Assembly (NCBI GenBank): GCA_003221515.1 | Contig: QHSI01000119.1 | Span: 1 to 52,436 of the forward strand | Length of the DNA: 52,436 nucleotides | Source: Candidatus Rokuibacteriota bacterium | Lineage (GTDB): Bacteria > Methylomirabilota > Methylomirabilia > Rokubacteriales > CSP1-6 | Direction of reading: 5' to 3' | Shown: positions 1-52,436 of the stretch, piece after piece | How the letters are laid out: each line of letters begins with the position of its first letter | How positions within the stretch are numbered: position 1 is the stretch's first letter | Notes under the pieces: model-generated | Database searches by the model: none | Told to the model about the DNA's origin: nothing | The model's input: only the letters and a program-made list of their open reading frames with translations | Position numbers and translations under genes: made by a program

Positions 1-3000
1 TCCAGGGGATCCAGGAGCTGCGCTCGATCTCCGGTACCGGCGCCACGATCATCATCGTGACGTTCGCGCTGAGTCGCCAGATCGACGTGGCCGCCCAGGA
101 CGTGCGCGACAAGGTGGCCATCGCCGTCCGCAACCTGCCGCGCGAGATCTCGCCTCCGGTCGTCTCGAAGTTCGACAACGATCAGGCGCCGGTCGTCACG
201 ATCGCGCTGTCGGGCGACCGGACGCTCCGCGAGCTGACCGAGATCGCCGACAAGCTCGTGCGTCCTCACCTCGAGCGCTCGACCGGGGTCGGCGAGGTGC
301 GGATCGTCGGCGGGCTGCCGCGGGCCGTCAGCGTCTGGGTCGATCCCGATCGGCTGGCCGCCTATCAGATCCCGATCACCAGCGTCCGCGACGCGATCGT
401 GCGCCAGAACGCCGACCTTCCGGGCGGCAACGTCACCGCCGGGCTGAACGAGGCGTCCCTGCGGACGATGGGACGCATCGTCGAGCCGAAGGACTTCAAC
501 GACCTGGTCTTGGCCACCCTCAGCGGCGTGCCGGTGCGCGTGCGCGACATCGGCTACGCCGAAGACGGCACCAAGGAGCAGCGATCGGCCGCTCGCCTCG
601 ACGGCGTGCCCACCGTCGTCCTGGAGGTGCGCCGGCAGTCGGGCGAGAACACGGTCGCGGTGATCGAGGGGGTGAAGGCGAAGCTCGCGCGCCTGCGCAC
701 CCAGCTCCCGGCCGACGTCACCATGGCGGTGATCCGCGATCAGTCGCGCTACATCTACGCGGCGCTCCACGAGATCAACCTGCACCTGGTCCTCGGCTCG
801 ATCCTGGCCTCGCTGGTGGTGCTGGCGTTCATGCGCTCGTGGCGCTCGACGTTCATCGCCGCGGTGGCCATCCCGACCTCGGTCGTCTCGGCGTTCGGGA
901 TGATGTGGGCGCTGAACTTCACCCTCAACAGCGTGACGATGCTCGCGCTCGTGCTGATGGTCGGCATCGTCATCGACGACGCCATCGTCGTCCTCGAGAA
1001 CGTGTTCCGGTTCGTCGAGGAGAAGAAGATGCGGCCGTTCGAGGCCGCCCGCGACGCCACCGCGGACATCGGCCTGGCCGTCATGGCCACCACGTTCTCG
1101 CTGGTCGTCATCTTCGTGCCGGTCTCCTTCATGTCCTCCATCTCCGGCCGGTTCCTCTACCAGTTCGGCCTCACCGCCGCGGTGTCGGTGCTGGTGAGCC
1201 TGCTGGTGTCGTTCTCGCTGACGCCGATGATGTGCGCGCGGCTCCTTCGAGCCGAGGATGCCGCGAGCGGCCACGCGGCCGAGGGCGAGCACACCGCCGC
1301 CTCGCGCGGCGGGTTCTACGCGTGGCTCGATCGGGGCTACACCTGGAGCCTGGCCCTGTCGATGCGCCACCGGTGGGCCATCGTCCTGGTCAGCGTGCTC
1401 GTGCTGGTCTCGGCGGTGCCGATCTACCGCCAGGTCAAGCAGGAATACATTCCGAGCGACGTCGACGAGTCCGAGTTCGAGGTGCTCGTGTTCGGCCCCG
1501 AGCACATGAGCCTGGCCGCGATGGACGAGGCGATGCAGGCGCTGGCCCGGGAGGCGCGTGAGACCAAGGGCGTGGCGCTGACGCTCGCGTCGGGGGGCGG
1601 CAGCTTCCTCGCCAAGGTGAACCAGGGCTACATGTACGTGCGGACGGTCCCGCACCATGAGCGCACGCTGACGCCGGAGCGTCTCTGGCGCGGGCTGATC
1701 CACGGCCGGCCGCTGGAGGCGTTCCGGGGCAACTACAGCCAGCGCGAAGTGATGATGGCGCTCCGGCAGCGCTTCCGGAAGTTCACCGACCTGCGCACGC
1801 AGGTGCGCAACATCGCCGGCTTCAACATCGGCGGCGGCACCTTCGACATCGATCTGGCGCTCCGCGGGCCCGAGCTGGAGAAGCTCGCCGAGTACGGCGA
1901 GGCGCTCAAACTGAAGGCGCGGGCGCTCGGGGGCATCGTGGACGTCGACAGCACGCTCCGGCTCGACAAGCCCGAGCTGCGCGTGGCGATCGACCGCCAG
2001 CGGGCCGCCGACCTGCGCGTCGACACCCAGCAGATCGCCAGCGCGCTGCGGCTCATGGTGGGCGGGGACGACCAGGTGTCGCGGTTCCACGATCCCACCG
2101 TCAACGACGACTACGACGTGCAAGTCCGCCTGCTGCCGCAGTTCCGCGGCAACCTCAGCACGATCTCGCGGCTCTACGTCTCGCGCGAGTCGACCTCGAC
2201 CAACCCGGCGACCGGGGCGCCGGCCCAGGTCAACCTGGCGCCGGGCGGCGGTCTCGTCCGGCTCGACAACGTGGTGAAGATCGAGCGGGCGGCGATCGCC
2301 TCGCGCATCGATCGCACCGACCGGCAGCGCGAGACCCGGGTGCGGGCGATGGTCGCGCCGGGCTTTGGTCAGTCCGAGCGGATCGATGCGCTGAAGGCGG
2401 CGGCGGCCGCCATGGCCATGCCGTCGGCCTATCAGACATTCGTCACCGGCAAGGCCAGGGAGATGGAGAAGACCTTCACGGAGTTCCTGTGGGTCTTCCT
2501 GCTCTCGGTCGTGTTCATGTACATGATCCTGGCCTCGCAGTTCGAGAGCCTGATCCATCCGCTGACGATCTTGCTGTCGCTGCCGCTCTCGGTGCCGTTC
2601 GCGTTGTTCTCGCTCTGGTACACGGGCAACACGCTCAACCTCTATTCCGCGCTCGGCATCCTGGTGCTGTTCGGGATCGTGAAGAAGAACGCGATCCTCC
2701 AGATCGACCACATGAACAGCCTGCGCGCCCACGGCATGGAGCGCATGGCCGCCATCATGCAGGGCAACCGCGACCGGCTCCGGCCGATCCTGATGACCAC
2801 GCTGGCGCTGGTGGCGGGCATGCTCCCGCTGTGGGCGGGCACCGGGCCCGGCTCCGAGGAGCGTCGCGCCATCGCCGTCGTCGTCATCGGTGGGCAGACG
2901 CTCTGCCTGCTGCTGACCCTGCTGGTGACGCCGGTCGCCTACTCGCTCTTCGAGGACGCCGCCCACGCGCTGCGCCTGTCGACGCCCTCGCTGGCGCCGT

Positions 3001-3107
3001 GGCGTCGGCTGGCCCAGCAGGGGGATCGTCGTGCCTGGCGCCAGCGTCTGAGGCGCGCCTGGCGGCGGACGCCAGCCCGCGAGATCTCCGGCGGCGGGGA
3101 CGACTAG
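1..3107 (+). CDS. Efflux RND transporter permease (AcrB/MexB-type), 5' truncated
   Basis: Inner-membrane proton-driven pump of the HAE/AcrB kind, which exports drugs or other hydrophobic compounds through a tripartite complex. The reading frame is already open at the window edge (first full codon at base 3), so the N-terminus with the first membrane segment is missing; about 1034 residues remain. The segment IDVAAQDVRDKV is typical of the porter domain. The TM4 proton-relay pair is present as GIVIDDAIVVLENVFR, and the TM10 lysine as FGIVKKNAILQIDHMN. Two porter halves, each followed by a membrane bundle, can be followed to the end. The adaptor gene is presumably upstream outside the window. 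No outer-membrane channel gene follows. Substrate cannot be told from sequence. Confidence 0.95.
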   Translation, partial: QGIQELRSISGTGATIIIVTFALSRQIDVAAQDVRDKVAIAVRNLPREISPPVVSKFDNDQAPVVTIALSGDRTLRELTEIADKLVRPHLERSTGVGEVRIVGGLPRAVSVWVDPDRLAAYQIPITSVRDAIVRQNADLPGGNVTAGLNEASLRTMGRIVEPKDFNDLVLATLSGVPVRVRDIGYAEDGTKEQRSAARLDGVPTVVLEVRRQSGENTVAVIEGVKAKLARLRTQLPADVTMAVIRDQSRYIYAALHEINLHLVLGSILASLVVLAFMRSWRSTFIAAVAIPTSVVSAFGMMWALNFTLNSVTMLALVLMVGIVIDDAIVVLENVFRFVEEKKMRPFEAARDATADIGLAVMATTFSLVVIFVPVSFMSSISGRFLYQFGLTAAVSVLVSLLVSFSLTPMMCARLLRAEDAASGHAAEGEHTAASRGGFYAWLDRGYTWSLALSMRHRWAIVLVSVLVLVSAVPIYRQVKQEYIPSDVDESEFEVLVFGPEHMSLAAMDEAMQALAREARETKGVALTLASGGGSFLAKVNQGYMYVRTVPHHERTLTPERLWRGLIHGRPLEAFRGNYSQREVMMALRQRFRKFTDLRTQVRNIAGFNIGGGTFDIDLALRGPELEKLAEYGEALKLKARALGGIVDVDSTLRLDKPELRVAIDRQRAADLRVDTQQIASALRLMVGGDDQVSRFHDPTVNDDYDVQVRLLPQFRGNLSTISRLYVSRESTSTNPATGAPAQVNLAPGGGLVRLDNVVKIERAAIASRIDRTDRQRETRVRAMVAPGFGQSERIDALKAAAAAMAMPSAYQTFVTGKAREMEKTFTEFLWVFLLSVVFMYMILASQFESLIHPLTILLSLPLSVPFALFSLWYTGNTLNLYSALGILVLFGIVKKNAILQIDHMNSLRAHGMERMAAIMQGNRDRLRPILMTTLALVAGMLPLWAGTGPGSEERRAIAVVVIGGQTLCLLLTLLVTPVAYSLFEDAAHALRLSTPSLAPWRRLAQQGDRRAWRQRLRRAWRRTPAREISGGGDD

Positions 3108-3462
3108 CCGCGCCCGGCGTTTCCCGACTCGTCCCCTTCGGTCACCATAGACGGGCTAGGTTGAAGTGGCCTCGCCACCAATTCCGGAAACCGTTGGCGG
3201 CGACGACGTCCGTTCCGATCAAGTTCCACGGCCTCCGTCGGCACTTTAGATCCTCGGGTTCCGGAAATTAGGCGCTGCGCGTGGATCCACCGACCCAGCC
3301 CCCCTCGCGGCGCGCGCGCGGCGCTCGTCGTCCCCATCTAGATCCAATCCGTTTCGGAGGCCTGCGAGGGGATTTTCCTTCTGTGATTCTGGCATTCACA
3401 GTATTGTCCACGCAGGGCGGGGCCCTCCTCACGAGCGCCAACGCACCTCGGTACGGACTTAC
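3108..3462. other. Intergenic region, no gene seen
   Basis: This 355-bp stretch between the RND pump and the first LuxR-type regulator has clearly lower GC than the pump gene. I see no credible ORF, RNA or strong promoter; it marks the left edge of the lower-GC patch. Confidence 0.4.
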
Positions 3463-4017
3463 TTGGAGGCTGCAGCGAAGAAGAATATTGCTCCACGCAG
3501 AGCCGCAGTCGGATTCCTCCTGCTGGACGCCTCACTGCGCCCGCTGTCGTTCAATGCGGAGGCGATCCAGGTTCTCGCTTATCCGGACACGATTGCCGCA
3601 AGGCACCTCGACGTCTTTCTCGCCGGAAAGCTTCGCTCGAGCCTGACTAGCCAGCAGCCCTCGGACGAATCGCCTCTGGTGACCGAGTTCCAGTCGGGCC
3701 GGCGGCGTTATCTTTGCCGCGCCTTTGTCGTAGACTCACAGGCCGACGATCCTTCTCACCCAAGGATCGCCGTTCTGCTCGAACGAGATTCCGTGGGATC
3801 GCTTCCGGTGTCGCGAGTCTGCGAACGATTTCACCTCACGAGACGTGAGCGAGACACATTGCAGTATTTGCTGCAAGGCTTGAGCAGCAAGGAGATTGCG
3901 AACCGGATGGACGTCAGCCCCAACACGGTGAAGACCTTTCTGCGACTCATCATGATCAAAATGGGAGTGTCCTCTCGCTCGGCGATCGTGGCGAAAGTTA
4001 TTTCGTTCAAACCGTAA
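3463..4017 (+). CDS. LuxR-family transcriptional regulator
   Basis: Predicted DNA-binding regulator of 184 residues. The C-terminal part (about 125-180) is a LuxR/GerE helix-turn-helix: LTRRERDTLQYLLQGLSSKEIA followed by VSPNTVKTFLRLIMIKMG. The N-terminal part (about 10-110) resembles a small PAS-like sensor (LLDASLRPLSFNAEAIQVLA), with no receiver domain. The start used is TTG at 3463; the frame stays open upstream without ATG, GTG or a clear ribosome binding site, so the start is uncertain. GC near the 3' end is about 50-52% against about 70% in most neighbours, which suggests acquisition by transfer. The second LuxR-type regulator follows 259 bp downstream on the same strand. Target genes are unknown. 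Confidence 0.8.
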   Translation: MEAAAKKNIAPRRAAVGFLLLDASLRPLSFNAEAIQVLAYPDTIAARHLDVFLAGKLRSSLTSQQPSDESPLVTEFQSGRRRYLCRAFVVDSQADDPSHPRIAVLLERDSVGSLPVSRVCERFHLTRRERDTLQYLLQGLSSKEIANRMDVSPNTVKTFLRLIMIKMGVSSRSAIVAKVISFKP

Positions 4018-4276
4018 ATCGGGTCTGGCGACGTAGTCCGATAACCTAATTTCAACGAACTAAGCCTTCCGACGAACCAACCTGGGTAATGGACAAGATT
4101 GATGAAATCTCCCACGATGGCCTGCGCAGTCCAGGAAAGAGTCGATCAGGGCGGAGGAGTCGACGATCTCGCCGACGGCTAGGCCCCACGGTCGCCCGAC
4201 GTGACAGCCCTGGCAACAGGGACGATCGTCGGCCTGCGTCTTCCCCTCCGAGGCCACCGCGCCTCTTGCGTAGGCC

Positions 4277-5014
4277 GTGATTAGCATTCTGATCTGCGAC
4301 GATCACCCCGTCGTGCGCCGCGGGTTGAAAGAGATCTTGGAATCGGACCACAGCGCCAAGTGTGTCGAGGAAGCGTCTACGGCGCAGGAGGCCCTTGACG
4401 CGGTCCGGCAGCGGCACTGGGATTTGGTCTTGCTCGACATCAGCCTGCCTGGGAAGAGTGGACTCGAGGCTCTCAAGGAACTGAAGCAGGCACGGCCCAG
4501 GCTGCCGGTCCTCGTCGTGAGTATGCATTCCGAAGAGCAGTACGCCGTCCGTGCCCTAAAGGCGGGCGCGGCGGGGTATCTCAGCAAGAAGATGGCGCCT
4601 GAAGAGTTGGTGAATGCTGTCAACTCCGTCCTGAGAGGTCGCAGGTACGTGACCGAACGCGTGACCGAGAGACTGATCCGTGAGCTCGGAAGCCCTTCGG
4701 AGCGACACGCCCATGAAAACTTGTCGGACCGCGAACACGAGGTCACCTGCCGCATCGCAGAGGGGAAAAGCGTCCAGGATATCGCCGACGAGCTGATGCT
4801 GAGCGTCAAGACCGTTAGCACGTATCGACTGCGGAGCCTGGTGAAGCTCGGACTCAAGAGCAACGCCGGGATCATTCGCTATGCGCTTGAGCACCGGTTG
4901 GTTCATTCCGAGGCCATGTTCGCCGGGGGCGACCGGTGTGAATCGCAGCCGAGCGGCCCCGAAAGTTGTCGGCCGCCAGGGGCCGTAGGCTCCTCGGCAG
5001 GGGAGCGGCAGTAG
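4277..5014 (+). CDS. NarL/FixJ-family response regulator
   Basis: Two-component response regulator of 245 residues starting at GTG 4277. The receiver domain spans about 1-120, with acidic pocket D8-D9, phospho-acceptor D54 (DLVLLDISLPGKSG) and a late KKM lysine. The LuxR-type HTH spans about 148-212 (LSDREHEVTCRIAEGKSVQDIA, then LSVKTVSTYRLRSLVKLG). The C-terminal 30 residues (ECESQPS-like, proline- and glycine-rich) are low complexity. No histidine kinase gene adjoins it, so the partner kinase must lie elsewhere. GC is lower than in the flanking 60 kb, as for the preceding LuxR gene. The 259 bp upstream (4018-4276) hold no gene I can support. Confidence 0.92.
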   Translation: MISILICDDHPVVRRGLKEILESDHSAKCVEEASTAQEALDAVRQRHWDLVLLDISLPGKSGLEALKELKQARPRLPVLVVSMHSEEQYAVRALKAGAAGYLSKKMAPEELVNAVNSVLRGRRYVTERVTERLIRELGSPSERHAHENLSDREHEVTCRIAEGKSVQDIADELMLSVKTVSTYRLRSLVKLGLKSNAGIIRYALEHRLVHSEAMFAGGDRCESQPSGPESCRPPGAVGSSAGERQ

Positions 5015-5112
5015 TCTCCACGCAGACCTCCATCTCGGTGCTCGATCGCCGCTGCGACGCCGGGCCGAACGCGGGCCGGTTCCACGAGAGCCGAAGCGGA
5101 AAGGGCTAACGC

Positions 5113-5436
5113 GTGCCGCATCCGCTGGTGACGCAGCTCCGGTTCACGCGCAGCGAATGGCTCCGTGGGCTCAAGGCCGTGACCGCCGAGGAAGCGGCGC
5201 GGCGCTTCGGCCCGATCAATCCGATCGCGTGGATGATCGGCCACCTCGCGTGGCAGGAGCAGCTCTACTGGCTCGAGCGCGCGCAGGGGGTGGTGCCCGT
5301 ACCCGAGGTGAAAAAGTTCGGCTACGGCAAGGAGCTCACCGTGCCGTCGACGAGGCGTGGGCGTGGTGGCGCGCGGTCACGAAGGCCGCCGCTCCGTACC
5401 TCGGCGGCCTCGCCGGCACAGAATCAGTATCGACCC
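5113..5436 (+). pseudogene. DinB-family protein, frameshifted and 3'-truncated
   Basis: From GTG 5113 the frame reads as the N-terminal half of a DinB-like four-helix protein (a metal-binding fold linked to mycothiol- or bacillithiol-dependent enzymes): LRFTRSEWLRGLKAVTAEEA, then NPIAWMIGHLAWQEQLYWLE, which carries the first metal histidine. Around 5340 the homology jumps frame and continues as DEAWAWWRAVTKAAAPYLGG up to about 5436. The rest of the roughly 165-residue family, including the later histidines, is missing because the sequence runs into the convergent peroxiredoxin gene. A small deletion near 5342-5350 would explain the frame change. Either real decay or an assembly fault. Confidence 0.7.
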
Positions 5437-5452
5437 GAAGCCGCCGGCGGGA

Positions 5453-5887
5453 CTACAGCGTCTTGATGACCTCGGCCGGCCACGCGCGCGGGTCGACGCG
5501 CTGGTGCCACTCCTTGATCTTCCCGTCGCGATCGATCACGACGCCGACGCGCTGTGCGCCCTTCTGCGGGTCGACGTTGGCGCCGTAGGCGGTGCCGATC
5601 GTCCGGTCGGTGTCGCAGATCAGAGGGAAGTTGAAGTGGTTCTTGTCGGCGAATTTCTTGTTGTCGGTCGGCGTATCGAAGGACACGCCCACGATCACCG
5701 CGTTTTTCCCCTCGTAGTCGTGCTTCAGGTCGCGGAACCCGCAACCCTCGGCCGTTCAGCCGCCGGTGTCGGCCTTGGGGAAGAACCAGAGCACGATGGT
5801 CTTCCCCTTGAAGTCCGAAAGCTTCACGGTCTGGCCGTTGTGATCGCGGCCCACGAAGTCGGGCGCCTTGTCGCCGGGGTTGAGCAT
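5453..5887 (-). CDS. bcp: Selenocysteine peroxiredoxin (BCP/PrxQ type, Sec44)
   Basis: Thiol/selenol peroxidase reducing hydroperoxides. The frame runs from ATG 5887 (ribosome site GGAGGG just upstream) to TAG at 5453 with one internal in-frame TGA at 5756-5758. Read as selenocysteine the product is 144 residues, close to the family's usual 150. The motif is P37-x3-T41-x2-U44, with resolving C49, so the U-TAEG-C spacing equals the Cp-x4-Cr spacing of BCP/PrxQ. Upstream KAPDFVGRDHNGQTVKLSDF and downstream VGVSFDTPTDNKKFADK and RVGVVIDRDGKIKEW are normal BCP blocks, so coding continues without loss on both sides of the TGA. A SECIS-like hairpin follows (5728-5746). It lies 17 bp after the MFS gene, probably one transcript. 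The alternative is a nonsense mutation of the catalytic Cys codon. Confidence 0.93.
5728..5758 (-). promoter_or_regulatory. Sec UGA codon and bacterial SECIS element (peroxiredoxin)
   Basis: The UGA is at 5756-5758. On the mRNA, 5746 to 5728 forms an 8-bp stem, GGUUGCGG-GUU-CCGCGACC, with one U-G pair and a three-base loop. The loop starts 17 nt after the UGA and its first base is G. Both agree with the published bacterial SECIS rules (loop 16-37 nt after UGA, G within the first two loop bases). The stem also encodes the conserved EGCGFRD segment. Confidence 0.85.
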
Positions 5888-5904
5888 GAGCCCTCCGTTT
5901 TTCG

Positions 5905-7164
5905 TCAGTCCGTTGTGGCCGAGGCGGTAGCGGCCCGCCAGATCCGCCGCGCGCCCTTGTCGATGTTGAGCGCCACGATCGATGCGGCCACCAGGAAGCA
6001 GCACGCCAGCACGAACGCCGCGCCGTAGCCGCCCGTCGTCTCGAACAGCAGGCCGGCCAGCGAGGAGCCGAGGGCCGAGCCCGTCTGGTGCACGAGGAAG
6101 ATCAGCCCGAACACCGAGCTGACCGAGAAGCGTCCGTAGATGTCGGCGGTCAGCGCCGACGTCATCGAGCCGGTGCCCGCCAGTGTGATGCCGCCGGCCA
6201 CCGCGACCATGAGGATCGCGGTCGGGTTGTCCCGGATCAGGAAGAGCCCGCTGAAGATCGCGACGCGGCCCGCGTAGATCGCGGCCAGCACGGGCCGCCG
6301 ACCGAAGCGGTCGGAGAGCGCACCGAGCATCACCGTGAACCCGATGGCCGAGCCGCCGAGCACGCCCATCGTCCAGGACGCGAACATCGGCGTGTAGCCG
6401 TGGTCGGTGAGCATCGGGATGCCGTGCGCGGAGAGCAGGCTCATCGAGAAGCCGCAGGTGAAGAACGAGCCGGCGAGCTGCCAGAACGCCAGCGTCTGCA
6501 GCGCCTCGCTTGCCGTGACCCGTTCGACCGGCGCGGCGACGGTACCCGGCCTGGCGGTGCCGCCGTCGGGCAACAGCCCGACCGACTCCGGAGAGTCGCG
6601 GAGCACCCAGAGACAGAGCGGTAGCAGGACCACCAGCATCGCGCCGGCGATCACGACGTACGTCATGCGCCATCCGGTGGTGATGATGAGCCACGTCACC
6701 GCGGGCACGAGCAGGCTCATCCCGGTCATCGACGCGCTGCCGAGCACGGAGAGCGCGGTGCCGCGACGCTTGTTGAACCACCGCGCGACCACGCCGGAGG
6801 CGATCACGGGCCCGGTGCCGGCGAGCCCGAGCGGGACGAGCACGCCGTAGACGGCCGCGAACTCCCAGACGTTGCGCACCATCGAGGTCAGCACGAGCGA
6901 GAGCACCAGCAGCACGGTGCCGAACGTGGTGACCGCGCGGACGCTGAAGCGGTCGAGCGCCATCCCCGCGATCGGCATGAACACGCCGTAGAGGAACAGG
7001 CTCAGCGCGATCACGGCGGAGAAGCTCGCGCGGTCGAGGCCGAGATCGGCCACGATCGGCTTGAGGAACGGCCCGACGGCGTGGCGGACTCCCGTCGACA
7101 TGAATGTCGTGACGGAGAAAGCCGCGACGACCCACCACCCGTAGAAGATCGATCGATTGGTCAT
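5905..7164 (-). CDS. MFS transporter (oxalate/formate antiporter-like)
   Basis: Inner-membrane major facilitator of 419 residues with about 12 predicted helices. It opens with FYGWWVVAAFSVTTFMSTGV, a start typical of the OFA/monocarboxylate branch, and has an MFS loop-8-9-like DRFGRRPVLA around residue 290. Substrate is likely a small carboxylate, but this is inference. Start is ATG 7164. It is the first gene of a two-gene unit with the seleno-peroxiredoxin. An extended -10 (TGATATAGT) lies 9 nt upstream of the ATG, predicting an almost leaderless transcript. Confidence 0.88.
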   Translation of the reverse strand: MTNRSIFYGWWVVAAFSVTTFMSTGVRHAVGPFLKPIVADLGLDRASFSAVIALSLFLYGVFMPIAGMALDRFSVRAVTTFGTVLLVLSLVLTSMVRNVWEFAAVYGVLVPLGLAGTGPVIASGVVARWFNKRRGTALSVLGSASMTGMSLLVPAVTWLIITTGWRMTYVVIAGAMLVVLLPLCLWVLRDSPESVGLLPDGGTARPGTVAAPVERVTASEALQTLAFWQLAGSFFTCGFSMSLLSAHGIPMLTDHGYTPMFASWTMGVLGGSAIGFTVMLGALSDRFGRRPVLAAIYAGRVAIFSGLFLIRDNPTAILMVAVAGGITLAGTGSMTSALTADIYGRFSVSSVFGLIFLVHQTGSALGSSLAGLLFETTGGYGAAFVLACCFLVAASIVALNIDKGARRIWRAATASATTD

Positions 7165-7173
7165 GTCGTGAGC

Positions 7174-7179
7174 ACTATA
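7174..7179 (-). promoter_or_regulatory. Putative -10 element (TATAGT) of the MFS/peroxiredoxin unit
   Basis: TATAGT preceded by TG one base away (extended -10), 9 nt before ATG 7164. No good -35 is seen. Confidence 0.45.
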
Positions 7180-7214
7180 TCAGGGGCGACGTACGCTCGC
7201 TTTCGGTCCCTCGC

Positions 7215-8207
7215 TCACGCCAACGTCGCCGCCTTCGCGCGGCGGCGCCGCTCGCGACGGCGCTCGCGGAGCGGGACGTAGACGAACGCCAGCCAGCGGC
7301 GGATGACGTTGCGCAGCTTGCGGCCGAGCGGCAGGCGCAGCGGCTCGAACGGCCGGTACGGATACGCGACAGCCTCTTGCGGGCCGAGCTTCTCGATCCA
7401 CAGCGTGGGGTTGCGTTCCATGCCGAGGGCGGCCTCGACCGGATGCGGCCGACGGTCAGGGGACAGCGCGAGCCGGCCGCCACCCCACGGCCGAACCCGT
7501 TCCAGGTAGGCCGCGTCGCGCACCGCCGCGGCCACGCTCCACCACCGGTACGCTTCGCGGTGCGCGATCAGGTGCTCGGCCAGCACCCGCTCCTCGCCGA
7601 GAGGCTCGTGGCTCGTCGCCGCCCCCGACACCACGCGCTCGGGCGCCGCCTCGATGTCGTGAACGTGGATGAGCCCGCCGCGCACGACTAGCGGGAAGAG
7701 GTTCTCGATGTACCAGGTGGCGAACGGCGCGCTGTGCTCGGAGTCGATGAAGAGGAAGCCGATGCCGGAGACCTGACCGTCCCGGCGCAGCCGCTCGTAG
7801 ACCCGGGGTAGCTTCTCCCGCACGTCGCCGACCACGACCTCGCTCCGGTGACCGAGCCCGGCCCGGCGAACGGTGGAGCGGGCCAGGTGCCCGTAGATCG
7901 GATCGAGCTCGAACGAGATCACCTTGCCCCGACCGTTGTCCTCCAGGGCCGCGGCGATGTGCAGCGTCGACCAGCCCCGCTTCGGCGAGAGCTCGAAGAC
8001 GAATTCGGGAGCGGCGTGGCGGACCATGAGGTAGAGGAGGCGGCGCTCCTCGCCGGCGTACGACTTGCCGAGGGTGGCGACCAGCGGATCGAACCGGCCG
8101 AGGCGCGCGACACCGTCGGCGAACCGAGCATAGAGGCCGGCCGCCAGATCGGACGCCCACGGTCCGGACGGCGGGCGAGCGGACAGGTCGCCGGATGCCG
8201 AGGTCAC
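7215..8207 (-). CDS. Class I SAM-dependent methyltransferase
   Basis: Predicted methyltransferase of 330 residues. The FELSPKRGWSTLHIAAALED segment is the SAM-binding motif I region, followed by KVISFELDPIYGHLARSTV (acidic motif II), EVVVGDVREKLP and GFLFIDSEHS, a pattern of the Methyltransf_24/cephalosporin-hydroxylase-like group. The C-terminus is very basic (RERRRERRRRAKAATLA). I chose GTG 8207 because TACACT lies exactly six bases upstream, the spacing seen at other leaderless genes here; ATG 8225 or ATG 8252 are alternatives. It is transcribed divergently from the 8259 membrane protein. Substrate unknown. Confidence 0.8.
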   Translation of the reverse strand: MTSASGDLSARPPSGPWASDLAAGLYARFADGVARLGRFDPLVATLGKSYAGEERRLLYLMVRHAAPEFVFELSPKRGWSTLHIAAALEDNGRGKVISFELDPIYGHLARSTVRRAGLGHRSEVVVGDVREKLPRVYERLRRDGQVSGIGFLFIDSEHSAPFATWYIENLFPLVVRGGLIHVHDIEAAPERVVSGAATSHEPLGEERVLAEHLIAHREAYRWWSVAAAVRDAAYLERVRPWGGGRLALSPDRRPHPVEAALGMERNPTLWIEKLGPQEAVAYPYRPFEPLRLPLGRKLRNVIRRWLAFVYVPLRERRRERRRRAKAATLA

Positions 8208-8213
8208 GGCGCG

Positions 8214-8219
8214 AGTGTA
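8214..8219 (-). promoter_or_regulatory. Putative -10 (TACACT) of methyltransferase
   Basis: TACACT, then six bases, then GTG 8207. Same geometry as at 39580-39585 and 10873-10878. Confidence 0.4.
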
Positions 8220-8246
8220 CTGCATGCGTGCAGAGGCAACCTCGGT

Positions 8247-8252
8247 TAGCAT
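8247..8252 (+). promoter_or_regulatory. Putative -10 (TAGCAT) of membrane protein gene
   Basis: TAGCAT, then six bases, then GTG 8259. No convincing -35. Confidence 0.3.
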
Positions 8253-8258
8253 GGCCGC

Positions 8259-9011
8259 GTGGAGCCACTCGCGATGGCGCGCCGGCGATTCGCCGGCCGG
8301 ATCACGGCGCGCTTTTTCGTTCGCTTCCACATGGGGCTCATCTTCGTCGCCACCGTGGCCGCCGCGCTGGTCACGAGCCGTGTGCTGCTCGGGATCGGCG
8401 TCGACTCGCTCATGCTCCGCTACGCGATCGCCACGGCGGGCGCCTACCTCGTCTTCTTCGTCCTCGTCCGCGCGTGGATCTTCTACGTCGCACGGCTCGC
8501 GCCGCACGACGGGCACCTCGACCTGCCGGACTCCTGGCCTTCCGGCCACGGCTCCGGACCCTCGTTCCACGGCGGCGGTGGCCAGTCGGGCGGCGGCGGC
8601 GCCAGTGGGAGCTTCGACAGCTCCGTCGACGAAGTCCCGGTCTTGCGAACGACGGGGGACGTCGGCGGCGGCAAGGGCGGTGGCTGGGACTTGCCGTTCG
8701 ATCTCGACGACGGCCTGATCTTCGTGATCGCGCTGCTTGTGCTCATCGCCTTCCTCGGCGGCGCCGCGGTCTGGCTCGTGTGGCAGGCGCCGGTGATCCT
8801 GCCGGAGGCGGCATTCGAAGCGCTCCTGGCCGGTGGGCTGGTGAGGGCCGCCCGGCGCGGTGAGTCGCGCGGATGGGCACGCGGCGTGCTGCGGGCGACG
8901 GTGATTCCGTTCGTGCTGGTGCTACTCGCCGCGACGTTCGTCGGCTGGGCGGCGCACCGCGCCTGTCCGGAAGCGACGCGTCTGGCCGACGTGTTCCACG
9001 GATGCTCCTGA
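8259..9011 (+). CDS. Membrane protein of unknown function
   Basis: 250-residue protein that I do not recognise. Two hydrophobic helices near residues 24-45 and 50-70 are followed by a hydrophilic linker of about 85 residues with a glycine/serine-rich stretch (GGGGQSGGGGASGS, then GGGKGGGWD). A third hydrophobic segment (LIFVIALLVLIAFLGGAAVW) and a last one (VIPFVLVLLAATFVGWAA) follow, and the end is cysteine-bearing (HRACPEATRLADVFHGCS). Start GTG 8259; ATG 8274 is possible. It converges with the hydrolase gene, with 4 bp between them. Confidence 0.75.
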   Translation: MEPLAMARRRFAGRITARFFVRFHMGLIFVATVAAALVTSRVLLGIGVDSLMLRYAIATAGAYLVFFVLVRAWIFYVARLAPHDGHLDLPDSWPSGHGSGPSFHGGGGQSGGGGASGSFDSSVDEVPVLRTTGDVGGGKGGGWDLPFDLDDGLIFVIALLVLIAFLGGAAVWLVWQAPVILPEAAFEALLAGGLVRAARRGESRGWARGVLRATVIPFVLVLLAATFVGWAAHRACPEATRLADVFHGCS

Positions 9012-9015
9012 GCGG

Positions 9016-9825
9016 CTAGGTCGAGAAGAACTCCAGCATCAGGCGGTTGACCTCCGCGGCGTTCTCGTACGCCGACCAGTGGCCGGCCGCGGGAATGCGG
9101 TGCACGTCGAGGGTGCCGACGGCCTCGCGGATCTCGCCGATCAAGAGATTCGAGGGCCGGAACGGGGAGTTGTCGCGCACGCCCCACAGAAGTCGAACCC
9201 GGCAACCGGCTTCACGCCGGCTGAGCTGGGCGAGATCGCCCAGCAGCGTGCCGCCGCCGCTCACCTTGCGGCTGTCGAAGCGGGCGCGCCGGACGCACTC
9301 GGCCTGGATGTCCACCGCCTCTTCGGTGACGCTCGCCGGATCGCTGAGCATGTTGACGAGCAGGTTGTGACGGCAGACCTCGCGGAACAGCTTCTCGTCG
9401 TCGCCCGCATCACGATAGCTCCGGGTCGGACGCTCGCCGAAGCGGCGTGACGGGAAGCCGCCAGGCGAGACCAGGCAGAGATGCGTGACCCGCGGTCCCA
9501 GCCGCCGCGCGAGGCTCGCGGCGATGGCGCCGCCGAACGAGAAGCCGGCCAGCCGCAGCGGCGCGCTGCCCGGGAACATCTCGAGGAACAGACCGTGCAC
9601 GAGGTCGAGATAGGCCGGGCCGGTCGTCTCGCGCGGGACCGGCGCCGAGTCACCGTACGAGGGGTGATCGAGCGCGTGCACCGTGAAGCGCGTCGAGAGT
9701 GGCCCGATGTTGCGGATCCAGTGCTTCCACGATCCCATGCCCCCGTGAAACAAGACGAGGTCGGGACCGCTTCCGCTGCGGCGCGCCATCATCCGCGGCG
9801 CTGCGCCTGCCTCCCGGTCGCTCAC
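9016..9825 (-). CDS. Alpha/beta hydrolase
   Basis: Cytoplasmic alpha/beta-hydrolase fold enzyme of about 269 residues. The oxyanion-hole region is LVLFHGGMGSWKHW, the nucleophile elbow LAGFSFGGAIA (G-x-S-x-G), and the late catalytic histidine IPAAGHWSAYENAAEVN. The ring-cleavage C-C hydrolase and epoxide hydrolase branches look similar, so the substrate is open. Start GTG 9825 lies 2 bp after the stop of the LLM oxidoreductase, so the two are co-translated; an internal ATG at 9792 is the alternative. The pairing suggests hydrolysis of the product of the flavin enzyme. Confidence 0.88.
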   Translation of the reverse strand: MSDREAGAAPRMMARRSGSGPDLVLFHGGMGSWKHWIRNIGPLSTRFTVHALDHPSYGDSAPVPRETTGPAYLDLVHGLFLEMFPGSAPLRLAGFSFGGAIAASLARRLGPRVTHLCLVSPGGFPSRRFGERPTRSYRDAGDDEKLFREVCRHNLLVNMLSDPASVTEEAVDIQAECVRRARFDSRKVSGGGTLLGDLAQLSRREAGCRVRLLWGVRDNSPFRPSNLLIGEIREAVGTLDVHRIPAAGHWSAYENAAEVNRLMLEFFST

Positions 9826-9827
9826 GG

Positions 9828-10727
9828 TCAGGCGAGCCCGGGCCGGACGCGCTCGGCGAAGAGGGCGAGCTGCTCGTCGAGCTCGCGGCCGTCCGCGGCG
9901 AGGAACTCCAGCACGAGATGCTCGACACCGAGACCGGCGAGCTCTCGAATCTGATCGACCAGCGCGTTGGGCTCGCCGGCGAGCACGCGGCCGGCGTGCG
10001 TCGACGCCGGCGCGCTCTGGCCCGGCCGCACGATGCGGACGTCGTTGCGCAGCGTGAGCGCCGGCACCGTCGCGCGCCCTCGCGCCTGACAGAGCCGCGC
10101 GATCTCGGCCAGACCCGCCCGCAGCTCCTCGGGCGATCGGTTGATCGGATGCCACGCGGCGCCGAACTGCACGGCGCGGCGCAGCGACGCGCGGCCGTGG
10201 CCGCCGACCCAGATCGGCGGGTGCGGCTTCTGCCGGGGCTTGGGCTCGAACGTGAGCCCGCTGAACTGCGTGTACTTGCCCGCGAACGATGGCTCGCGCT
10301 TCGTCCAGAGCTCCTGCATCGCGCTCAGGTATTCGTCGGTCATCGCGCCGCGCTCCGCGAACGGCACGCCGAGCATCGCGCTCTCGGCGGCCACCCAGCC
10401 GGCGCCGATCCCCAGCACCACCCGGCCGCCGCTCAGCGCGTCGAGCGAGGCGATCATCTTGGCGGTGACGACCGCGTTGCGGTAGGGGACGATGAGCACC
10501 GTGGTCCCGAGACGGACCCGGCGCGTCGCGCCGGCCGCGACCGCGAGCGTCACCAGCGGATCGAAGACGGTCTCGCCGAAATTTTTCACGTTGGCGTGCG
10601 GCACCACCACGTGATCGCTGACCCAGACGGAGTCGTAGCCGAGCTGCTCGGCCCGCACGGCCGTGGACCGGATGATGTCGGGCGTAGCCAGGTGACGGCA
10701 GTTGGGGATCCAGACGCCGAAGTTCAT
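9828..10727 (-). CDS. LLM-class F420/flavin-dependent oxidoreductase
   Basis: 299-residue luciferase-like TIM-barrel monooxygenase or dehydrogenase. It begins MNFGVWIPNCRHLATPDIIR and carries the family blocks LGYDSVWVSDHVVVPH, VRLGTTVLIVPYRNAVVTAK, GGRVVLGIGAGW and HPPIWVGGHGRASLRRAVQF. Starts at ATG 10727 with a purine-rich site upstream (GGGAGG). Coupled to the following alpha/beta hydrolase. Whether the cofactor is F420 or FMN cannot be read from the sequence. Confidence 0.9.
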   Translation of the reverse strand: MNFGVWIPNCRHLATPDIIRSTAVRAEQLGYDSVWVSDHVVVPHANVKNFGETVFDPLVTLAVAAGATRRVRLGTTVLIVPYRNAVVTAKMIASLDALSGGRVVLGIGAGWVAAESAMLGVPFAERGAMTDEYLSAMQELWTKREPSFAGKYTQFSGLTFEPKPRQKPHPPIWVGGHGRASLRRAVQFGAAWHPINRSPEELRAGLAEIARLCQARGRATVPALTLRNDVRIVRPGQSAPASTHAGRVLAGEPNALVDQIRELAGLGVEHLVLEFLAADGRELDEQLALFAERVRPGLA

Positions 10728-10749
10728 CGCGCCTCCCTATTTGGTCGCC

Positions 10750-10864
10750 GCGCCTCACTCGGCGGGGTCTGTTCGTATTGCTCGCCTCGGGCCGGGGGCC
10801 CCAGCCCCCGGGCGGCCCTGCGGCTCGCACTGCGGCCCCGCGACGGCTTGCGCCGCGCACTGCG
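10750..10864 (+). repeat. Dispersed GC-rich intergenic repeat, family 1 copy A
   Basis: About 115 bp aligning over its whole length with 25777-25892 at roughly 88% identity by eye. Shared core includes GGGCGGCCCTGCGGCTCGCA and CTGCGGCCCCGCGACGGCT. It contains GGGGGCCCCAGCCCCC, able to fold. It ends 20 bp before the aminotransferase start. No ORF. Confidence 0.8.
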
Positions 10865-10872
10865 GCGTTGAC

Positions 10873-10878
10873 TATACT
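10873..10878 (+). promoter_or_regulatory. Putative -10 (TATACT) of aminotransferase gene
   Basis: TATACT six bases before GTG 10885. A TTGCGC 19 bp upstream lies inside repeat copy A and could act as a weak -35. Predicts a leaderless mRNA. Confidence 0.45.
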
Positions 10879-10884
10879 CCGATC

Positions 10885-12060
10885 GTGATCGTCTCCAGGG
10901 CCGTGACCGAGAACCTGACGCGGGCGTCGTGGATCCGCCGCATGTTCGAGGAGGGCGCGCGTCTCAAGCAGGAGCGCGGCGCCGACAAGGTCTTCGACTT
11001 CACGCTGGGCAACCCGGAGGTCGAGCCGCCGCCGGCCGTGCTGGCCGCCGCGCGTCGCGTGCTCGAGAGCGACAAGCCGCACCTGCACGCGTACATGCCC
11101 AACGCCGGCTATCCTCAGGTGCGCGAGGCGGTGGCCGGGCGACTGCGCGCGGCCACCGGGCTGCCGTACACCGCCAACCACGTCGTGATGACCGTGGGCG
11201 CCGGCGCGGCGCTCAACACGGTGCTGAAGGCGCTGCTCGATCCCGGCGACGAGGTGCTCACGGTGGCGCCGTTCTTCGCGGAGTACGTGTTCTACGCCGA
11301 GAACCACGGCGGCAAGCTCGTGGTCGTGCCGCCGAAGGCCGACCTGACGCCCGACGTCGCCAGGCTCGAGGCGGCCATCACGGAGCGGACGCGCGCGATT
11401 CTGGTGAACTCGCCCAATAATCCCAGCGGCGTCATCTACCCGGCGTCGACGTTCGTCGAGATCGAGGCGATGCTCACGCGCGCCGCGCGGCCCATCGTGC
11501 TCGTGAGCGACGAGCCCTATCGCGCCCTCGTTTTCGACGGCGTGCCCGTGCCGGAGGTGGCGCCGCTGGTGACGCGCGCGATCGTCGCGACGTCCTGGTC
11601 CAAGTCGCTCGCCTTGCCCGGCGAGCGCATCGGCTACCTGGCCTTCTCGCCGCGCATGCCGGAGGCGGCGGCGCTGTTCGAAGCGTGCACGTTCACCAGC
11701 CGGGTGCTCGGCTTCGTGAACGCGCCGGCGCTCTGGCAGTGGGTGGTGGCCGAGGTCGGCGATCAGGTGATCGACGTCGCGCCGTATCGCGAGAAGCGCG
11801 ATCTGATGTACGAGGGGCTGACGCGCATCGGCTACCGTTGCGTGAAGCCGCAGGGCGCGTTCTACGTGTTCCCGCGGACCCCCATCGAGGACGACGTGGC
11901 CTTCGTCCGCCTGCTGGCCGAGGAGGGCGTGCTGACCGTACCCGGCTCCGGCTTCGGCATGCCCGGCCACATCCGCATCTCGCTCACCGTGGAGCGCGAG
12001 ACCATCGTGCGCGCGCTGCCCGGCTTCGAGCGTGCTTTCCGCAAGGCCCAGGCGACGTAA
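10885..12060 (+). CDS. PLP-dependent aminotransferase (class I/II, aspartate aminotransferase fold)
   Basis: 391-residue fold-type I aminotransferase. Visible: substrate-side FDFTLGNPEVEPP, cofactor ring-stacking region TVGAGAALNTVLKALLDPGDEVL, SPNNPSGVIYP (about 176-186), VSDEPYRALVF, and the Schiff-base lysine K240 in SWSKSLALPGERIGYLAF. Amino acid substrate unknown; the closest reading is an AspC/AlaA-like enzyme. Start GTG 10885 fits the TATACT-N6-GTG spacing; GTG 10903 is an alternative. RidA follows 13 bp downstream, a sensible partner because it hydrolyses reactive enamine/imine products of PLP enzymes. Confidence 0.92.
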   Translation: MIVSRAVTENLTRASWIRRMFEEGARLKQERGADKVFDFTLGNPEVEPPPAVLAAARRVLESDKPHLHAYMPNAGYPQVREAVAGRLRAATGLPYTANHVVMTVGAGAALNTVLKALLDPGDEVLTVAPFFAEYVFYAENHGGKLVVVPPKADLTPDVARLEAAITERTRAILVNSPNNPSGVIYPASTFVEIEAMLTRAARPIVLVSDEPYRALVFDGVPVPEVAPLVTRAIVATSWSKSLALPGERIGYLAFSPRMPEAAALFEACTFTSRVLGFVNAPALWQWVVAEVGDQVIDVAPYREKRDLMYEGLTRIGYRCVKPQGAFYVFPRTPIEDDVAFVRLLAEEGVLTVPGSGFGMPGHIRISLTVERETIVRALPGFERAFRKAQAT

Positions 12061-12073
12061 GGAGAGAGACGCC

Positions 12074-12475
12074 ATGAAGATGCAGCGCGTGACCAGCCCC
12101 AAGCTGCCGGAGCCCGCGCCCGGAACCTGGTCGAACTGTCGCGTCTACGGCAACCAGTTCTTCGTCGCGGGCATGACCGCCGGCGACGGCAAGGGCGGGG
12201 TGCTGGGCGACGGCTCGACGTACAGCCAGGCCAAGGAGACCTTCACCAAGATCAAGCACCTCATCGAGGCGGCCGGCGGGAAGATGAACGACGTCATCCG
12301 CGTCGACATCTACGTGACCGACATCAAGCAGCGCGAAGAGGTGTGGAAGGCGCGCCGGGAGTTCTTCACCGGCGACTTCCCGACCTCGACCCTCGTCGAA
12401 GTTCGCGCGCTCGCGACGCCTCGGCTGGTCGTCGAGGTGAACGCCACCGGGTTCATCGGCGGCAGCGGCGACTGA
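12074..12475 (+). CDS. ridA: RidA family reactive imine/enamine deaminase
   Basis: 133-residue RidA/YjgF/UK114-fold protein that hydrolyses 2-aminoacrylate-type imines or related substrates as a homotrimer. NQFFVAGMTAGDGKGGVLGD, the helix YSQAKETFTKIKHLIEAAGG and VIRVDIYVTDIKQREEVWKA are the family blocks; the arginine usually needed for canonical activity would lie in STLVEVRALATPRLVVEVNA. ATG 12074 has a strong AAGGAGAGAG site. Same transcript as the aminotransferase. A perfect stem-loop overlaps its stop codon. Confidence 0.92.
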   Translation: MKMQRVTSPKLPEPAPGTWSNCRVYGNQFFVAGMTAGDGKGGVLGDGSTYSQAKETFTKIKHLIEAAGGKMNDVIRVDIYVTDIKQREEVWKARREFFTGDFPTSTLVEVRALATPRLVVEVNATGFIGGSGD

Positions 12476-12503
12476 GGCGCCCGGCGAGTCGGCGGCGCCT
12501 CAG
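12472..12503. terminator. Stem-loop between convergent ridA and VOC genes
   Basis: Perfect 10-bp inverted repeat CTGAGGCGCC / GGCGCCTCAG with a 12-nt loop. It covers the ridA stop codon and sits before the convergent VOC stop. No T-run, so it may act as a two-way termination or mRNA 3'-end stabilising hairpin. Confidence 0.5.
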
Positions 12504-12515
12504 CCCACCGCCTGG

Positions 12516-13058
12516 CTAGCTGACTTTGGCGGCCGCCGCGGGGCTCTGGATCCCGGCGTTCATATACATCCGGCGGATCGATACCTCGTTGCGCAGCTGC
12601 AGGCGCGCGTCGTCGTCGTTCAGGTTCCGCGTGAAGCAGCAGAACTCGAGCTGAAGGCCGTTGGGATCCTTGAAGTAGATCGACTTGGCCCAGTCGTGGT
12701 CGACGACGTCCGTCACCTCGACGCCGCGGGCGATCAGCTCGTTGCGCTTCTCGACCAGCGCCGCCTCCGAGCCCGCCTCGAACGCGAAGTGGTAGAACGC
12801 GCTCGGCACGCCGAGCCCGCGGTTGATCCCGGCCTCGTAGTGCGCCGGCACGTCCGGCACCCCGCGGGCTTCCATGAACGCCAGCAGCTGATCGCGCCCG
12901 GTGTCGAAGAAGATGTGGCGGATCTGTCCCCCCTCCTTGACCTTGAGGATGTCGCAACGCACCGCCTTGAACTTCAGGACGCTCTCATAGAAGTCGCGGG
13001 TCTTGTCCAGATCCAGCGTCGACAGGCCGATGTGGGAGAAGCCTCTATTCGTCATCAC
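12516..13058 (-). CDS. VOC (glyoxalase/extradiol dioxygenase) superfamily protein
   Basis: 180-residue vicinal-oxygen-chelate protein. Two beta-alpha-beta-beta-beta modules are visible: FSHIGLSTLDLDKTRDFYES at the start gives the first metal histidine (H9 region), and YHFAFEAGSEAALVEKRNEL plus FKDPNGLQLEFCCFT give the second histidine and the late glutamate. This is the metal-binding set of fosfomycin-resistance or extradiol-type members; the substrate is not clear. It is the last gene of the CMD-SDR-hyuA-hyuB set, 16 bp after hyuB, with an AGGAGG-like site upstream of ATG 13058. Confidence 0.88.
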   Translation of the reverse strand: MMTNRGFSHIGLSTLDLDKTRDFYESVLKFKAVRCDILKVKEGGQIRHIFFDTGRDQLLAFMEARGVPDVPAHYEAGINRGLGVPSAFYHFAFEAGSEAALVEKRNELIARGVEVTDVVDHDWAKSIYFKDPNGLQLEFCCFTRNLNDDDARLQLRNEVSIRRMYMNAGIQSPAAAAKVS

Positions 13059-13074
13059 GTGCCTCCTGTGTTTT

Positions 13075-14950
13075 TCACTTGAGCCCCATCGAGCCGCGAA
13101 GATTGTGCCACAGTCCGACGAGCTCGTCCGCTGTCACCGGCCGCTGGGCAGCGAGCGCGTCGACCCGCGCGTAGAGCTTGCGCCGCACGTACGCGCGATA
13201 GGGCGCGGGCAGCCCCATCAAGAGCTCGATGAACGCGTCTTGAAGAGCCGCCGGCCAGCGGCGCTCGTGCTCGCGGCGCACCAGCCCGAAGTCGAACGGC
13301 GCGTCGGCGGCGGCGCCGGTCCCCGACCGTCTCAGCGCGGCCGTCGCCTCCTCATCGACCCGATCGCCCCGGAGGACCACGCCGTACGCGTCGCGCGCGT
13401 GCTCGCGGGAGATGAGCCCGGCCACGACGTCGTCGAGGACGCGCGCCGGCGGGCGCTGGAAGCGGTCGCCGTGGCCGCCGCCGCCGGGAGTGCGGACGCT
13501 CAGCACGTCGCCGGGCTCGAGCGAGAGCACGTCGATCTTCGAGAGGGGCCGCTCGTCGGCGGTGTCCGGATTCAACACCACGCTGCCGGTCGCCGCCGCC
13601 GAGCCGCCGGACACGCCCCAGGGCGCGAAGCGCAGCCGCTCCATCCCGCGCGCGGTCACGATCCCCTCGGGACGGAACACCTGAAAGTCGAGGCGAACAC
13701 CGAACCCGCCACGGAACCGTCCCGGACCGGCCGAGTTCGGTACCAGGTGGTAGCGCCGCACGACGATCGGCACTTCGGCCTCGAGCGTCTCGGCCGGCGT
13801 CGTCTTTAGAAATCCGAGCGAGGCGTCGCAACCGTCGACACCGTCACGGCCCGGGCGGCCACCGCCCCCGCCGATCATCGGCTCGATCACGGTCACGTGG
13901 CGCCGGCCCGCCTCAGGGTCCGGGAGCGAGAGCGCGACCATGCAGCCTTGACCGCCGCTGGCCGCCGGGATGTGGGCGGGCACCGCGCGCGCGAGGGCGC
14001 CGAGCACCGCGTCGTAGATCCGGAGCACGGTCGCGTAGCGCACGCCGCACGCCGCCGGGAACTTCGGCGATGGACATGAACGGATGCACGCGCCCGGCGG
14101 TCGGCACGTTGAGGGCCGAGCCCACCTGCACGTCGCTGCCCGTGAAATCGAGATGGATCTCGCCGTCGCCGATCGTCATCGCGACCTTCAAGCGGATCGG
14201 AATGTTCGTCGCGACGTCATCCTCTATGTAGTCCACGAACTCGTAGCGGCCGGCCGGCATGCGGCGGATGAGCGCCTCCACCTTGCGCGCCGCGTAGTCG
14301 ATCAGGTCGTCCATGGCCTTGTCGACGGTGTCGGGGCCGAAGCGCCGGATCAGCTCGTGCATCCGGCGCTCGCCGGTCGTGAGCCCGGCCACCAGCGCTT
14401 GCAGGTCGCCCCAGTTCTGCTCGGGGATCCGGCAGTTGGCCAGGATCACGTCGAGCAGGTCGCGGTTGACCGCACCACGCACGAAGAGCTTCGTGGGCGG
14501 CAGCCGCAGCCCTTCCTGGAAGATCTCGGACGCGCGCGGCGAGATGCTGGCCGGCACCATGCCGCCCACGTCGGAGCTGTGCAGGAAGCCGGCGCCATAC
14601 GCCACGAGCCGGCCGTCCCAGAAGATCGGGCGGATCAGGTGGATGTCGGGCAGGTGAGTGGCCGCCGCCGCAGAGCTGTACGGGTCGTTGGTGATCACGA
14701 CGTCGCCGGGCTCGAGCGGTCCCACCGCCTCGAGCGTCGCCGCGTAGCTGATGCCACCGAAGCTCGCTACACCGAGCTCGATCGGGTACGCGAAGAACTC
14801 GCCGTTGGGATTGAGCAGGCCGCAGGTGAAGTCGGCGGTCTCCTTCACGAACGTCGTGTACGCCGTCCGCTCGACGACGTACGCCATCTCTTCCACGGCG
14901 CCCTGCAGATAGTTCCGGAGGATCTCCACGGTCAGCGCGTCGAGACGCAT
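13075..14950 (-). pseudogene. hyuB: Hydantoinase B/oxoprolinase subunit, internal deletion with frameshift
   Basis: Partner subunit of HyuA in ATP-dependent opening of hydantoin or oxoproline-like rings. The 5' part (ATG 14950, about 294 residues) reads normally through DFTCGLLNPNGEFFAYP, VVITNDPYSSAAAATHLPDI and LDFTGSDVQVGSALNVPT. After GRVHPFMSI (about 14065) the homology continues in another frame as KFPAACGVRYATVLRIYDAV and then to the normal C-terminus, with IEPMIGGGGGRPGRDGVDG. About 40 residues expected between the two parts are absent and the frame is shifted by one. So a deletion of roughly 120 bp that is not a multiple of three is inferred. HyuA, SDR and VOC around it are intact, so an assembly error is possible. 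Confidence 0.8.
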
Positions 14951-17019
14951 CAGTTCTCCCTCCGGAGCAACAGGTTGCCGTAGCGGTCGACCTCGCCGTT
15001 GTGGTCGGCCGGCACCAGCACTGTCGTGTCGGGCTGCTCGACAATGGCCGGGCCGGTCAGGCGCGCGCCGCGCCCGAGCGCGTCGCGGTCGAAGACGCGC
15101 GCCTCCATGGGGCGCCCGTCGAGCCAGACCCGGCGCGTCGCCCGCGGCGCCGGCGGCGACGATCTCGCGTCCACCTCGGCGAGCGGCACGCGCGGGCGTG
15201 CGGCACGCAGCTGAACGCGGAGGTTCACGATCTCCGCCGGCGCTTCTCGATCCGCGTGGCCGTAGGCGCGCTCGTGGGCGCGGTGAAACGCCGAGCGAAT
15301 CGGCGCGTCGCCGCCGGGCGCCAGCCAGGCGGGATCCACGTCCACCTCGATCTCATACGACTGGCCGACGTAGCGCATGTCCGCCGCGTGACGGAAGGTG
15401 GCCGGCCCTGAGCCGGCGCCGTGCCGCCCGAGCCAGTCGGTGAGCTCGGACCGGAGGCCGTCGTACTGCTCTCGCAGCGTGGAGGTCTCGAGCAGCCGGG
15501 CATCGAGGTGCGCGTGCACGGTGCGGACCGCGTCGCTCACGATGTCGGCGCTGATCGCGCCGAGCGCACAGAGCGTTCCGGGGGAGCGCGGCACGAAGAC
15601 GGCAGGGATACCGACCTCGCGGGCCAGCAGCGCGCCCACGACCGGGCCGGCGCCGCCGAAGGCCACCAGCGTGAAATCGCGCGGGTCCACCGCGGCGCGC
15701 GACAGGATCTTGGTGAACTCCGCGTACATGTTCGAGACCGCGACGCGGACCACGCTCTCGGCCGCCTCGTTCGGGCTCATCGCGAGCGAGCCGGCGAATC
15801 GCGCGATCGCCTCCTCGGCCAGCGACCGGTTCAGGCGCATCCGCCCCCCGAGAAACCGCTTGGGGTCGAGGAAGCCCGAGACCAGGAACGCGTCGGTGAG
15901 TGTGGCGTCCTTGCCGCCCCGGCCGTAGCACGCCGGGCCGGGGTTGGCGCCGGTGCTCTGCGGTCCGACTTTTGGCAGGCCGACGTCGTCGACCCAGGCG
16001 ACCGAGCCGCCGCCAGCGCCGATCGCCGTCACCCCGACCACCGGCATCATCACCGGCACACCGCCGATGTGCTCGCTCGTGCTGGAGCGTGGGCGCCCGC
16101 CCTCGACCACCGCGATGTCGGCGCTGGTGCCGCCGACGTCCAGCGTGATCACGTTCGGCAGGCCGGCCTCGCCGGCCACGTACGCGGCGCCGATCACTCC
16201 CGATGCCGGCCCGGACAAGAGTGTGGCGACCGTCTGGCGGCGCGCGGCGGCCACGGGCATGATGCCGCCGTTCGACTTCGTGACGTGCGGCGTCGCCGGC
16301 ACCCCGCGCGCGGCGAGCGCCGCCTCGAACCCCTCGAGGTAGCGCCGCACCTGGGGTTGCACGTAGGCGTCGAGCACGGCCAGCGCGGTGCGCTCGTACT
16401 CGCGCGACTGCGGCCAGATCTCCGACGACGTGCTCACCGGGAGCCCAGCGGCGATGGTCTCGGCGATCGCGCGCGCCTGCCGCTCGTGCGCCCCATTGCG
16501 ATACGAATGGATCAAGGAGATCACGAGCCCCTCGACGTTCTGGCCGGTCAGCCGTTGCACGGCCTCGCGCACGCTGCCCTCGTCGAGCGGGGTGTCGACG
16601 CTGCCGTCGGCGCGGAGCCGCTCGGTCACCTCGGCCACACGCGCGCGCGGGATCAGGGGTAGCGGGCGCGCGCCGTCGAGATCGAACGGGTTCGGCAGGC
16701 GGAGCCGCTGGAGCTCGAGGACGTCGCGGAACCCCGCGGTCACCAGCAGGCCGAGCCGGGCGCCCGCGCGCTGGATGAGCGTGTTCACCGCGATCGTGGT
16801 CCCGTGCACGACGGTCCCGATCTCGCGCAGGTCGATGCCGTGCTCGTCGGTGAGCCGCTCGAGCCCGACGCGCACCGCCTCGGCGAACGCGTGCGGTGTC
16901 GACGGGACCTTGAGACCGATCAGCCCGCCGGTCTCGGTGTCGAAGAGGGCGAAGTCGGTGAAGGTGCCCCCGATGTCGATTCCGAGCCACAGCCGAGGCG
17001 CGCGCTGAGGAGGCGCCAC
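14950..17019 (-). CDS. hyuA: Hydantoinase A/oxoprolinase (N-methylhydantoinase A) subunit
   Basis: 689-residue ASKHA-fold ATPase subunit. Phosphate-binding loop 1 is GIDIGGTFTDFALFDTETGG near residues 13-32 and the second is ITLDVGGTSADIAVVEGG near 290. VVHGTTIAVNTLIQRAG, LLSGPASGVIGAAYVAGEAG and LVAFGGAGPVVGALLAREVG are family signatures. It starts at GTG 17019, 3 bp after the SDR stop, and its TGA overlaps the hyuB ATG by one base, so translation is coupled. With intact hyuB it would form an ATP-dependent ring-opening amidase; the substrate is unknown. Confidence 0.93.
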   Translation of the reverse strand: MAPPQRAPRLWLGIDIGGTFTDFALFDTETGGLIGLKVPSTPHAFAEAVRVGLERLTDEHGIDLREIGTVVHGTTIAVNTLIQRAGARLGLLVTAGFRDVLELQRLRLPNPFDLDGARPLPLIPRARVAEVTERLRADGSVDTPLDEGSVREAVQRLTGQNVEGLVISLIHSYRNGAHERQARAIAETIAAGLPVSTSSEIWPQSREYERTALAVLDAYVQPQVRRYLEGFEAALAARGVPATPHVTKSNGGIMPVAAARRQTVATLLSGPASGVIGAAYVAGEAGLPNVITLDVGGTSADIAVVEGGRPRSSTSEHIGGVPVMMPVVGVTAIGAGGGSVAWVDDVGLPKVGPQSTGANPGPACYGRGGKDATLTDAFLVSGFLDPKRFLGGRMRLNRSLAEEAIARFAGSLAMSPNEAAESVVRVAVSNMYAEFTKILSRAAVDPRDFTLVAFGGAGPVVGALLAREVGIPAVFVPRSPGTLCALGAISADIVSDAVRTVHAHLDARLLETSTLREQYDGLRSELTDWLGRHGAGSGPATFRHAADMRYVGQSYEIEVDVDPAWLAPGGDAPIRSAFHRAHERAYGHADREAPAEIVNLRVQLRAARPRVPLAEVDARSSPPAPRATRRVWLDGRPMEARVFDRDALGRGARLTGPAIVEQPDTTVLVPADHNGEVDRYGNLLLRREN

Positions 17020-17022
17020 GAC

Positions 17023-17778
17023 TCAGATGCCGCGGCGAAGGCCGCCGTCGACGTGGATGCGCTCGCCGGAGATGTAGCGCGCCTTCGGCGAGCAGAGGAA
17101 CGTGACGAGGTTGGCCATGTCGCTGGGATCGCCGAAATAGCCCAGCGGGATCTGGCGGGCGAACTGCTCGCGGCTCTCGGGTGTCGGGTGCAGGCGCGTG
17201 TCGATCTGTTCGCTGTGGATGCGCCCAGGCGCGAGGCAGTTCACGGTGATCCCGTGGCGGCCCACGTCGCGCGAGAGCCCCTTGGCCCACGCATGGACGG
17301 CGGCCTTGGCCGGCCCGGCCGCGTTCGTGCCGGCCGGCTCCGACGTGCCGGTGATGTTGATGATCCGCCCCCACTTGCGCTCGATCATGCCGGGCAGGAG
17401 GGCTTGGGTGAGCCTGCGGACCGCGATGAAGTTGATCGCGAACGACTCGTCCCACACGGTGTCGGGCGCGTCCATCGCCGTGGGGCGGGAGCCGCCGGCG
17501 TTGTTCACGAGGATGTCGACGCGGCCGCCGAGCCGCGCCCAGGCCTCGTCGCGCACGCGCGCGGCCGACTCGCGGTCGGCCAGATCGATCGCCAGCGCGT
17601 GCGGGCGCGGCCAGCCCGCGCCCTCGATCTCGTCCTGCAAGGTCTTCAAGAGCTCTCCGCGGCGCGCGACGACCAGGGCCGACACGCCTTCGGCGGCGAG
17701 CACGCGGGCGATCTCCCGCCCGATGCCCACGCTGCATCCGGTCACGACAGCGGTGCGGCCGCGAAGCTCGAGGTCCAT
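17023..17778 (-). CDS. SDR-family protein lacking the catalytic tyrosine
   Basis: 251-residue Rossmann-fold short-chain dehydrogenase/reductase relative. The nucleotide loop TGCSVGIGREIA (residues 13-24), ALAIDLADRE and NNAGG (92-96) are intact. The YxxxK motif is instead A154-G-P-A-K158 (TNAAGPAKAAVHAWAKGLSR), so the catalytic Tyr is missing while Lys is kept. The C-terminal LCSPKARYISGERIHVDGGL is normal. It may bind NAD(P) without ordinary dehydrogenase activity, or use another acid. ATG 17778 overlaps the CMD stop by one base and has GGAGGG upstream; TTG 17781 is an unlikely alternative. Confidence 0.88.
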   Translation of the reverse strand: MDLELRGRTAVVTGCSVGIGREIARVLAAEGVSALVVARRGELLKTLQDEIEGAGWPRPHALAIDLADRESAARVRDEAWARLGGRVDILVNNAGGSRPTAMDAPDTVWDESFAINFIAVRRLTQALLPGMIERKWGRIINITGTSEPAGTNAAGPAKAAVHAWAKGLSRDVGRHGITVNCLAPGRIHSEQIDTRLHPTPESREQFARQIPLGYFGDPSDMANLVTFLCSPKARYISGERIHVDGGLRRGI

Positions 17779-18179
17779 CAATCCCTCCGGAGGAACAGCT
17801 CGTCGATCTCGACCTGGTAGCCGTCGGCCAGCCGGTTCGTCTCGTTCGCCATGCCGACCACGGCCATCAGCTCGCCCAGCATCGCGTCCGTCATACCCTG
17901 CTTCCGTGCGGACGCGGTGTGGGAGGCGGTGCAGTAGTCGCAGCCGTTGGTGGCGCTCACCGCCAGATAGACCATCTCTTTCGTCAGCGGGTCGAGCGCG
18001 CCCGGCGCCATCACCGACTTCAAGGTCTCCCAGGTGCGCCGGAGCGTCGGCGGATGGCTGGCGAGCGCTTTCCAGAAGTTGTTGATGGCGTCGATCTTCC
18101 GCGTGGCCATGATGTCGTCGTAGACCGCGCGCACCTCGGGGCTCGCCTGCGCGTACTCGATCAGCTTGACGGTCGCCAT
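17778..18179 (-). CDS. Carboxymuconolactone decarboxylase (AhpD-like) family protein, Cys form
   Basis: 133-residue all-helical CMD-family protein with redox motif NGCDYCTASH, that is CxxC plus the proton-relay histidine four residues later (C-x2-C-x3-H). This is the AhpD-type peroxidase or disulfide-reductase signature. It serves as an in-window cysteine counterpart of the Sec protein at 32578. First gene of the CMD-SDR-hyuA-hyuB-VOC set. TTGACC, 17 bp, TAGCGT lies immediately upstream and predicts transcription starting at or next to the ATG. Confidence 0.9.
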   Translation of the reverse strand: MATVKLIEYAQASPEVRAVYDDIMATRKIDAINNFWKALASHPPTLRRTWETLKSVMAPGALDPLTKEMVYLAVSATNGCDYCTASHTASARKQGMTDAMLGELMAVVGMANETNRLADGYQVEIDELFLRRD

Positions 18180-18186
18180 GCGAGAG

Positions 18187-18215
18187 ACGCTAGCCCGAGT
18201 GCTCAGCGTGGTCAA
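18187..18215 (-). promoter_or_regulatory. Putative sigma-70 promoter of the CMD-hyu operon
   Basis: TTGACC (18215-18210), 17-bp spacer, TAGCGT (18192-18187), then seven bases to ATG 18179. Predicts a leaderless transcript. Confidence 0.5.
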
Positions 18216-18230
18216 GGAATCGCGATCGGG

Positions 18231-18236
18231 TATAGT
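18231..18236 (+). promoter_or_regulatory. Putative -10 (TATAGT) of serine hydrolase gene
   Basis: TATAGT about 60 bp before ATG 18297, giving a leader with a strong GAGGAGGAGGAAGG ribosome site. The -35 is weak. Confidence 0.35.
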
Positions 18237-18296
18237 CTGCGGCGTGCCGAGCGCCGTCGAGGAGACCCACCGGTCGGACCGAGGAGGAGGAAGGGC

Positions 18297-19589
18297 ATGA
18301 GGTCGCCGACATCGCAGAGTCGTCGTGACGTGCTGAAGGGGGCGGCGGCCGTGGCCGTCGCCGCGTCCACCGCCGTAGCAACGCGCGGCCGCGCCGCGGC
18401 GCAAGGCGGAGGCCAGCCGCGCGCCCGGCTCGACGGCGTGCTCCGCCAGGCGGTCGACGCCAAGGAAGTGCCCGGCGTCGTCGCGATGGCGGCGAACGAC
18501 AAGGGCGTGCTCTACGAGGGCGCGTTCGGCCTGCGCGCGCTCGACGGCACGGCAGCCATGACGCCCGACACCGTCTTCCGCATCGCGTCGATGACGAAGG
18601 CTATTGCCACCGTCGCGGCCATGCAGCTCGTCGAGCAGGGCAAGCTCTCGCTCGAGGGCCCAGTGCCCAACATCGACCCCACGCTCGGCTCGCCCACGGT
18701 CCTCGAAGGCTTCGACGCCGCCGGCGCGCCGAAGGTGCGCCCGGCGAAGGGGCCGATCACACTGCGCCATCTGCTGACCCATACCGCCGGGTTCAGCTAC
18801 GACATCTGGGACCCGGACACCGGGCGCTACATCAAGGCCACGGGGATGCCGGGCCGGGCCACCGGCAAGGTGGCGTCCCTTCGCCAGCCGCTGGTGTTCG
18901 ATCCGGGCGCCCGCTGGCTGTACGGGATCAACATCGAATGGACGGGCCGCCTCATCGAGACGGTCGGCGGCCTGGCGCTCGAGGACCACTTCCGCGAGAA
19001 GATCTTCGGGCCGCTCGGCATGAAGGACAGCGGCTACGTCACGAGCCAGGAACAGCGTGCGCGCCAGGCGCGGGTGCACGCACGCCAGCCCGACGGCTCG
19101 CTCGCGGTGCAGCCGCTGGAGCCGGTGCCGGCGAAGGCCGAGTTCTGGTCGGCGGGCGGCCCGCTCTACTCGACGGCGCGCGACTACACGGTGTTCTTAC
19201 AAATGCTGCTGAACGGCGGGAGCTTCAACGGCGCGCGGATCCTCAAGCCGGAGACCGTCGCGTTGATGAACAAGAACCACACGGGCAACATCCCGTGCGG
19301 TGTGCTCAAGACCGCGATGCCCGCCCTGTCGAACGACGTCAACTTCTTCCCCGGCGCGGACATTCGCTGGGGCCTCGGCTACATGATGAATTTGCAACCC
19401 GGGCCCAACGGCCGCAGCGCCGGCACGTTCAGCTGGGGAGGCCTCTACAACACGTACTACTGGCTCGATCCGGCGAAGAAGGTCGCCGGCCTGATCATGA
19501 CTCAGATCCTGCCGTTCGCCGATCCGCGGGCGGTGAGTCTCTACGGAAGATTCGAGCACGGCGTCTACGAGTCGTTGAAGGCGATGTGA
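18297..19589 (+). CDS. Tat-exported serine hydrolase (class C beta-lactamase/esterase family)
   Basis: 430-residue serine beta-lactamase-like hydrolase. The N-terminus is a twin-arginine signal (SRRDVLKG at 8-15, hydrophobic AAAVAVAAS, then ARGRAAA), so the enzyme is exported folded. The catalytic SxxK is S98-M-T-K101 (FRIASMTKAIAT). TLRHLLTHTAGFSYDIW and LYGINIEWTGRLIE (Y-x-N) are the other motifs of the EstB/Beta-lactamase family, with HxG-like SWGGLYNTYYWLDP near the end. It is more likely an esterase, lactonase or amidase than an antibiotic-degrading enzyme. Strong ribosome site GGAGGAGGAAGG. Confidence 0.92.
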   Translation: MRSPTSQSRRDVLKGAAAVAVAASTAVATRGRAAAQGGGQPRARLDGVLRQAVDAKEVPGVVAMAANDKGVLYEGAFGLRALDGTAAMTPDTVFRIASMTKAIATVAAMQLVEQGKLSLEGPVPNIDPTLGSPTVLEGFDAAGAPKVRPAKGPITLRHLLTHTAGFSYDIWDPDTGRYIKATGMPGRATGKVASLRQPLVFDPGARWLYGINIEWTGRLIETVGGLALEDHFREKIFGPLGMKDSGYVTSQEQRARQARVHARQPDGSLAVQPLEPVPAKAEFWSAGGPLYSTARDYTVFLQMLLNGGSFNGARILKPETVALMNKNHTGNIPCGVLKTAMPALSNDVNFFPGADIRWGLGYMMNLQPGPNGRSAGTFSWGGLYNTYYWLDPAKKVAGLIMTQILPFADPRAVSLYGRFEHGVYESLKAM

Positions 19590-19602
19590 TCCGCGAGCCG
19601 GG

Positions 19603-19722
19603 TCAGGGCGACGGCGTGCTCGTCGGCTCGACCCGCTTGTCGAGGACCGCGAGATGCTCCTTCGCCTTCGGGAGGTCGCCGAGCACCAGGTAGGCCCCCC
19701 CATGTACTCGTGGGGGTTCCCG
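19603..19722 (-). pseudogene. TPR-protein fragment, frameshifted
   Basis: On the minus strand GNPHEYMG (one frame) followed by AYLVLGDLPKAKEHLAVLDK (next frame) reads as a single tetratricopeptide unit of a small secreted TPR protein type common in proteobacteria. The frame breaks in a run of seven G residues (19686-19692 on the plus strand), and both the N-terminal part and the usual cysteine-containing C-terminus are absent. A gene remnant lying between two plus-strand genes. Confidence 0.5.
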
Positions 19723-19794
19723 ACGCGGGATTGCAATGTGGCGGAGGCTCTGATAGTGCAAAGGCAGCAGTCCGGGCCCAGGGGAGGGTACACC

Positions 19795-20427
19795 ATGGCG
19801 AAGGGCACGCTGATCGCGGCGATGAACATTGGCAAGGCCTCCGAGGACGAGTTCCACGACTGGTACGACACCGAGCACCTGCCGGAGCGGCAGCGCGTGC
19901 CCGGCTTCCTGGTGTGTCAACGCTGGATCGGAGCCGACGACCGCAAGGTCTCGGTCGCGACCTACGACCTGCACGACCTCTCCGTGTTGAAGAGCCCGGC
20001 GTACCAGGCGATCGGCGGGGAGAACCTGTCCCCGTGGTCGAAGCGGGTGACCGCGCGCGTCGACCGGTTGATGCGATTCGAGGGCGATCAGATCTTGCCC
20101 GGGGACCAGCTCCCACCGACCAACGCGGGCGGCCTGCTGCTGAACGCGATGAACGTCGTGCCCGAGCTCGAGGCGGAGTTCAACGAGTGGTACGACAAGG
20201 AGCACATCCCCGCGCTCGGCGCCGTGCCGGGCGTTTTGGCCGCGCGACGCTTCCGCGGCACCAGCGGCAACCGCAAGTACGTCGCGCTCTATCACCTCGC
20301 CCGGCCCGAGGTCCAGGAGTCGGCCGAGTGGAAGCAGGCGCGCCAGAGCGACTGGACGACCCGCCTCCAGCCCCATTTCCGCGATCACCTCCGTCTCGTG
20401 TGCCGCCGCTACGTCCGCGGCGGCTAG
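19795..20427 (+). CDS. Duplicated EthD/dimeric alpha-beta barrel-like protein
   Basis: 210-residue protein made of two similar halves of the ferredoxin-like alpha-beta barrel type: EFHDWYDTEHLPERQRVPGF (about 20-40) and EFNEWYDKEHIPALGAVPGV (about 125-145). A conserved WYDxEHxP motif occurs in each. Small barrels of this type often act on hydrophobic or aromatic intermediates, but no activity can be given. ATG 19795 has GGGGAGGG upstream. It starts a run of plus-strand genes leading into the molybdenum hydroxylase, with 18 bp to the next gene. Confidence 0.8.
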   Translation: MAKGTLIAAMNIGKASEDEFHDWYDTEHLPERQRVPGFLVCQRWIGADDRKVSVATYDLHDLSVLKSPAYQAIGGENLSPWSKRVTARVDRLMRFEGDQILPGDQLPPTNAGGLLLNAMNVVPELEAEFNEWYDKEHIPALGAVPGVLAARRFRGTSGNRKYVALYHLARPEVQESAEWKQARQSDWTTRLQPHFRDHLRLVCRRYVRGG

Positions 20428-20445
20428 CTCAGGAAAGGAGCCATC

Positions 20446-20994
20446 ATGCCCAGAGTCGCCCCGATCACCGGAAAGTCCGACGTGCCGGCCGAGCATCACG
20501 CCGTCGTCGACGGCGTGCTGAAGACGTTCGGGCAGGTGCGCGGCCCGTTCAGCATGCTGCTGCACAGCCCCAAGCTCGCGGAGCGGCTGCTACCGCTGGT
20601 CCACTTCTTCCGCGACGAGAGCGCGGTCGACGCCAAGCTTCGCTCGGTCGCGATCCTGGCGGCCGTGCGCGAGCGCGAGGCGGCGTACGTGTGGGCGGCC
20701 CAGGTCGGGGCGGCGCGCCGCAACGGCCTCAGCGACGAGATCATCGACGTGCTTCGGGCGAAGGGGGACCCCGGCAAGCTGCCCGCCGAAGAGCGGGACA
20801 TCGTGGTCTACGTCCGCCAACTCATGCGCACGAACCGCGTCGATCAAGGCGCGTTCGACGCGCTTGCCAAGCGGCACGATCCGAAGTGGCTGGTCGAGCT
20901 GACCGCGGCCGCGAACTACTTCGCGCTCCTGTCCGGCGTCGTCAACGCGTTCGAGGTGGCCGCCCCACCGGACGGGGACAAGCTGCCGGTGTAG
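20446..20994 (+). CDS. CMD/AhpD-like fold protein without redox cysteines
   Basis: 182-residue helical protein of the carboxymuconolactone decarboxylase superfamily. The region that would hold CxxC reads AILAAVREREAAYVWAAQVG, so there is no cysteine pair; the E-x-A-Y-V-W-x-x-Q/H pattern is that of the non-redox CMD branch (E-AYEW-H type). LPAEERDIVVYVRQLMRTNR and VELTAAANYFALLSGVVNAF are family-like. It probably works as a decarboxylase, hydrolase or isomerase on a ring-cleavage intermediate. AAGGAG upstream of ATG 20446. Confidence 0.82.
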   Translation: MPRVAPITGKSDVPAEHHAVVDGVLKTFGQVRGPFSMLLHSPKLAERLLPLVHFFRDESAVDAKLRSVAILAAVREREAAYVWAAQVGAARRNGLSDEIIDVLRAKGDPGKLPAEERDIVVYVRQLMRTNRVDQGAFDALAKRHDPKWLVELTAAANYFALLSGVVNAFEVAAPPDGDKLPV

Positions 20995-21057
20995 ACTGGG
21001 GTCGCTCGCGGCCCGATCTGCGGACGGTACGACTACCAAGGGGTGAGACCACCACAC

Positions 21058-21918
21058 ATGCGATACGAGGCGCCGAAATCGTTGCAGGGTGCGGTTGCGC
21101 TGCTCGCGGGCGCGACGGGAGAGACGAGGGTGCTGGCCGGCGGCACCGACCTCCTGGTGCAGATGCGAGCGGACGTCGTCGACCCCGACCTGATCGTCGA
21201 CATCAAGAAAATCCCGGAGACACGCGCGATCACCGAGGATCGGGGCGGCTGGCGGATCGGCGCGGCCGTGACGGGGGCCGAGCTCAAGGAGCACCCCAGG
21301 CTCAAGCAGGCCTGGCCGGGTGTGGTCGAGGCCGCGAACCTGATCGGCTCGACACAGGTCCAGGGGCGAGCGACCCTCGGCGGCAACCTCTGCAACGGCT
21401 CGCCGGCCGCCGATAGCGTGCCGGCGCTGATCGCCGCGGGGGCCCTGGCGACCCTGGCCGGCCCCGACGGCGCCCGAGACCTCCCGGTCGAGGACGTCAT
21501 GCTCGGCCCCCGCAAGCTGGCTCTGCGACGAGGCGAGATCGTCGTCTCCTTCTGGCTCCCGCCGCGTCCGCCGCGCTCGAGCGATGCCTACCTGCGCTTC
21601 ATCCCGCGCACCGAGATGGACATCGCGGTGGTCGGGGCGGGGGTGAGCCTAACGCTCGACAACGCAGGAACGATCAGTGCCGCGCGCGTGTCGCTGGGGG
21701 CGGTGGCGCCGAAAGTGCTGCTGGTTCCGGAAGCGGCGCACGCTATCGTCGGGACCCGGCTCGACGTGGCCGCGCAGCAGCGCCTGGAAGCTGCGGCACG
21801 TGCGGCCTGCCGGCCGATCGACGACAAACGGGGTACGACGGAGTTCCGGGTGGACGTCGCGGCGGTGCTGACTCGCCGGGCGGCCCTCATCGCGCTGGAC
21901 CGAGCGAGGACGAGCTGA
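21058..21918 (+). CDS. Molybdenum hydroxylase FAD-binding (medium) subunit
   Basis: 286-residue FAD subunit of a xanthine dehydrogenase/CO dehydrogenase-family enzyme, passing electrons from the 2Fe-2S subunit to an acceptor. Both FAD loops are present: VLAGGTDLLVQMR (about 27-39) and ATLGGNLCNGSPAADSVPAL (about 102-121). ATG 21058 has AAGGGGTGA about ten bases upstream; GTG 21043 is an alternative. Its TGA overlaps the next ATG (21918), giving coupled translation. Confidence 0.92.
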   Translation: MRYEAPKSLQGAVALLAGATGETRVLAGGTDLLVQMRADVVDPDLIVDIKKIPETRAITEDRGGWRIGAAVTGAELKEHPRLKQAWPGVVEAANLIGSTQVQGRATLGGNLCNGSPAADSVPALIAAGALATLAGPDGARDLPVEDVMLGPRKLALRRGEIVVSFWLPPRPPRSSDAYLRFIPRTEMDIAVVGAGVSLTLDNAGTISAARVSLGAVAPKVLLVPEAAHAIVGTRLDVAAQQRLEAAARAACRPIDDKRGTTEFRVDVAAVLTRRAALIALDRARTS

Positions 21919-22394
21919 TGGCCAAGCACCACATCGAAGCGACCGTGAACGGCGACGACGTCGAGTTCCTCTGCGAGACAGAAGAGACGCTGCTCGACGT
22001 GCTCCGCGACACCCTCCACCTGACCGGCAGCAAGGAAGGCTGTGCGTCCGGCGATTGCGGCGCCTGCAGCGTCATGCTGGACGGCCGGCTCGTCTGCTCG
22101 TGCCTCGTGCTGGGGTGCGAGGTCTCGGGGCGCCGGGTCGAGACGATCGAGGGCATGGCCAAGGGCGAGTCGCTGCATCCCTTGCAGCAGCAGTTCCTCG
22201 AGCACGCCGCGCTCCAGTGCGGGATCTGCACGCCCGGCTTCATCGTCGCCGGCAAGGCATTGCTGGAAAGAAATCCGAACCCGACCGAGACCGAGATACG
22301 CTACTGGCTGGCCGGTAACCTCTGCCGCTGCACCGGATACGACAAGATCGTGAGCGCGGTGAAGGATGCGGCGGTCGCGATGAGAAAGGGATAG
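21918..22394 (+). CDS. Molybdenum hydroxylase 2Fe-2S (small) subunit
   Basis: 158-residue subunit with two [2Fe-2S] clusters. The plant-ferredoxin-type cluster uses C42, C47, C50 and C62 (GCASGDCGACSVMLDGRLVC). The second, alpha-helical cluster uses the CGIC pair in LQCGICTPGF and the CRC pair in NLCRCTGYDKI. Length and spacing are standard. It transfers electrons from the molybdenum subunit downstream to the FAD subunit upstream. Two bases separate its stop from the next ATG. Confidence 0.95.
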   Translation: MAKHHIEATVNGDDVEFLCETEETLLDVLRDTLHLTGSKEGCASGDCGACSVMLDGRLVCSCLVLGCEVSGRRVETIEGMAKGESLHPLQQQFLEHAALQCGICTPGFIVAGKALLERNPNPTETEIRYWLAGNLCRCTGYDKIVSAVKDAAVAMRKG

Positions 22395-22396
22395 CC

Positions 22397-24718
22397 ATGG
22401 CTGAGAACGGGACGAACGGCCCCAGCGGGACCAACGGCGGCTACGTCGGCACGCGCACCATCCGCCCGGACGGCCTGGACAAGGTGACCGGGCGGGCGCG
22501 CTTCGGCGCCGACTACAACCTGCCCGGCCAGCTCATCGGGCGGGTCCTGCGCAGCCCGCACCCCCACGCGCGCATCGTCCGGATCGACACCTCGAAGGCC
22601 GAGGCGCTGCCCGGCGTGAAGGCCGTCATCACGCGCGACGATTTCGCCGACCAGTCGTCGGAGTTCATCCCGGCCGGCGAGATGTTGATGAACTACAAGG
22701 ACGTCGTGCGGAACGTCATGGCCCGCGAGAAGGCGCTCTACGAGGGCCACGCGGTGGCTGCCGTCGCCGCCACCAGCGCCGCCATCGCCCGCCGCGCGCT
22801 CAAGCTCATCGACGTAACGTACGAGGTGCTACCGCACGTGATCGACGTGGTCGAGGCCATGCGGCCCGACGCCCCGCTGCTGCACGACGACCTGTTCACG
22901 GCCGGCGTCGAGCCGAAGCCCGAGAAGCCCTCCAACATCGCCAAGCGGATCGAGATCGTCCTGGGGGATATCGAGGCCGGTTTCAAGAAGGCCGACGTCA
23001 TCGTCGAGCGGGAGTTCAAGACGGCGGCGGTGCACCAGGGCTACATCGAGCCGCACGCGGCGCTGGCCAGCGTGTCGGAGGACGGCTCGACCGAGCTGTG
23101 GTGCTGCACCCAGGGCCACTTCATCGTGCGCGCCCACTGCGCGCGGCTGCTGGGTCTGGACATCGCCAAGATCCGCGTGACCGCCTCTGAGATCGGCGGC
23201 GGCTTCGGCGGCAAGACGGTCGTGTATCTCGAGCCGCTGGCCATCGCGCTCTCGCGGAAGGCCAAGCGGCCGGTGAAGATGGTCATGTCCCGCGAGGAGG
23301 TCTTCAAGTCCTCGGGCCCGACCTCCGGCGCCACCGTGAAGGTGAAGATGGGCGCCACCAAGGACGGCAAGTTCGTGGCCGGATTCGCCGAGCTGAAGTA
23401 CCAGGCTGGCGCTTTCCAGGGCTCACCGGTCCAGCCCGGCGTCATGTGCGCCTACGCCCCGTACGACATGGAGAACGTCAAGGTCATCGGCTACGACGTC
23501 GTCTCCAACCGGCCCAAGGTCGCCGCCTACCGGGCGCCCGGCGCCCCGATCTCCGAGTACGCCGTGGAGAGCGTGGTCGATGAGATCGCCAAGAAGCTCG
23601 GTCTCGACCCGATCGAGCTGCGTATGATGAACGCGGCGCGGGAAGGGACGAAGGCGGCGTACGGCCCGAAGTTCGGGCCCATCGGTCTGGAGGAGACGCT
23701 CAACTCGATCAAGAAAACCGAGCACTGGAACACGCCGCTGCGCAAGTGGCAGGGGCGCGGCGTGGCCTCCGGGTTCTGGTTCAACATCGGCGGCGAGACG
23801 TGTGCGTCGCTGACGATCAACGAGGACGGCACTGTGTCGCTGATGGTCGGCACGCCGGACATTGGCGGCCTGCGCGCCGCGCTCACCAATATAGCGGCCG
23901 ACGAGCTGGGCATCCCCTACGAGAAGGTACGGCCGATCATCGGCGACACCGGCTCGCTCGGCTTCACGTTCCTCACCGGCGGCAGCCGCTCGGCCTTCTC
24001 GGGGTCGATGGCCATCGTCGAGGCGGCCAAGCAGATCAAGGCCGAGCTGTGCGCCCGGGCCTGCAAGCTGTGGGAGGCCAAGCCGGACCAGGTCGAGTTC
24101 TCCAACGGCGCCGTCCGGCCCCTCGGCGAGCTCGCCGAGAAGATCAAGCCGATGACGATCGCTGACTTCGCCAAGGTCGCCGGCAAGACTGGCGGGCCCA
24201 TCGGCGGCTACGGGCGCATCAACGCCCAGGGTGCCGGTCCGAGCCTCGGCACGCACTTGGTCGATCTCGAAGTTGACCCCGAGACCGGGCGCGTGACGAT
24301 CTTGCGGTATACCGTCGCGCAGGACGCGGGCAAGGCCCTACATCCCGCGTACGTCGAGGGCCAGTTCCAGGGCGGCGCGGTGCAGGGGATCGGCTGGGCA
24401 CTGAACGAGGAGTACATCTACGGCGCCGACGGCAAGCTGCAGAATGCCGGCTTCCTCGACTACCGCATGCCCGTGGCCTCCGACGTGCCGATGATCGACG
24501 CCATCGTGGTCGAGGTGGCGAACCCGAAGCACCCGTACGGCGTGCGCGGCGTCGGCGAGACGCCGATCGTGCCGCCGCTCGGCGCGATCGCCAACGCGAT
24601 GGAAGCGGCGACCGGCATCCGCTTCACCGAGCTGCCGATGTCGCCGCCCAAGGTCCTCAAGGCCCTCAAGGAACGAAGCGCGGGGGGTATGGGGGCCATT
24701 TCGAGGCCCCCACTATGA
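22397..24718 (+). CDS. Molybdenum hydroxylase large (molybdopterin-binding) subunit
   Basis: 773-residue catalytic subunit of the xanthine dehydrogenase family, hydroxylating an aldehyde, N-heterocycle or aromatic acyl-CoA with water. Domain a/b hammerhead lies near 35-140 and the cofactor-binding domain after it. GGGFGGKTVVYLEP (about 267) is a pterin loop. The active loop AYRAPGAP (near 376) differs from the AYXCSFR of true CO dehydrogenase. The catalytic glutamate is in RGVGETPIVPP (near 720). The last dozen residues (SAGGMGAISRPPL) are encoded by a dispersed palindromic repeat and look unlike family C-termini. Substrate unknown. Confidence 0.93.
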   Translation: MAENGTNGPSGTNGGYVGTRTIRPDGLDKVTGRARFGADYNLPGQLIGRVLRSPHPHARIVRIDTSKAEALPGVKAVITRDDFADQSSEFIPAGEMLMNYKDVVRNVMAREKALYEGHAVAAVAATSAAIARRALKLIDVTYEVLPHVIDVVEAMRPDAPLLHDDLFTAGVEPKPEKPSNIAKRIEIVLGDIEAGFKKADVIVEREFKTAAVHQGYIEPHAALASVSEDGSTELWCCTQGHFIVRAHCARLLGLDIAKIRVTASEIGGGFGGKTVVYLEPLAIALSRKAKRPVKMVMSREEVFKSSGPTSGATVKVKMGATKDGKFVAGFAELKYQAGAFQGSPVQPGVMCAYAPYDMENVKVIGYDVVSNRPKVAAYRAPGAPISEYAVESVVDEIAKKLGLDPIELRMMNAAREGTKAAYGPKFGPIGLEETLNSIKKTEHWNTPLRKWQGRGVASGFWFNIGGETCASLTINEDGTVSLMVGTPDIGGLRAALTNIAADELGIPYEKVRPIIGDTGSLGFTFLTGGSRSAFSGSMAIVEAAKQIKAELCARACKLWEAKPDQVEFSNGAVRPLGELAEKIKPMTIADFAKVAGKTGGPIGGYGRINAQGAGPSLGTHLVDLEVDPETGRVTILRYTVAQDAGKALHPAYVEGQFQGGAVQGIGWALNEEYIYGADGKLQNAGFLDYRMPVASDVPMIDAIVVEVANPKHPYGVRGVGETPIVPPLGAIANAMEAATGIRFTELPMSPPKVLKALKERSAGGMGAISRPPL
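24682..24711 (+). repeat. Palindromic repeat family 2, copy 1 (inside coding 3' end)
   Basis: GGGGGGTAT followed by the perfect 7-bp stem GGGGGCC-ATTTCGA-GGCCCCC. The same unit occurs inverted at 47578-47610. It forms the last codons of the molybdenum hydroxylase gene and could also act as a terminator-like hairpin. Confidence 0.75.
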
Positions 24719-24722
24719 ACGA

Positions 24723-24965
24723 ATGCGCGTAGTACTGATCGGTAACCTCGCGCAACTCACGGGGGGCGTCGCCGAGTTCCGTCTCTCGGCGACGTCCGTG
24801 AAGCAGCTCTTCCAGCAGCTCGCCGAGCTCCACCCAGAACTCGAGCGTCACCTCGCCGAAGGCGTGGCGGTGGCGATCGACGGCCAGATCTACCAGGACG
24901 CGCTGCTGGAGCCGATCGCCCCGGACAGCGAGGTGTTCATCCTCCCGCAGATCGCCGGAGGCTAG
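24723..24965 (+). CDS. MoaD/ThiS family small sulfur carrier-like protein
   Basis: 80-residue ubiquitin-like beta-grasp protein with the C-terminal Gly-Gly (LPQIAGG) that is activated as adenylate and thiocarboxylate in MoaD and ThiS. Pattern RVVLIGNLAQLTGGVAEFRL ... VFILPQIAGG fits. It follows the molybdenum hydroxylase large subunit by 4 bp, so a role in supplying sulfur for molybdopterin or for the enzyme's cofactor is a reasonable inference. Its 3' end overlaps the convergent phasin gene by 29 bp. Confidence 0.85.
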   Translation: MRVVLIGNLAQLTGGVAEFRLSATSVKQLFQQLAELHPELERHLAEGVAVAIDGQIYQDALLEPIAPDSEVFILPQIAGG

Positions 24966-25386
24966 CGCCCGAACCTTCCACGATGTCGCGGACGCGCCGG
25001 CCGGTATCGACGGCCGCCGCGTGCATCCGGTCGGCCGCCTGCATGACGACCCGCGCACCCGCGCCCGCGAACGAGATCGTGCGCTGGGTGGACGCGACCA
25101 GCTCCGCGAGCGCCGTCTGGTGCCAGCGCAGCGGGTCCATCAGCGCCTCCGGCCACATCGCCTGCCAGCGCAGGACGGCGGCCTGCGATTCGTGCAGCGC
25201 GTCGATCGTGGCCATCTGTAGCTCGGCCACGAGCCGCGCGTTCTCCTTGGCGGTGCCGACCGACAGCTCGGTCAGGTCACCGATCAGGCGCTGGTTGATC
25301 TCGAGATAGGCGGTCGTCGTGTCACCCAGCATCGCCGAGTGCTCGAACGCCCGCGCCGCCCGCTCCTGCGTCGCCGTATGCTCCAT
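24937..25386 (-). CDS. Phasin-family protein
   Basis: 149-residue alpha-helical protein of the phasin type, which coats polyhydroxyalkanoate granules or acts as a small amphipathic coat protein. INQRLIGDLTELSVGTAKEN, LRWQAMWPEALMDPLRWHQT and a long coiled-coil-like middle fit the family. Start ATG 25386 with GGGGGAAAC upstream. No PHA synthase gene lies nearby. Its 3' end overlaps the MoaD-like gene. Family assignment is by overall character rather than strict motif. Confidence 0.7.
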   Translation of the reverse strand: MEHTATQERAARAFEHSAMLGDTTTAYLEINQRLIGDLTELSVGTAKENARLVAELQMATIDALHESQAAVLRWQAMWPEALMDPLRWHQTALAELVASTQRTISFAGAGARVVMQAADRMHAAAVDTGRRVRDIVEGSGASLRRSAGG

Positions 25387-25436
25387 TGGAGTTTCCCCCC
25401 CTCGCTCAATCGATTGTCGGCTCGGTTTCCTGCGGC

Positions 25437-25757
25437 TCACCGGGAGTTGCCGTCGAGGAGCTCCCCATCGACCTCGATGAAGACGATGGGCACGGCCCCG
25501 GCGTCGCGGTGGACCCAGATGGCCGAGGCCACGATTCCGGTCCGGCTGTCGAGGCCCTGCCAGACGCCGCCCGTCGGAGGACGGTCGCGACGGCTGCGCG
25601 CCACCTCGCGCTTGTATTCGGCGAATCCTTCGTGGGCGAGCGCTTCGACGACGTCGACGGGCTCCCCCGCCCACACGTGCTCGATCTCTGACCACTGCAT
25701 CTTGCCGTGATGGCGCAGCTCTTTCAGGCGCTCGCGAATTCCTGCGGTGTCGCTCAT
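25437..25757 (-). CDS. Small conserved-looking hypothetical protein
   Basis: 106 residues, not recognised. Soluble, mixed charge: IRERLKELRHHGKMQWSEIE, then EPVDVVEALAHEGFAEYKRE and a beta-rich end (GIVASAIWVHRDAGAVPIVF). Codon use is like that of the neighbours, and ATG 25757 has GGGAGGCG upstream, so it is likely a real gene. It lies 50 bp upstream of the phasin on the same strand and may be co-transcribed. Confidence 0.65.
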   Translation of the reverse strand: MSDTAGIRERLKELRHHGKMQWSEIEHVWAGEPVDVVEALAHEGFAEYKREVARSRRDRPPTGGVWQGLDSRTGIVASAIWVHRDAGAVPIVFIEVDGELLDGNSR

Positions 25758-25776
25758 CGGCGCCTCCCGTGTAGTC

Positions 25777-25892
25777 GCGCCTCGGCCGGCGGGGCCTGTT
25801 CGCATCGCTCGCCTGGGGCCTGGGGGTCCCAGCTCCCGGGCGGCCCTGCGGCTCGCACTGCGGCCCCGCGACGGCTGGCGGCGCGCACTGTG
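25777..25892 (+). repeat. Dispersed GC-rich intergenic repeat, family 1 copy B
   Basis: Near full-length partner of 10750-10864, same orientation, ending GCGCGCACTGTG. Lies upstream of the small hypothetical gene (which is on the other strand). No ORF. Confidence 0.8.
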
Positions 25893-26419
25893 TCTGCTTC
25901 TCAGATACCGCGTGTTCGGTTACCGCGCGGTGACGACTCGATCAACGTGCGATGACGTCGCGCCCGCATTCCGCCGAGAGTGCAGCAATGAGTCTGCCAG
26001 ATGTCGCCAGCCCGCCACGCGCACGCCCCAAGTGCGCGCGGAAACACGCGCTGGCCGGGCGTGTTCACGACCGGTCGTGCGGGTCCGTCGGGGGAGGTGT
26101 GTGGCCACCGAGCGCACGTGTGAGACGGTTTGCCACACTCCGCACCGCCGGACGCCGGGCAAAATCTTGACATCCTCACGAGGCAGAAATACGCTGGGCA
26201 CGTTATCGACATGAATTCCTCACCGCTCCTGAAACATTCTCGGCTCGGCCCGTCCGCGTTCCGACTCCTCGGCCGCGGCGTGTTCTGATCGCCGAGCTCC
26301 GCCACCCCGCGCGGCGTCGCGCTCGGGTGCCGCCGCGCTCGTTCGTCCCGATCAAACGCGAGTCTCACACGTGGACACGTTTATCCGTGGCGTCTAGGAA
26401 CCCGAGAGGAGAACACGGC
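25893..26419. other. Long upstream region of the sigma-54 activator
   Basis: About 530 bp with no gene I can support. It is less GC-rich in its 3' half and holds one good sigma-70-like promoter (26167-26195). The leader to ATG 26420 would be about 220 nt, long enough for regulation, but I see no known riboswitch pattern. Confidence 0.4.
26167..26195 (+). promoter_or_regulatory. Putative sigma-70 promoter upstream of sigma-54 activator
   Basis: TTGACA (26167-26172), 17-bp spacer, TACGCT (26190-26195). The -35 is a perfect consensus. Confidence 0.5.
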
Positions 26420-27466
<1,047 letters not shown>

Positions 27467-27471
27467 CCCCG

Positions 27472-27924
27472 TCAGCGCTTCTCGGCCGGCGTGGACGTGG
27501 CCGGCCCCATGCCCCACACCTGGATGATGGTCTCCTCGGTCTTGGCGCCGTCGTAGTGGACCTTGCCGCCGTAGTGGATGACATAGCTTCCCGCGGGCGC
27601 GGGCACGGTGCTCTCCGGGTCGAACTTCTCGCCGGTTCCCATCCACCAGGTGCCGGAGAGGACCGCGAAGAAGCGGTCGTTGGGATGGAAGTGCGGGCGG
27701 CTCATGTTCCCCGGGAGCCACTTGACGCGCACGACGTACGGGCCAGGCTTGCTGGGGTCGCCGAACAACACGGCCGACTCGTTCGTCCCCGCCGCGTTCC
27801 TCACCCACTTGATCTCTTCGGGGGTCTTGAAATCGACCGCGGCGCGGTCGATGTCGCCGGCGCCGTAGCCCGAGGGCACGGCCAGCGCGAGGAGCAGAAC
27901 GGTGAGGAAGATCGTGCGGGTCAT
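27472..27924 (-). CDS. Secreted cupin-domain protein
   Basis: 150 residues. N-terminal signal peptide (MTRTIFLTVLLLALAVPSGYGA), then one cupin barrel: motif 1 is PHFHPNDRFFAVLSGTWW (H, H and E/D type) and motif 2 SYVIHYGGKVHYDG. Likely a small metal-binding periplasmic barrel; the reaction is unknown. AAGGAG precedes ATG 27924. Two TATACT boxes lie just upstream. Confidence 0.88.
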   Translation of the reverse strand: MTRTIFLTVLLLALAVPSGYGAGDIDRAAVDFKTPEEIKWVRNAAGTNESAVLFGDPSKPGPYVVRVKWLPGNMSRPHFHPNDRFFAVLSGTWWMGTGEKFDPESTVPAPAGSYVIHYGGKVHYDGAKTEETIIQVWGMGPATSTPAEKR

Positions 27925-27935
27925 GAGGTCTCCTT

Positions 27936-27950
27936 AGTATAGCGAGTATA
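27936..27950 (-). promoter_or_regulatory. Tandem TATACT -10 boxes of the cupin gene
   Basis: TATACT at 27945-27950 and again at 27936-27941, nine bases apart. The upstream box would give a leader of about 14 nt carrying AAGGAG. Either could be used. Confidence 0.4.
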
Positions 27951-27957
27951 GCGCCGG

Positions 27958-27986
27958 TTGACTTGCCCCTCGGCAGCCGCTACGGT
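27958..27986 (+). promoter_or_regulatory. Putative sigma-70 promoter of Gfo/Idh gene
   Basis: TTGACT (27958-27963), 17-bp spacer, TACGGT (27981-27986), then seven bases to ATG 27994. Predicts a leaderless mRNA; there is no ribosome site before the ATG. Confidence 0.5.
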
Positions 27987-27993
27987 CTCGCGG

Positions 27994-29058
27994 ATGGACC
28001 GAGTGCGTCTCGCGATCGTCGGCTGCGGCAACATCTCTCAGCTCAACGCGCCCGGGTATCTCCAGCACCCGCGCTGCGACGTGGTCGCCCTGTGCGACAT
28101 CGACTCCGAGCGCGCCAAGCGGCGCGCCCGCGAGTGGTCCATCACGCCGCGCATCTACACGGACCTGGCGCAGGTGCTGGACGACCGCGCGGTCGACGCC
28201 GTCGAGCTGCTCACGCCCACCTGGCTGCACGCGGAGCAGATCGTGGCGGCGCTGGAGGCGGGCAAGCACGTGTCGTGTCAGAAGCCGCTGGCCGTTTCCG
28301 TCGCCGAGGCCGACCGGATCGCCGCCGCGGTGACCCGCGCGCGGACCACGTTCCGCGTCACCGAGAACTTCCTCTACTACCCGCCGATCGTGAAGGCCAA
28401 GGAGCTGCTCGACGCCGGCGTCATCGGTGAGCCGTCACTGGTGCGGATCCACACCACGCGCGTCCAGCACATCTCGGGGCAGGTGATGGACCTCGACCCC
28501 GACGCGATGGTCTGGCGCCGCGATCGCGGGCGAAATCCGGGCGGGCCGCTCTACGACGACGGCGTGCACAAGTACGCGACGGCCGCGTACTGGATCGGCG
28601 AGATCGGTGAGATCTCGGCCATCGTGACCCACGGCGCCGACATCATCACGGAGACGCCGGCGGCGGCGATGTGGCGCTTCAAGGGGCGCGATTGCCTGGG
28701 GATCATCGACTACACCGACGCTCCCGAGATGACGATTCGCTCGCGCTACTACCGCGCCGACGAGTTCTTCGAGATCCACGGCAGCCGCGGGATCATCTGG
28801 GTCACCCGGTGCACCGGCGAGATGCTCGACTTGCCGGCGGTGGTGGTGATCCGCGGCGCCGAGACGGTGAGCCACCAGGTGGGGACCGACTGGCGCCTCG
28901 GGTTCGACGGCGCGGCGGTGGACTTCGTCGACGGCCTGCTCGCGGGCCGGCAGCCGCGGCAGGACGTGCAGGAAGCGAAGCGGATCCTCCAGGTGCCGCT
29001 GGCGATCTACGAAGCCGCGCGCACCGGACGCGCCGTCGCGCCGGAGTCGGTCACGTAG
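27994..29058 (+). CDS. Gfo/Idh/MocA-family NAD(P)-dependent oxidoreductase
   Basis: 354-residue Rossmann oxidoreductase acting on a sugar or polyol-like substrate. N-terminal nucleotide fold: LAIVGCGNISQLNAPGYLQH (4-23), VVALCDIDSERAKRRA. EAGKHVSCQKPLAVSVAEAD carries the conserved E-K-P motif (K in QKPL). YDDGVHKYATAAYWIGEIGE gives the D-x3-H typical of the catalytic region. Start ATG 27994. Shares a short divergent region with the cupin gene. Confidence 0.92.
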   Translation: MDRVRLAIVGCGNISQLNAPGYLQHPRCDVVALCDIDSERAKRRAREWSITPRIYTDLAQVLDDRAVDAVELLTPTWLHAEQIVAALEAGKHVSCQKPLAVSVAEADRIAAAVTRARTTFRVTENFLYYPPIVKAKELLDAGVIGEPSLVRIHTTRVQHISGQVMDLDPDAMVWRRDRGRNPGGPLYDDGVHKYATAAYWIGEIGEISAIVTHGADIITETPAAAMWRFKGRDCLGIIDYTDAPEMTIRSRYYRADEFFEIHGSRGIIWVTRCTGEMLDLPAVVVIRGAETVSHQVGTDWRLGFDGAAVDFVDGLLAGRQPRQDVQEAKRILQVPLAIYEAARTGRAVAPESVT

Positions 29059-29063
29059 ACCGC

Positions 29064-29124
29064 GCAGTGCGCGCCGCAGGCCGTCGCGGGGCTGGGGCGG
29101 CTTGCCGGCGGCGCCGCGAGGTAA
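29064..29124 (-). repeat. Dispersed repeat family 1, shortened copy D (inverted)
   Basis: Read on the minus strand it contains CCCCAGCCCCGCGACGGCCT and GCGGCGCGCACTGCG, matching the right halves of copies A and B, with the left half missing. Fills the gap between convergent Gfo/Idh and topoisomerase genes. Confidence 0.6.
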
Positions 29125-29127
29125 GAA

Positions 29128-30246
29128 CTACGCGGGAGGATTCACACGGCCGTTGGTAGGCGCCGTAGCCCCTCGCGTCCGTTTTCTCGTGAGCAGCGCG
29201 AGCAGCGCTCGCTCCTCGGGACGCAGCGTCGGGCCCGCCGCGCTCGGCGTATGCTCGCGCGGACCGCGCAGCGCGGATCCCAGGTACGCCTCCACGACGG
29301 CCGGGTGGATGTAGCAGTTCCGGCTGACGGTCGGCGTGTTCCGGAGGCGCTCGGCCACGGCGGCCACCGCGAGATTGACGTTCTTCTTGGTCGGCGGCGC
29401 GCTATCGGCGCCGGCGATGCGCAGGGCGGCCAGGGCCAGCACCGTCCCGGCCCAGGTTCGGAAATCCTTCGCGGTGAATTCGCTCCCGGTGATCTGGCGG
29501 ACGTACTCGTTGACGTCGGCCGAATCGATCGTCTGCCGCTCGCCGGCTTCGTCGACGTACTGGAAGAGCTCGTGGCCCGGCAGCTCCTGACAGCGCCGCA
29601 CGACGGCGGCCACGCGCCCGTCGTTGACGTCGACGGTGTGGAGCTTGCCGCCCTTGCCGCGGAACTCGAAGCGCAGGCGCTGGCCGCGAATACGGACGTG
29701 GCGGCTCCGGAGCGTCGTCAGCCCGTAGGAGCCGTTGTGCCGCGCGTACTCCGGGTTCCCGACCCGGACGAGCGTGGTCTCCAGGAGGTGAACGACGGTC
29801 GCGAGCACCTTCTCGCGCTCGTGGCCGGCGCGCCGCATGTCCAGACTGACCCGACGCCGAATGCGGGGCAACGCGCGGCCGAACTCGGCGAGCCTGGCAT
29901 ACTTTGTCTCATCACGGACTTCACGCCAGCGCGGATGGTACCGGTACTGCTTTCGCCCGCGAGCATCGCGGCCCACGGCCTGGATGTGACCGGTGGCCGT
30001 GGGACAGATCCACACGTCCATCCACGCCGGAGGAATGGCGATCGAGCGGATTCGCTGAAGCGTCTGCGGATCGGTCACCTCCGTGCCGTCGGCGCTCGAG
30101 TACTTGAAGCCGCGCCCGACACGGATGCGCTGGATGCCGGGCCTCGCGTCGCTCACGTAGCGCAGTCGCGCCGCCGCGGCCGCCTCGACCGCGCCGTTGG
30201 CGGGCGTCTCCTGCGTCTGAGGTGACGTCGATGACGGGCCCATCAT
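29128..30246 (-). CDS. DNA topoisomerase IB
   Basis: 372-residue poxvirus/Deinococcus-type topoisomerase IB that relaxes supercoils through a 3'-phosphotyrosyl link. IPPAWMDVWICPTATGHIQA and DARGRKQYRYHPRWREVRDE are the N-terminal DNA-clamp motifs. SYGLTTLRSRHVRIRG carries the first catalytic arginine, FRGKGGK the lysine, and FTAKDFRTWAGTVLALAAL the second arginine. The nucleophile is Y312 in SRNCYIHPAVVEAYL. The N-terminal 25 residues are a disordered extension. Start ATG 30246 or 30243. Often seen near DNA-repair genes; here the PolX-like gene diverges from it. Confidence 0.95.
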   Translation of the reverse strand: MMGPSSTSPQTQETPANGAVEAAAAARLRYVSDARPGIQRIRVGRGFKYSSADGTEVTDPQTLQRIRSIAIPPAWMDVWICPTATGHIQAVGRDARGRKQYRYHPRWREVRDETKYARLAEFGRALPRIRRRVSLDMRRAGHEREKVLATVVHLLETTLVRVGNPEYARHNGSYGLTTLRSRHVRIRGQRLRFEFRGKGGKLHTVDVNDGRVAAVVRRCQELPGHELFQYVDEAGERQTIDSADVNEYVRQITGSEFTAKDFRTWAGTVLALAALRIAGADSAPPTKKNVNLAVAAVAERLRNTPTVSRNCYIHPAVVEAYLGSALRGPREHTPSAAGPTLRPEERALLALLTRKRTRGATAPTNGRVNPPA

Positions 30247-30282
30247 CCCTGGCTAGAGCAACTTCGATACCACTTTTATGGC

Positions 30283-30334
30283 CGTGCCTCGGCCGGTGGG
30301 GCCCCAGCCCCGCCACGGCCTGCGGCGCGCACTG
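30283..30334 (+). repeat. Dispersed repeat family 1, shortened copy C
   Basis: Begins GTGCCTCGGCCGGTGGGG and ends GCGGCGCGCACTG, joining the two ends of copies A and B with the middle removed. It finishes two bases before ATG 30337 of the PolX-like gene. Confidence 0.65.
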
Positions 30335-30336
30335 CC

Positions 30337-31977
30337 ATGGCTGATCGGCTGGGGATCGTCCGGGCCCTGCGCGAGATGGCCACGCTCCTCGAGGTCGCCG
30401 GCCAGGAGCCGTTCAGGGCCCGCGCTTACGCGCGGGGCGCCGAAGCTCTGGAACGTCTCGACGCCGACCTGGGACGCCTCGTGGAGGACCGCCGTCTCAC
30501 CGAGATCTCCGGCATCGGCCCGGGGCTCGCCGGGATGATCTCGGAGCTCTATCGCACCGGACGCTCGGACGTGCTCGAGGAGCAGCGCCGACGCGTGCCG
30601 CCGCTCGCGCAGGCACTTCACGGCATTCCTCGCCTCGGGCTCGCGAAGATCGCCGCGCTGCAGGACGCACTTGGCGTCGAGACGATCGAGGACCTCGAGG
30701 CGGCGTGTGAAGCCGGCCGCGTGCGCGCGGTGAAGGGCATGGGCGAGAAAACCGAGCGTGTGATCCTCGAGCACATTCGCCGGCGACGCGAGCCAGAGGC
30801 GCGACGCGCGCTCCTGCCCGAAGCGCTCGCCGCGGCCCAGACCATGCGCGCCCATTTGCGCGGGGCACCAGGCGCGCAGGAGGTCGAGGTCGCCGGGGAT
30901 CTCCGCCGCTTGACGGAATCCGTTGACAGCCTGTCCCTGGTTGTCGCGTCCGATAGCCAGGTCGACACAATGAACGACGCGCGCCAGGCTCCCGCCACAG
31001 GCCTTCCCGTCAGCGTGAGCGTCGTGCCCCGCGCAGCGTACGCCACCGCGCTGCTGCGGGCCACCGGCTCCGCGGCGCACGTGCAGCACTTGGAACGCCT
31101 GGCCCGGCGACGCGGTGTTCCTCTCGAGGGCGAGAGCGAAGCGGAGATCTACCATCGCCTGGGGCTGCCGTTCATCCCGCCGGAGCTTCGAGAGGACGAG
31201 GGCGAGGTCGAGGCGGCCATGACGGGAGCCTTGCCCACGGATCTGGTGACCGAGGCCGACATCCGCGGCTTCGTCCATTGCCACACCGTGTACAGCGACG
31301 GCCGGCACACCGTGGCGCAGATGGCAAAGGCCGCCGACGCGCTCGGGATGGAGTACCTGACGATCACCGATCACTCGATGTCGGCCGCGTACGCGGGCGG
31401 TCTCTCCGTCGATCGGCTCGAGGCGCAGTGGGAGGAGATCGCGCGGGTCCAGGAAACCGTCGCGGTACGGCTCCTGCGCGGCACCGAGTCGGACATCCTG
31501 GCCGATGGCGGCCTCGACTATCCAGACGCCGTCCTGGAGCGCCTCGACGTGATCATCGCCAGCATCCACCGCCGGCACCGCATGGACGCCAGCCAGATGA
31601 CGCAGCGCCTCGTGCGGGCCATGGAGCTGCCGGTCTTCAAGATCTGGGGCCACGCGCTCGGGCGCCTCATCCTCTCGCGGCCACCCGTCGAGTGCCGCGT
31701 CGAAGAAGTCCTCGACGCGGTGGCGGCCAGCCGCGCCGCCGTGGAGATCAACGGCGACCCCAAACGGCTCGACCTGGCCCCGCGGTGGCTCCGGGCCGCT
31801 CGGGAGCGCGGCATTCGCTTCGTCGTCTCGACGGACGCTCACGCGGTGGCCGAGCTCGCCAACCTCCAGTACGGTGTCGCCATGGCGCGGCGCGGCTGGA
31901 TTGGGCGGGACGAGGTGCTCAACACGCTGCCCGCCGACGCGTTCGTCCGGGCGGTGGCGCCGGTCACTCGCGCGTGA
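30337..31977 (+). CDS. PolX-like protein with PHP phosphoesterase domain and degenerate polymerase site
   Basis: 546 residues with the layout of bacterial family X DNA polymerases: helical/HhH part (1-100, GRLVEDRRLTEISGIGPGLAG), a polymerase palm (about 180-250) and a C-terminal PHP domain (about 311-540). The PHP metal residues are present: H314-C-H316, YLTITDHS, and VSTDAHAV near the end, supporting 3'-5' exonuclease or AP-endonuclease activity. The palm lacks its metal aspartates: GDLRRLTESVDSLSLVV replaces GSxRRxxxxxxDxD, with S198 and S200 at the Asp positions; the third (near S226/S228) also looks lost. Polymerase activity is therefore unlikely. Starts right after a repeat copy, with no ribosome site. 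Confidence 0.9.
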   Translation: MADRLGIVRALREMATLLEVAGQEPFRARAYARGAEALERLDADLGRLVEDRRLTEISGIGPGLAGMISELYRTGRSDVLEEQRRRVPPLAQALHGIPRLGLAKIAALQDALGVETIEDLEAACEAGRVRAVKGMGEKTERVILEHIRRRREPEARRALLPEALAAAQTMRAHLRGAPGAQEVEVAGDLRRLTESVDSLSLVVASDSQVDTMNDARQAPATGLPVSVSVVPRAAYATALLRATGSAAHVQHLERLARRRGVPLEGESEAEIYHRLGLPFIPPELREDEGEVEAAMTGALPTDLVTEADIRGFVHCHTVYSDGRHTVAQMAKAADALGMEYLTITDHSMSAAYAGGLSVDRLEAQWEEIARVQETVAVRLLRGTESDILADGGLDYPDAVLERLDVIIASIHRRHRMDASQMTQRLVRAMELPVFKIWGHALGRLILSRPPVECRVEEVLDAVAASRAAVEINGDPKRLDLAPRWLRAARERGIRFVVSTDAHAVAELANLQYGVAMARRGWIGRDEVLNTLPADAFVRAVAPVTRA

Positions 31978-32609
31978 GCCGCATTTTCCTGCTCTCGCCG
32001 GCGCACTGCGGGGGAGAGCGCGCCCGGCTCGTCCTCAACGATCGAGCCGCCTTCGATCTCGCGCGACGAGTTCGCGGCGGCGCGGGCGCGCCGATCGGCG
32101 AGGTCTTCTCGTTCTTCAGCGGGCTCTACTTCCGCGGCAAGCTGGCGTACGCGCGCGCGTTCGCGCGCCCACCCCACGGTGGCGTGGGGATCTACGTCAT
32201 CACACCCACCGAAGGGCTGCGGCCCGCCGACGAGCCGGTCGATCTCGACCGGCTCCGACGATTCGCCAGCGTCGACATCGCCGGCGACGATCCGCGCTAT
32301 CGCACGCCGCTCGATCGTGACGCGCGCCGGCTCGCCGAGCGGATCGAGACGGACGGCGAGGTGATCTTGCTCGGCAGCATCGCGACGGGCAAGTACGTGG
32401 AACCGCTCATGGCCGCGCTCGGCGAACGGCTGCGATTCCCGCTGGACTTCGTCGGACGCGGCGACATGAGCCGCGGAGGCCTTCTGCTGCGGTGCGCGCG
32501 GGCGGGAACCGAGCTGACCTACGTCGGCATTCGCGACGCGGTCCGCCGCGGACCCCGCCCGCCTCGACTGCGTCCTTCTACGCCGGCTCGATCCCGACGA
32601 TCTCGTTGA
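31974..32609 (+). CDS. Hypothetical protein coupled to PolX-like gene
   Basis: 211 residues, not recognised. GTG 31974 overlaps the preceding stop (GTGA), so translation is coupled. It reads SRIFLLSPAHCGGERARLVL, EVFSFFSGLYFRGKLAYARA, GIYVITPTEGLRPADEPVDL and DGEVILLGSIATGKYVEPLM, which resembles a nucleotide- or nucleobase-processing alpha/beta protein in style. The basic C-terminus (after ELTYVGIRDAV) overlaps the 3' end of the convergent seleno-AhpD gene by 32 bp. The tight pairing suggests a role with the PolX/PHP protein, perhaps in repair. Confidence 0.75.
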   Translation: MSRIFLLSPAHCGGERARLVLNDRAAFDLARRVRGGAGAPIGEVFSFFSGLYFRGKLAYARAFARPPHGGVGIYVITPTEGLRPADEPVDLDRLRRFASVDIAGDDPRYRTPLDRDARRLAERIETDGEVILLGSIATGKYVEPLMAALGERLRFPLDFVGRGDMSRGGLLLRCARAGTELTYVGIRDAVRRGPRPPRLRPSTPARSRRSR

Positions 32610-33096
32610 AGCGCCCGAAGCCGATGTAGAGCGTCGCGTGGGCGACCAGCTCGACGATCTCGGCCTCGGTGAAGTGCCGTCGTATCTCCGACCAGAGCGC
32701 GTCGTCGACCTTCTGATGGTCGACCGCGAGCTTCTCGGCGAACCGGATCCCGGCGCGCTCGCGCGGGGTCAGCAGAGTCGACGTTTCGTCGTCGATCGCG
32801 GCGATCTTCGCTTCCGTCACCCCCGCATGCCGGGCCCCGGCATAGCGTACGGTGAGTCAGTAGCGACACGCGTTGAGCGCGGCGATCTTCAGCCGCACCA
32901 GCTCGCGGAGCCCCGGGTCGATCGTGCCCTCACGCGCGAGCGTTCCGCGGAAGGCCGCCAACGCTTTCACCACCGCCGGGTTCCTGGCGTAGGTGCGCGT
33001 GCTCGCCGAGGTACCGGACTGGCGCTCGGCCTCTTCGCACAGGTGCCGGATCTCCCCGTCGACCTCGTGAACGCCCAGCGGATCCATCCTCGGCAT
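32578..33096 (-). CDS. AhpD-like (CMD family) selenoprotein with CxxU motif, Sec80
   Basis: Predicted thiol/selenol redox enzyme of the peroxidase-related CMD family. From ATG 33096 (AAAGGAGCC upstream) the frame runs to TAG at 32578 with one in-frame TGA at 32857-32859. Before it: GLRELVRLKIAALNACRY; after it: LTVRYAGARHAGVTEAKIAA, exactly the family text around C-x-x-C. So the second cysteine of the pair is encoded as UGA: C77-R-Y-U80. The whole product is 172 residues, normal length, including LVAHATLYIGFGRFNEIVGI at the end. A SECIS-like hairpin follows at once. It is the last gene of a unit with a lactonase-like and a BNR protein. A conventional call would give two pieces of about 79 residues each. 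Confidence 0.93.
32826..32859 (-). promoter_or_regulatory. Sec UGA codon and bacterial SECIS element (AhpD-like)
   Basis: UGA at 32857-32859. On the mRNA, AUGCCGG-GGC-CCGGCAU forms a perfect 7-bp stem (plus an outer U-G pair, 32844 to 32826) with a three-base loop beginning with G. The loop starts after 20 nt, within the bacterial SECIS limits. The stem encodes YAGARHA. Confidence 0.85.
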
Positions 33097-33128
33097 CGTG
33101 GCTCCTTTTGTTATGGGCGCGCCTCGGG

Positions 33129-34214
33129 CTACGGGAGATCGACGATCTCGATCCAGTTCGGGTTCTTGCCCATCGGATACTCCTTGAGCTTGGTGAGCTT
33201 GCCGCTGGTCTGGTCGATCGCGTAGCTCGACATGGCGTGGGACAGCTGGCCGACCGCCAGCAGGTAGCGGCCTGACGTGTCGATCGCGAAGCCGCGCGGC
33301 TGTTTTTCGGTCGGCACGCTGCCGAACGAGGTCAGCGTGCCCTTCATTGCGTCGACGGCGAAGCCGGCCAGCGTGCTCGACGTGCGCTCCGACGCGTAGA
33401 GGAACTTACCGTCCGGCGTGATGTGCAGGTCGGCGGCCGACGGCTTGCCCTCGAAGCCGGGCGGTAGCGCGCTGACGGACTGCTTCTGCGTGAGGTCGCC
33501 GGTGGCCCCGTGATAGTCGAACACGTAGACGGCGCCGTCGAGCTCGCCCACGACGTAGACGATCTTGCCACCGGGGTGATAGACGAAGTGGCGCGGACCG
33601 GCCTTGGCCTTCACTTCGGCCGCCGGCGACGTCGTGGGCGCCAGCTTGCCGGTCGCCGCGTCGAACGTGAACTGGTTGACCCGGTCGTTGCCGAGCGTGG
33701 GCACGAGCACGTGGCGGTTGGCCGCGTCGGCCATGATCGCGTGCGCGTTGGGATAGTTCGGCAGCACCTGCTGCGGCGGCTGCACCGTGCCGGCAGGCCC
33801 GATCGGGTTCACGGTGACCTTGTGACCGGGGTACGACGCACCGAGCAGGAAGCGGCCCGTCCGGTCGGTGGCGATGTAGGCCAGGCTGTCGGCGAGGGGA
33901 CCGCTGGCGACGTGCTTGAGCCGGCCGCTCGCCTGATCGATGGCGAAGCCCGCGGCGACCTTCGGCTCGCCGCGCGTGCCGACGTAGAGGAAGCGGCGGT
34001 CGGGACTCACCGACATCGGCGTCGAGATGCCCGGCTTCTCGATGCCGGGGATCGCGACCCTCTCCACGACCGTGAGGTCGCCGCGCTGCCGATCGAGCTG
34101 GAGCACGTAGATCTCGTTGCTCTCGGCGTTGCCGACGTACACGAACGTGGCGGCCGCCGCGGGGGACGCCATCAGCGCACCCAGGACCAGGAGAATCGCG
34201 GTGAGCAATGCCAT
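33129..34214 (-). CDS. Secreted lactonase-family beta-propeller (6-phosphogluconolactonase-like)
   Basis: 361 residues. Signal peptide MALLTAILLVLGALMASPAA, then a seven-bladed propeller of the YbhE/Pgl lactonase_7 type with repeated blades: FVYVGNAESNEIYVLQLD, SVSPDRRFLYVGTRGEPKVA, ITPDGKFLYASERTSSTLAG, AIDTSGRYLLAVGQLSHAMS. Export argues against a role in the pentose phosphate pathway; a lactonase or scaffold role outside the cytoplasm is more likely. Middle gene of the BNR-lactonase-selenoprotein unit, 19 bp after the BNR gene. Confidence 0.9.
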   Translation of the reverse strand: MALLTAILLVLGALMASPAAAATFVYVGNAESNEIYVLQLDRQRGDLTVVERVAIPGIEKPGISTPMSVSPDRRFLYVGTRGEPKVAAGFAIDQASGRLKHVASGPLADSLAYIATDRTGRFLLGASYPGHKVTVNPIGPAGTVQPPQQVLPNYPNAHAIMADAANRHVLVPTLGNDRVNQFTFDAATGKLAPTTSPAAEVKAKAGPRHFVYHPGGKIVYVVGELDGAVYVFDYHGATGDLTQKQSVSALPPGFEGKPSAADLHITPDGKFLYASERTSSTLAGFAVDAMKGTLTSFGSVPTEKQPRGFAIDTSGRYLLAVGQLSHAMSSYAIDQTSGKLTKLKEYPMGKNPNWIEIVDLP

Positions 34215-34233
34215 GACATCCTCCGTTCAGGCT

Positions 34234-35196
34234 TCACGCCGGCAGCCACGCCGCGGTGCGGATCTCGCCGAACTCGCGCGCGATCTTGCGCCAGGACTCG
34301 CCGGCGTCCTCGGTGACGTAGACCTCGCCGAAGAGCGTGAACGCCACGACCCGCGCCGGATCGGCCGGATGGGTCGCCAGGCCCCACAAGGTCGCGTTGG
34401 GCCGGCCGGGCAGCAGCACGCTCTGCCATGTCTTGCCACCATCGCTCGAGCGGAGCACACCGCCCGTTTCTCCTGTCGTGGTCTGGCCGCACCCGGCGAA
34501 CAGCACGCGCGCATCGTCGGTCTTCACCGCGATGCCGCGGGCGTAGGGCAGGGGCCACTGGCTCTTGACGCCGATCGGCGTCCACGTCTCGCCGCGATCG
34601 TCGCTCCAGAACAGCTCGCCGTTCGTGCTGACCCAGGCGCGCGGCGGGCTCGTGCGCGCGAGGGCCATGTCGTGGACGTCGGGGTCGTGGAGGCCGCGCA
34701 CGACTTTCGTCCAGGTGTCGCCGCCGTCGAGACTGCGGAAGACGCCGTCGATCTCGACGCCGGCCCACACGATGCGCGGGTCGTCGGCGTCGACGAGCAC
34801 GCGGGTCACGAACGCCTGTCCGATCGAGCACTCGGTCGCGGCGGGGACGTCGAGCTTCTGCCACGACCGCCCGCCGTCGCGCGAACGATAGATCGCGGTC
34901 GGTCGCGTCCCCGCGAACAGCGTCTGCGGATCGGACGGGTCCACGGCCAGCGACCAGACCGTCGGCAGGTCGCCGGCGGCGCCGACCCGCGCCCACGAGG
35001 CGCCGCCGTCGTGGCTCGCGAACACGCCGGTGTCGCCGGCGGCCAGCAGGCCGCGCGGCTCGCCCGGCAGAACGGTCAACGCCTGGATCCGCGAGTTCAG
35101 CGGGAACGGCTTGCGATGCCGCACCCACGACTTGCCCGCGTCCGGGCTGTGCCACACGCCCCACCCAGCCGTACCGAGGTTGATGTGGTAGTCCAT
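34234..35196 (-). CDS. BNR/sialidase-like beta-propeller protein
   Basis: 320-residue protein of repeated Asp-box (BNR) motifs: SPDAGKSWVRH, SHDGGASWARV, SRDGGRSWQKL, SLDGGDTWTKV, SDDRGETWTPI, SSDGGKTWQSV, TEDAGESWRKI. It resembles the Ycf48/VPS10-like or exo-sialidase propellers that lack catalytic residues; most likely a binding or scaffold protein. No signal peptide with the chosen start (ATG 35196). A TAGATG seven bases before the ATG may be a -10. First gene of the unit leading to the seleno-AhpD. Confidence 0.88.
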   Translation of the reverse strand: MDYHINLGTAGWGVWHSPDAGKSWVRHRKPFPLNSRIQALTVLPGEPRGLLAAGDTGVFASHDGGASWARVGAAGDLPTVWSLAVDPSDPQTLFAGTRPTAIYRSRDGGRSWQKLDVPAATECSIGQAFVTRVLVDADDPRIVWAGVEIDGVFRSLDGGDTWTKVVRGLHDPDVHDMALARTSPPRAWVSTNGELFWSDDRGETWTPIGVKSQWPLPYARGIAVKTDDARVLFAGCGQTTTGETGGVLRSSDGGKTWQSVLLPGRPNATLWGLATHPADPARVVAFTLFGEVYVTEDAGESWRKIAREFGEIRTAAWLPA

Positions 35197-35286
35197 GCGC
35201 GAACATCTACACGAAGGACGCGTCGTCGGCAATCCCATTGGGACGCTTGACGCTGGCCGCTCGCCCGCGCGATGCTCCGGCCGGCG

Positions 35287-37137
35287 ATGAGAGAGCGTGA
35301 ACCCGCGCCGAAGGACGAGTACCGGCGGCGGGAGTCACTGCACCAGGCGCGCGCGGCCAACTCCCGCCGGTTCGAGGAACGGATCTCGCGCGCCCGCCTC
35401 GGCGTCGCGCTGACGGCGGCGCTGGTCGCATGGCTCGCGTTCGGGGCGGCCGTGCTGTCGCCGTGGTGGCTCGCGGCGCCGGCCCTGGCGTTCGCGACCC
35501 TGGTGGTGGTCCACGGGCGTGTTCGCGGGCGGTGCCGGCAGGCGGAGCGGCGCGCGGCGTTCTACCGACGAGGGCTCGCGCGTCTCGCTGGCCAGTGGGC
35601 GGGGGCCGGCCGCACCGGAGATCGCTTCCGCGATCCCCGCCACCCGTACGCCGACGGTCTCGACCTCTTCGGCGAAGGCTCGCTGTACGAGCTGCTCTGC
35701 GACGCGCGGACCCGCATGGGCGAGGAGACGATCGCCGCGTGGCTGCTGGCGCCGTCGGATCCCGCATCGGTGCGCGCCCGGCAGACGGCGGTGCAGGCCC
35801 TGACGCCGCGCCTGGACCTGCGCGAGGACCTGGCGGTCCTCGGCGAGGAGGTCGCGGCGACCGCGCGCCCCGATGCCCTCGCGTCGCTGGCGACATCGGC
35901 GGCGAGTCCACCCGGGATGCGCCTCCGGCTCGGCGCGGCGGCGATCGGCGCGGCGACGCTCGCGGCCGTCGTGTCGTGGGCCCTGGGCTGGGCTCCGTCC
36001 AGCGTGGCGTTGGGCGCGCTGGCCATCCAGAGCCTGATCCGTGGTCGGCTGGGACGTCACGTGTTGGAGGCCGATCGGGCGGTCGCCGGCCACGGACCAG
36101 ACCTCGATCTGCTGGCCGCGGTGTTCGAACGGTTCGAGCGGGAGCCGCCCGGAAGCCCTCTGCTCGTCCGCCTCCACGCGGACCTCATGTCCCAGGGGTG
36201 GCGCCCGTCGCGCGCGGTGGGAAGGCTGCGTGTCTGGGTGGATCTGCTCGACGCGCGGCGCAATCAGTTCTTCGTGCCGTTCGACGTGCTCACCATGTGG
36301 AGCGTGCATTGCGCCCTCGCGGTGGAGGCGTGGCGGGTGCGCCACGGCGCCTCCGTCGCCGCGTGGCTGTCGGCGGCCGGGCAGCTCGAGGCCCTGTGCT
36401 CGCTGGCTGGCTATGCGTCGGAGCACCCGGACGACGTCTATCCGACGATCGAGGAGGCCCGGGTGTGCTTCGAGGCGGAGGCCCTGGGACACCCGCTCAT
36501 CCCCGATGCCAGCTGCGTGCGCAACGACGTGGCGCTCGGGGGCACCGCGCGAGTCCTGATCGTCAGCGGCTCGAACATGTCGGGGAAGAGCACGCTGCTA
36601 CGGGCCGTGGGCGCGAACACCGTGCTGGCGCTGGCCGGCGCGCCGGTGCGGGCGTCGCGGCTCCGACTCTCGCTGCTCTACCCCGGCGCGACGCTGCTCA
36701 TCCGGGACTCGCTCCAGGAGGGCACCTCGCGTTTCTATGCGGAGTTGATCCGCTTGCGCGACCTCGTCCGCATCGCCGACGGACCGATCCCCCTGCTGTT
36801 CCTGCTCGACGAGATTCTCCATGGAACGAACTCGCACGATCGTCGGCTCGGCGCCGCGGCCGTCGTCCACGGCCTGACGCAGCGAGGGGCGATCGGTCTC
36901 ATCACCACGCATGATCTGGCGCTGTCCGAGGTCGCGGAGGATCCTGCGGTCCACGCCGTCAACGTCCACTTCGCCGACCGGCTCGAGGATGGGCGCATGC
37001 TCTTCGACTACCGGATGCGCCCGGGCGTTGTCCGGACGTCGAACGCGCTGGCCCTGATGCGGACACTCGGGCTTTGGCCCGAAGCGCCGCCCTCGGGACC
37101 CGAGGGGCCGCGCCATCAGGCGGGCGGAACGAGTTGA
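35287..37137 (+). CDS. Membrane-anchored MutS-like ATPase
   Basis: 616 residues related to the MutS C-terminal ATPase (MSH-like, distinct from mismatch-repair MutS1). Residues about 40-85 hold two hydrophobic helices (VALTAALVAWLAFGAAVLSP, then LAAPALAFATLVVVHG) and another pair lies near 215-255. A MutS-like lever/clamp region follows (DLFGEGSLYELLCDARTRMG onwards). Walker A is SGSNMSGKSTLLRAVG (about 427-442), signature DSLQEGTSRFYAELIRL, Walker B PLLFLLDEILHGTNSHDR (about 505-522) and the H-loop LITTHD near 540. No mismatch-recognition domain. Function unknown; this branch is common and uncharacterised. ATG 35287 chosen without a clear ribosome site. Confidence 0.88.
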   Translation: MREREPAPKDEYRRRESLHQARAANSRRFEERISRARLGVALTAALVAWLAFGAAVLSPWWLAAPALAFATLVVVHGRVRGRCRQAERRAAFYRRGLARLAGQWAGAGRTGDRFRDPRHPYADGLDLFGEGSLYELLCDARTRMGEETIAAWLLAPSDPASVRARQTAVQALTPRLDLREDLAVLGEEVAATARPDALASLATSAASPPGMRLRLGAAAIGAATLAAVVSWALGWAPSSVALGALAIQSLIRGRLGRHVLEADRAVAGHGPDLDLLAAVFERFEREPPGSPLLVRLHADLMSQGWRPSRAVGRLRVWVDLLDARRNQFFVPFDVLTMWSVHCALAVEAWRVRHGASVAAWLSAAGQLEALCSLAGYASEHPDDVYPTIEEARVCFEAEALGHPLIPDASCVRNDVALGGTARVLIVSGSNMSGKSTLLRAVGANTVLALAGAPVRASRLRLSLLYPGATLLIRDSLQEGTSRFYAELIRLRDLVRIADGPIPLLFLLDEILHGTNSHDRRLGAAAVVHGLTQRGAIGLITTHDLALSEVAEDPAVHAVNVHFADRLEDGRMLFDYRMRPGVVRTSNALALMRTLGLWPEAPPSGPEGPRHQAGGTS

Positions 37138-37222
37138 CCCTGCGGTCGCCGGCGGTGTATCGAGATGCGGTGAACCACCGAGCAACCCGAGGCGATGGAG
37201 CTGATGGCGAGCCTCCGGTAGG

Positions 37223-37627
37223 TCATTCGCGCACCGGCACGCCGGTGCGGCCGACGACGCTGGCGACGGTCGCGACGAGCTGCGACGGCTCGAGAGGCTT
37301 CGCGATGTGGTGGAGAAATCCAGCGCGCAGCGCTCGCAAGCGGTCCTCGGATCGCGCGAACGCCGTGAGCGCGATCGCGGGCACGCCGCCGCCGCGTGAC
37401 TGGCCGAGCGCCCGAATCCGTCGAAGCAACTCGTAGCCGTCCACCTCGGGCATGGCCACGTCGCTCACCAGGACGTGGGGGCGTACGTGCTCGACGGCGA
37501 ACAAGGCGTCCCCGACCGTCGCGGCGGTCGTGACGATGGCCCCGCAGCCTTCGAGCATGCGCTGAACGAGCATGCGCGCGTCGCCGTTGTCGTCGACGAC
37601 GAGCACTTTCACGCCGGTTAGATCCAT
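37223..37627 (-). CDS. Single-domain response regulator (CheY-like receiver)
   Basis: 134-residue stand-alone receiver: acidic pocket D12-D13 in VLVVDDNGDARML, phospho-acceptor D56 in VLVSDVAMPEVDGYELL, Thr in AIALTAFARSEDRL and Lys in HHIAKPLEPSQLV. No output domain. A short stretch upstream (minus strand, 37745-37677) reads KVAIIELPLTTTVIEDADGP and then stops, reminiscent of the end of a histidine-kinase ATPase domain. So this may be what remains of a kinase-plus-receiver locus. Start ATG 37627. Confidence 0.85.
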   Translation of the reverse strand: MDLTGVKVLVVDDNGDARMLVQRMLEGCGAIVTTAATVGDALFAVEHVRPHVLVSDVAMPEVDGYELLRRIRALGQSRGGGVPAIALTAFARSEDRLRALRAGFLHHIAKPLEPSQLVATVASVVGRTGVPVRE

Positions 37628-37824
37628 GCGCGTGAACTCGCGCGCGACCGCGTGCGGCCCCTCGGAGCGTCGCCGCTCATGGGCCGTCGGCGTCTTCGAT
37701 GACAGTCGTGGTCAGAGGGAGCTCGATGATGGCCACCTTGGTGCTTCATGATACGCGTGGTGGAGGGGGTTTCAACCCGAGCGTGCCGGGCACGCCAAAG
37801 GGGCTGACGTGGCTCGGCTTGCGA

Positions 37825-37830
37825 TAGACT
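37825..37830 (+). promoter_or_regulatory. Putative -10 (TAGACT) of the TauD remnant
   Basis: TAGACT, then seven bases, then ATG 37838. Weak CTGACG-like -35 about 15 bp upstream. Confidence 0.3.
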
Positions 37831-37837
37831 TGCGCCG

Positions 37838-38203
37838 ATGACCCTCTCGATCCGGCAGATCCACCCGGTGTTCGTGGGCGAGGTCTCCGGAATCGACATC
37901 GGCAAGCCGCTCTCCGGCGCCGAGGTGGCGACCATCGAGGCGGGGATGGATCGCTACGCCGTCCTCTCGTCCCACGCCGGCGCCATCCTCGGTATGCCGA
38001 CGCCGGAGGCTCGCATCCTGCTTCGCGACCTGAACGAGCACGCCACGCAGCCGGCGTTCGTCTACGTGCACGGGTGGCGCTCGTGGGATCTGGTCATGTG
38101 GGACAATCGCCAGATGATGCACCGCGTGCGACGCTATGATGAGACCCAGCCGCGCGACATGCGGCGCACCACCGTCGCCGGCGACGCACAAACCGCGGAA
38201 TAG
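37838..38203 (+). pseudogene. TauD/TfdA dioxygenase with large in-frame internal deletion
   Basis: The 121-residue frame joins the N-terminal 40 residues of a TauD/TfdA-family Fe(II)/2-oxoglutarate dioxygenase (IRQIHPVFVGEVSGIDIGKP ... MDRYAVL) directly to its C-terminal 75 (SSHAGAILGMPTPEARILLRDLNEH ... WDNRQMMHRVRRYDETQPRDMRRTTVAGD). About 165 central residues, including the HxD iron motif, are missing, though the last iron histidine (MMHR) and the 2-oxoglutarate arginine remain. It cannot be an active dioxygenase unless the deletion is an assembly fault. Confidence 0.85.
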
Positions 38204-38236
38204 GTCCGGGCGCCGTAGGCGTCCAGGGAGCCAGTG

Positions 38237-38950
38237 ATGAGATTCATCGCGTGGATCATTGTCCTGTGTCTCGCATCGACGGCTCCTCCCGCGTCGGCCG
38301 AATGGTTTGCCGACGTCTACGGAGGCCAGAGCCTCACCGAGAAGAACGACCTGACCGTGCACGACTCGGCCGGGCTCGGGATCTACCGGGAGGTCGAGTT
38401 CGATCGGTCGCTCACCTACGGCGGCCGATTCGGTCGCTACTTCGACGCCGTGCCGTTTCTCGGCCTCGGACTCGATGTCTCCAAGTTCTCGCCGCGCATC
38501 GGGCCTCAGCAATTCCACATCGACGGCTGCGTGCCGTCGGGCGGCTGCGGCGGCGGCCAGGGGGGCATCGGCGCCATCGACGTGGACGCCTGGGTGTTGT
38601 CACTCGACCTGTTGCTCCGGCTGCCGTTGTTGAAGACGGAGGCGGCGCCGTGGGGGGCGATCCAGCCGTACGTCACCGCCGGCGTGCCGTTCTTCAACAC
38701 CACCGTCACGCCGCGGAACACGGCGCAGTTCCGCAATCACGACGACGATACCGATCGGTCGTTCGGCTACAAGTTTGGAGGCGGCATCGCGTTCCACGTC
38801 GCCCGGAATCTGATGTTCTTCGGCGAGTATCGCTTCACCCACGCGGAAGTCTCGGTCGAGCTGCACGACTCCGCGACCCTGAAGCCCGCACCGCTCCGCA
38901 TGGATCTCGACACCCACTCCGCCCTCATCGGCCTGTCCGCGCGCTGGTAG
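38237..38950 (+). CDS. Outer-membrane beta-barrel protein
   Basis: 237 residues. Signal peptide MRFIAWIIVLCLASTAPPASA, then alternating amphipathic strands of an OmpX/Ail or OmpW-like eight-stranded barrel: EWFADVYGGQSLTEKNDLTV, LTYGGRFGRYFDAVPFLGLG, AIQPYVTAGVPFFNTTVTPR, SFGYKFGGGIAFHVARNLMF. It ends in an aromatic residue (LIGLSARW), as needed for BAM insertion. A CGSGGCGGGQGG-like glycine loop with two cysteines lies near residue 97. GTG 38234 is an alternative start. Confidence 0.85.
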   Translation: MRFIAWIIVLCLASTAPPASAEWFADVYGGQSLTEKNDLTVHDSAGLGIYREVEFDRSLTYGGRFGRYFDAVPFLGLGLDVSKFSPRIGPQQFHIDGCVPSGGCGGGQGGIGAIDVDAWVLSLDLLLRLPLLKTEAAPWGAIQPYVTAGVPFFNTTVTPRNTAQFRNHDDDTDRSFGYKFGGGIAFHVARNLMFFGEYRFTHAEVSVELHDSATLKPAPLRMDLDTHSALIGLSARW

Positions 38951-38955
38951 GCAGG

Positions 38956-39573
38956 TCAGGCGGCGCCGGAATCCCGGGCCGACGCGCCGTCCAGGTCGTC
39001 GAGGTGCGCGACGCAGTTCAGCACGCGCACCCGCCACGGCGGCGCACCATCGACGATCGTCACCGACGTGTTCTCCCAGCGCTCCGGCACCACGTCGCCG
39101 TCGGCGAGGACGAGATGCCGGGCGGCGAGCGAGCGACAGACGAGGCCGTGCGTGACGACCGCGAGGTCGCCGGCCGTCGCCGCCGCCAGCGCCCGCACGC
39201 GAGCCCACGCGAGATCGACGCGCGCGTGGAAGACGGGCCACGTCTCGCCGTTGGGGGGCGCATAGTCCGGCTCGAACGGGTCGAAGCCGAGGTCGGCGTA
39301 GGGCCTGCCGCGGAGGTCGCCGAAGTTTCGTTCTTGTAGCAGCGGCTCGAAGGAGAGGGGAACGCCGGTCGCGCGCTGCACGTACTCGGCCGTGGCCATG
39401 GCCCGGGCGTAGTCGCTCGACAGGATCCGGGCGACACCCTCGCCGGAGAGCCGGCGCGCCAGGCGCTCCGCCTGCGCCACCCCACGAGGCGAAAGTGGGA
39501 CATCCGGACGCTGGAGGATCCGCAGGGCGTTGCCGGCGGTCTCGCCGTGACGGATCAAGAAGAGCCGGCTCAC
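38956..39573 (-). CDS. Histidine phosphatase family protein (phosphoglycerate mutase-like)
   Basis: 205-residue cytoplasmic histidine phosphatase. The phosphohistidine motif RHGETAGNA is at residues 8-16, the acid region LQERNFGDLRGRPYADLGFD near 81-100, and the second histidine in LAVVTHGLVCRSLA near 148. Possible substrates include sugar phosphates, alpha-ribazole phosphate or phosphoglycerate. Start GTG 39573, six bases after TACACT, so the mRNA is probably leaderless. Diverges from the cyclase gene through overlapping -10 boxes. Confidence 0.9.
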   Translation of the reverse strand: MSRLFLIRHGETAGNALRILQRPDVPLSPRGVAQAERLARRLSGEGVARILSSDYARAMATAEYVQRATGVPLSFEPLLQERNFGDLRGRPYADLGFDPFEPDYAPPNGETWPVFHARVDLAWARVRALAAATAGDLAVVTHGLVCRSLAARHLVLADGDVVPERWENTSVTIVDGAPPWRVRVLNCVAHLDDLDGASARDSGAA

Positions 39574-39577
39574 CGGG

Positions 39578-39589
39578 AGAGTGTACTCT
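39578..39589. promoter_or_regulatory. Overlapping divergent promoter core, inverted repeat AGAGT-GT-ACTCT
   Basis: A 12-bp inverted repeat holding TACACT on the minus strand (39580-39585, six bases before GTG 39573) and TGTACT on the plus strand (39582-39587, nine bases before ATG 39597). Both starts could not be fired at once. Confidence 0.4.
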
Positions 39590-39596
39590 GCTGGAG

Positions 39597-41999
39597 ATGC
39601 TCGAGACTCGGCGTCGTGCCGAGCTGACCGTCACCGCGGTTCTGCTCGGCCTCAGTCTGCTCGTGGCCGCGGTCGCCACCCACGACGCCTGGCGGCGCGT
39701 GGGACAGCCGAGCCCCGGCCACGCCATCATGGAGAACCTCCTGGTGGTCGTCGGCGGCGGCGAGCGCGGCATCCTCCAGCCATTCGACAAGGTGGTGGCG
39801 CTGAACGGCCGCGTCCTCACGTCGGCCGCCGACCTCACCGCGGAGGTCCAGCGGCATCCGCCGGGAACGGTCCTCCACTACCTCGTCGCGCGCGGCCACC
39901 AGCTCATGGAGATCGACGTCGCCACGCGGACGGTCACGCTCCAGTGGTTCCGGCGCTTCGTCGTGGAGGCGCTGATCCCCGGTCTCCTCTTCCTCGTGCT
40001 CGGCGGCGCCGTCATGTTCCTCAAGCCGGGCGCGGGCGAGAGCCGCATCTTCTTCGCGTTCTGCCTGATCTCGGCGGCCACGACCATCCTCTATCCGGAC
40101 CTGCACACGACCCATCGGTTCACGACGCTGATGCTGGCCACGTGGGCGCTGACCCCGAACGCGCTCGCGCACCTGGCCCTGCGCTTCCCGGAAAAGCGCG
40201 GGATCGCGCGACGCCATCCGTGGCTCGTGCCGCTCCTGTGGGCGGAGGGCGCCGTCGCGGCCGCCGCGCTGCCGCTCACGTTCTTCTGGCGCTCGCTGGC
40301 GCTGCCGATGTTCGTGGCGGCGTGCTGGGGCGTGGCGCTGATCGCGCTGATCGTGTCGCTGGCGCGCACGGCGCGACGGGGCTCCACGCCGCTGGCTCGC
40401 CAGCGCGCGAAGTTCCTGGCGGTGGGCTTCGCGGTGAGCTTCCTGTTCCCCGTACTCGGCACCGCGGCCGAGATCCTGTTCTGGATCGGCGTGCCCTACC
40501 TGAACCAGTCGTGGCGCCTCAACCTGGTCTTCCCGCTGGTGGTCGCCTACGCGATCGTCCGTTACAACCTCTTCGACATCGGCGCCGTCCTGCGCCTTGG
40601 CGCCATCTACTCGGCGGCCACCGTACTGGTGACGCTCCTGTACGCAGGCTCGCTCACCGGGATCAACGTCGCGTTCTCGATGCTCGACATGTCGGTGTCG
40701 CCGCTCGTGCCGGCGGGGCTCGTGTCGTTGCTGGTGGTGGCGCTCTTGAACCCGGTCTACCAGCGGACCCAGCGGCTCGTGGACCGCGCGTTCTTCCGCC
40801 AGCGCTATGACGCGCAGCAGACGGTCGAGCGCCTGGCCTCCGCGATGACGACCGTGCTGGAGCTGCCGCGCATCGGCGGGCTCATCCGGCACACCGTCGA
40901 CGAGCTCTTCCATCCGGTGACGACCACGCTCCTCGTCTCGGACGACGGCACGCGAGGCTATCGGGCCCTCGACGAGCGCGGCGCGAGGGTCGCCGCAGAC
41001 TCGCCGCTCCTGCGCGGTCTAGCGCGATACCGGGGCCCGCTGAACCGCGGGCGGCTCAGCGAAGATCCGGCGCTCGCCGACCTGAGCGGCGCGTGCCTGG
41101 CGGCCATGGAGCATCTCGGAGCGGATCTGGTCGTACCCATCGTCTTCCACGATCGGATCACGGCGCTGCTCATCCTCGGCCCCAAGCGCTCCGGCGCTGC
41201 GTACACGACCGAGGACCTCCGGCTCCTGCGCCTGCTCCTCGACCAGAGCGCGGTCGCGCTGGAGAACGCCCGAGCGTTCACGGCGCTCCAGGTGGCGCTG
41301 CGACGGGTGGAGATCCTCGAATCGGTGCGGGCCAGTCTCTCGAAGTTCGTGCCCCGCGCGGTGCAGAGCCTCATCGAGGAGGCGCCCGAGGCGCCGGCCC
41401 TCGCCAAGCGCGACGTGGACGTCTCGGTGCTCTTCGTGGACATCGCCGGCTACACGCGCCTCAGCGAGCGGCTCGACAGCGAGCGGGTCAACCGGCTGGT
41501 CGAGCGTTACTTCGGCGCGTTCCTCGACGAGATCGTGCAGTACGGCGGCGACGTCAATGAGACGGCCGGCGACGGGCTCATGGTCATCTTCCAGGACCCG
41601 AGCGAATCGCGCCACGCCGAGGCGGCGGTGTCGACCGCGTGTGCCATCGTGCGGCGGACCCGGGAGATCAACGCCGAGGACGTCGCGCTCCCCGAGCCGA
41701 TCACGCTGCACGTCGGCGTGAACTCGGGCGTGGCCGCCGTCGGCGCGACCAAGATCGAGGGCACGGCCGGGACGCGCTGGACCTACACGGCCTCGGGGTC
41801 GGTCACCAACGTGGCGGCGCGGCTGGCCGGCGTCGGCGAGGACGACGCGGTGCACATCGGGCCGGAGACGCGGCGCCGTCTCGGTGACGGGTTCGTCGTC
41901 GAGGACATGGGCGAGCAGCGGCTCAAGAACGTCGAGGAGCCAGTGCGGGTCTTCCGGGTCCTGGAGGGCGGCGCGTTCGTCTCGGTGGTCAATAGTTGA
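39597..41999 (+). CDS. Membrane class III adenylate/guanylate cyclase with PDZ-like and GAF domains
   Basis: 800-residue signalling enzyme. Helix 1 (LTVTAVLLGLSLLVAAVATH) is followed by a PDZ-like module (GILQPFDKVVALNGRVLTSA ... GTVLHYLVARG), about eight more helices (120-390), a GAF domain (about 410-560; DRITALLILGPKRSGAAYTT) and a C-terminal cyclase domain (about 605-795). Metal ligands D615 (VLFVDIAGYT) and D659 (ETAGDGLMV) are present. The purine-selecting Lys position is E655 and its partner Asp position is T731 (TYTASGSVTNVAARL), so ATP or GTP use is not clear. Start ATG 39597; frame is open further upstream. Likely converts a ligand or membrane signal into cAMP or cGMP. Confidence 0.92.
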   Translation: MLETRRRAELTVTAVLLGLSLLVAAVATHDAWRRVGQPSPGHAIMENLLVVVGGGERGILQPFDKVVALNGRVLTSAADLTAEVQRHPPGTVLHYLVARGHQLMEIDVATRTVTLQWFRRFVVEALIPGLLFLVLGGAVMFLKPGAGESRIFFAFCLISAATTILYPDLHTTHRFTTLMLATWALTPNALAHLALRFPEKRGIARRHPWLVPLLWAEGAVAAAALPLTFFWRSLALPMFVAACWGVALIALIVSLARTARRGSTPLARQRAKFLAVGFAVSFLFPVLGTAAEILFWIGVPYLNQSWRLNLVFPLVVAYAIVRYNLFDIGAVLRLGAIYSAATVLVTLLYAGSLTGINVAFSMLDMSVSPLVPAGLVSLLVVALLNPVYQRTQRLVDRAFFRQRYDAQQTVERLASAMTTVLELPRIGGLIRHTVDELFHPVTTTLLVSDDGTRGYRALDERGARVAADSPLLRGLARYRGPLNRGRLSEDPALADLSGACLAAMEHLGADLVVPIVFHDRITALLILGPKRSGAAYTTEDLRLLRLLLDQSAVALENARAFTALQVALRRVEILESVRASLSKFVPRAVQSLIEEAPEAPALAKRDVDVSVLFVDIAGYTRLSERLDSERVNRLVERYFGAFLDEIVQYGGDVNETAGDGLMVIFQDPSESRHAEAAVSTACAIVRRTREINAEDVALPEPITLHVGVNSGVAAVGATKIEGTAGTRWTYTASGSVTNVAARLAGVGEDDAVHIGPETRRRLGDGFVVEDMGEQRLKNVEEPVRVFRVLEGGAFVSVVNS

Positions 42000-42019
42000 C
42001 GCCTGCCCGACGGAGGAAG

Positions 42020-42451
42020 ATGAGAATCGGTGCGTACGGCATCGCGCTCGATCGCATGCTGTTCGATCGGCAGCGCGCCGAGGTGCTCGGCCAGTACGAG
42101 CAGGCTATTGGCGAGTGGCACGCTGTCCGGATCGACCTCGAGCGGGAATCGGCGGCACACCCCTGACGAAGACCGTCGCGACGGCGCCCTCGAGCTAGCT
42201 CGCCAAGGCGCGCCGTTTCGGAGCAAATCTCCGACGGGCGCGATGACCATAGAGTTCGCCGACGTTGCGGGACCTGCGAGCCCGACGATGTGTACTCCTA
42301 CTACATGCTGGGCTACGCGTTCTACTACGCGGGAGACATGGCCCAGGCGCTCCCGTGGTTCGAGCGCCTGCTCGAGATCGAGCCGAACTTCCCGGAGATC
42401 CAGGCGCGCGTTCGCGAGATCCGCCGCGCGCCGCCGCGCCGAACCTCCTGA
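42020..42451 (+). pseudogene. Remnants of a TPR-repeat protein
   Basis: The 465-bp gap after the cyclase holds two protein-like pieces in the same frame, separated by a stop. At 42278-42451: EPDDVYSYYMLGYAFYYAGD then MAQALPWFERLLEIEPNFPE, a clear tetratricopeptide unit ending at a normal stop. At 42020-42166: a 48-codon ORF (ALDRMLFDRQRAEVLGQYEQ) with weaker TPR character. The middle does not read as TPR. Probably a decayed gene; the 3' piece is well supported, the 5' piece is not. Confidence 0.45.
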
Positions 42452-42463
42452 GCCCGATCGGCG

Positions 42464-43246
42464 CTAGCGCTCCTTGACGACCGGGTTGCGCAGCACCCCG
42501 ATGCCGGGCACCTCGACCTCGACCACGTCCCCGTCCTTCATGTTCTCGGTCGCGCCGTCGGTGCCCATCCACAACACGTCACCCGGGTACAGCGTCAGGT
42601 ACTGGCTCATGCGGCTGATGAACTGGCGCACGCCGAAGATCGCGTCCTTGATCGCGTAGGTGAACATCTCCTTGCCGTTGAGCCGGATCGTGACGCGCAG
42701 ATCGTCCGGGTTCAGCCCGGTGACGATCCACGGGCCCATCGGCTTGAAGGTGTCGGTGTTCTTGCCCCGCCAGAACGTGCGGTCGCCCCGCTGCCACGTC
42801 CGCTCGCTGACGTCGTTGCCGATCGTGTAGCCGAAGACGTAGTCGAGCGCCTGCGCCTCAGAGACCTTCTTGCACTGCTTGCCGATCACCACGACCAGCT
42901 CGCCCTCGTACTGCACCAGGTCCGTCGCGTCCTTGGGAATGACGATCGGCTCGTCGGTCGGGACGAGCGCGTTGTTGGCGCGGTAGCCGACGTCGGCGTT
43001 CGGCGGGAACTCGGGCTTCACGCCGCGGCGGTGCGCCATCTCGGTGACGTGCTCGCGGTAGTTCACGCCGGCGGCGTAGAACGTGGGGGGAATCACCGGG
43101 ACCAGGAGCTTCACCCGACTCAGTTGCGCGATCGTTGCCGTCTTTGTGTGACTCTCGAAAGGATTGCCTGTCACTTCAGTGACGGTGGTGTCGTCGATGA
43201 TTCCGTACGCGGTCGTGCGTCCCGACTGGAAGCGGCACCATTTCAT
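42464..43246 (-). CDS. Fumarylacetoacetate hydrolase family protein
   Basis: 260-residue FAH-fold enzyme (C-C hydrolase, decarboxylase or isomerase on beta-diketo or 2-oxo acids, Mg-dependent). The metal glutamate region is LVQYEGELVVVIGKQCKKVS and the substrate loop GYTIGNDVSERTWQRGD with FKPMGPWIVTG. LYPGDVLWMGTDGATENMKDGDVVEVEVPGIGVL is the common C-terminus. ATG 43246 overlaps the hydrolase stop by 4 bp (ATGA), so both are made from one message. The pair suggests breakdown of a ring-cleavage product. Confidence 0.93.
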   Translation of the reverse strand: MKWCRFQSGRTTAYGIIDDTTVTEVTGNPFESHTKTATIAQLSRVKLLVPVIPPTFYAAGVNYREHVTEMAHRRGVKPEFPPNADVGYRANNALVPTDEPIVIPKDATDLVQYEGELVVVIGKQCKKVSEAQALDYVFGYTIGNDVSERTWQRGDRTFWRGKNTDTFKPMGPWIVTGLNPDDLRVTIRLNGKEMFTYAIKDAIFGVRQFISRMSQYLTLYPGDVLWMGTDGATENMKDGDVVEVEVPGIGVLRNPVVKER

Positions 43247-44025
43247 GGCCGATACCCCTTCAGGAATGCGCTGACCTCACGGTTGAACACGTCGGGGCGC
43301 TCGAAGTACGTCGAGTGGCCGGTGGCCTCCACGCGCTCGAAGCGCGAGCCGGGGACGTGCTCGTGGACCTTCTGCGACAGCTCCGGCCAGCTCACGCCGT
43401 CTTCGTCGCTGGTCAGGAACAGCGTCGGCACCCGTGTGGCCGCGTAGCGCTCGACCGGAGTCGTGACGCCGAGGAGCCGCTCGCGGAAGTCCGTGGGCAG
43501 CGGCGCGTTCAGCCCGGCGATCTGCGTGTACAGAAACGCGCGGACCGGCTGAGTCCGGGCGAACGTCCCGCCGAGCGCGGGGTGCCACGGCGGGGCCGGC
43601 CGGGCCTGGCTCTCCGCTGCCAGCTTCCGGCGCAGGGCGGCGATCGCGTCGTTGCTGAGGCCGCCGATGGTGTTGGCCAGCGTGATCGCCCAGAAGCGCT
43701 CGGGCGCCTGCACGGCGGCGCCGACCGCCGCCCACCCGCCCATCGACTGGGCGACCACCGCGACCCGTGAGATGCGCAGGTGGTCGAGCAGCGCGATCGC
43801 GTCGGCGGCGAGCGCCGCCGGCCCGGGCCCTCCAGGCGTGTCCGGTGACTGACCGAAGCCGCGCTGATCGACGGTGACGCACCGGTACTCCTCGGCGAAC
43901 ACCGGCACCTGCTGCCACCAGCTCAGATGATTGCCGCCGGCGCCGTGCAGGAAGAGCACCGCGGGCCCGTTACCGCCGGTGTCTTCGTAGTAGAGACGAA
44001 ATCTGTCCTGGTTCATGAACGCCAT
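43243..44025 (-). CDS. Alpha/beta hydrolase
   Basis: 260-residue hydrolase. Oxyanion region AVLFLHGAGGNHLSWWQQVP, nucleophile elbow VAVVAQSMGGWAAVG (G/A-x-S-x-G), acid in LFLTSDEDGVSWPEL and histidine in VEATGHSTYFERPDVFN, a full triad. Related to ring-cleavage or carboxylesterase hydrolases. Starts at ATG 44025 with GGGAGGAGG upstream. First gene of a two-gene unit with the FAH-family gene, diverging from the ABC operon across 114 bp. Confidence 0.92.
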   Translation of the reverse strand: MAFMNQDRFRLYYEDTGGNGPAVLFLHGAGGNHLSWWQQVPVFAEEYRCVTVDQRGFGQSPDTPGGPGPAALAADAIALLDHLRISRVAVVAQSMGGWAAVGAAVQAPERFWAITLANTIGGLSNDAIAALRRKLAAESQARPAPPWHPALGGTFARTQPVRAFLYTQIAGLNAPLPTDFRERLLGVTTPVERYAATRVPTLFLTSDEDGVSWPELSQKVHEHVPGSRFERVEATGHSTYFERPDVFNREVSAFLKGYRP

Positions 44026-44139
44026 CGTGCCGCCTCCTCCCTACCGACGGGCCCCGCGACTTGACCGCCCTCGGGCCGCGGGCTAGTCTACAGCACTCTT
44101 CGTGACCACGAGACCGATCCTCCAGACGGAGGTCGACAC

Positions 44140-45738
44140 ATGATCCGGCTGCGACTCGATGGCCGCGGCGTGTTCCAGATACTCGCCGCCGTCTTTCTGC
44201 TGATCACCGCCATCTCGGCTGGCGTGCCGCTCTCGACGCCGGCCGGCGCGTCGGCCAAGGGCAAGATCACGCTCGCCTGGCACGCCGGCTTCGCCTCGCG
44301 ATGGCTGGATCCGCAGGAGCACGACGGCACCGCGACTCCGGACAACTTCTTCACCGCGCTCCACGACGCGCTGATCAAGAACCAGGGCACCGCGCTCTAC
44401 GATCATCCGGCGCTGGCCGAGAAGTTCGCGATCGCCCCGGACGCGAAGAGCGCGACGTTCACGCTGCGCAAGGGGCTCAAGTTCCACAACGGTGAGCCGG
44501 TCACGCCTCAGGACGTGAAGTTCAGCTACGAGAACTACCGGGGCGCCAAGGCCGACGTGTTCAAGAAGAAGACCGATCGGATTGAGATCGTCGACGACCG
44601 CACGATCCGCTTCGTCTTCAAGGAGCCATTCCTCGACTTCGCGATCCTGTTCGGCACCGCCAACGTCGCCGGCCCCGGCTGGGTGGTGCCCGAGAAGTAC
44701 TACAAGCAGGTGGGCCCGGACGGCTTCAAGCAGAAGCCGATCGGCGCGGGGCCCTTCAAGCTCGTGCGTCACGAGCCGGGCGTGAAGGTCGAGATGGAGG
44801 CCTTCGACGGCTACTACCGTCCCGTCAACGCCAAGCAGCTCGTCATGATCTCGGTGCCCGAGGCGGCCACCCGGGTCGCCATGCTGGAGCGCGGCGAGGC
44901 CGACATCATCTACAACGTCCCCGGCGAGCTCATCCACAAGGTCAGCAAGCTTCCAGGCGTCACGCTGGCGCCCGTGCTGTCGGGATCGTTCTTCATCGAG
45001 TTCCCCGGCTTCCAGGACCCGAAGAACCCGTTCCGCGACAAGCGCGTCCGCGAGGCGGTCAGCCTGGCGATCGATCGCCGCGCCATGAATCAGACGGAGT
45101 CGGGCGGGATGGGCAAGCCGACGGGCAACTGGATCAACAACGACGTCCTGTACGCGATCGAGTGGCCCGAGTTCGGGCGCGACGTGGAGAAGGCCAAGCA
45201 GCTCCTGCGCGAGGCGGGCTATCCGAACGGATTCGACGTGGACTGGGTAACGCCGATACCCGCGTTCTACTCGCGAGGCGAGCGCATCATCGCGCAGCTC
45301 CGCGAGGTCGGCATCCGCGGCCGGCTCCAGACCATGGAGCGCGGCATCTTCTTCCAGCGGCTGCAGGGCGGGCTCAAGGAGTTTCCCGGAACCCAGATCA
45401 TCCTCCAAGGCGTCCGGATCGCGGGAAGCTGGTCCTTCTGGTACGAAGGCTACTTCAAGTGCGGGGGCTTCAACTCGCGTGATCGTATCTGTGTGAAGGA
45501 CCTCGACGGCAAGTTCGATCAATACGAGCGCTCGATCAACCCGGCCGAGCGCAAGAAGCTCGCCGAGGAGATCCAGCGCGGGATCCTCGAGAACTACTAC
45601 CTGGTGCCCGTGTTCCGTCACGCGTTCGTCAACGCGATCGGCCCCAAGGTCGTGGCGCAGAAGTGGCAGGACGTGTTCCCGACCATCACGACCGGCTACG
45701 CCTATCCCTGGGAGGACCTGAAAGTGAAGGACCAGTAG
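44140..45738 (+). CDS. Peptide/nickel-type ABC transporter substrate-binding protein
   Basis: 532-residue extracytoplasmic solute-binding protein of the SBP_bac_5 family (dipeptide, oligopeptide, opine or nickel). Signal peptide/anchor FQILAAVFLLITAISAGVPL, then TLAWHAGFASRWLDPQEHDG, FTLRKGLKFHNGEPVTPQDV and FRDKRVREAVSLAIDRRAMN, all family blocks. First gene of a five-gene transporter set followed by an LLM oxidoreductase. ATG 44140 has GGAGG nine bases upstream. Ligand not determinable. Confidence 0.94.
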   Translation: MIRLRLDGRGVFQILAAVFLLITAISAGVPLSTPAGASAKGKITLAWHAGFASRWLDPQEHDGTATPDNFFTALHDALIKNQGTALYDHPALAEKFAIAPDAKSATFTLRKGLKFHNGEPVTPQDVKFSYENYRGAKADVFKKKTDRIEIVDDRTIRFVFKEPFLDFAILFGTANVAGPGWVVPEKYYKQVGPDGFKQKPIGAGPFKLVRHEPGVKVEMEAFDGYYRPVNAKQLVMISVPEAATRVAMLERGEADIIYNVPGELIHKVSKLPGVTLAPVLSGSFFIEFPGFQDPKNPFRDKRVREAVSLAIDRRAMNQTESGGMGKPTGNWINNDVLYAIEWPEFGRDVEKAKQLLREAGYPNGFDVDWVTPIPAFYSRGERIIAQLREVGIRGRLQTMERGIFFQRLQGGLKEFPGTQIILQGVRIAGSWSFWYEGYFKCGGFNSRDRICVKDLDGKFDQYERSINPAERKKLAEEIQRGILENYYLVPVFRHAFVNAIGPKVVAQKWQDVFPTITTGYAYPWEDLKVKDQ

Positions 45739-45744
45739 CCGGGC

Positions 45745-46665
45745 ATGACGCAGTTCGTGCTCCGGCGCATCTTCTACAGCGTCGTCACGCTCTTCATCCT
45801 GAGCGCGACGATCTTCCTCATCGTCCGGCTCACCGGGGATCCGGTCGCGCTCATGGCCGAAGCGAGCGCCCGTCCCGAAGATCTCGACCGGATCCGGCAG
45901 CAGTGGGGACTGGACCGCTCGTGGCCGGTGCAGTACGCGACCTTCATGCAGAACGCCTTCAAGGGGGAGCTCGGCAAGTCCTTCAACTACCGGCTGCCGG
46001 TCAGTGAGCTCTATTTCCAGCGGTTGCCCAACTCGCTCACCCTCGGGCTCGCCGCCACGCTGATCTCGCTGCTCATCGGGATCCCGGCGGGGATCATCTC
46101 GGCGGTGAAGGTCAACACCTGGTGGGACTACGCCGCGAAGGGGGTCGCGCTGCTCGGTCTGTCGATCCCGGGGTTCTGGCTCGGCCTCGTGCTGATTCTC
46201 GTGTTCTCGGTCTGGCTCCGATGGCTGCCGACCTCCGGGGCGGGGGACTGGCGCCACGTCATCATGCCGGCGCTGGCGCTCGGCTGGTACTTCGCCGCGT
46301 CGATGCTCCGGCTGACTCGCTCGAGCATGCTGGAAGTGCTGGGCAGCGAGTACATCAAGCTGGCCCGGCTCAAGGGGCTGCCGGACGTCGTGGTCATCGC
46401 CATGCACGCGTTCAAGAACGCGCTCATTCCAGTCTTCACGCTGGCCGGCGTCAACATGGTGGTGATGGTCAACGCCGCCGTGATCATCGAGGTGATCTTC
46501 GCGTGGCCGGGCATCGGCCGCCTGCTCTACGAGGGCATCTTCCAGCGAGATTTTCCGCTGGTGCAGGGCGTCGTGATCATGGCCGGCTTCATGATCGTCG
46601 CGATCAACCTGGTGGTGGACATCCTCTACGCGGTCATCGACCCGCGCATTCGGCTCGCCCGCTGA
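45745..46665 (+). CDS. ABC transporter permease (DppB/OppB type)
   Basis: 306-residue inner-membrane permease with six helices. It opens TQFVLRRIFYSVVTLFILSA, has the periplasmic loop LGKSFNYRLPVSELYFQRLP and the EAA coupling loop MLEVLGSEYIKLARLKGLPD (about 195-214). Pairs with the DppC-type permease. Its stop overlaps the next ATG by one base (46665). Six bases after the binding protein gene. Confidence 0.94.
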   Translation: MTQFVLRRIFYSVVTLFILSATIFLIVRLTGDPVALMAEASARPEDLDRIRQQWGLDRSWPVQYATFMQNAFKGELGKSFNYRLPVSELYFQRLPNSLTLGLAATLISLLIGIPAGIISAVKVNTWWDYAAKGVALLGLSIPGFWLGLVLILVFSVWLRWLPTSGAGDWRHVIMPALALGWYFAASMLRLTRSSMLEVLGSEYIKLARLKGLPDVVVIAMHAFKNALIPVFTLAGVNMVVMVNAAVIIEVIFAWPGIGRLLYEGIFQRDFPLVQGVVIMAGFMIVAINLVVDILYAVIDPRIRLAR

Positions 46666-47573
46666 TGGCGACCATTCCGGCGGATACAAGGCTCGCCCCA
46701 CGACGGGAGACCGCGGACAAGCTGCGCGCGCTGCTCGAGGCGGCGCGCGAAGCCCCGCTGCTCGCCGTCGTCATACTCGGGGGCCTGGTCCTCGTCGCCG
46801 TCCTGGCCGACCTCATCGCCCCGTACGACCCGACGCTGCCGGTGAAGGGCGCGAACGTGTTCGATCCGCCCTTCTGGATGGAGGGCGGGAGCACGAGCAC
46901 GCTGCTCGGCACCGACTTCCAGGGCCGGGACATCCTGAGCCGGCTGATCCACGGCGCCCGGGTGTCGCTGATCGTGGGGCTCATGGGCACGCTGGTGGCC
47001 GGCAGCATCGGCACCGCGATGGGGATCCTCTCCGGCTACGCGGGTGGCTGGGTGGACCAGATCATCATGCGGGTGACCGACGCGTGGCTGGCGCTGCCCG
47101 CGATCGTCTTCGCGATCTTCCTGGCCGCGATGATCGGCCCGAGCATGTGGAACATCATCGCGATCCTGGGCGGCGTGTACTGGACGCGCTACGCGCGCGT
47201 CATCCGCGGCGAGGTGCTGACGCTCCGGGAACGGGAGTTCGTCAAGCTGGCTGAGATCGCCGGCGCCTCGAAGCTGCGCGTGATCAAGAAGCATATCCTG
47301 CCGAACGTCCTGAACACGGTGACGGTGCTGGCGAGCCTCACCGTCGGCGTGGTCATCATCGCCGAGGCATCGCTGAGCTTCCTCGGCGTCGGTGTGCCAC
47401 CGCCCCAGCCCGCCTGGGGCCTCATGCTCTCGGAAGCGCGGCCCACGTTGATGGCGGGCCAGTGGTGGCTCACGGTGTTCCCGGGCGCGTGCATCCTCCT
47501 GATCGTGCTCGCGACCCAGTTGTTCGGCGACTGGCTCCGCGTGCGCCTGGACCCTCAGACAAGGAATCTATGA
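46665..47573 (+). CDS. ABC transporter permease (DppC/OppC type)
   Basis: 302-residue second permease. N-terminal cytoplasmic arm, helix LLAVVILGGLVLVAVLADLI, the DppC hallmark LLGTDFQGRDILSRLIHGAR, and EAA loop EVLTLREREFVKLAEIAGAS. Co-translated with the preceding gene. A 117-bp repeat-bearing gap separates it from the first ATPase, unusual in an otherwise overlapping operon. Confidence 0.94.
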   Translation: MATIPADTRLAPRRETADKLRALLEAAREAPLLAVVILGGLVLVAVLADLIAPYDPTLPVKGANVFDPPFWMEGGSTSTLLGTDFQGRDILSRLIHGARVSLIVGLMGTLVAGSIGTAMGILSGYAGGWVDQIIMRVTDAWLALPAIVFAIFLAAMIGPSMWNIIAILGGVYWTRYARVIRGEVLTLREREFVKLAEIAGASKLRVIKKHILPNVLNTVTVLASLTVGVVIIAEASLSFLGVGVPPPQPAWGLMLSEARPTLMAGQWWLTVFPGACILLIVLATQLFGDWLRVRLDPQTRNL

Positions 47574-47577
47574 TGAT

Positions 47578-47610
47578 GGGGGGCCCCGACATGGCCCCCC
47601 ATACCCCCCC
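47578..47610 (-). repeat. Palindromic repeat family 2, copy 2 (inverted)
   Basis: Perfect 8-bp stem GGGGGGCC-CCGACAT-GGCCCCCC followed by ATACCCCCCC; the reverse complement matches 24682-24711. A further G/C hairpin-rich stretch continues to about 47660. Lies inside the ABC operon between permease and ATPase genes and may lower downstream expression. Confidence 0.75.
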
Positions 47611-47670
47611 GCGCTCGGGGCCCCCCGGCGAAGCCGGGGTGCCCCTCGGGGTCGCTGGGCGCGTCGCGAT

Positions 47671-47704
47671 GGCTTGCTCGAGGTAACGGCTTGCTCGAGG
47701 TAAC
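47671..47704. repeat. 17-bp exact tandem duplication at an ATPase gene start
   Basis: GGCTTGCTCGAGGTAAC occurs twice back to back (47671-47687, 47688-47704). The second copy contains the TTG start (47691). The first copy puts a GAGG seven bases before it, which may serve as the ribosome site. Confidence 0.9.
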
Positions 47705-48665
47705 CGACCTGCGAACCCATTTCTTCACGTTCGGCGGCGCGCGCGTCGTCAAGGCGGTGGACGGCGTGAGCTTCAGGCTCCGCGAGGGCGAGACGCTGGG
47801 GCTCGTCGGCGAGTCGGGCAGCGGCAAGACGACCACGTGCATGTCGATCGTCGGGCTCTTGCCGCGCGCGGGCCGCGTCGTCGGCGGCAGCGTCCTGTTC
47901 GAGGGCGAGGACCTGACGCGCAAGAGCCAGCGCGAACTGCGGCGGATTCGCGGCCGGCGCATCGCGATGATCCTGCAGGACCCGATGGCGTCGCTGAACC
48001 CGCTGTTCACGATCTTCAGACAGGTCGCCGAGCCGGCCTTCTTCCATCAGCATCTCCGGGGCCGCACGCTGCGGGAGCGTGTGCGCCATTTGCTGGAGTC
48101 GGTCCGGATTCCGTCGCCCGAGTGGCGGATGCGCGATTACCCACACCAGATGAGCGGTGGCATGCGGCAACGGATCGTGGGCGCGATCGCGCTGGCCGGC
48201 GGGCCGCGGCTCGTCATCGCCGACGAGCCCACGACGAACCTCGACGTGACGATCCAGGCGCAGTACCTCGATCTGCTCAAGGACATCCAGCGGGAGACGG
48301 GTGTGGCCCTGATCTTCGTGACGCACAACCTCGGCATCGTCGCCAAGATGTGCGATCGGGTCGCCGTCATGTACGCCGGGAAGATCATCGAGCAGGGGCC
48401 CGTGCGCGCGCTGTTCGACGACCCCAAGCATCCGTACACGCGCGCCTTGCTCGGCTCGGTGCCGAAGCTCGGGAGCAAGGAGCCCTTGTACGCGATCGCC
48501 GGCCAGCCGCCGAACCTGGCCGACCTCCCGTCGGGCTGCGCCTTCCACCCGCGCTGCCCCGAGGCGGTGCCCCGCTGCGCGACCGAAGAACCGGGCGATG
48601 TCCACCTCGCCGGCGGCCGCGTCGCGCGGTGCTGGCTCGTGAGCGATGGCCTCACCCGTTCTTGA
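47691..48665 (+). CDS. ABC transporter ATP-binding protein (DppD/OppD type)
   Basis: 324-residue ATPase. Walker A GESGSGKTT (about 42-50), Q-loop ILQDPMASLNPLF, signature MSGGMRQRI, Walker B RLVIADEPTTNLD, H-switch FVTHNLG. The C-terminal oligopeptide extension with CAFHPRCPEAVPRC, a site of Fe-S binding in some members, is present. TTG start is the only plausible one; it sits in a 17-bp duplication. Overlaps the next gene by 20 bp. Confidence 0.93.
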   Translation: MLEVTDLRTHFFTFGGARVVKAVDGVSFRLREGETLGLVGESGSGKTTTCMSIVGLLPRAGRVVGGSVLFEGEDLTRKSQRELRRIRGRRIAMILQDPMASLNPLFTIFRQVAEPAFFHQHLRGRTLRERVRHLLESVRIPSPEWRMRDYPHQMSGGMRQRIVGAIALAGGPRLVIADEPTTNLDVTIQAQYLDLLKDIQRETGVALIFVTHNLGIVAKMCDRVAVMYAGKIIEQGPVRALFDDPKHPYTRALLGSVPKLGSKEPLYAIAGQPPNLADLPSGCAFHPRCPEAVPRCATEEPGDVHLAGGRVARCWLVSDGLTRS

Positions 48666-49647
48666 GGTCCGGGGGCTGAAGAAGCACTTCCCCGTGCGCC
48701 AGCGGCTGCTCGGGCGCGGGGCGACGTGGGTGAAGGCCGTCGACGGCGTCGACTTCGCCATTCATGGCGGGGAGACGCTTGGCCTCATCGGCGAATCCGG
48801 CTGCGGCAAGACCACGACGTCGAAGCTGATTCTGCTGCAGGAGGTGCCCACCGCCGGCTCGATCGCGTTCGAAGGCCGCGACATCGCGGACCTCGCAGGC
48901 GCCGAGCTGATGAGCTACCGCCGCGCGGTGCAGGTGGTGTTCCAGGATCCGTTCAGCTCGCTGAGCCCGCGGATGCGCGTGCGCGACATCATCGCCGAGC
49001 CGCTCGAGATCCACACGCCGCTCACGCGCGCCGCGATCGGCGAGCGTGTCGCCCAGGTGCTGGCCCTGGTCGGCCTGGAGGCCGACGTTGCCGCGCTGTT
49101 CCCGCACGAGTTCAGCGGCGGCCAGCGGCAGCGGATCGCGATCGCCCGAGCGCTGGCGACCGACACACGGCTCATCGTGCTGGACGAGCCGGTGTCCGCG
49201 CTCGACGTGTCGGTGCGCGCGCAGATCATCAACCAGCTCGAGCACCTGCAGCGGACCCTCGGTGTGAGCTATCTCTTCATCGGCCACGACCTGGCGACCG
49301 TGGCCCACATCAGCCACCGGATCGCGGTCATGTACCTCGGCAAGATCGTCGAGTCGGCGGACAGCGACAGCCTCTGCGCGCGGCCGATGCACCCGTACAC
49401 GCAGGCCCTCTTCGCGGCGGCGCTGCCGTCCCATCCCGACGACCCGCCGGCGGAACGGACCATCGCCGGCGAAGTCCCGAGCGCGCTGCGCGTGCCGCCG
49501 GGGTGTCGCTTCCACCCGCGCTGCCCGTCGGCGATGGAGGTCTGCTCTCGGGTCGAGCCGATCTTGCAGCCGCGCGAGGGCGGCGGCGAGGTCGCCTGTC
49601 ATCTCTATCCGCAGCCGGCACCAACCGAAAGGAGTCGCGGCGCATGA
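48646..49647 (+). CDS. ABC transporter ATP-binding protein (DppF/OppF type)
   Basis: 333-residue second ATPase. Walker A GESGCGKTT (about 52-60), Q-loop VFQDPFSSLSPRM, signature FSGGQRQRI, Walker B RLIVLDEPVSALD, H-switch FIGHDLA, and the C-terminal CRFHPRCPSAMEVC. Begins inside the preceding gene and ends in ATGA overlap with the LLM oxidoreductase, so the set is translationally coupled. Confidence 0.95.
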   Translation: MASPVLEVRGLKKHFPVRQRLLGRGATWVKAVDGVDFAIHGGETLGLIGESGCGKTTTSKLILLQEVPTAGSIAFEGRDIADLAGAELMSYRRAVQVVFQDPFSSLSPRMRVRDIIAEPLEIHTPLTRAAIGERVAQVLALVGLEADVAALFPHEFSGGQRQRIAIARALATDTRLIVLDEPVSALDVSVRAQIINQLEHLQRTLGVSYLFIGHDLATVAHISHRIAVMYLGKIVESADSDSLCARPMHPYTQALFAAALPSHPDDPPAERTIAGEVPSALRVPPGCRFHPRCPSAMEVCSRVEPILQPREGGGEVACHLYPQPAPTERSRGA

Positions 49648-50579
49648 ACTTCGGGATCCACATCGGCCACATGGGCGGCCCGCTCGACGAGATGCGCAGG
49701 CTGTGGAAGTTCGCCGACACGCAGGGCTTCGACTGGTTCTCGGTCTCCGATCACTTCCAGGAGTCGCCGCCGCGCGGCGGCGACCTGGACTGCTACGAGT
49801 CGATCGCGCTGCTGACCGCCGCGGCGATGGAGACGCGGCGTGTCCGGCTCGGCAGCGGCGTCTACTGCGTCGCGTACCGCAACCCCGGGCTGCTCGCCAA
49901 GTCGCTCACCACGATCGACCACCTCTCGGAGGGGCGCGTCGAGATCGGGCTCGGCGCCGGCTGGCACGACGTGGAGGCGAAGGCCTTCGGGATCGCGTTC
50001 CCGTCGATCGGCATCCGCGAGGACATGCTGGAGGAGTACGCGCAGATCTTGCGATTGCTCCTCGATCCCGTGCGACGGCGCGCGAGCTTCGAGGGCACGC
50101 ACTTCCGCCTGGCCGACGCGCCCAACAATCCCAAGCCGCTCCAGCCCCACATTCCCATCTGGATCGGCGGACGTGGCGAGAAGCGCACGCTGCGCGCCGC
50201 CGCGAAGTACGCCGACGGATGGAACGGTGCCTACATGGGGCCGGACGACTGGAAGCAGAAGAGCCAGGTGCTCGATCGGTGGTGCGAGACGGAGGGGCGC
50301 GACCCGAAGACGATCATGCGCGCGGTGAATCTCGGCTTCTACCTCGGCGCCGACGCCCGGAGCGCCGCCCGCGCCGAGGAGGTCTTCCGCAGCCACTACG
50401 GCACCGGCGGCCGCGCCGATCGCACCGGCTATCTCCGCGGCACCGTGAAGGACGCGCGCGCGATGGTGGACCGGTTCCGCGCGCTCGGCTGCACGCGCCT
50501 CAGCATCGCGTTCCGCAACGGTCCCTACGACTGGGAGGCGCTCGAGGCCTTCGCCGCCGAGGTCGTGCGCGGCGGCTGA
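49644..50579 (+). CDS. LLM-class flavin-dependent oxidoreductase, coupled to ABC operon
   Basis: 311-residue luciferase-like enzyme: MNFGIHIGHMGGPLDEMRRL, GFDWFSVSDHFQESPPRGGD, VRLGSGVYCVAYRNPGLLAK, GRVEIGLGAGWHDVEAKAFG, PHIPIWIGGRGEKRTLRAAA. Related to F420-dependent members. ATG 49644 overlaps the ATPase stop by 4 bp with AAAGGAG upstream, so it may act on whatever the transporter brings in. A second LLM enzyme of different sequence is at 9828-10727. Confidence 0.93.
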   Translation: MNFGIHIGHMGGPLDEMRRLWKFADTQGFDWFSVSDHFQESPPRGGDLDCYESIALLTAAAMETRRVRLGSGVYCVAYRNPGLLAKSLTTIDHLSEGRVEIGLGAGWHDVEAKAFGIAFPSIGIREDMLEEYAQILRLLLDPVRRRASFEGTHFRLADAPNNPKPLQPHIPIWIGGRGEKRTLRAAAKYADGWNGAYMGPDDWKQKSQVLDRWCETEGRDPKTIMRAVNLGFYLGADARSAARAEEVFRSHYGTGGRADRTGYLRGTVKDARAMVDRFRALGCTRLSIAFRNGPYDWEALEAFAAEVVRGG

Positions 50580-50589
50580 GCCCGGGCCC

Positions 50590-51423
50590 TCAGCTCGCTC
50601 GGCGAGGCGTCGCGAGATCGACGAGGGTATTCGCCAGCAGCGCGCCCAGGATGAGGGCGCCACCCGCCAGCGACGCCGCGCCGGGCCGCTCGTTCAGCAC
50701 GAGCCACACCCACAGCGGCCCCAGCACCGTCTCGAGCATGCCGATGAGGGCGCTCTGGGCCACCGGAATCAGTCGCGCGCCGTTCATGAAGAGCAGGAAG
50801 CCGGCGGAGAAATTCCCCACGCCGAAGAAGGCCAGGAGCGCCAGGTCGCGCGGGCTCGTGGCGAGCGGCTCGGCCAGCGGCAGCGCGACCAACGCCGTGA
50901 GCGCGGTCGCCAGCGCCGCGGCCGGCGCCATCTGGATTTCCCCGTGACGGCGCACGAGGACGGTCGCGGTCGCGAAGCTCGCCGCCATGACGATCGCGAG
51001 CAGATCGCCGACGATCGCGCCGCGGGCGTACGAGTCGGACATCATGACCACCGCGCCCACCAGTACCACGCCCATCGCCAGCCACGTGCGCGCCGCGACG
51101 CGCTCGCCGAGCAGCATCCAGCCGAGCACGCCGGCGACGTAGGGCCCCGTGCTGATCAGGATCAGCGTGTTGGCCACCGACGTGCGCGCCAGCGAGAAGA
51201 TGAAGCAGGTCGAGGCCAATGCCATGCACACGGCCACCGCCAGCATCGGCCGGCCGCCTTCGCGCCACTGGGCGACGATGCCGCGGCGCCGCACGACCGA
51301 CAGCACGAGGGCGAGGGTCAGCGAGGCGAACAGGCTCCGCCAGAGGCTGGTCGTCCACGGTGTCGTGGCGACGAGGCGCGCGATGAGCCCGCCGCTGCTC
51401 CAGCAGACCGCCGCGAACGCCAC
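50590..51423 (-). CDS. EamA-family (DMT superfamily) transporter
   Basis: Ten-helix exporter of amino acids or other small metabolites, made of two EamA repeats. First repeat starts FAAVCWSSGGLIARLVATTP, and the second LLAIVMAASFATATVLVRRH; the EamA end is ETVLGPLWVWLVLNERPGAA. No ATG lies near the expected start. GTG 51423 is used here, giving 277 residues, but homology-like text (RRGALLV) continues upstream in frame to about 51475, so a non-standard start close to the metallophosphoesterase stop is possible. Probably co-transcribed with it. Confidence 0.85.
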   Translation of the reverse strand: MAFAAVCWSSGGLIARLVATTPWTTSLWRSLFASLTLALVLSVVRRRGIVAQWREGGRPMLAVAVCMALASTCFIFSLARTSVANTLILISTGPYVAGVLGWMLLGERVAARTWLAMGVVLVGAVVMMSDSYARGAIVGDLLAIVMAASFATATVLVRRHGEIQMAPAAALATALTALVALPLAEPLATSPRDLALLAFFGVGNFSAGFLLFMNGARLIPVAQSALIGMLETVLGPLWVWLVLNERPGAASLAGGALILGALLANTLVDLATPRRAS

Positions 51424-51476
51424 CAGCAGGGCGCCGCGCCGCGGGGGGGCGGCCGCCGCCCGATCAGATCTGTCGG

Positions 51477-52220
51477 CTAGCGGAGCCGTCGCGATTCCAC
51501 GCGAATCCCGGCTTCCACGGAGAAGTCGATCCGCAGAACCGCGCCTTCGGGACTGGCCCCGACCCACTCGATCGCCGGCGCTCCCGCGTAGCAGGCGGTG
51601 ACCGTACCCTGGCTGACGTCGGTCTGGACGTGCTGGTGACCGAGCGCGACATAGTCCCACCCGGTGTCGCGAATCTCGTCGGCGAAGATCGGCGAGGACC
51701 GCTCCGGCCGCTGCCGGTCCGGATAGAAGAACCCGTGGCCGAGCGCCAGACACCAGCGCCCCGCGTCGCGCGCGGGAATGTGCGCCAGGGGCTGGAACGT
51801 GGGCTCGTGCTCTTCCATCGCGCGACCCCACACCAGCGCGTCGAGCTGGGGGAAGTCGACGACCTCTCCGTTCAGCTCGCGGATCACGCGCACGTGGCTC
51901 GCCGCGGCCGTGAAGTCGTGCCGATCGTAGATCGCGTTCGTGCGCAGCGCGTCGTGGTTTCCGGGCAGGATCACGATCGGCTGGCGGAGCCGGTTGAGCT
52001 CGGCCAGCACGAAGGCGACGGTGTCGTCGGGCACGCGGTTGTGGTCGAAGAGATCACCGGCGATCAGCAGCAGGTCGGCCTGCTCGGCCAGCGCCTGGTC
52101 GACGATGCGCTGGAAGACGCGTCGCTGCGCGGCGTGCACTTCCGGGCGTCCGGCGCTGTCGCCGTCCAGGTGGACGTCGGCGGTGTGCAGCACTCGCAGC
52201 GCGCGTCGAGGCGTGGCCAT
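51477..52220 (-). CDS. Metallophosphoesterase (SbcD/Mre11-like nuclease family)
   Basis: 247-residue calcineurin-like phosphoesterase. Metal motifs: D-x-H in LHTADVHLDGDSAGR, GD in LLIAGDLFDHNRVPDD, GNHD in IVILPGNHDALRTN, GHG in CLALGHGFFYPD and GHQH in YVALGHQHVQTD. The order and DVHLDG/GDLFD wording are those of SbcD-type exonucleases, but the C-terminal capping domain is short and no SbcC ATPase is next to it, so it may be a small relative. Start ATG 52220; in-frame codons extend to 52295. Confidence 0.9.
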   Translation of the reverse strand: MATPRRALRVLHTADVHLDGDSAGRPEVHAAQRRVFQRIVDQALAEQADLLLIAGDLFDHNRVPDDTVAFVLAELNRLRQPIVILPGNHDALRTNAIYDRHDFTAAASHVRVIRELNGEVVDFPQLDALVWGRAMEEHEPTFQPLAHIPARDAGRWCLALGHGFFYPDRQRPERSSPIFADEIRDTGWDYVALGHQHVQTDVSQGTVTACYAGAPAIEWVGASPEGAVLRIDFSVEAGIRVESRRLR

Positions 52221-52291
52221 GGCCAGCAGCATGCCACAGTTGCTCGCGGAGCGTTCACGGCAAGTCGGCCGCAATATCGCCGCATTGGGCG

Positions 52292-52436
52292 TCAACGTGG
52301 CGCCGCTGCGACCGCGGCCGTCGGGTCCTTCACGGCGATGAGGAAGACCAGGGCCACGAGCGCCATGAAGGCCGCTATCAACCCGAACGCGGGCGCGTAT
52401 GAGAGCGAGGCGATCAGCACGCCCGCGAGAATCGGT
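52292..52436 (-). CDS. MFS-type transporter, C-terminal fragment at window edge
   Basis: The minus-strand frame enters from the right edge and ends at TGA 52292-52294. The 48 codons read as one last helix pair (ILAGVLIASLSYAPAFGLIA, AFMALVALVFLIAVKDPTAA), the usual end of a major facilitator. Only the tail is visible, so substrate and subfamily cannot be judged. Confidence 0.6.
   Translation of the reverse strand, partial: PILAGVLIASLSYAPAFGLIAAFMALVALVFLIAVKDPTAAVAAAPR

Follow-up and report, generated by a model that had tools for sequence, protein, structure and literature searches.

A predicted selenocysteine in the CxxU motif of an AhpD-like protein from Rokubacteria

The 52,436-nucleotide stretch analyzed here (hereafter the window; contig QHSI01000119.1 of assembly GCA_003221515.1, Candidatus Rokuibacteriota bacterium) carries a gene for a CMD/AhpD-like protein whose reading frame contains a single in-frame TGA. 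The frame runs from 33096 to 32578, with an ATG at 33096 and a stop codon at 32580-32578, and its read-through translation (MPRMD...LKIAALNACRYULTVRYAGARHAG...GIEPA, 172 aa) has U at position 80. A first-pass annotation of this DNA had described two halves of one protein sharing a frame and meeting at this TGA, which the read-through frame bears out; its coordinates also stand, while the strand, which it had left unstated, is the minus strand. The features of the locus and of the rest of the window are collected in Table 1.

Table 1. Genes and sequence features of the locus and of the remaining window.
Feature	Position	Strand	Remarks
CMD/AhpD-like predicted selenoprotein, CDS	32578..33096	-	172 aa with UGA read as Sec, stop TAG included
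In-frame UGA, predicted Sec80	32857..32859	-	second position of CxxU (CRYU)
Cys77 codon	32866..32868	-	first Cys of CxxU; C in 55/57 homologs
bSECIS-like hairpin AUGCCGG-GGC-CCGGCAU	32827..32843	-	7 bp, apical GGC, starts 16 nt after the U of UGA
Extended hairpin with lower stem, in this species	32817..32855	-	MFE -23.9 kcal/mol, z -2.4
AhpC/TSA peroxiredoxin TGGU, putative second selenoprotein gene	5453..5887	-	UGA 5756-5758, then hairpin GGUUGCGG-GUU-CCGCGACC
Cys paralog: CMD protein, CDYC, His at Cys+4	17778..18179	-	Pfam match and homolog alignment
PF10282 lactonase-type 7-bladed beta-propeller	33129..34226	-	upstream, co-oriented, ends 32 nt before the selenoprotein gene
Sortilin-Vps10/BNR-repeat protein	34234..35334	-	next gene upstream; linkage also in relatives

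The linkage to the lactonase and Vps10/BNR genes recurs, in differing arrangements, in several relatives, and the PF10282 gene is a probable operon partner. The neighboring genes point to no particular substrate or reductant. Two UGA codons at catalytic positions had been claimed for the window, and the other case is the TGGU peroxiredoxin, directly after whose UGA lies the hairpin GGUUGCGGGUUCCGCGACC. The Cys relative with CDYC noted earlier is likewise real. A third, weak CMD-domain match is found at 20608-20790 on the plus strand (25.9 bits vs. the Pfam cut-off of 23), with no internal stop.

Searched against the CMD/AhpD families, the read-through product matches CMD (PF02627, Pfam) over residues 40-121, a region that spans the TGA (E=1.7e-18; 66.8 bits against a gathering cut-off of 23), and it passes the cut-off of the AhpD core domain TIGR00778 (NCBIfam; 32.1 bits vs. 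27.8). The best NCBIfam match, to GroundWater_YciW (NF053654, a YciW-related (seleno)protein), covers residues 1-162, nearly the whole length of the product (E=5.7e-23). Its score of 81.6 bits lies below the curated cut-off of 310, and the protein is therefore not a member; a paralog (L058) comes nearer, with 142.6 bits, also below cut-off. The peroxidase-related enzyme model TIGR01926 shares a similar architecture along almost the entire protein (E=2e-14), but its score too stays below the curated cut-off (53.8 vs. 81.8 bits).

The mechanical ORF list contains an 80-aa ORF started by GTG (32820-32578), as would be expected if each half had its own start. That ORF begins 12 codons past the UGA, where the active-site helix is about to end, and would lack the motif. 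It offers the first GTG of the 3′ half, already past the active site, and no start was found there that restores the domain. No split was seen among the Cys homologs examined, and the two halves are predicted with high confidence to fold as a single domain. Two separately started proteins are thus extremely improbable, and we treat the read-through frame as a single gene.

Full-length orthologs (58-92% protein identity) were confined to the same family within 195 lineage genomes, and each has the TGA inside. The strand of each homolog was set by similarity, because a choice by fewest stops goes wrong where, as in this GC-rich DNA, the antisense frame is open. In the codon alignment the TGA is invariant in 17/17 full-length sequences, and chance or sequencing error is therefore excluded; the same count upholds the first-pass view that a random nonsense mutation is unlikely. 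One ortholog (L042) has an additional TAG at the extreme end of the match.

Across 57 homologs, the column of position 80 holds U in 35, C in 18, V or I in three and a gap in one, so that other genomes do carry Cys or Sec at this site. Same-subfamily homologs have Cys or Sec only; V/I, the kind of residue that would speak against the reading, occurs in just three remote CMD paralogs of the own genome, and the single gap belongs to a copy with an internal deletion. The first Cys of the motif is similarly well kept (Table 1). The in-frame UGA is hence aligned with a redox-active Cys of homologs, as expected of a selenoprotein gene. On a maximum-likelihood tree, Sec and Cys must have been exchanged three times, and records from Sphingomonadales, Caulobacterales and Actinomycetota form a Cys clade that sits among Sec clades. 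A Cys form, NHCLSCLALRY, was also seen in the same bacterial family, in a genome with SelA (L110, G018:C108:15446-15862), and is a candidate Sec/Cys exchange within the lineage.

The copy with the gap comes from the same genus (L048/L111, G005:C55:19325-19579). An internal in-frame deletion joins its first residues to about residue 100 onward, taking out the active site and the UGA, and the same lactonase gene adjoins it; the deletion is either a real loss or an assembly artefact. This lost active site, together with a domain interrupted by a stop codon, could be taken as the mark of a decaying pseudogene in which the UGA is a true stop. Decay is contradicted by 17 orthologs that share this UGA and keep the frame and the protein sequence before and after it, as well as by the conserved, covarying hairpin and the Sec machinery described below. 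Conservation of the downstream half across genera refutes the pseudogene reading, to which we assign a vanishingly small probability.

Directly 3′ of the UGA, at a fixed distance past it, lies a hairpin with an apical loop of GGC or GGG, in which the G is present, as in a bacterial SECIS. The local fold is stronger than that of shuffled sequences (z=-2.4). Codons 83-90, which overlap the hairpin, show the lowest synonymous variation of all 8-codon stretches of the gene (0.034 vs. a gene mean of 0.276), and TAT GCC GGG GCC CGG is essentially fixed in the 17-sequence codon alignment. With paralogs included (24 distinct sequences), 83.3% of the stem cells are paired against 62.7 (sd 2.3) in shuffles, six of the seven stem pairs have changed on both sides (29 cells vs. 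8.7), and the covariation score is 0.465 vs. 0.143, controls that leave some relatedness in. When the stem partners are slid, only 29-44% remain paired. Alternative stems retain the same pairing with other letters (AUGCC/GGCAU, ACGCC/GGCGU, GGUCC/GGACC, CCGCACC/GGUGCGG). Cys genes lack such a hairpin at the homologous place: the mean stem is 7.0 bp in 34 Sec genes vs. 2.6 bp in 17 Cys genes, a comparison whose p-value is merely indicative because the sequences are not independent. Rfam at gathering thresholds gave no match in the window. A covariance model built on the hairpin (R1) recovers its training site in the own genome and is too small to serve for discovery across a genome; its next match, at C64:10954 (E=1e-4), lies on the antisense strand of an aldolase-like frame, where no open frame runs through its TGA, and was discarded as chance.

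The genome (5.1 Mb, 191 contigs, 95% complete) contains the machinery required to decode such a codon. A tRNA-Sec (69.8 bits, anticodon TCA by ARAGORN) lies on contig C184, near SelA (567 bits) and SelB (359 bits), and SelD (339 bits) on C150 carries an in-frame UGA of its own, read YAACAGUASK; all four are above curated cut-offs. SelA is present in 55/56 related genomes of the lineage, and Sec decoding is therefore a lineage trait.

In-frame UGAs are also frequent in this genome. A PF00578 search found one in-frame TGA in 10/22 AhpC/TSA/thioredoxin-like matches of the own genome, and in the six cases inspected (L140, L141, L144, L145, L146 and L148) the TGA falls in the active-site region, within the motifs TGGU, GSIU, YWUPFC, TPTU, TWUPTC and RWUPYC. 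So many in-frame UGAs might reflect a genome-wide reassignment of the codon to another amino acid, or non-specific suppression. Several observations oppose this: UGA also terminates many coding-like frames in the window, the inspected in-frame UGAs coincide with catalytic Cys positions or lie close to them, a hairpin follows those of the CMD genes, and tRNA-Sec with a UCA anticodon, SelA, SelB and SelD are all present. Reassignment or suppression is accordingly most improbable, and selenocysteine remains our reading of these codons. With SelD and three CMD genes counted, about 14 putative Sec genes come from three families alone, and the genome is therefore selenoprotein-rich.

Two more CMD genes with CxxU were seen in the own genome, L002 (G000:C29:75341-75760) and L007 (G000:C10:76086-76286); in the latter the frame shifts soon after the motif, by assembly error or decay. 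Many genomes of the lineage also encode short CMD proteins with AAGCTSUVPGRFAAAKQAG, in which TGA and hairpin occupy the same position (L112-L123). No sequence in 59 lineage genomes scored above the cut-off of the GSU3128 family (NF041047), and many TGA-containing CMD proteins surfaced in that search.

An AlphaFold model built on an alignment of 36 sequences has a pLDDT of 94.3 and a pTM of 0.88. The PDB entries that match it best are AhpD-like proteins (3c1l, 2prr, 6k40, PA0269 and Bmp8), and all 35 PDB chains at E<=0.001 are AhpD-like or CMD-family proteins, as an AhpD-like structure would require. The solved proteins nearest to it in sequence are PA0269 of P. aeruginosa (2o4d, 2ijc) and 7xw1; PA0269 is also alike in fold (TMt 0.87-0.91, 31-32% identity). 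Taken together, the orthologs, the Sec/Cys exchange, the covarying hairpin, the full Sec machinery and the fold agree with the first-pass proposal of Sec at the second Cys of the motif. A selenocysteine in an AhpD-fold redox protein is, on this sequence and model evidence, almost certainly the correct description. Sec80 is very strongly supported, about as certain as sequence alone allows, and from it we infer the incorporation of selenium itself.

The active site is not that of a textbook AhpD. The site of AhpD and PA0269 has been described as a relay that runs through Glu, Cys, His/Tyr, Cys and His and includes a structural water, the two Cys and the His at +4 being called invariant in solved members (PMC3141380). 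Like M. tuberculosis AhpD and PA0269, the present protein has Glu65, Cys77, Tyr79 and a second redox residue. It differs in that the second Cys is replaced by the predicted Sec80, in a longer N-terminal part, and in Arg84, which stands instead of the relay His four residues beyond the second Cys, so that the five-residue proton relay is incomplete. The protein is therefore not a canonical AhpD, and hydroperoxidase activity by the described AhpD mechanism is not to be assumed.

His at +4 is missing from the other Sec proteins as well. The 35 Sec sequences have 30 R, 4 N, 1 S and no His at this position, and Arg occupies it in twelve GSU3128-like Sec proteins of relatives too, whereas the Cys homologs have 8 H, 9 R and 1 M; the association of Sec with a missing relay His is drawn from only three independent Sec/Cys contrasts in the tree and is not phylogenetically independent. 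A selenol, ionized at neutral pH, would plausibly need no relay, and the Arg may steady the selenolate. One may go further and regard the Sec CMD proteins as a separate mechanistic class, one where Sec makes the AhpD proton relay unnecessary and Arg84 stabilizes the selenolate. The lack of a relay His in 35/35 plus 12/12 Sec proteins, with His in classical Cys members, speaks for such a class, and the Arg at +4 of one Cys clade speaks against it; we consider it a doubtful proposition, to be held loosely.

As to mechanism, a SelB-bound Sec-tRNA(UCA) would decode the UGA at 32857-32859 as Sec, directed by the hairpin directly 3′ of it. The product would be an all-helical thiol/selenol oxidoreductase with Cys77 and Sec80 at the start of its active-site helix. 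U80 is most likely the catalytic selenolate and C77 its partner. The first-pass annotation had given the selenol a resolving or relay role, which is not established: with Arg84 in place of the AhpD relay His, Sec is more plausibly the reactive residue. The selenolate would attack a peroxide or an oxidized partner, a Cys77-Sec80 selenenyl-sulfide would presumably form in catalysis, and a cellular thiol or dithiol reductant may then reopen it. By analogy with AhpD-like peroxidases, a hydroperoxide or an oxidized partner is the likeliest substrate, and an enzymatic role as an AhpD-like thiol/selenol peroxidase or relay is the assignment we favor, with moderate confidence.

On the other hand, the selenoprotein might act on a non-peroxide substrate, be it another small molecule, as in the debrominase Bmp8, or a protein disulfide in a relay. 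Bmp8 (PDB 6ohi/6ohj) gives the highest TM-scores by query length (0.85-0.88, with 0.88 for 6ohj_A), the AhpD relay His is missing in 35/35 Sec sequences, and the gene has a beta-propeller lactonase, not ahpC, as its linked neighbor. Bmp8 is, however, only 18-19% identical, a Cys enzyme acting on brominated pyrrole, and C82 is the mutated residue in its complex structure; the remaining top fold matches are peroxidase-related proteins, and a fold match does not give the substrate. A non-peroxide substrate is thus a possibility of some weight but distinctly the less probable one, and the peroxidase or relay role remains preferred.

Rokubacteria, which are uncultured and known from metagenomes of soil, are placed in the Methylomirabilota in GTDB. 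Our literature search found no paper tying Rokubacteria by that name to selenoproteins of their own. CxxU selenoproteins of the CMD/AhpD-like kind are already known and were described in 2005-2008. As the first-pass annotation stated, they were reported in marine metagenome surveys, with four CMD-domain CxxU sequences from the Sargasso Sea (PMC1088965) and 70 sequences of "AhpD-like 2" (pfam02627, CxxU) from the GOS survey (PMC2398784). These resemble the present protein in their CMD domain, in a CxxU motif whose second Cys is Sec, and in having Cys homologs and a bacterial SECIS; they differ in that they are marine reads and lack genome context. Sec forms of PF02627, TIGR01926 and NF041047 with CxxU appear in a 2026 inventory, which also states that a MAG of the Methylomirabilota has been reported in which 63 selenoprotein genes are predicted (PMC13188914). 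Both the kind of protein and the selenium-rich phylum are therefore already known, and the subfamily, which reaches the cut-off of none of the full-length models tried, is new at the level of members only.

The finding leaves the understanding of selenocysteine and of the CMD/AhpD family unchanged in kind. An annotation that reads the UGA as a stop would label this selenoprotein gene truncated or a pseudogene. Read through, the gene gives Rokubacteria a well-supported Sec enzyme that occurs across the lineage, and it suggests a possible tie between Sec and the loss of the AhpD proton-relay His that is approachable by simple enzymology.
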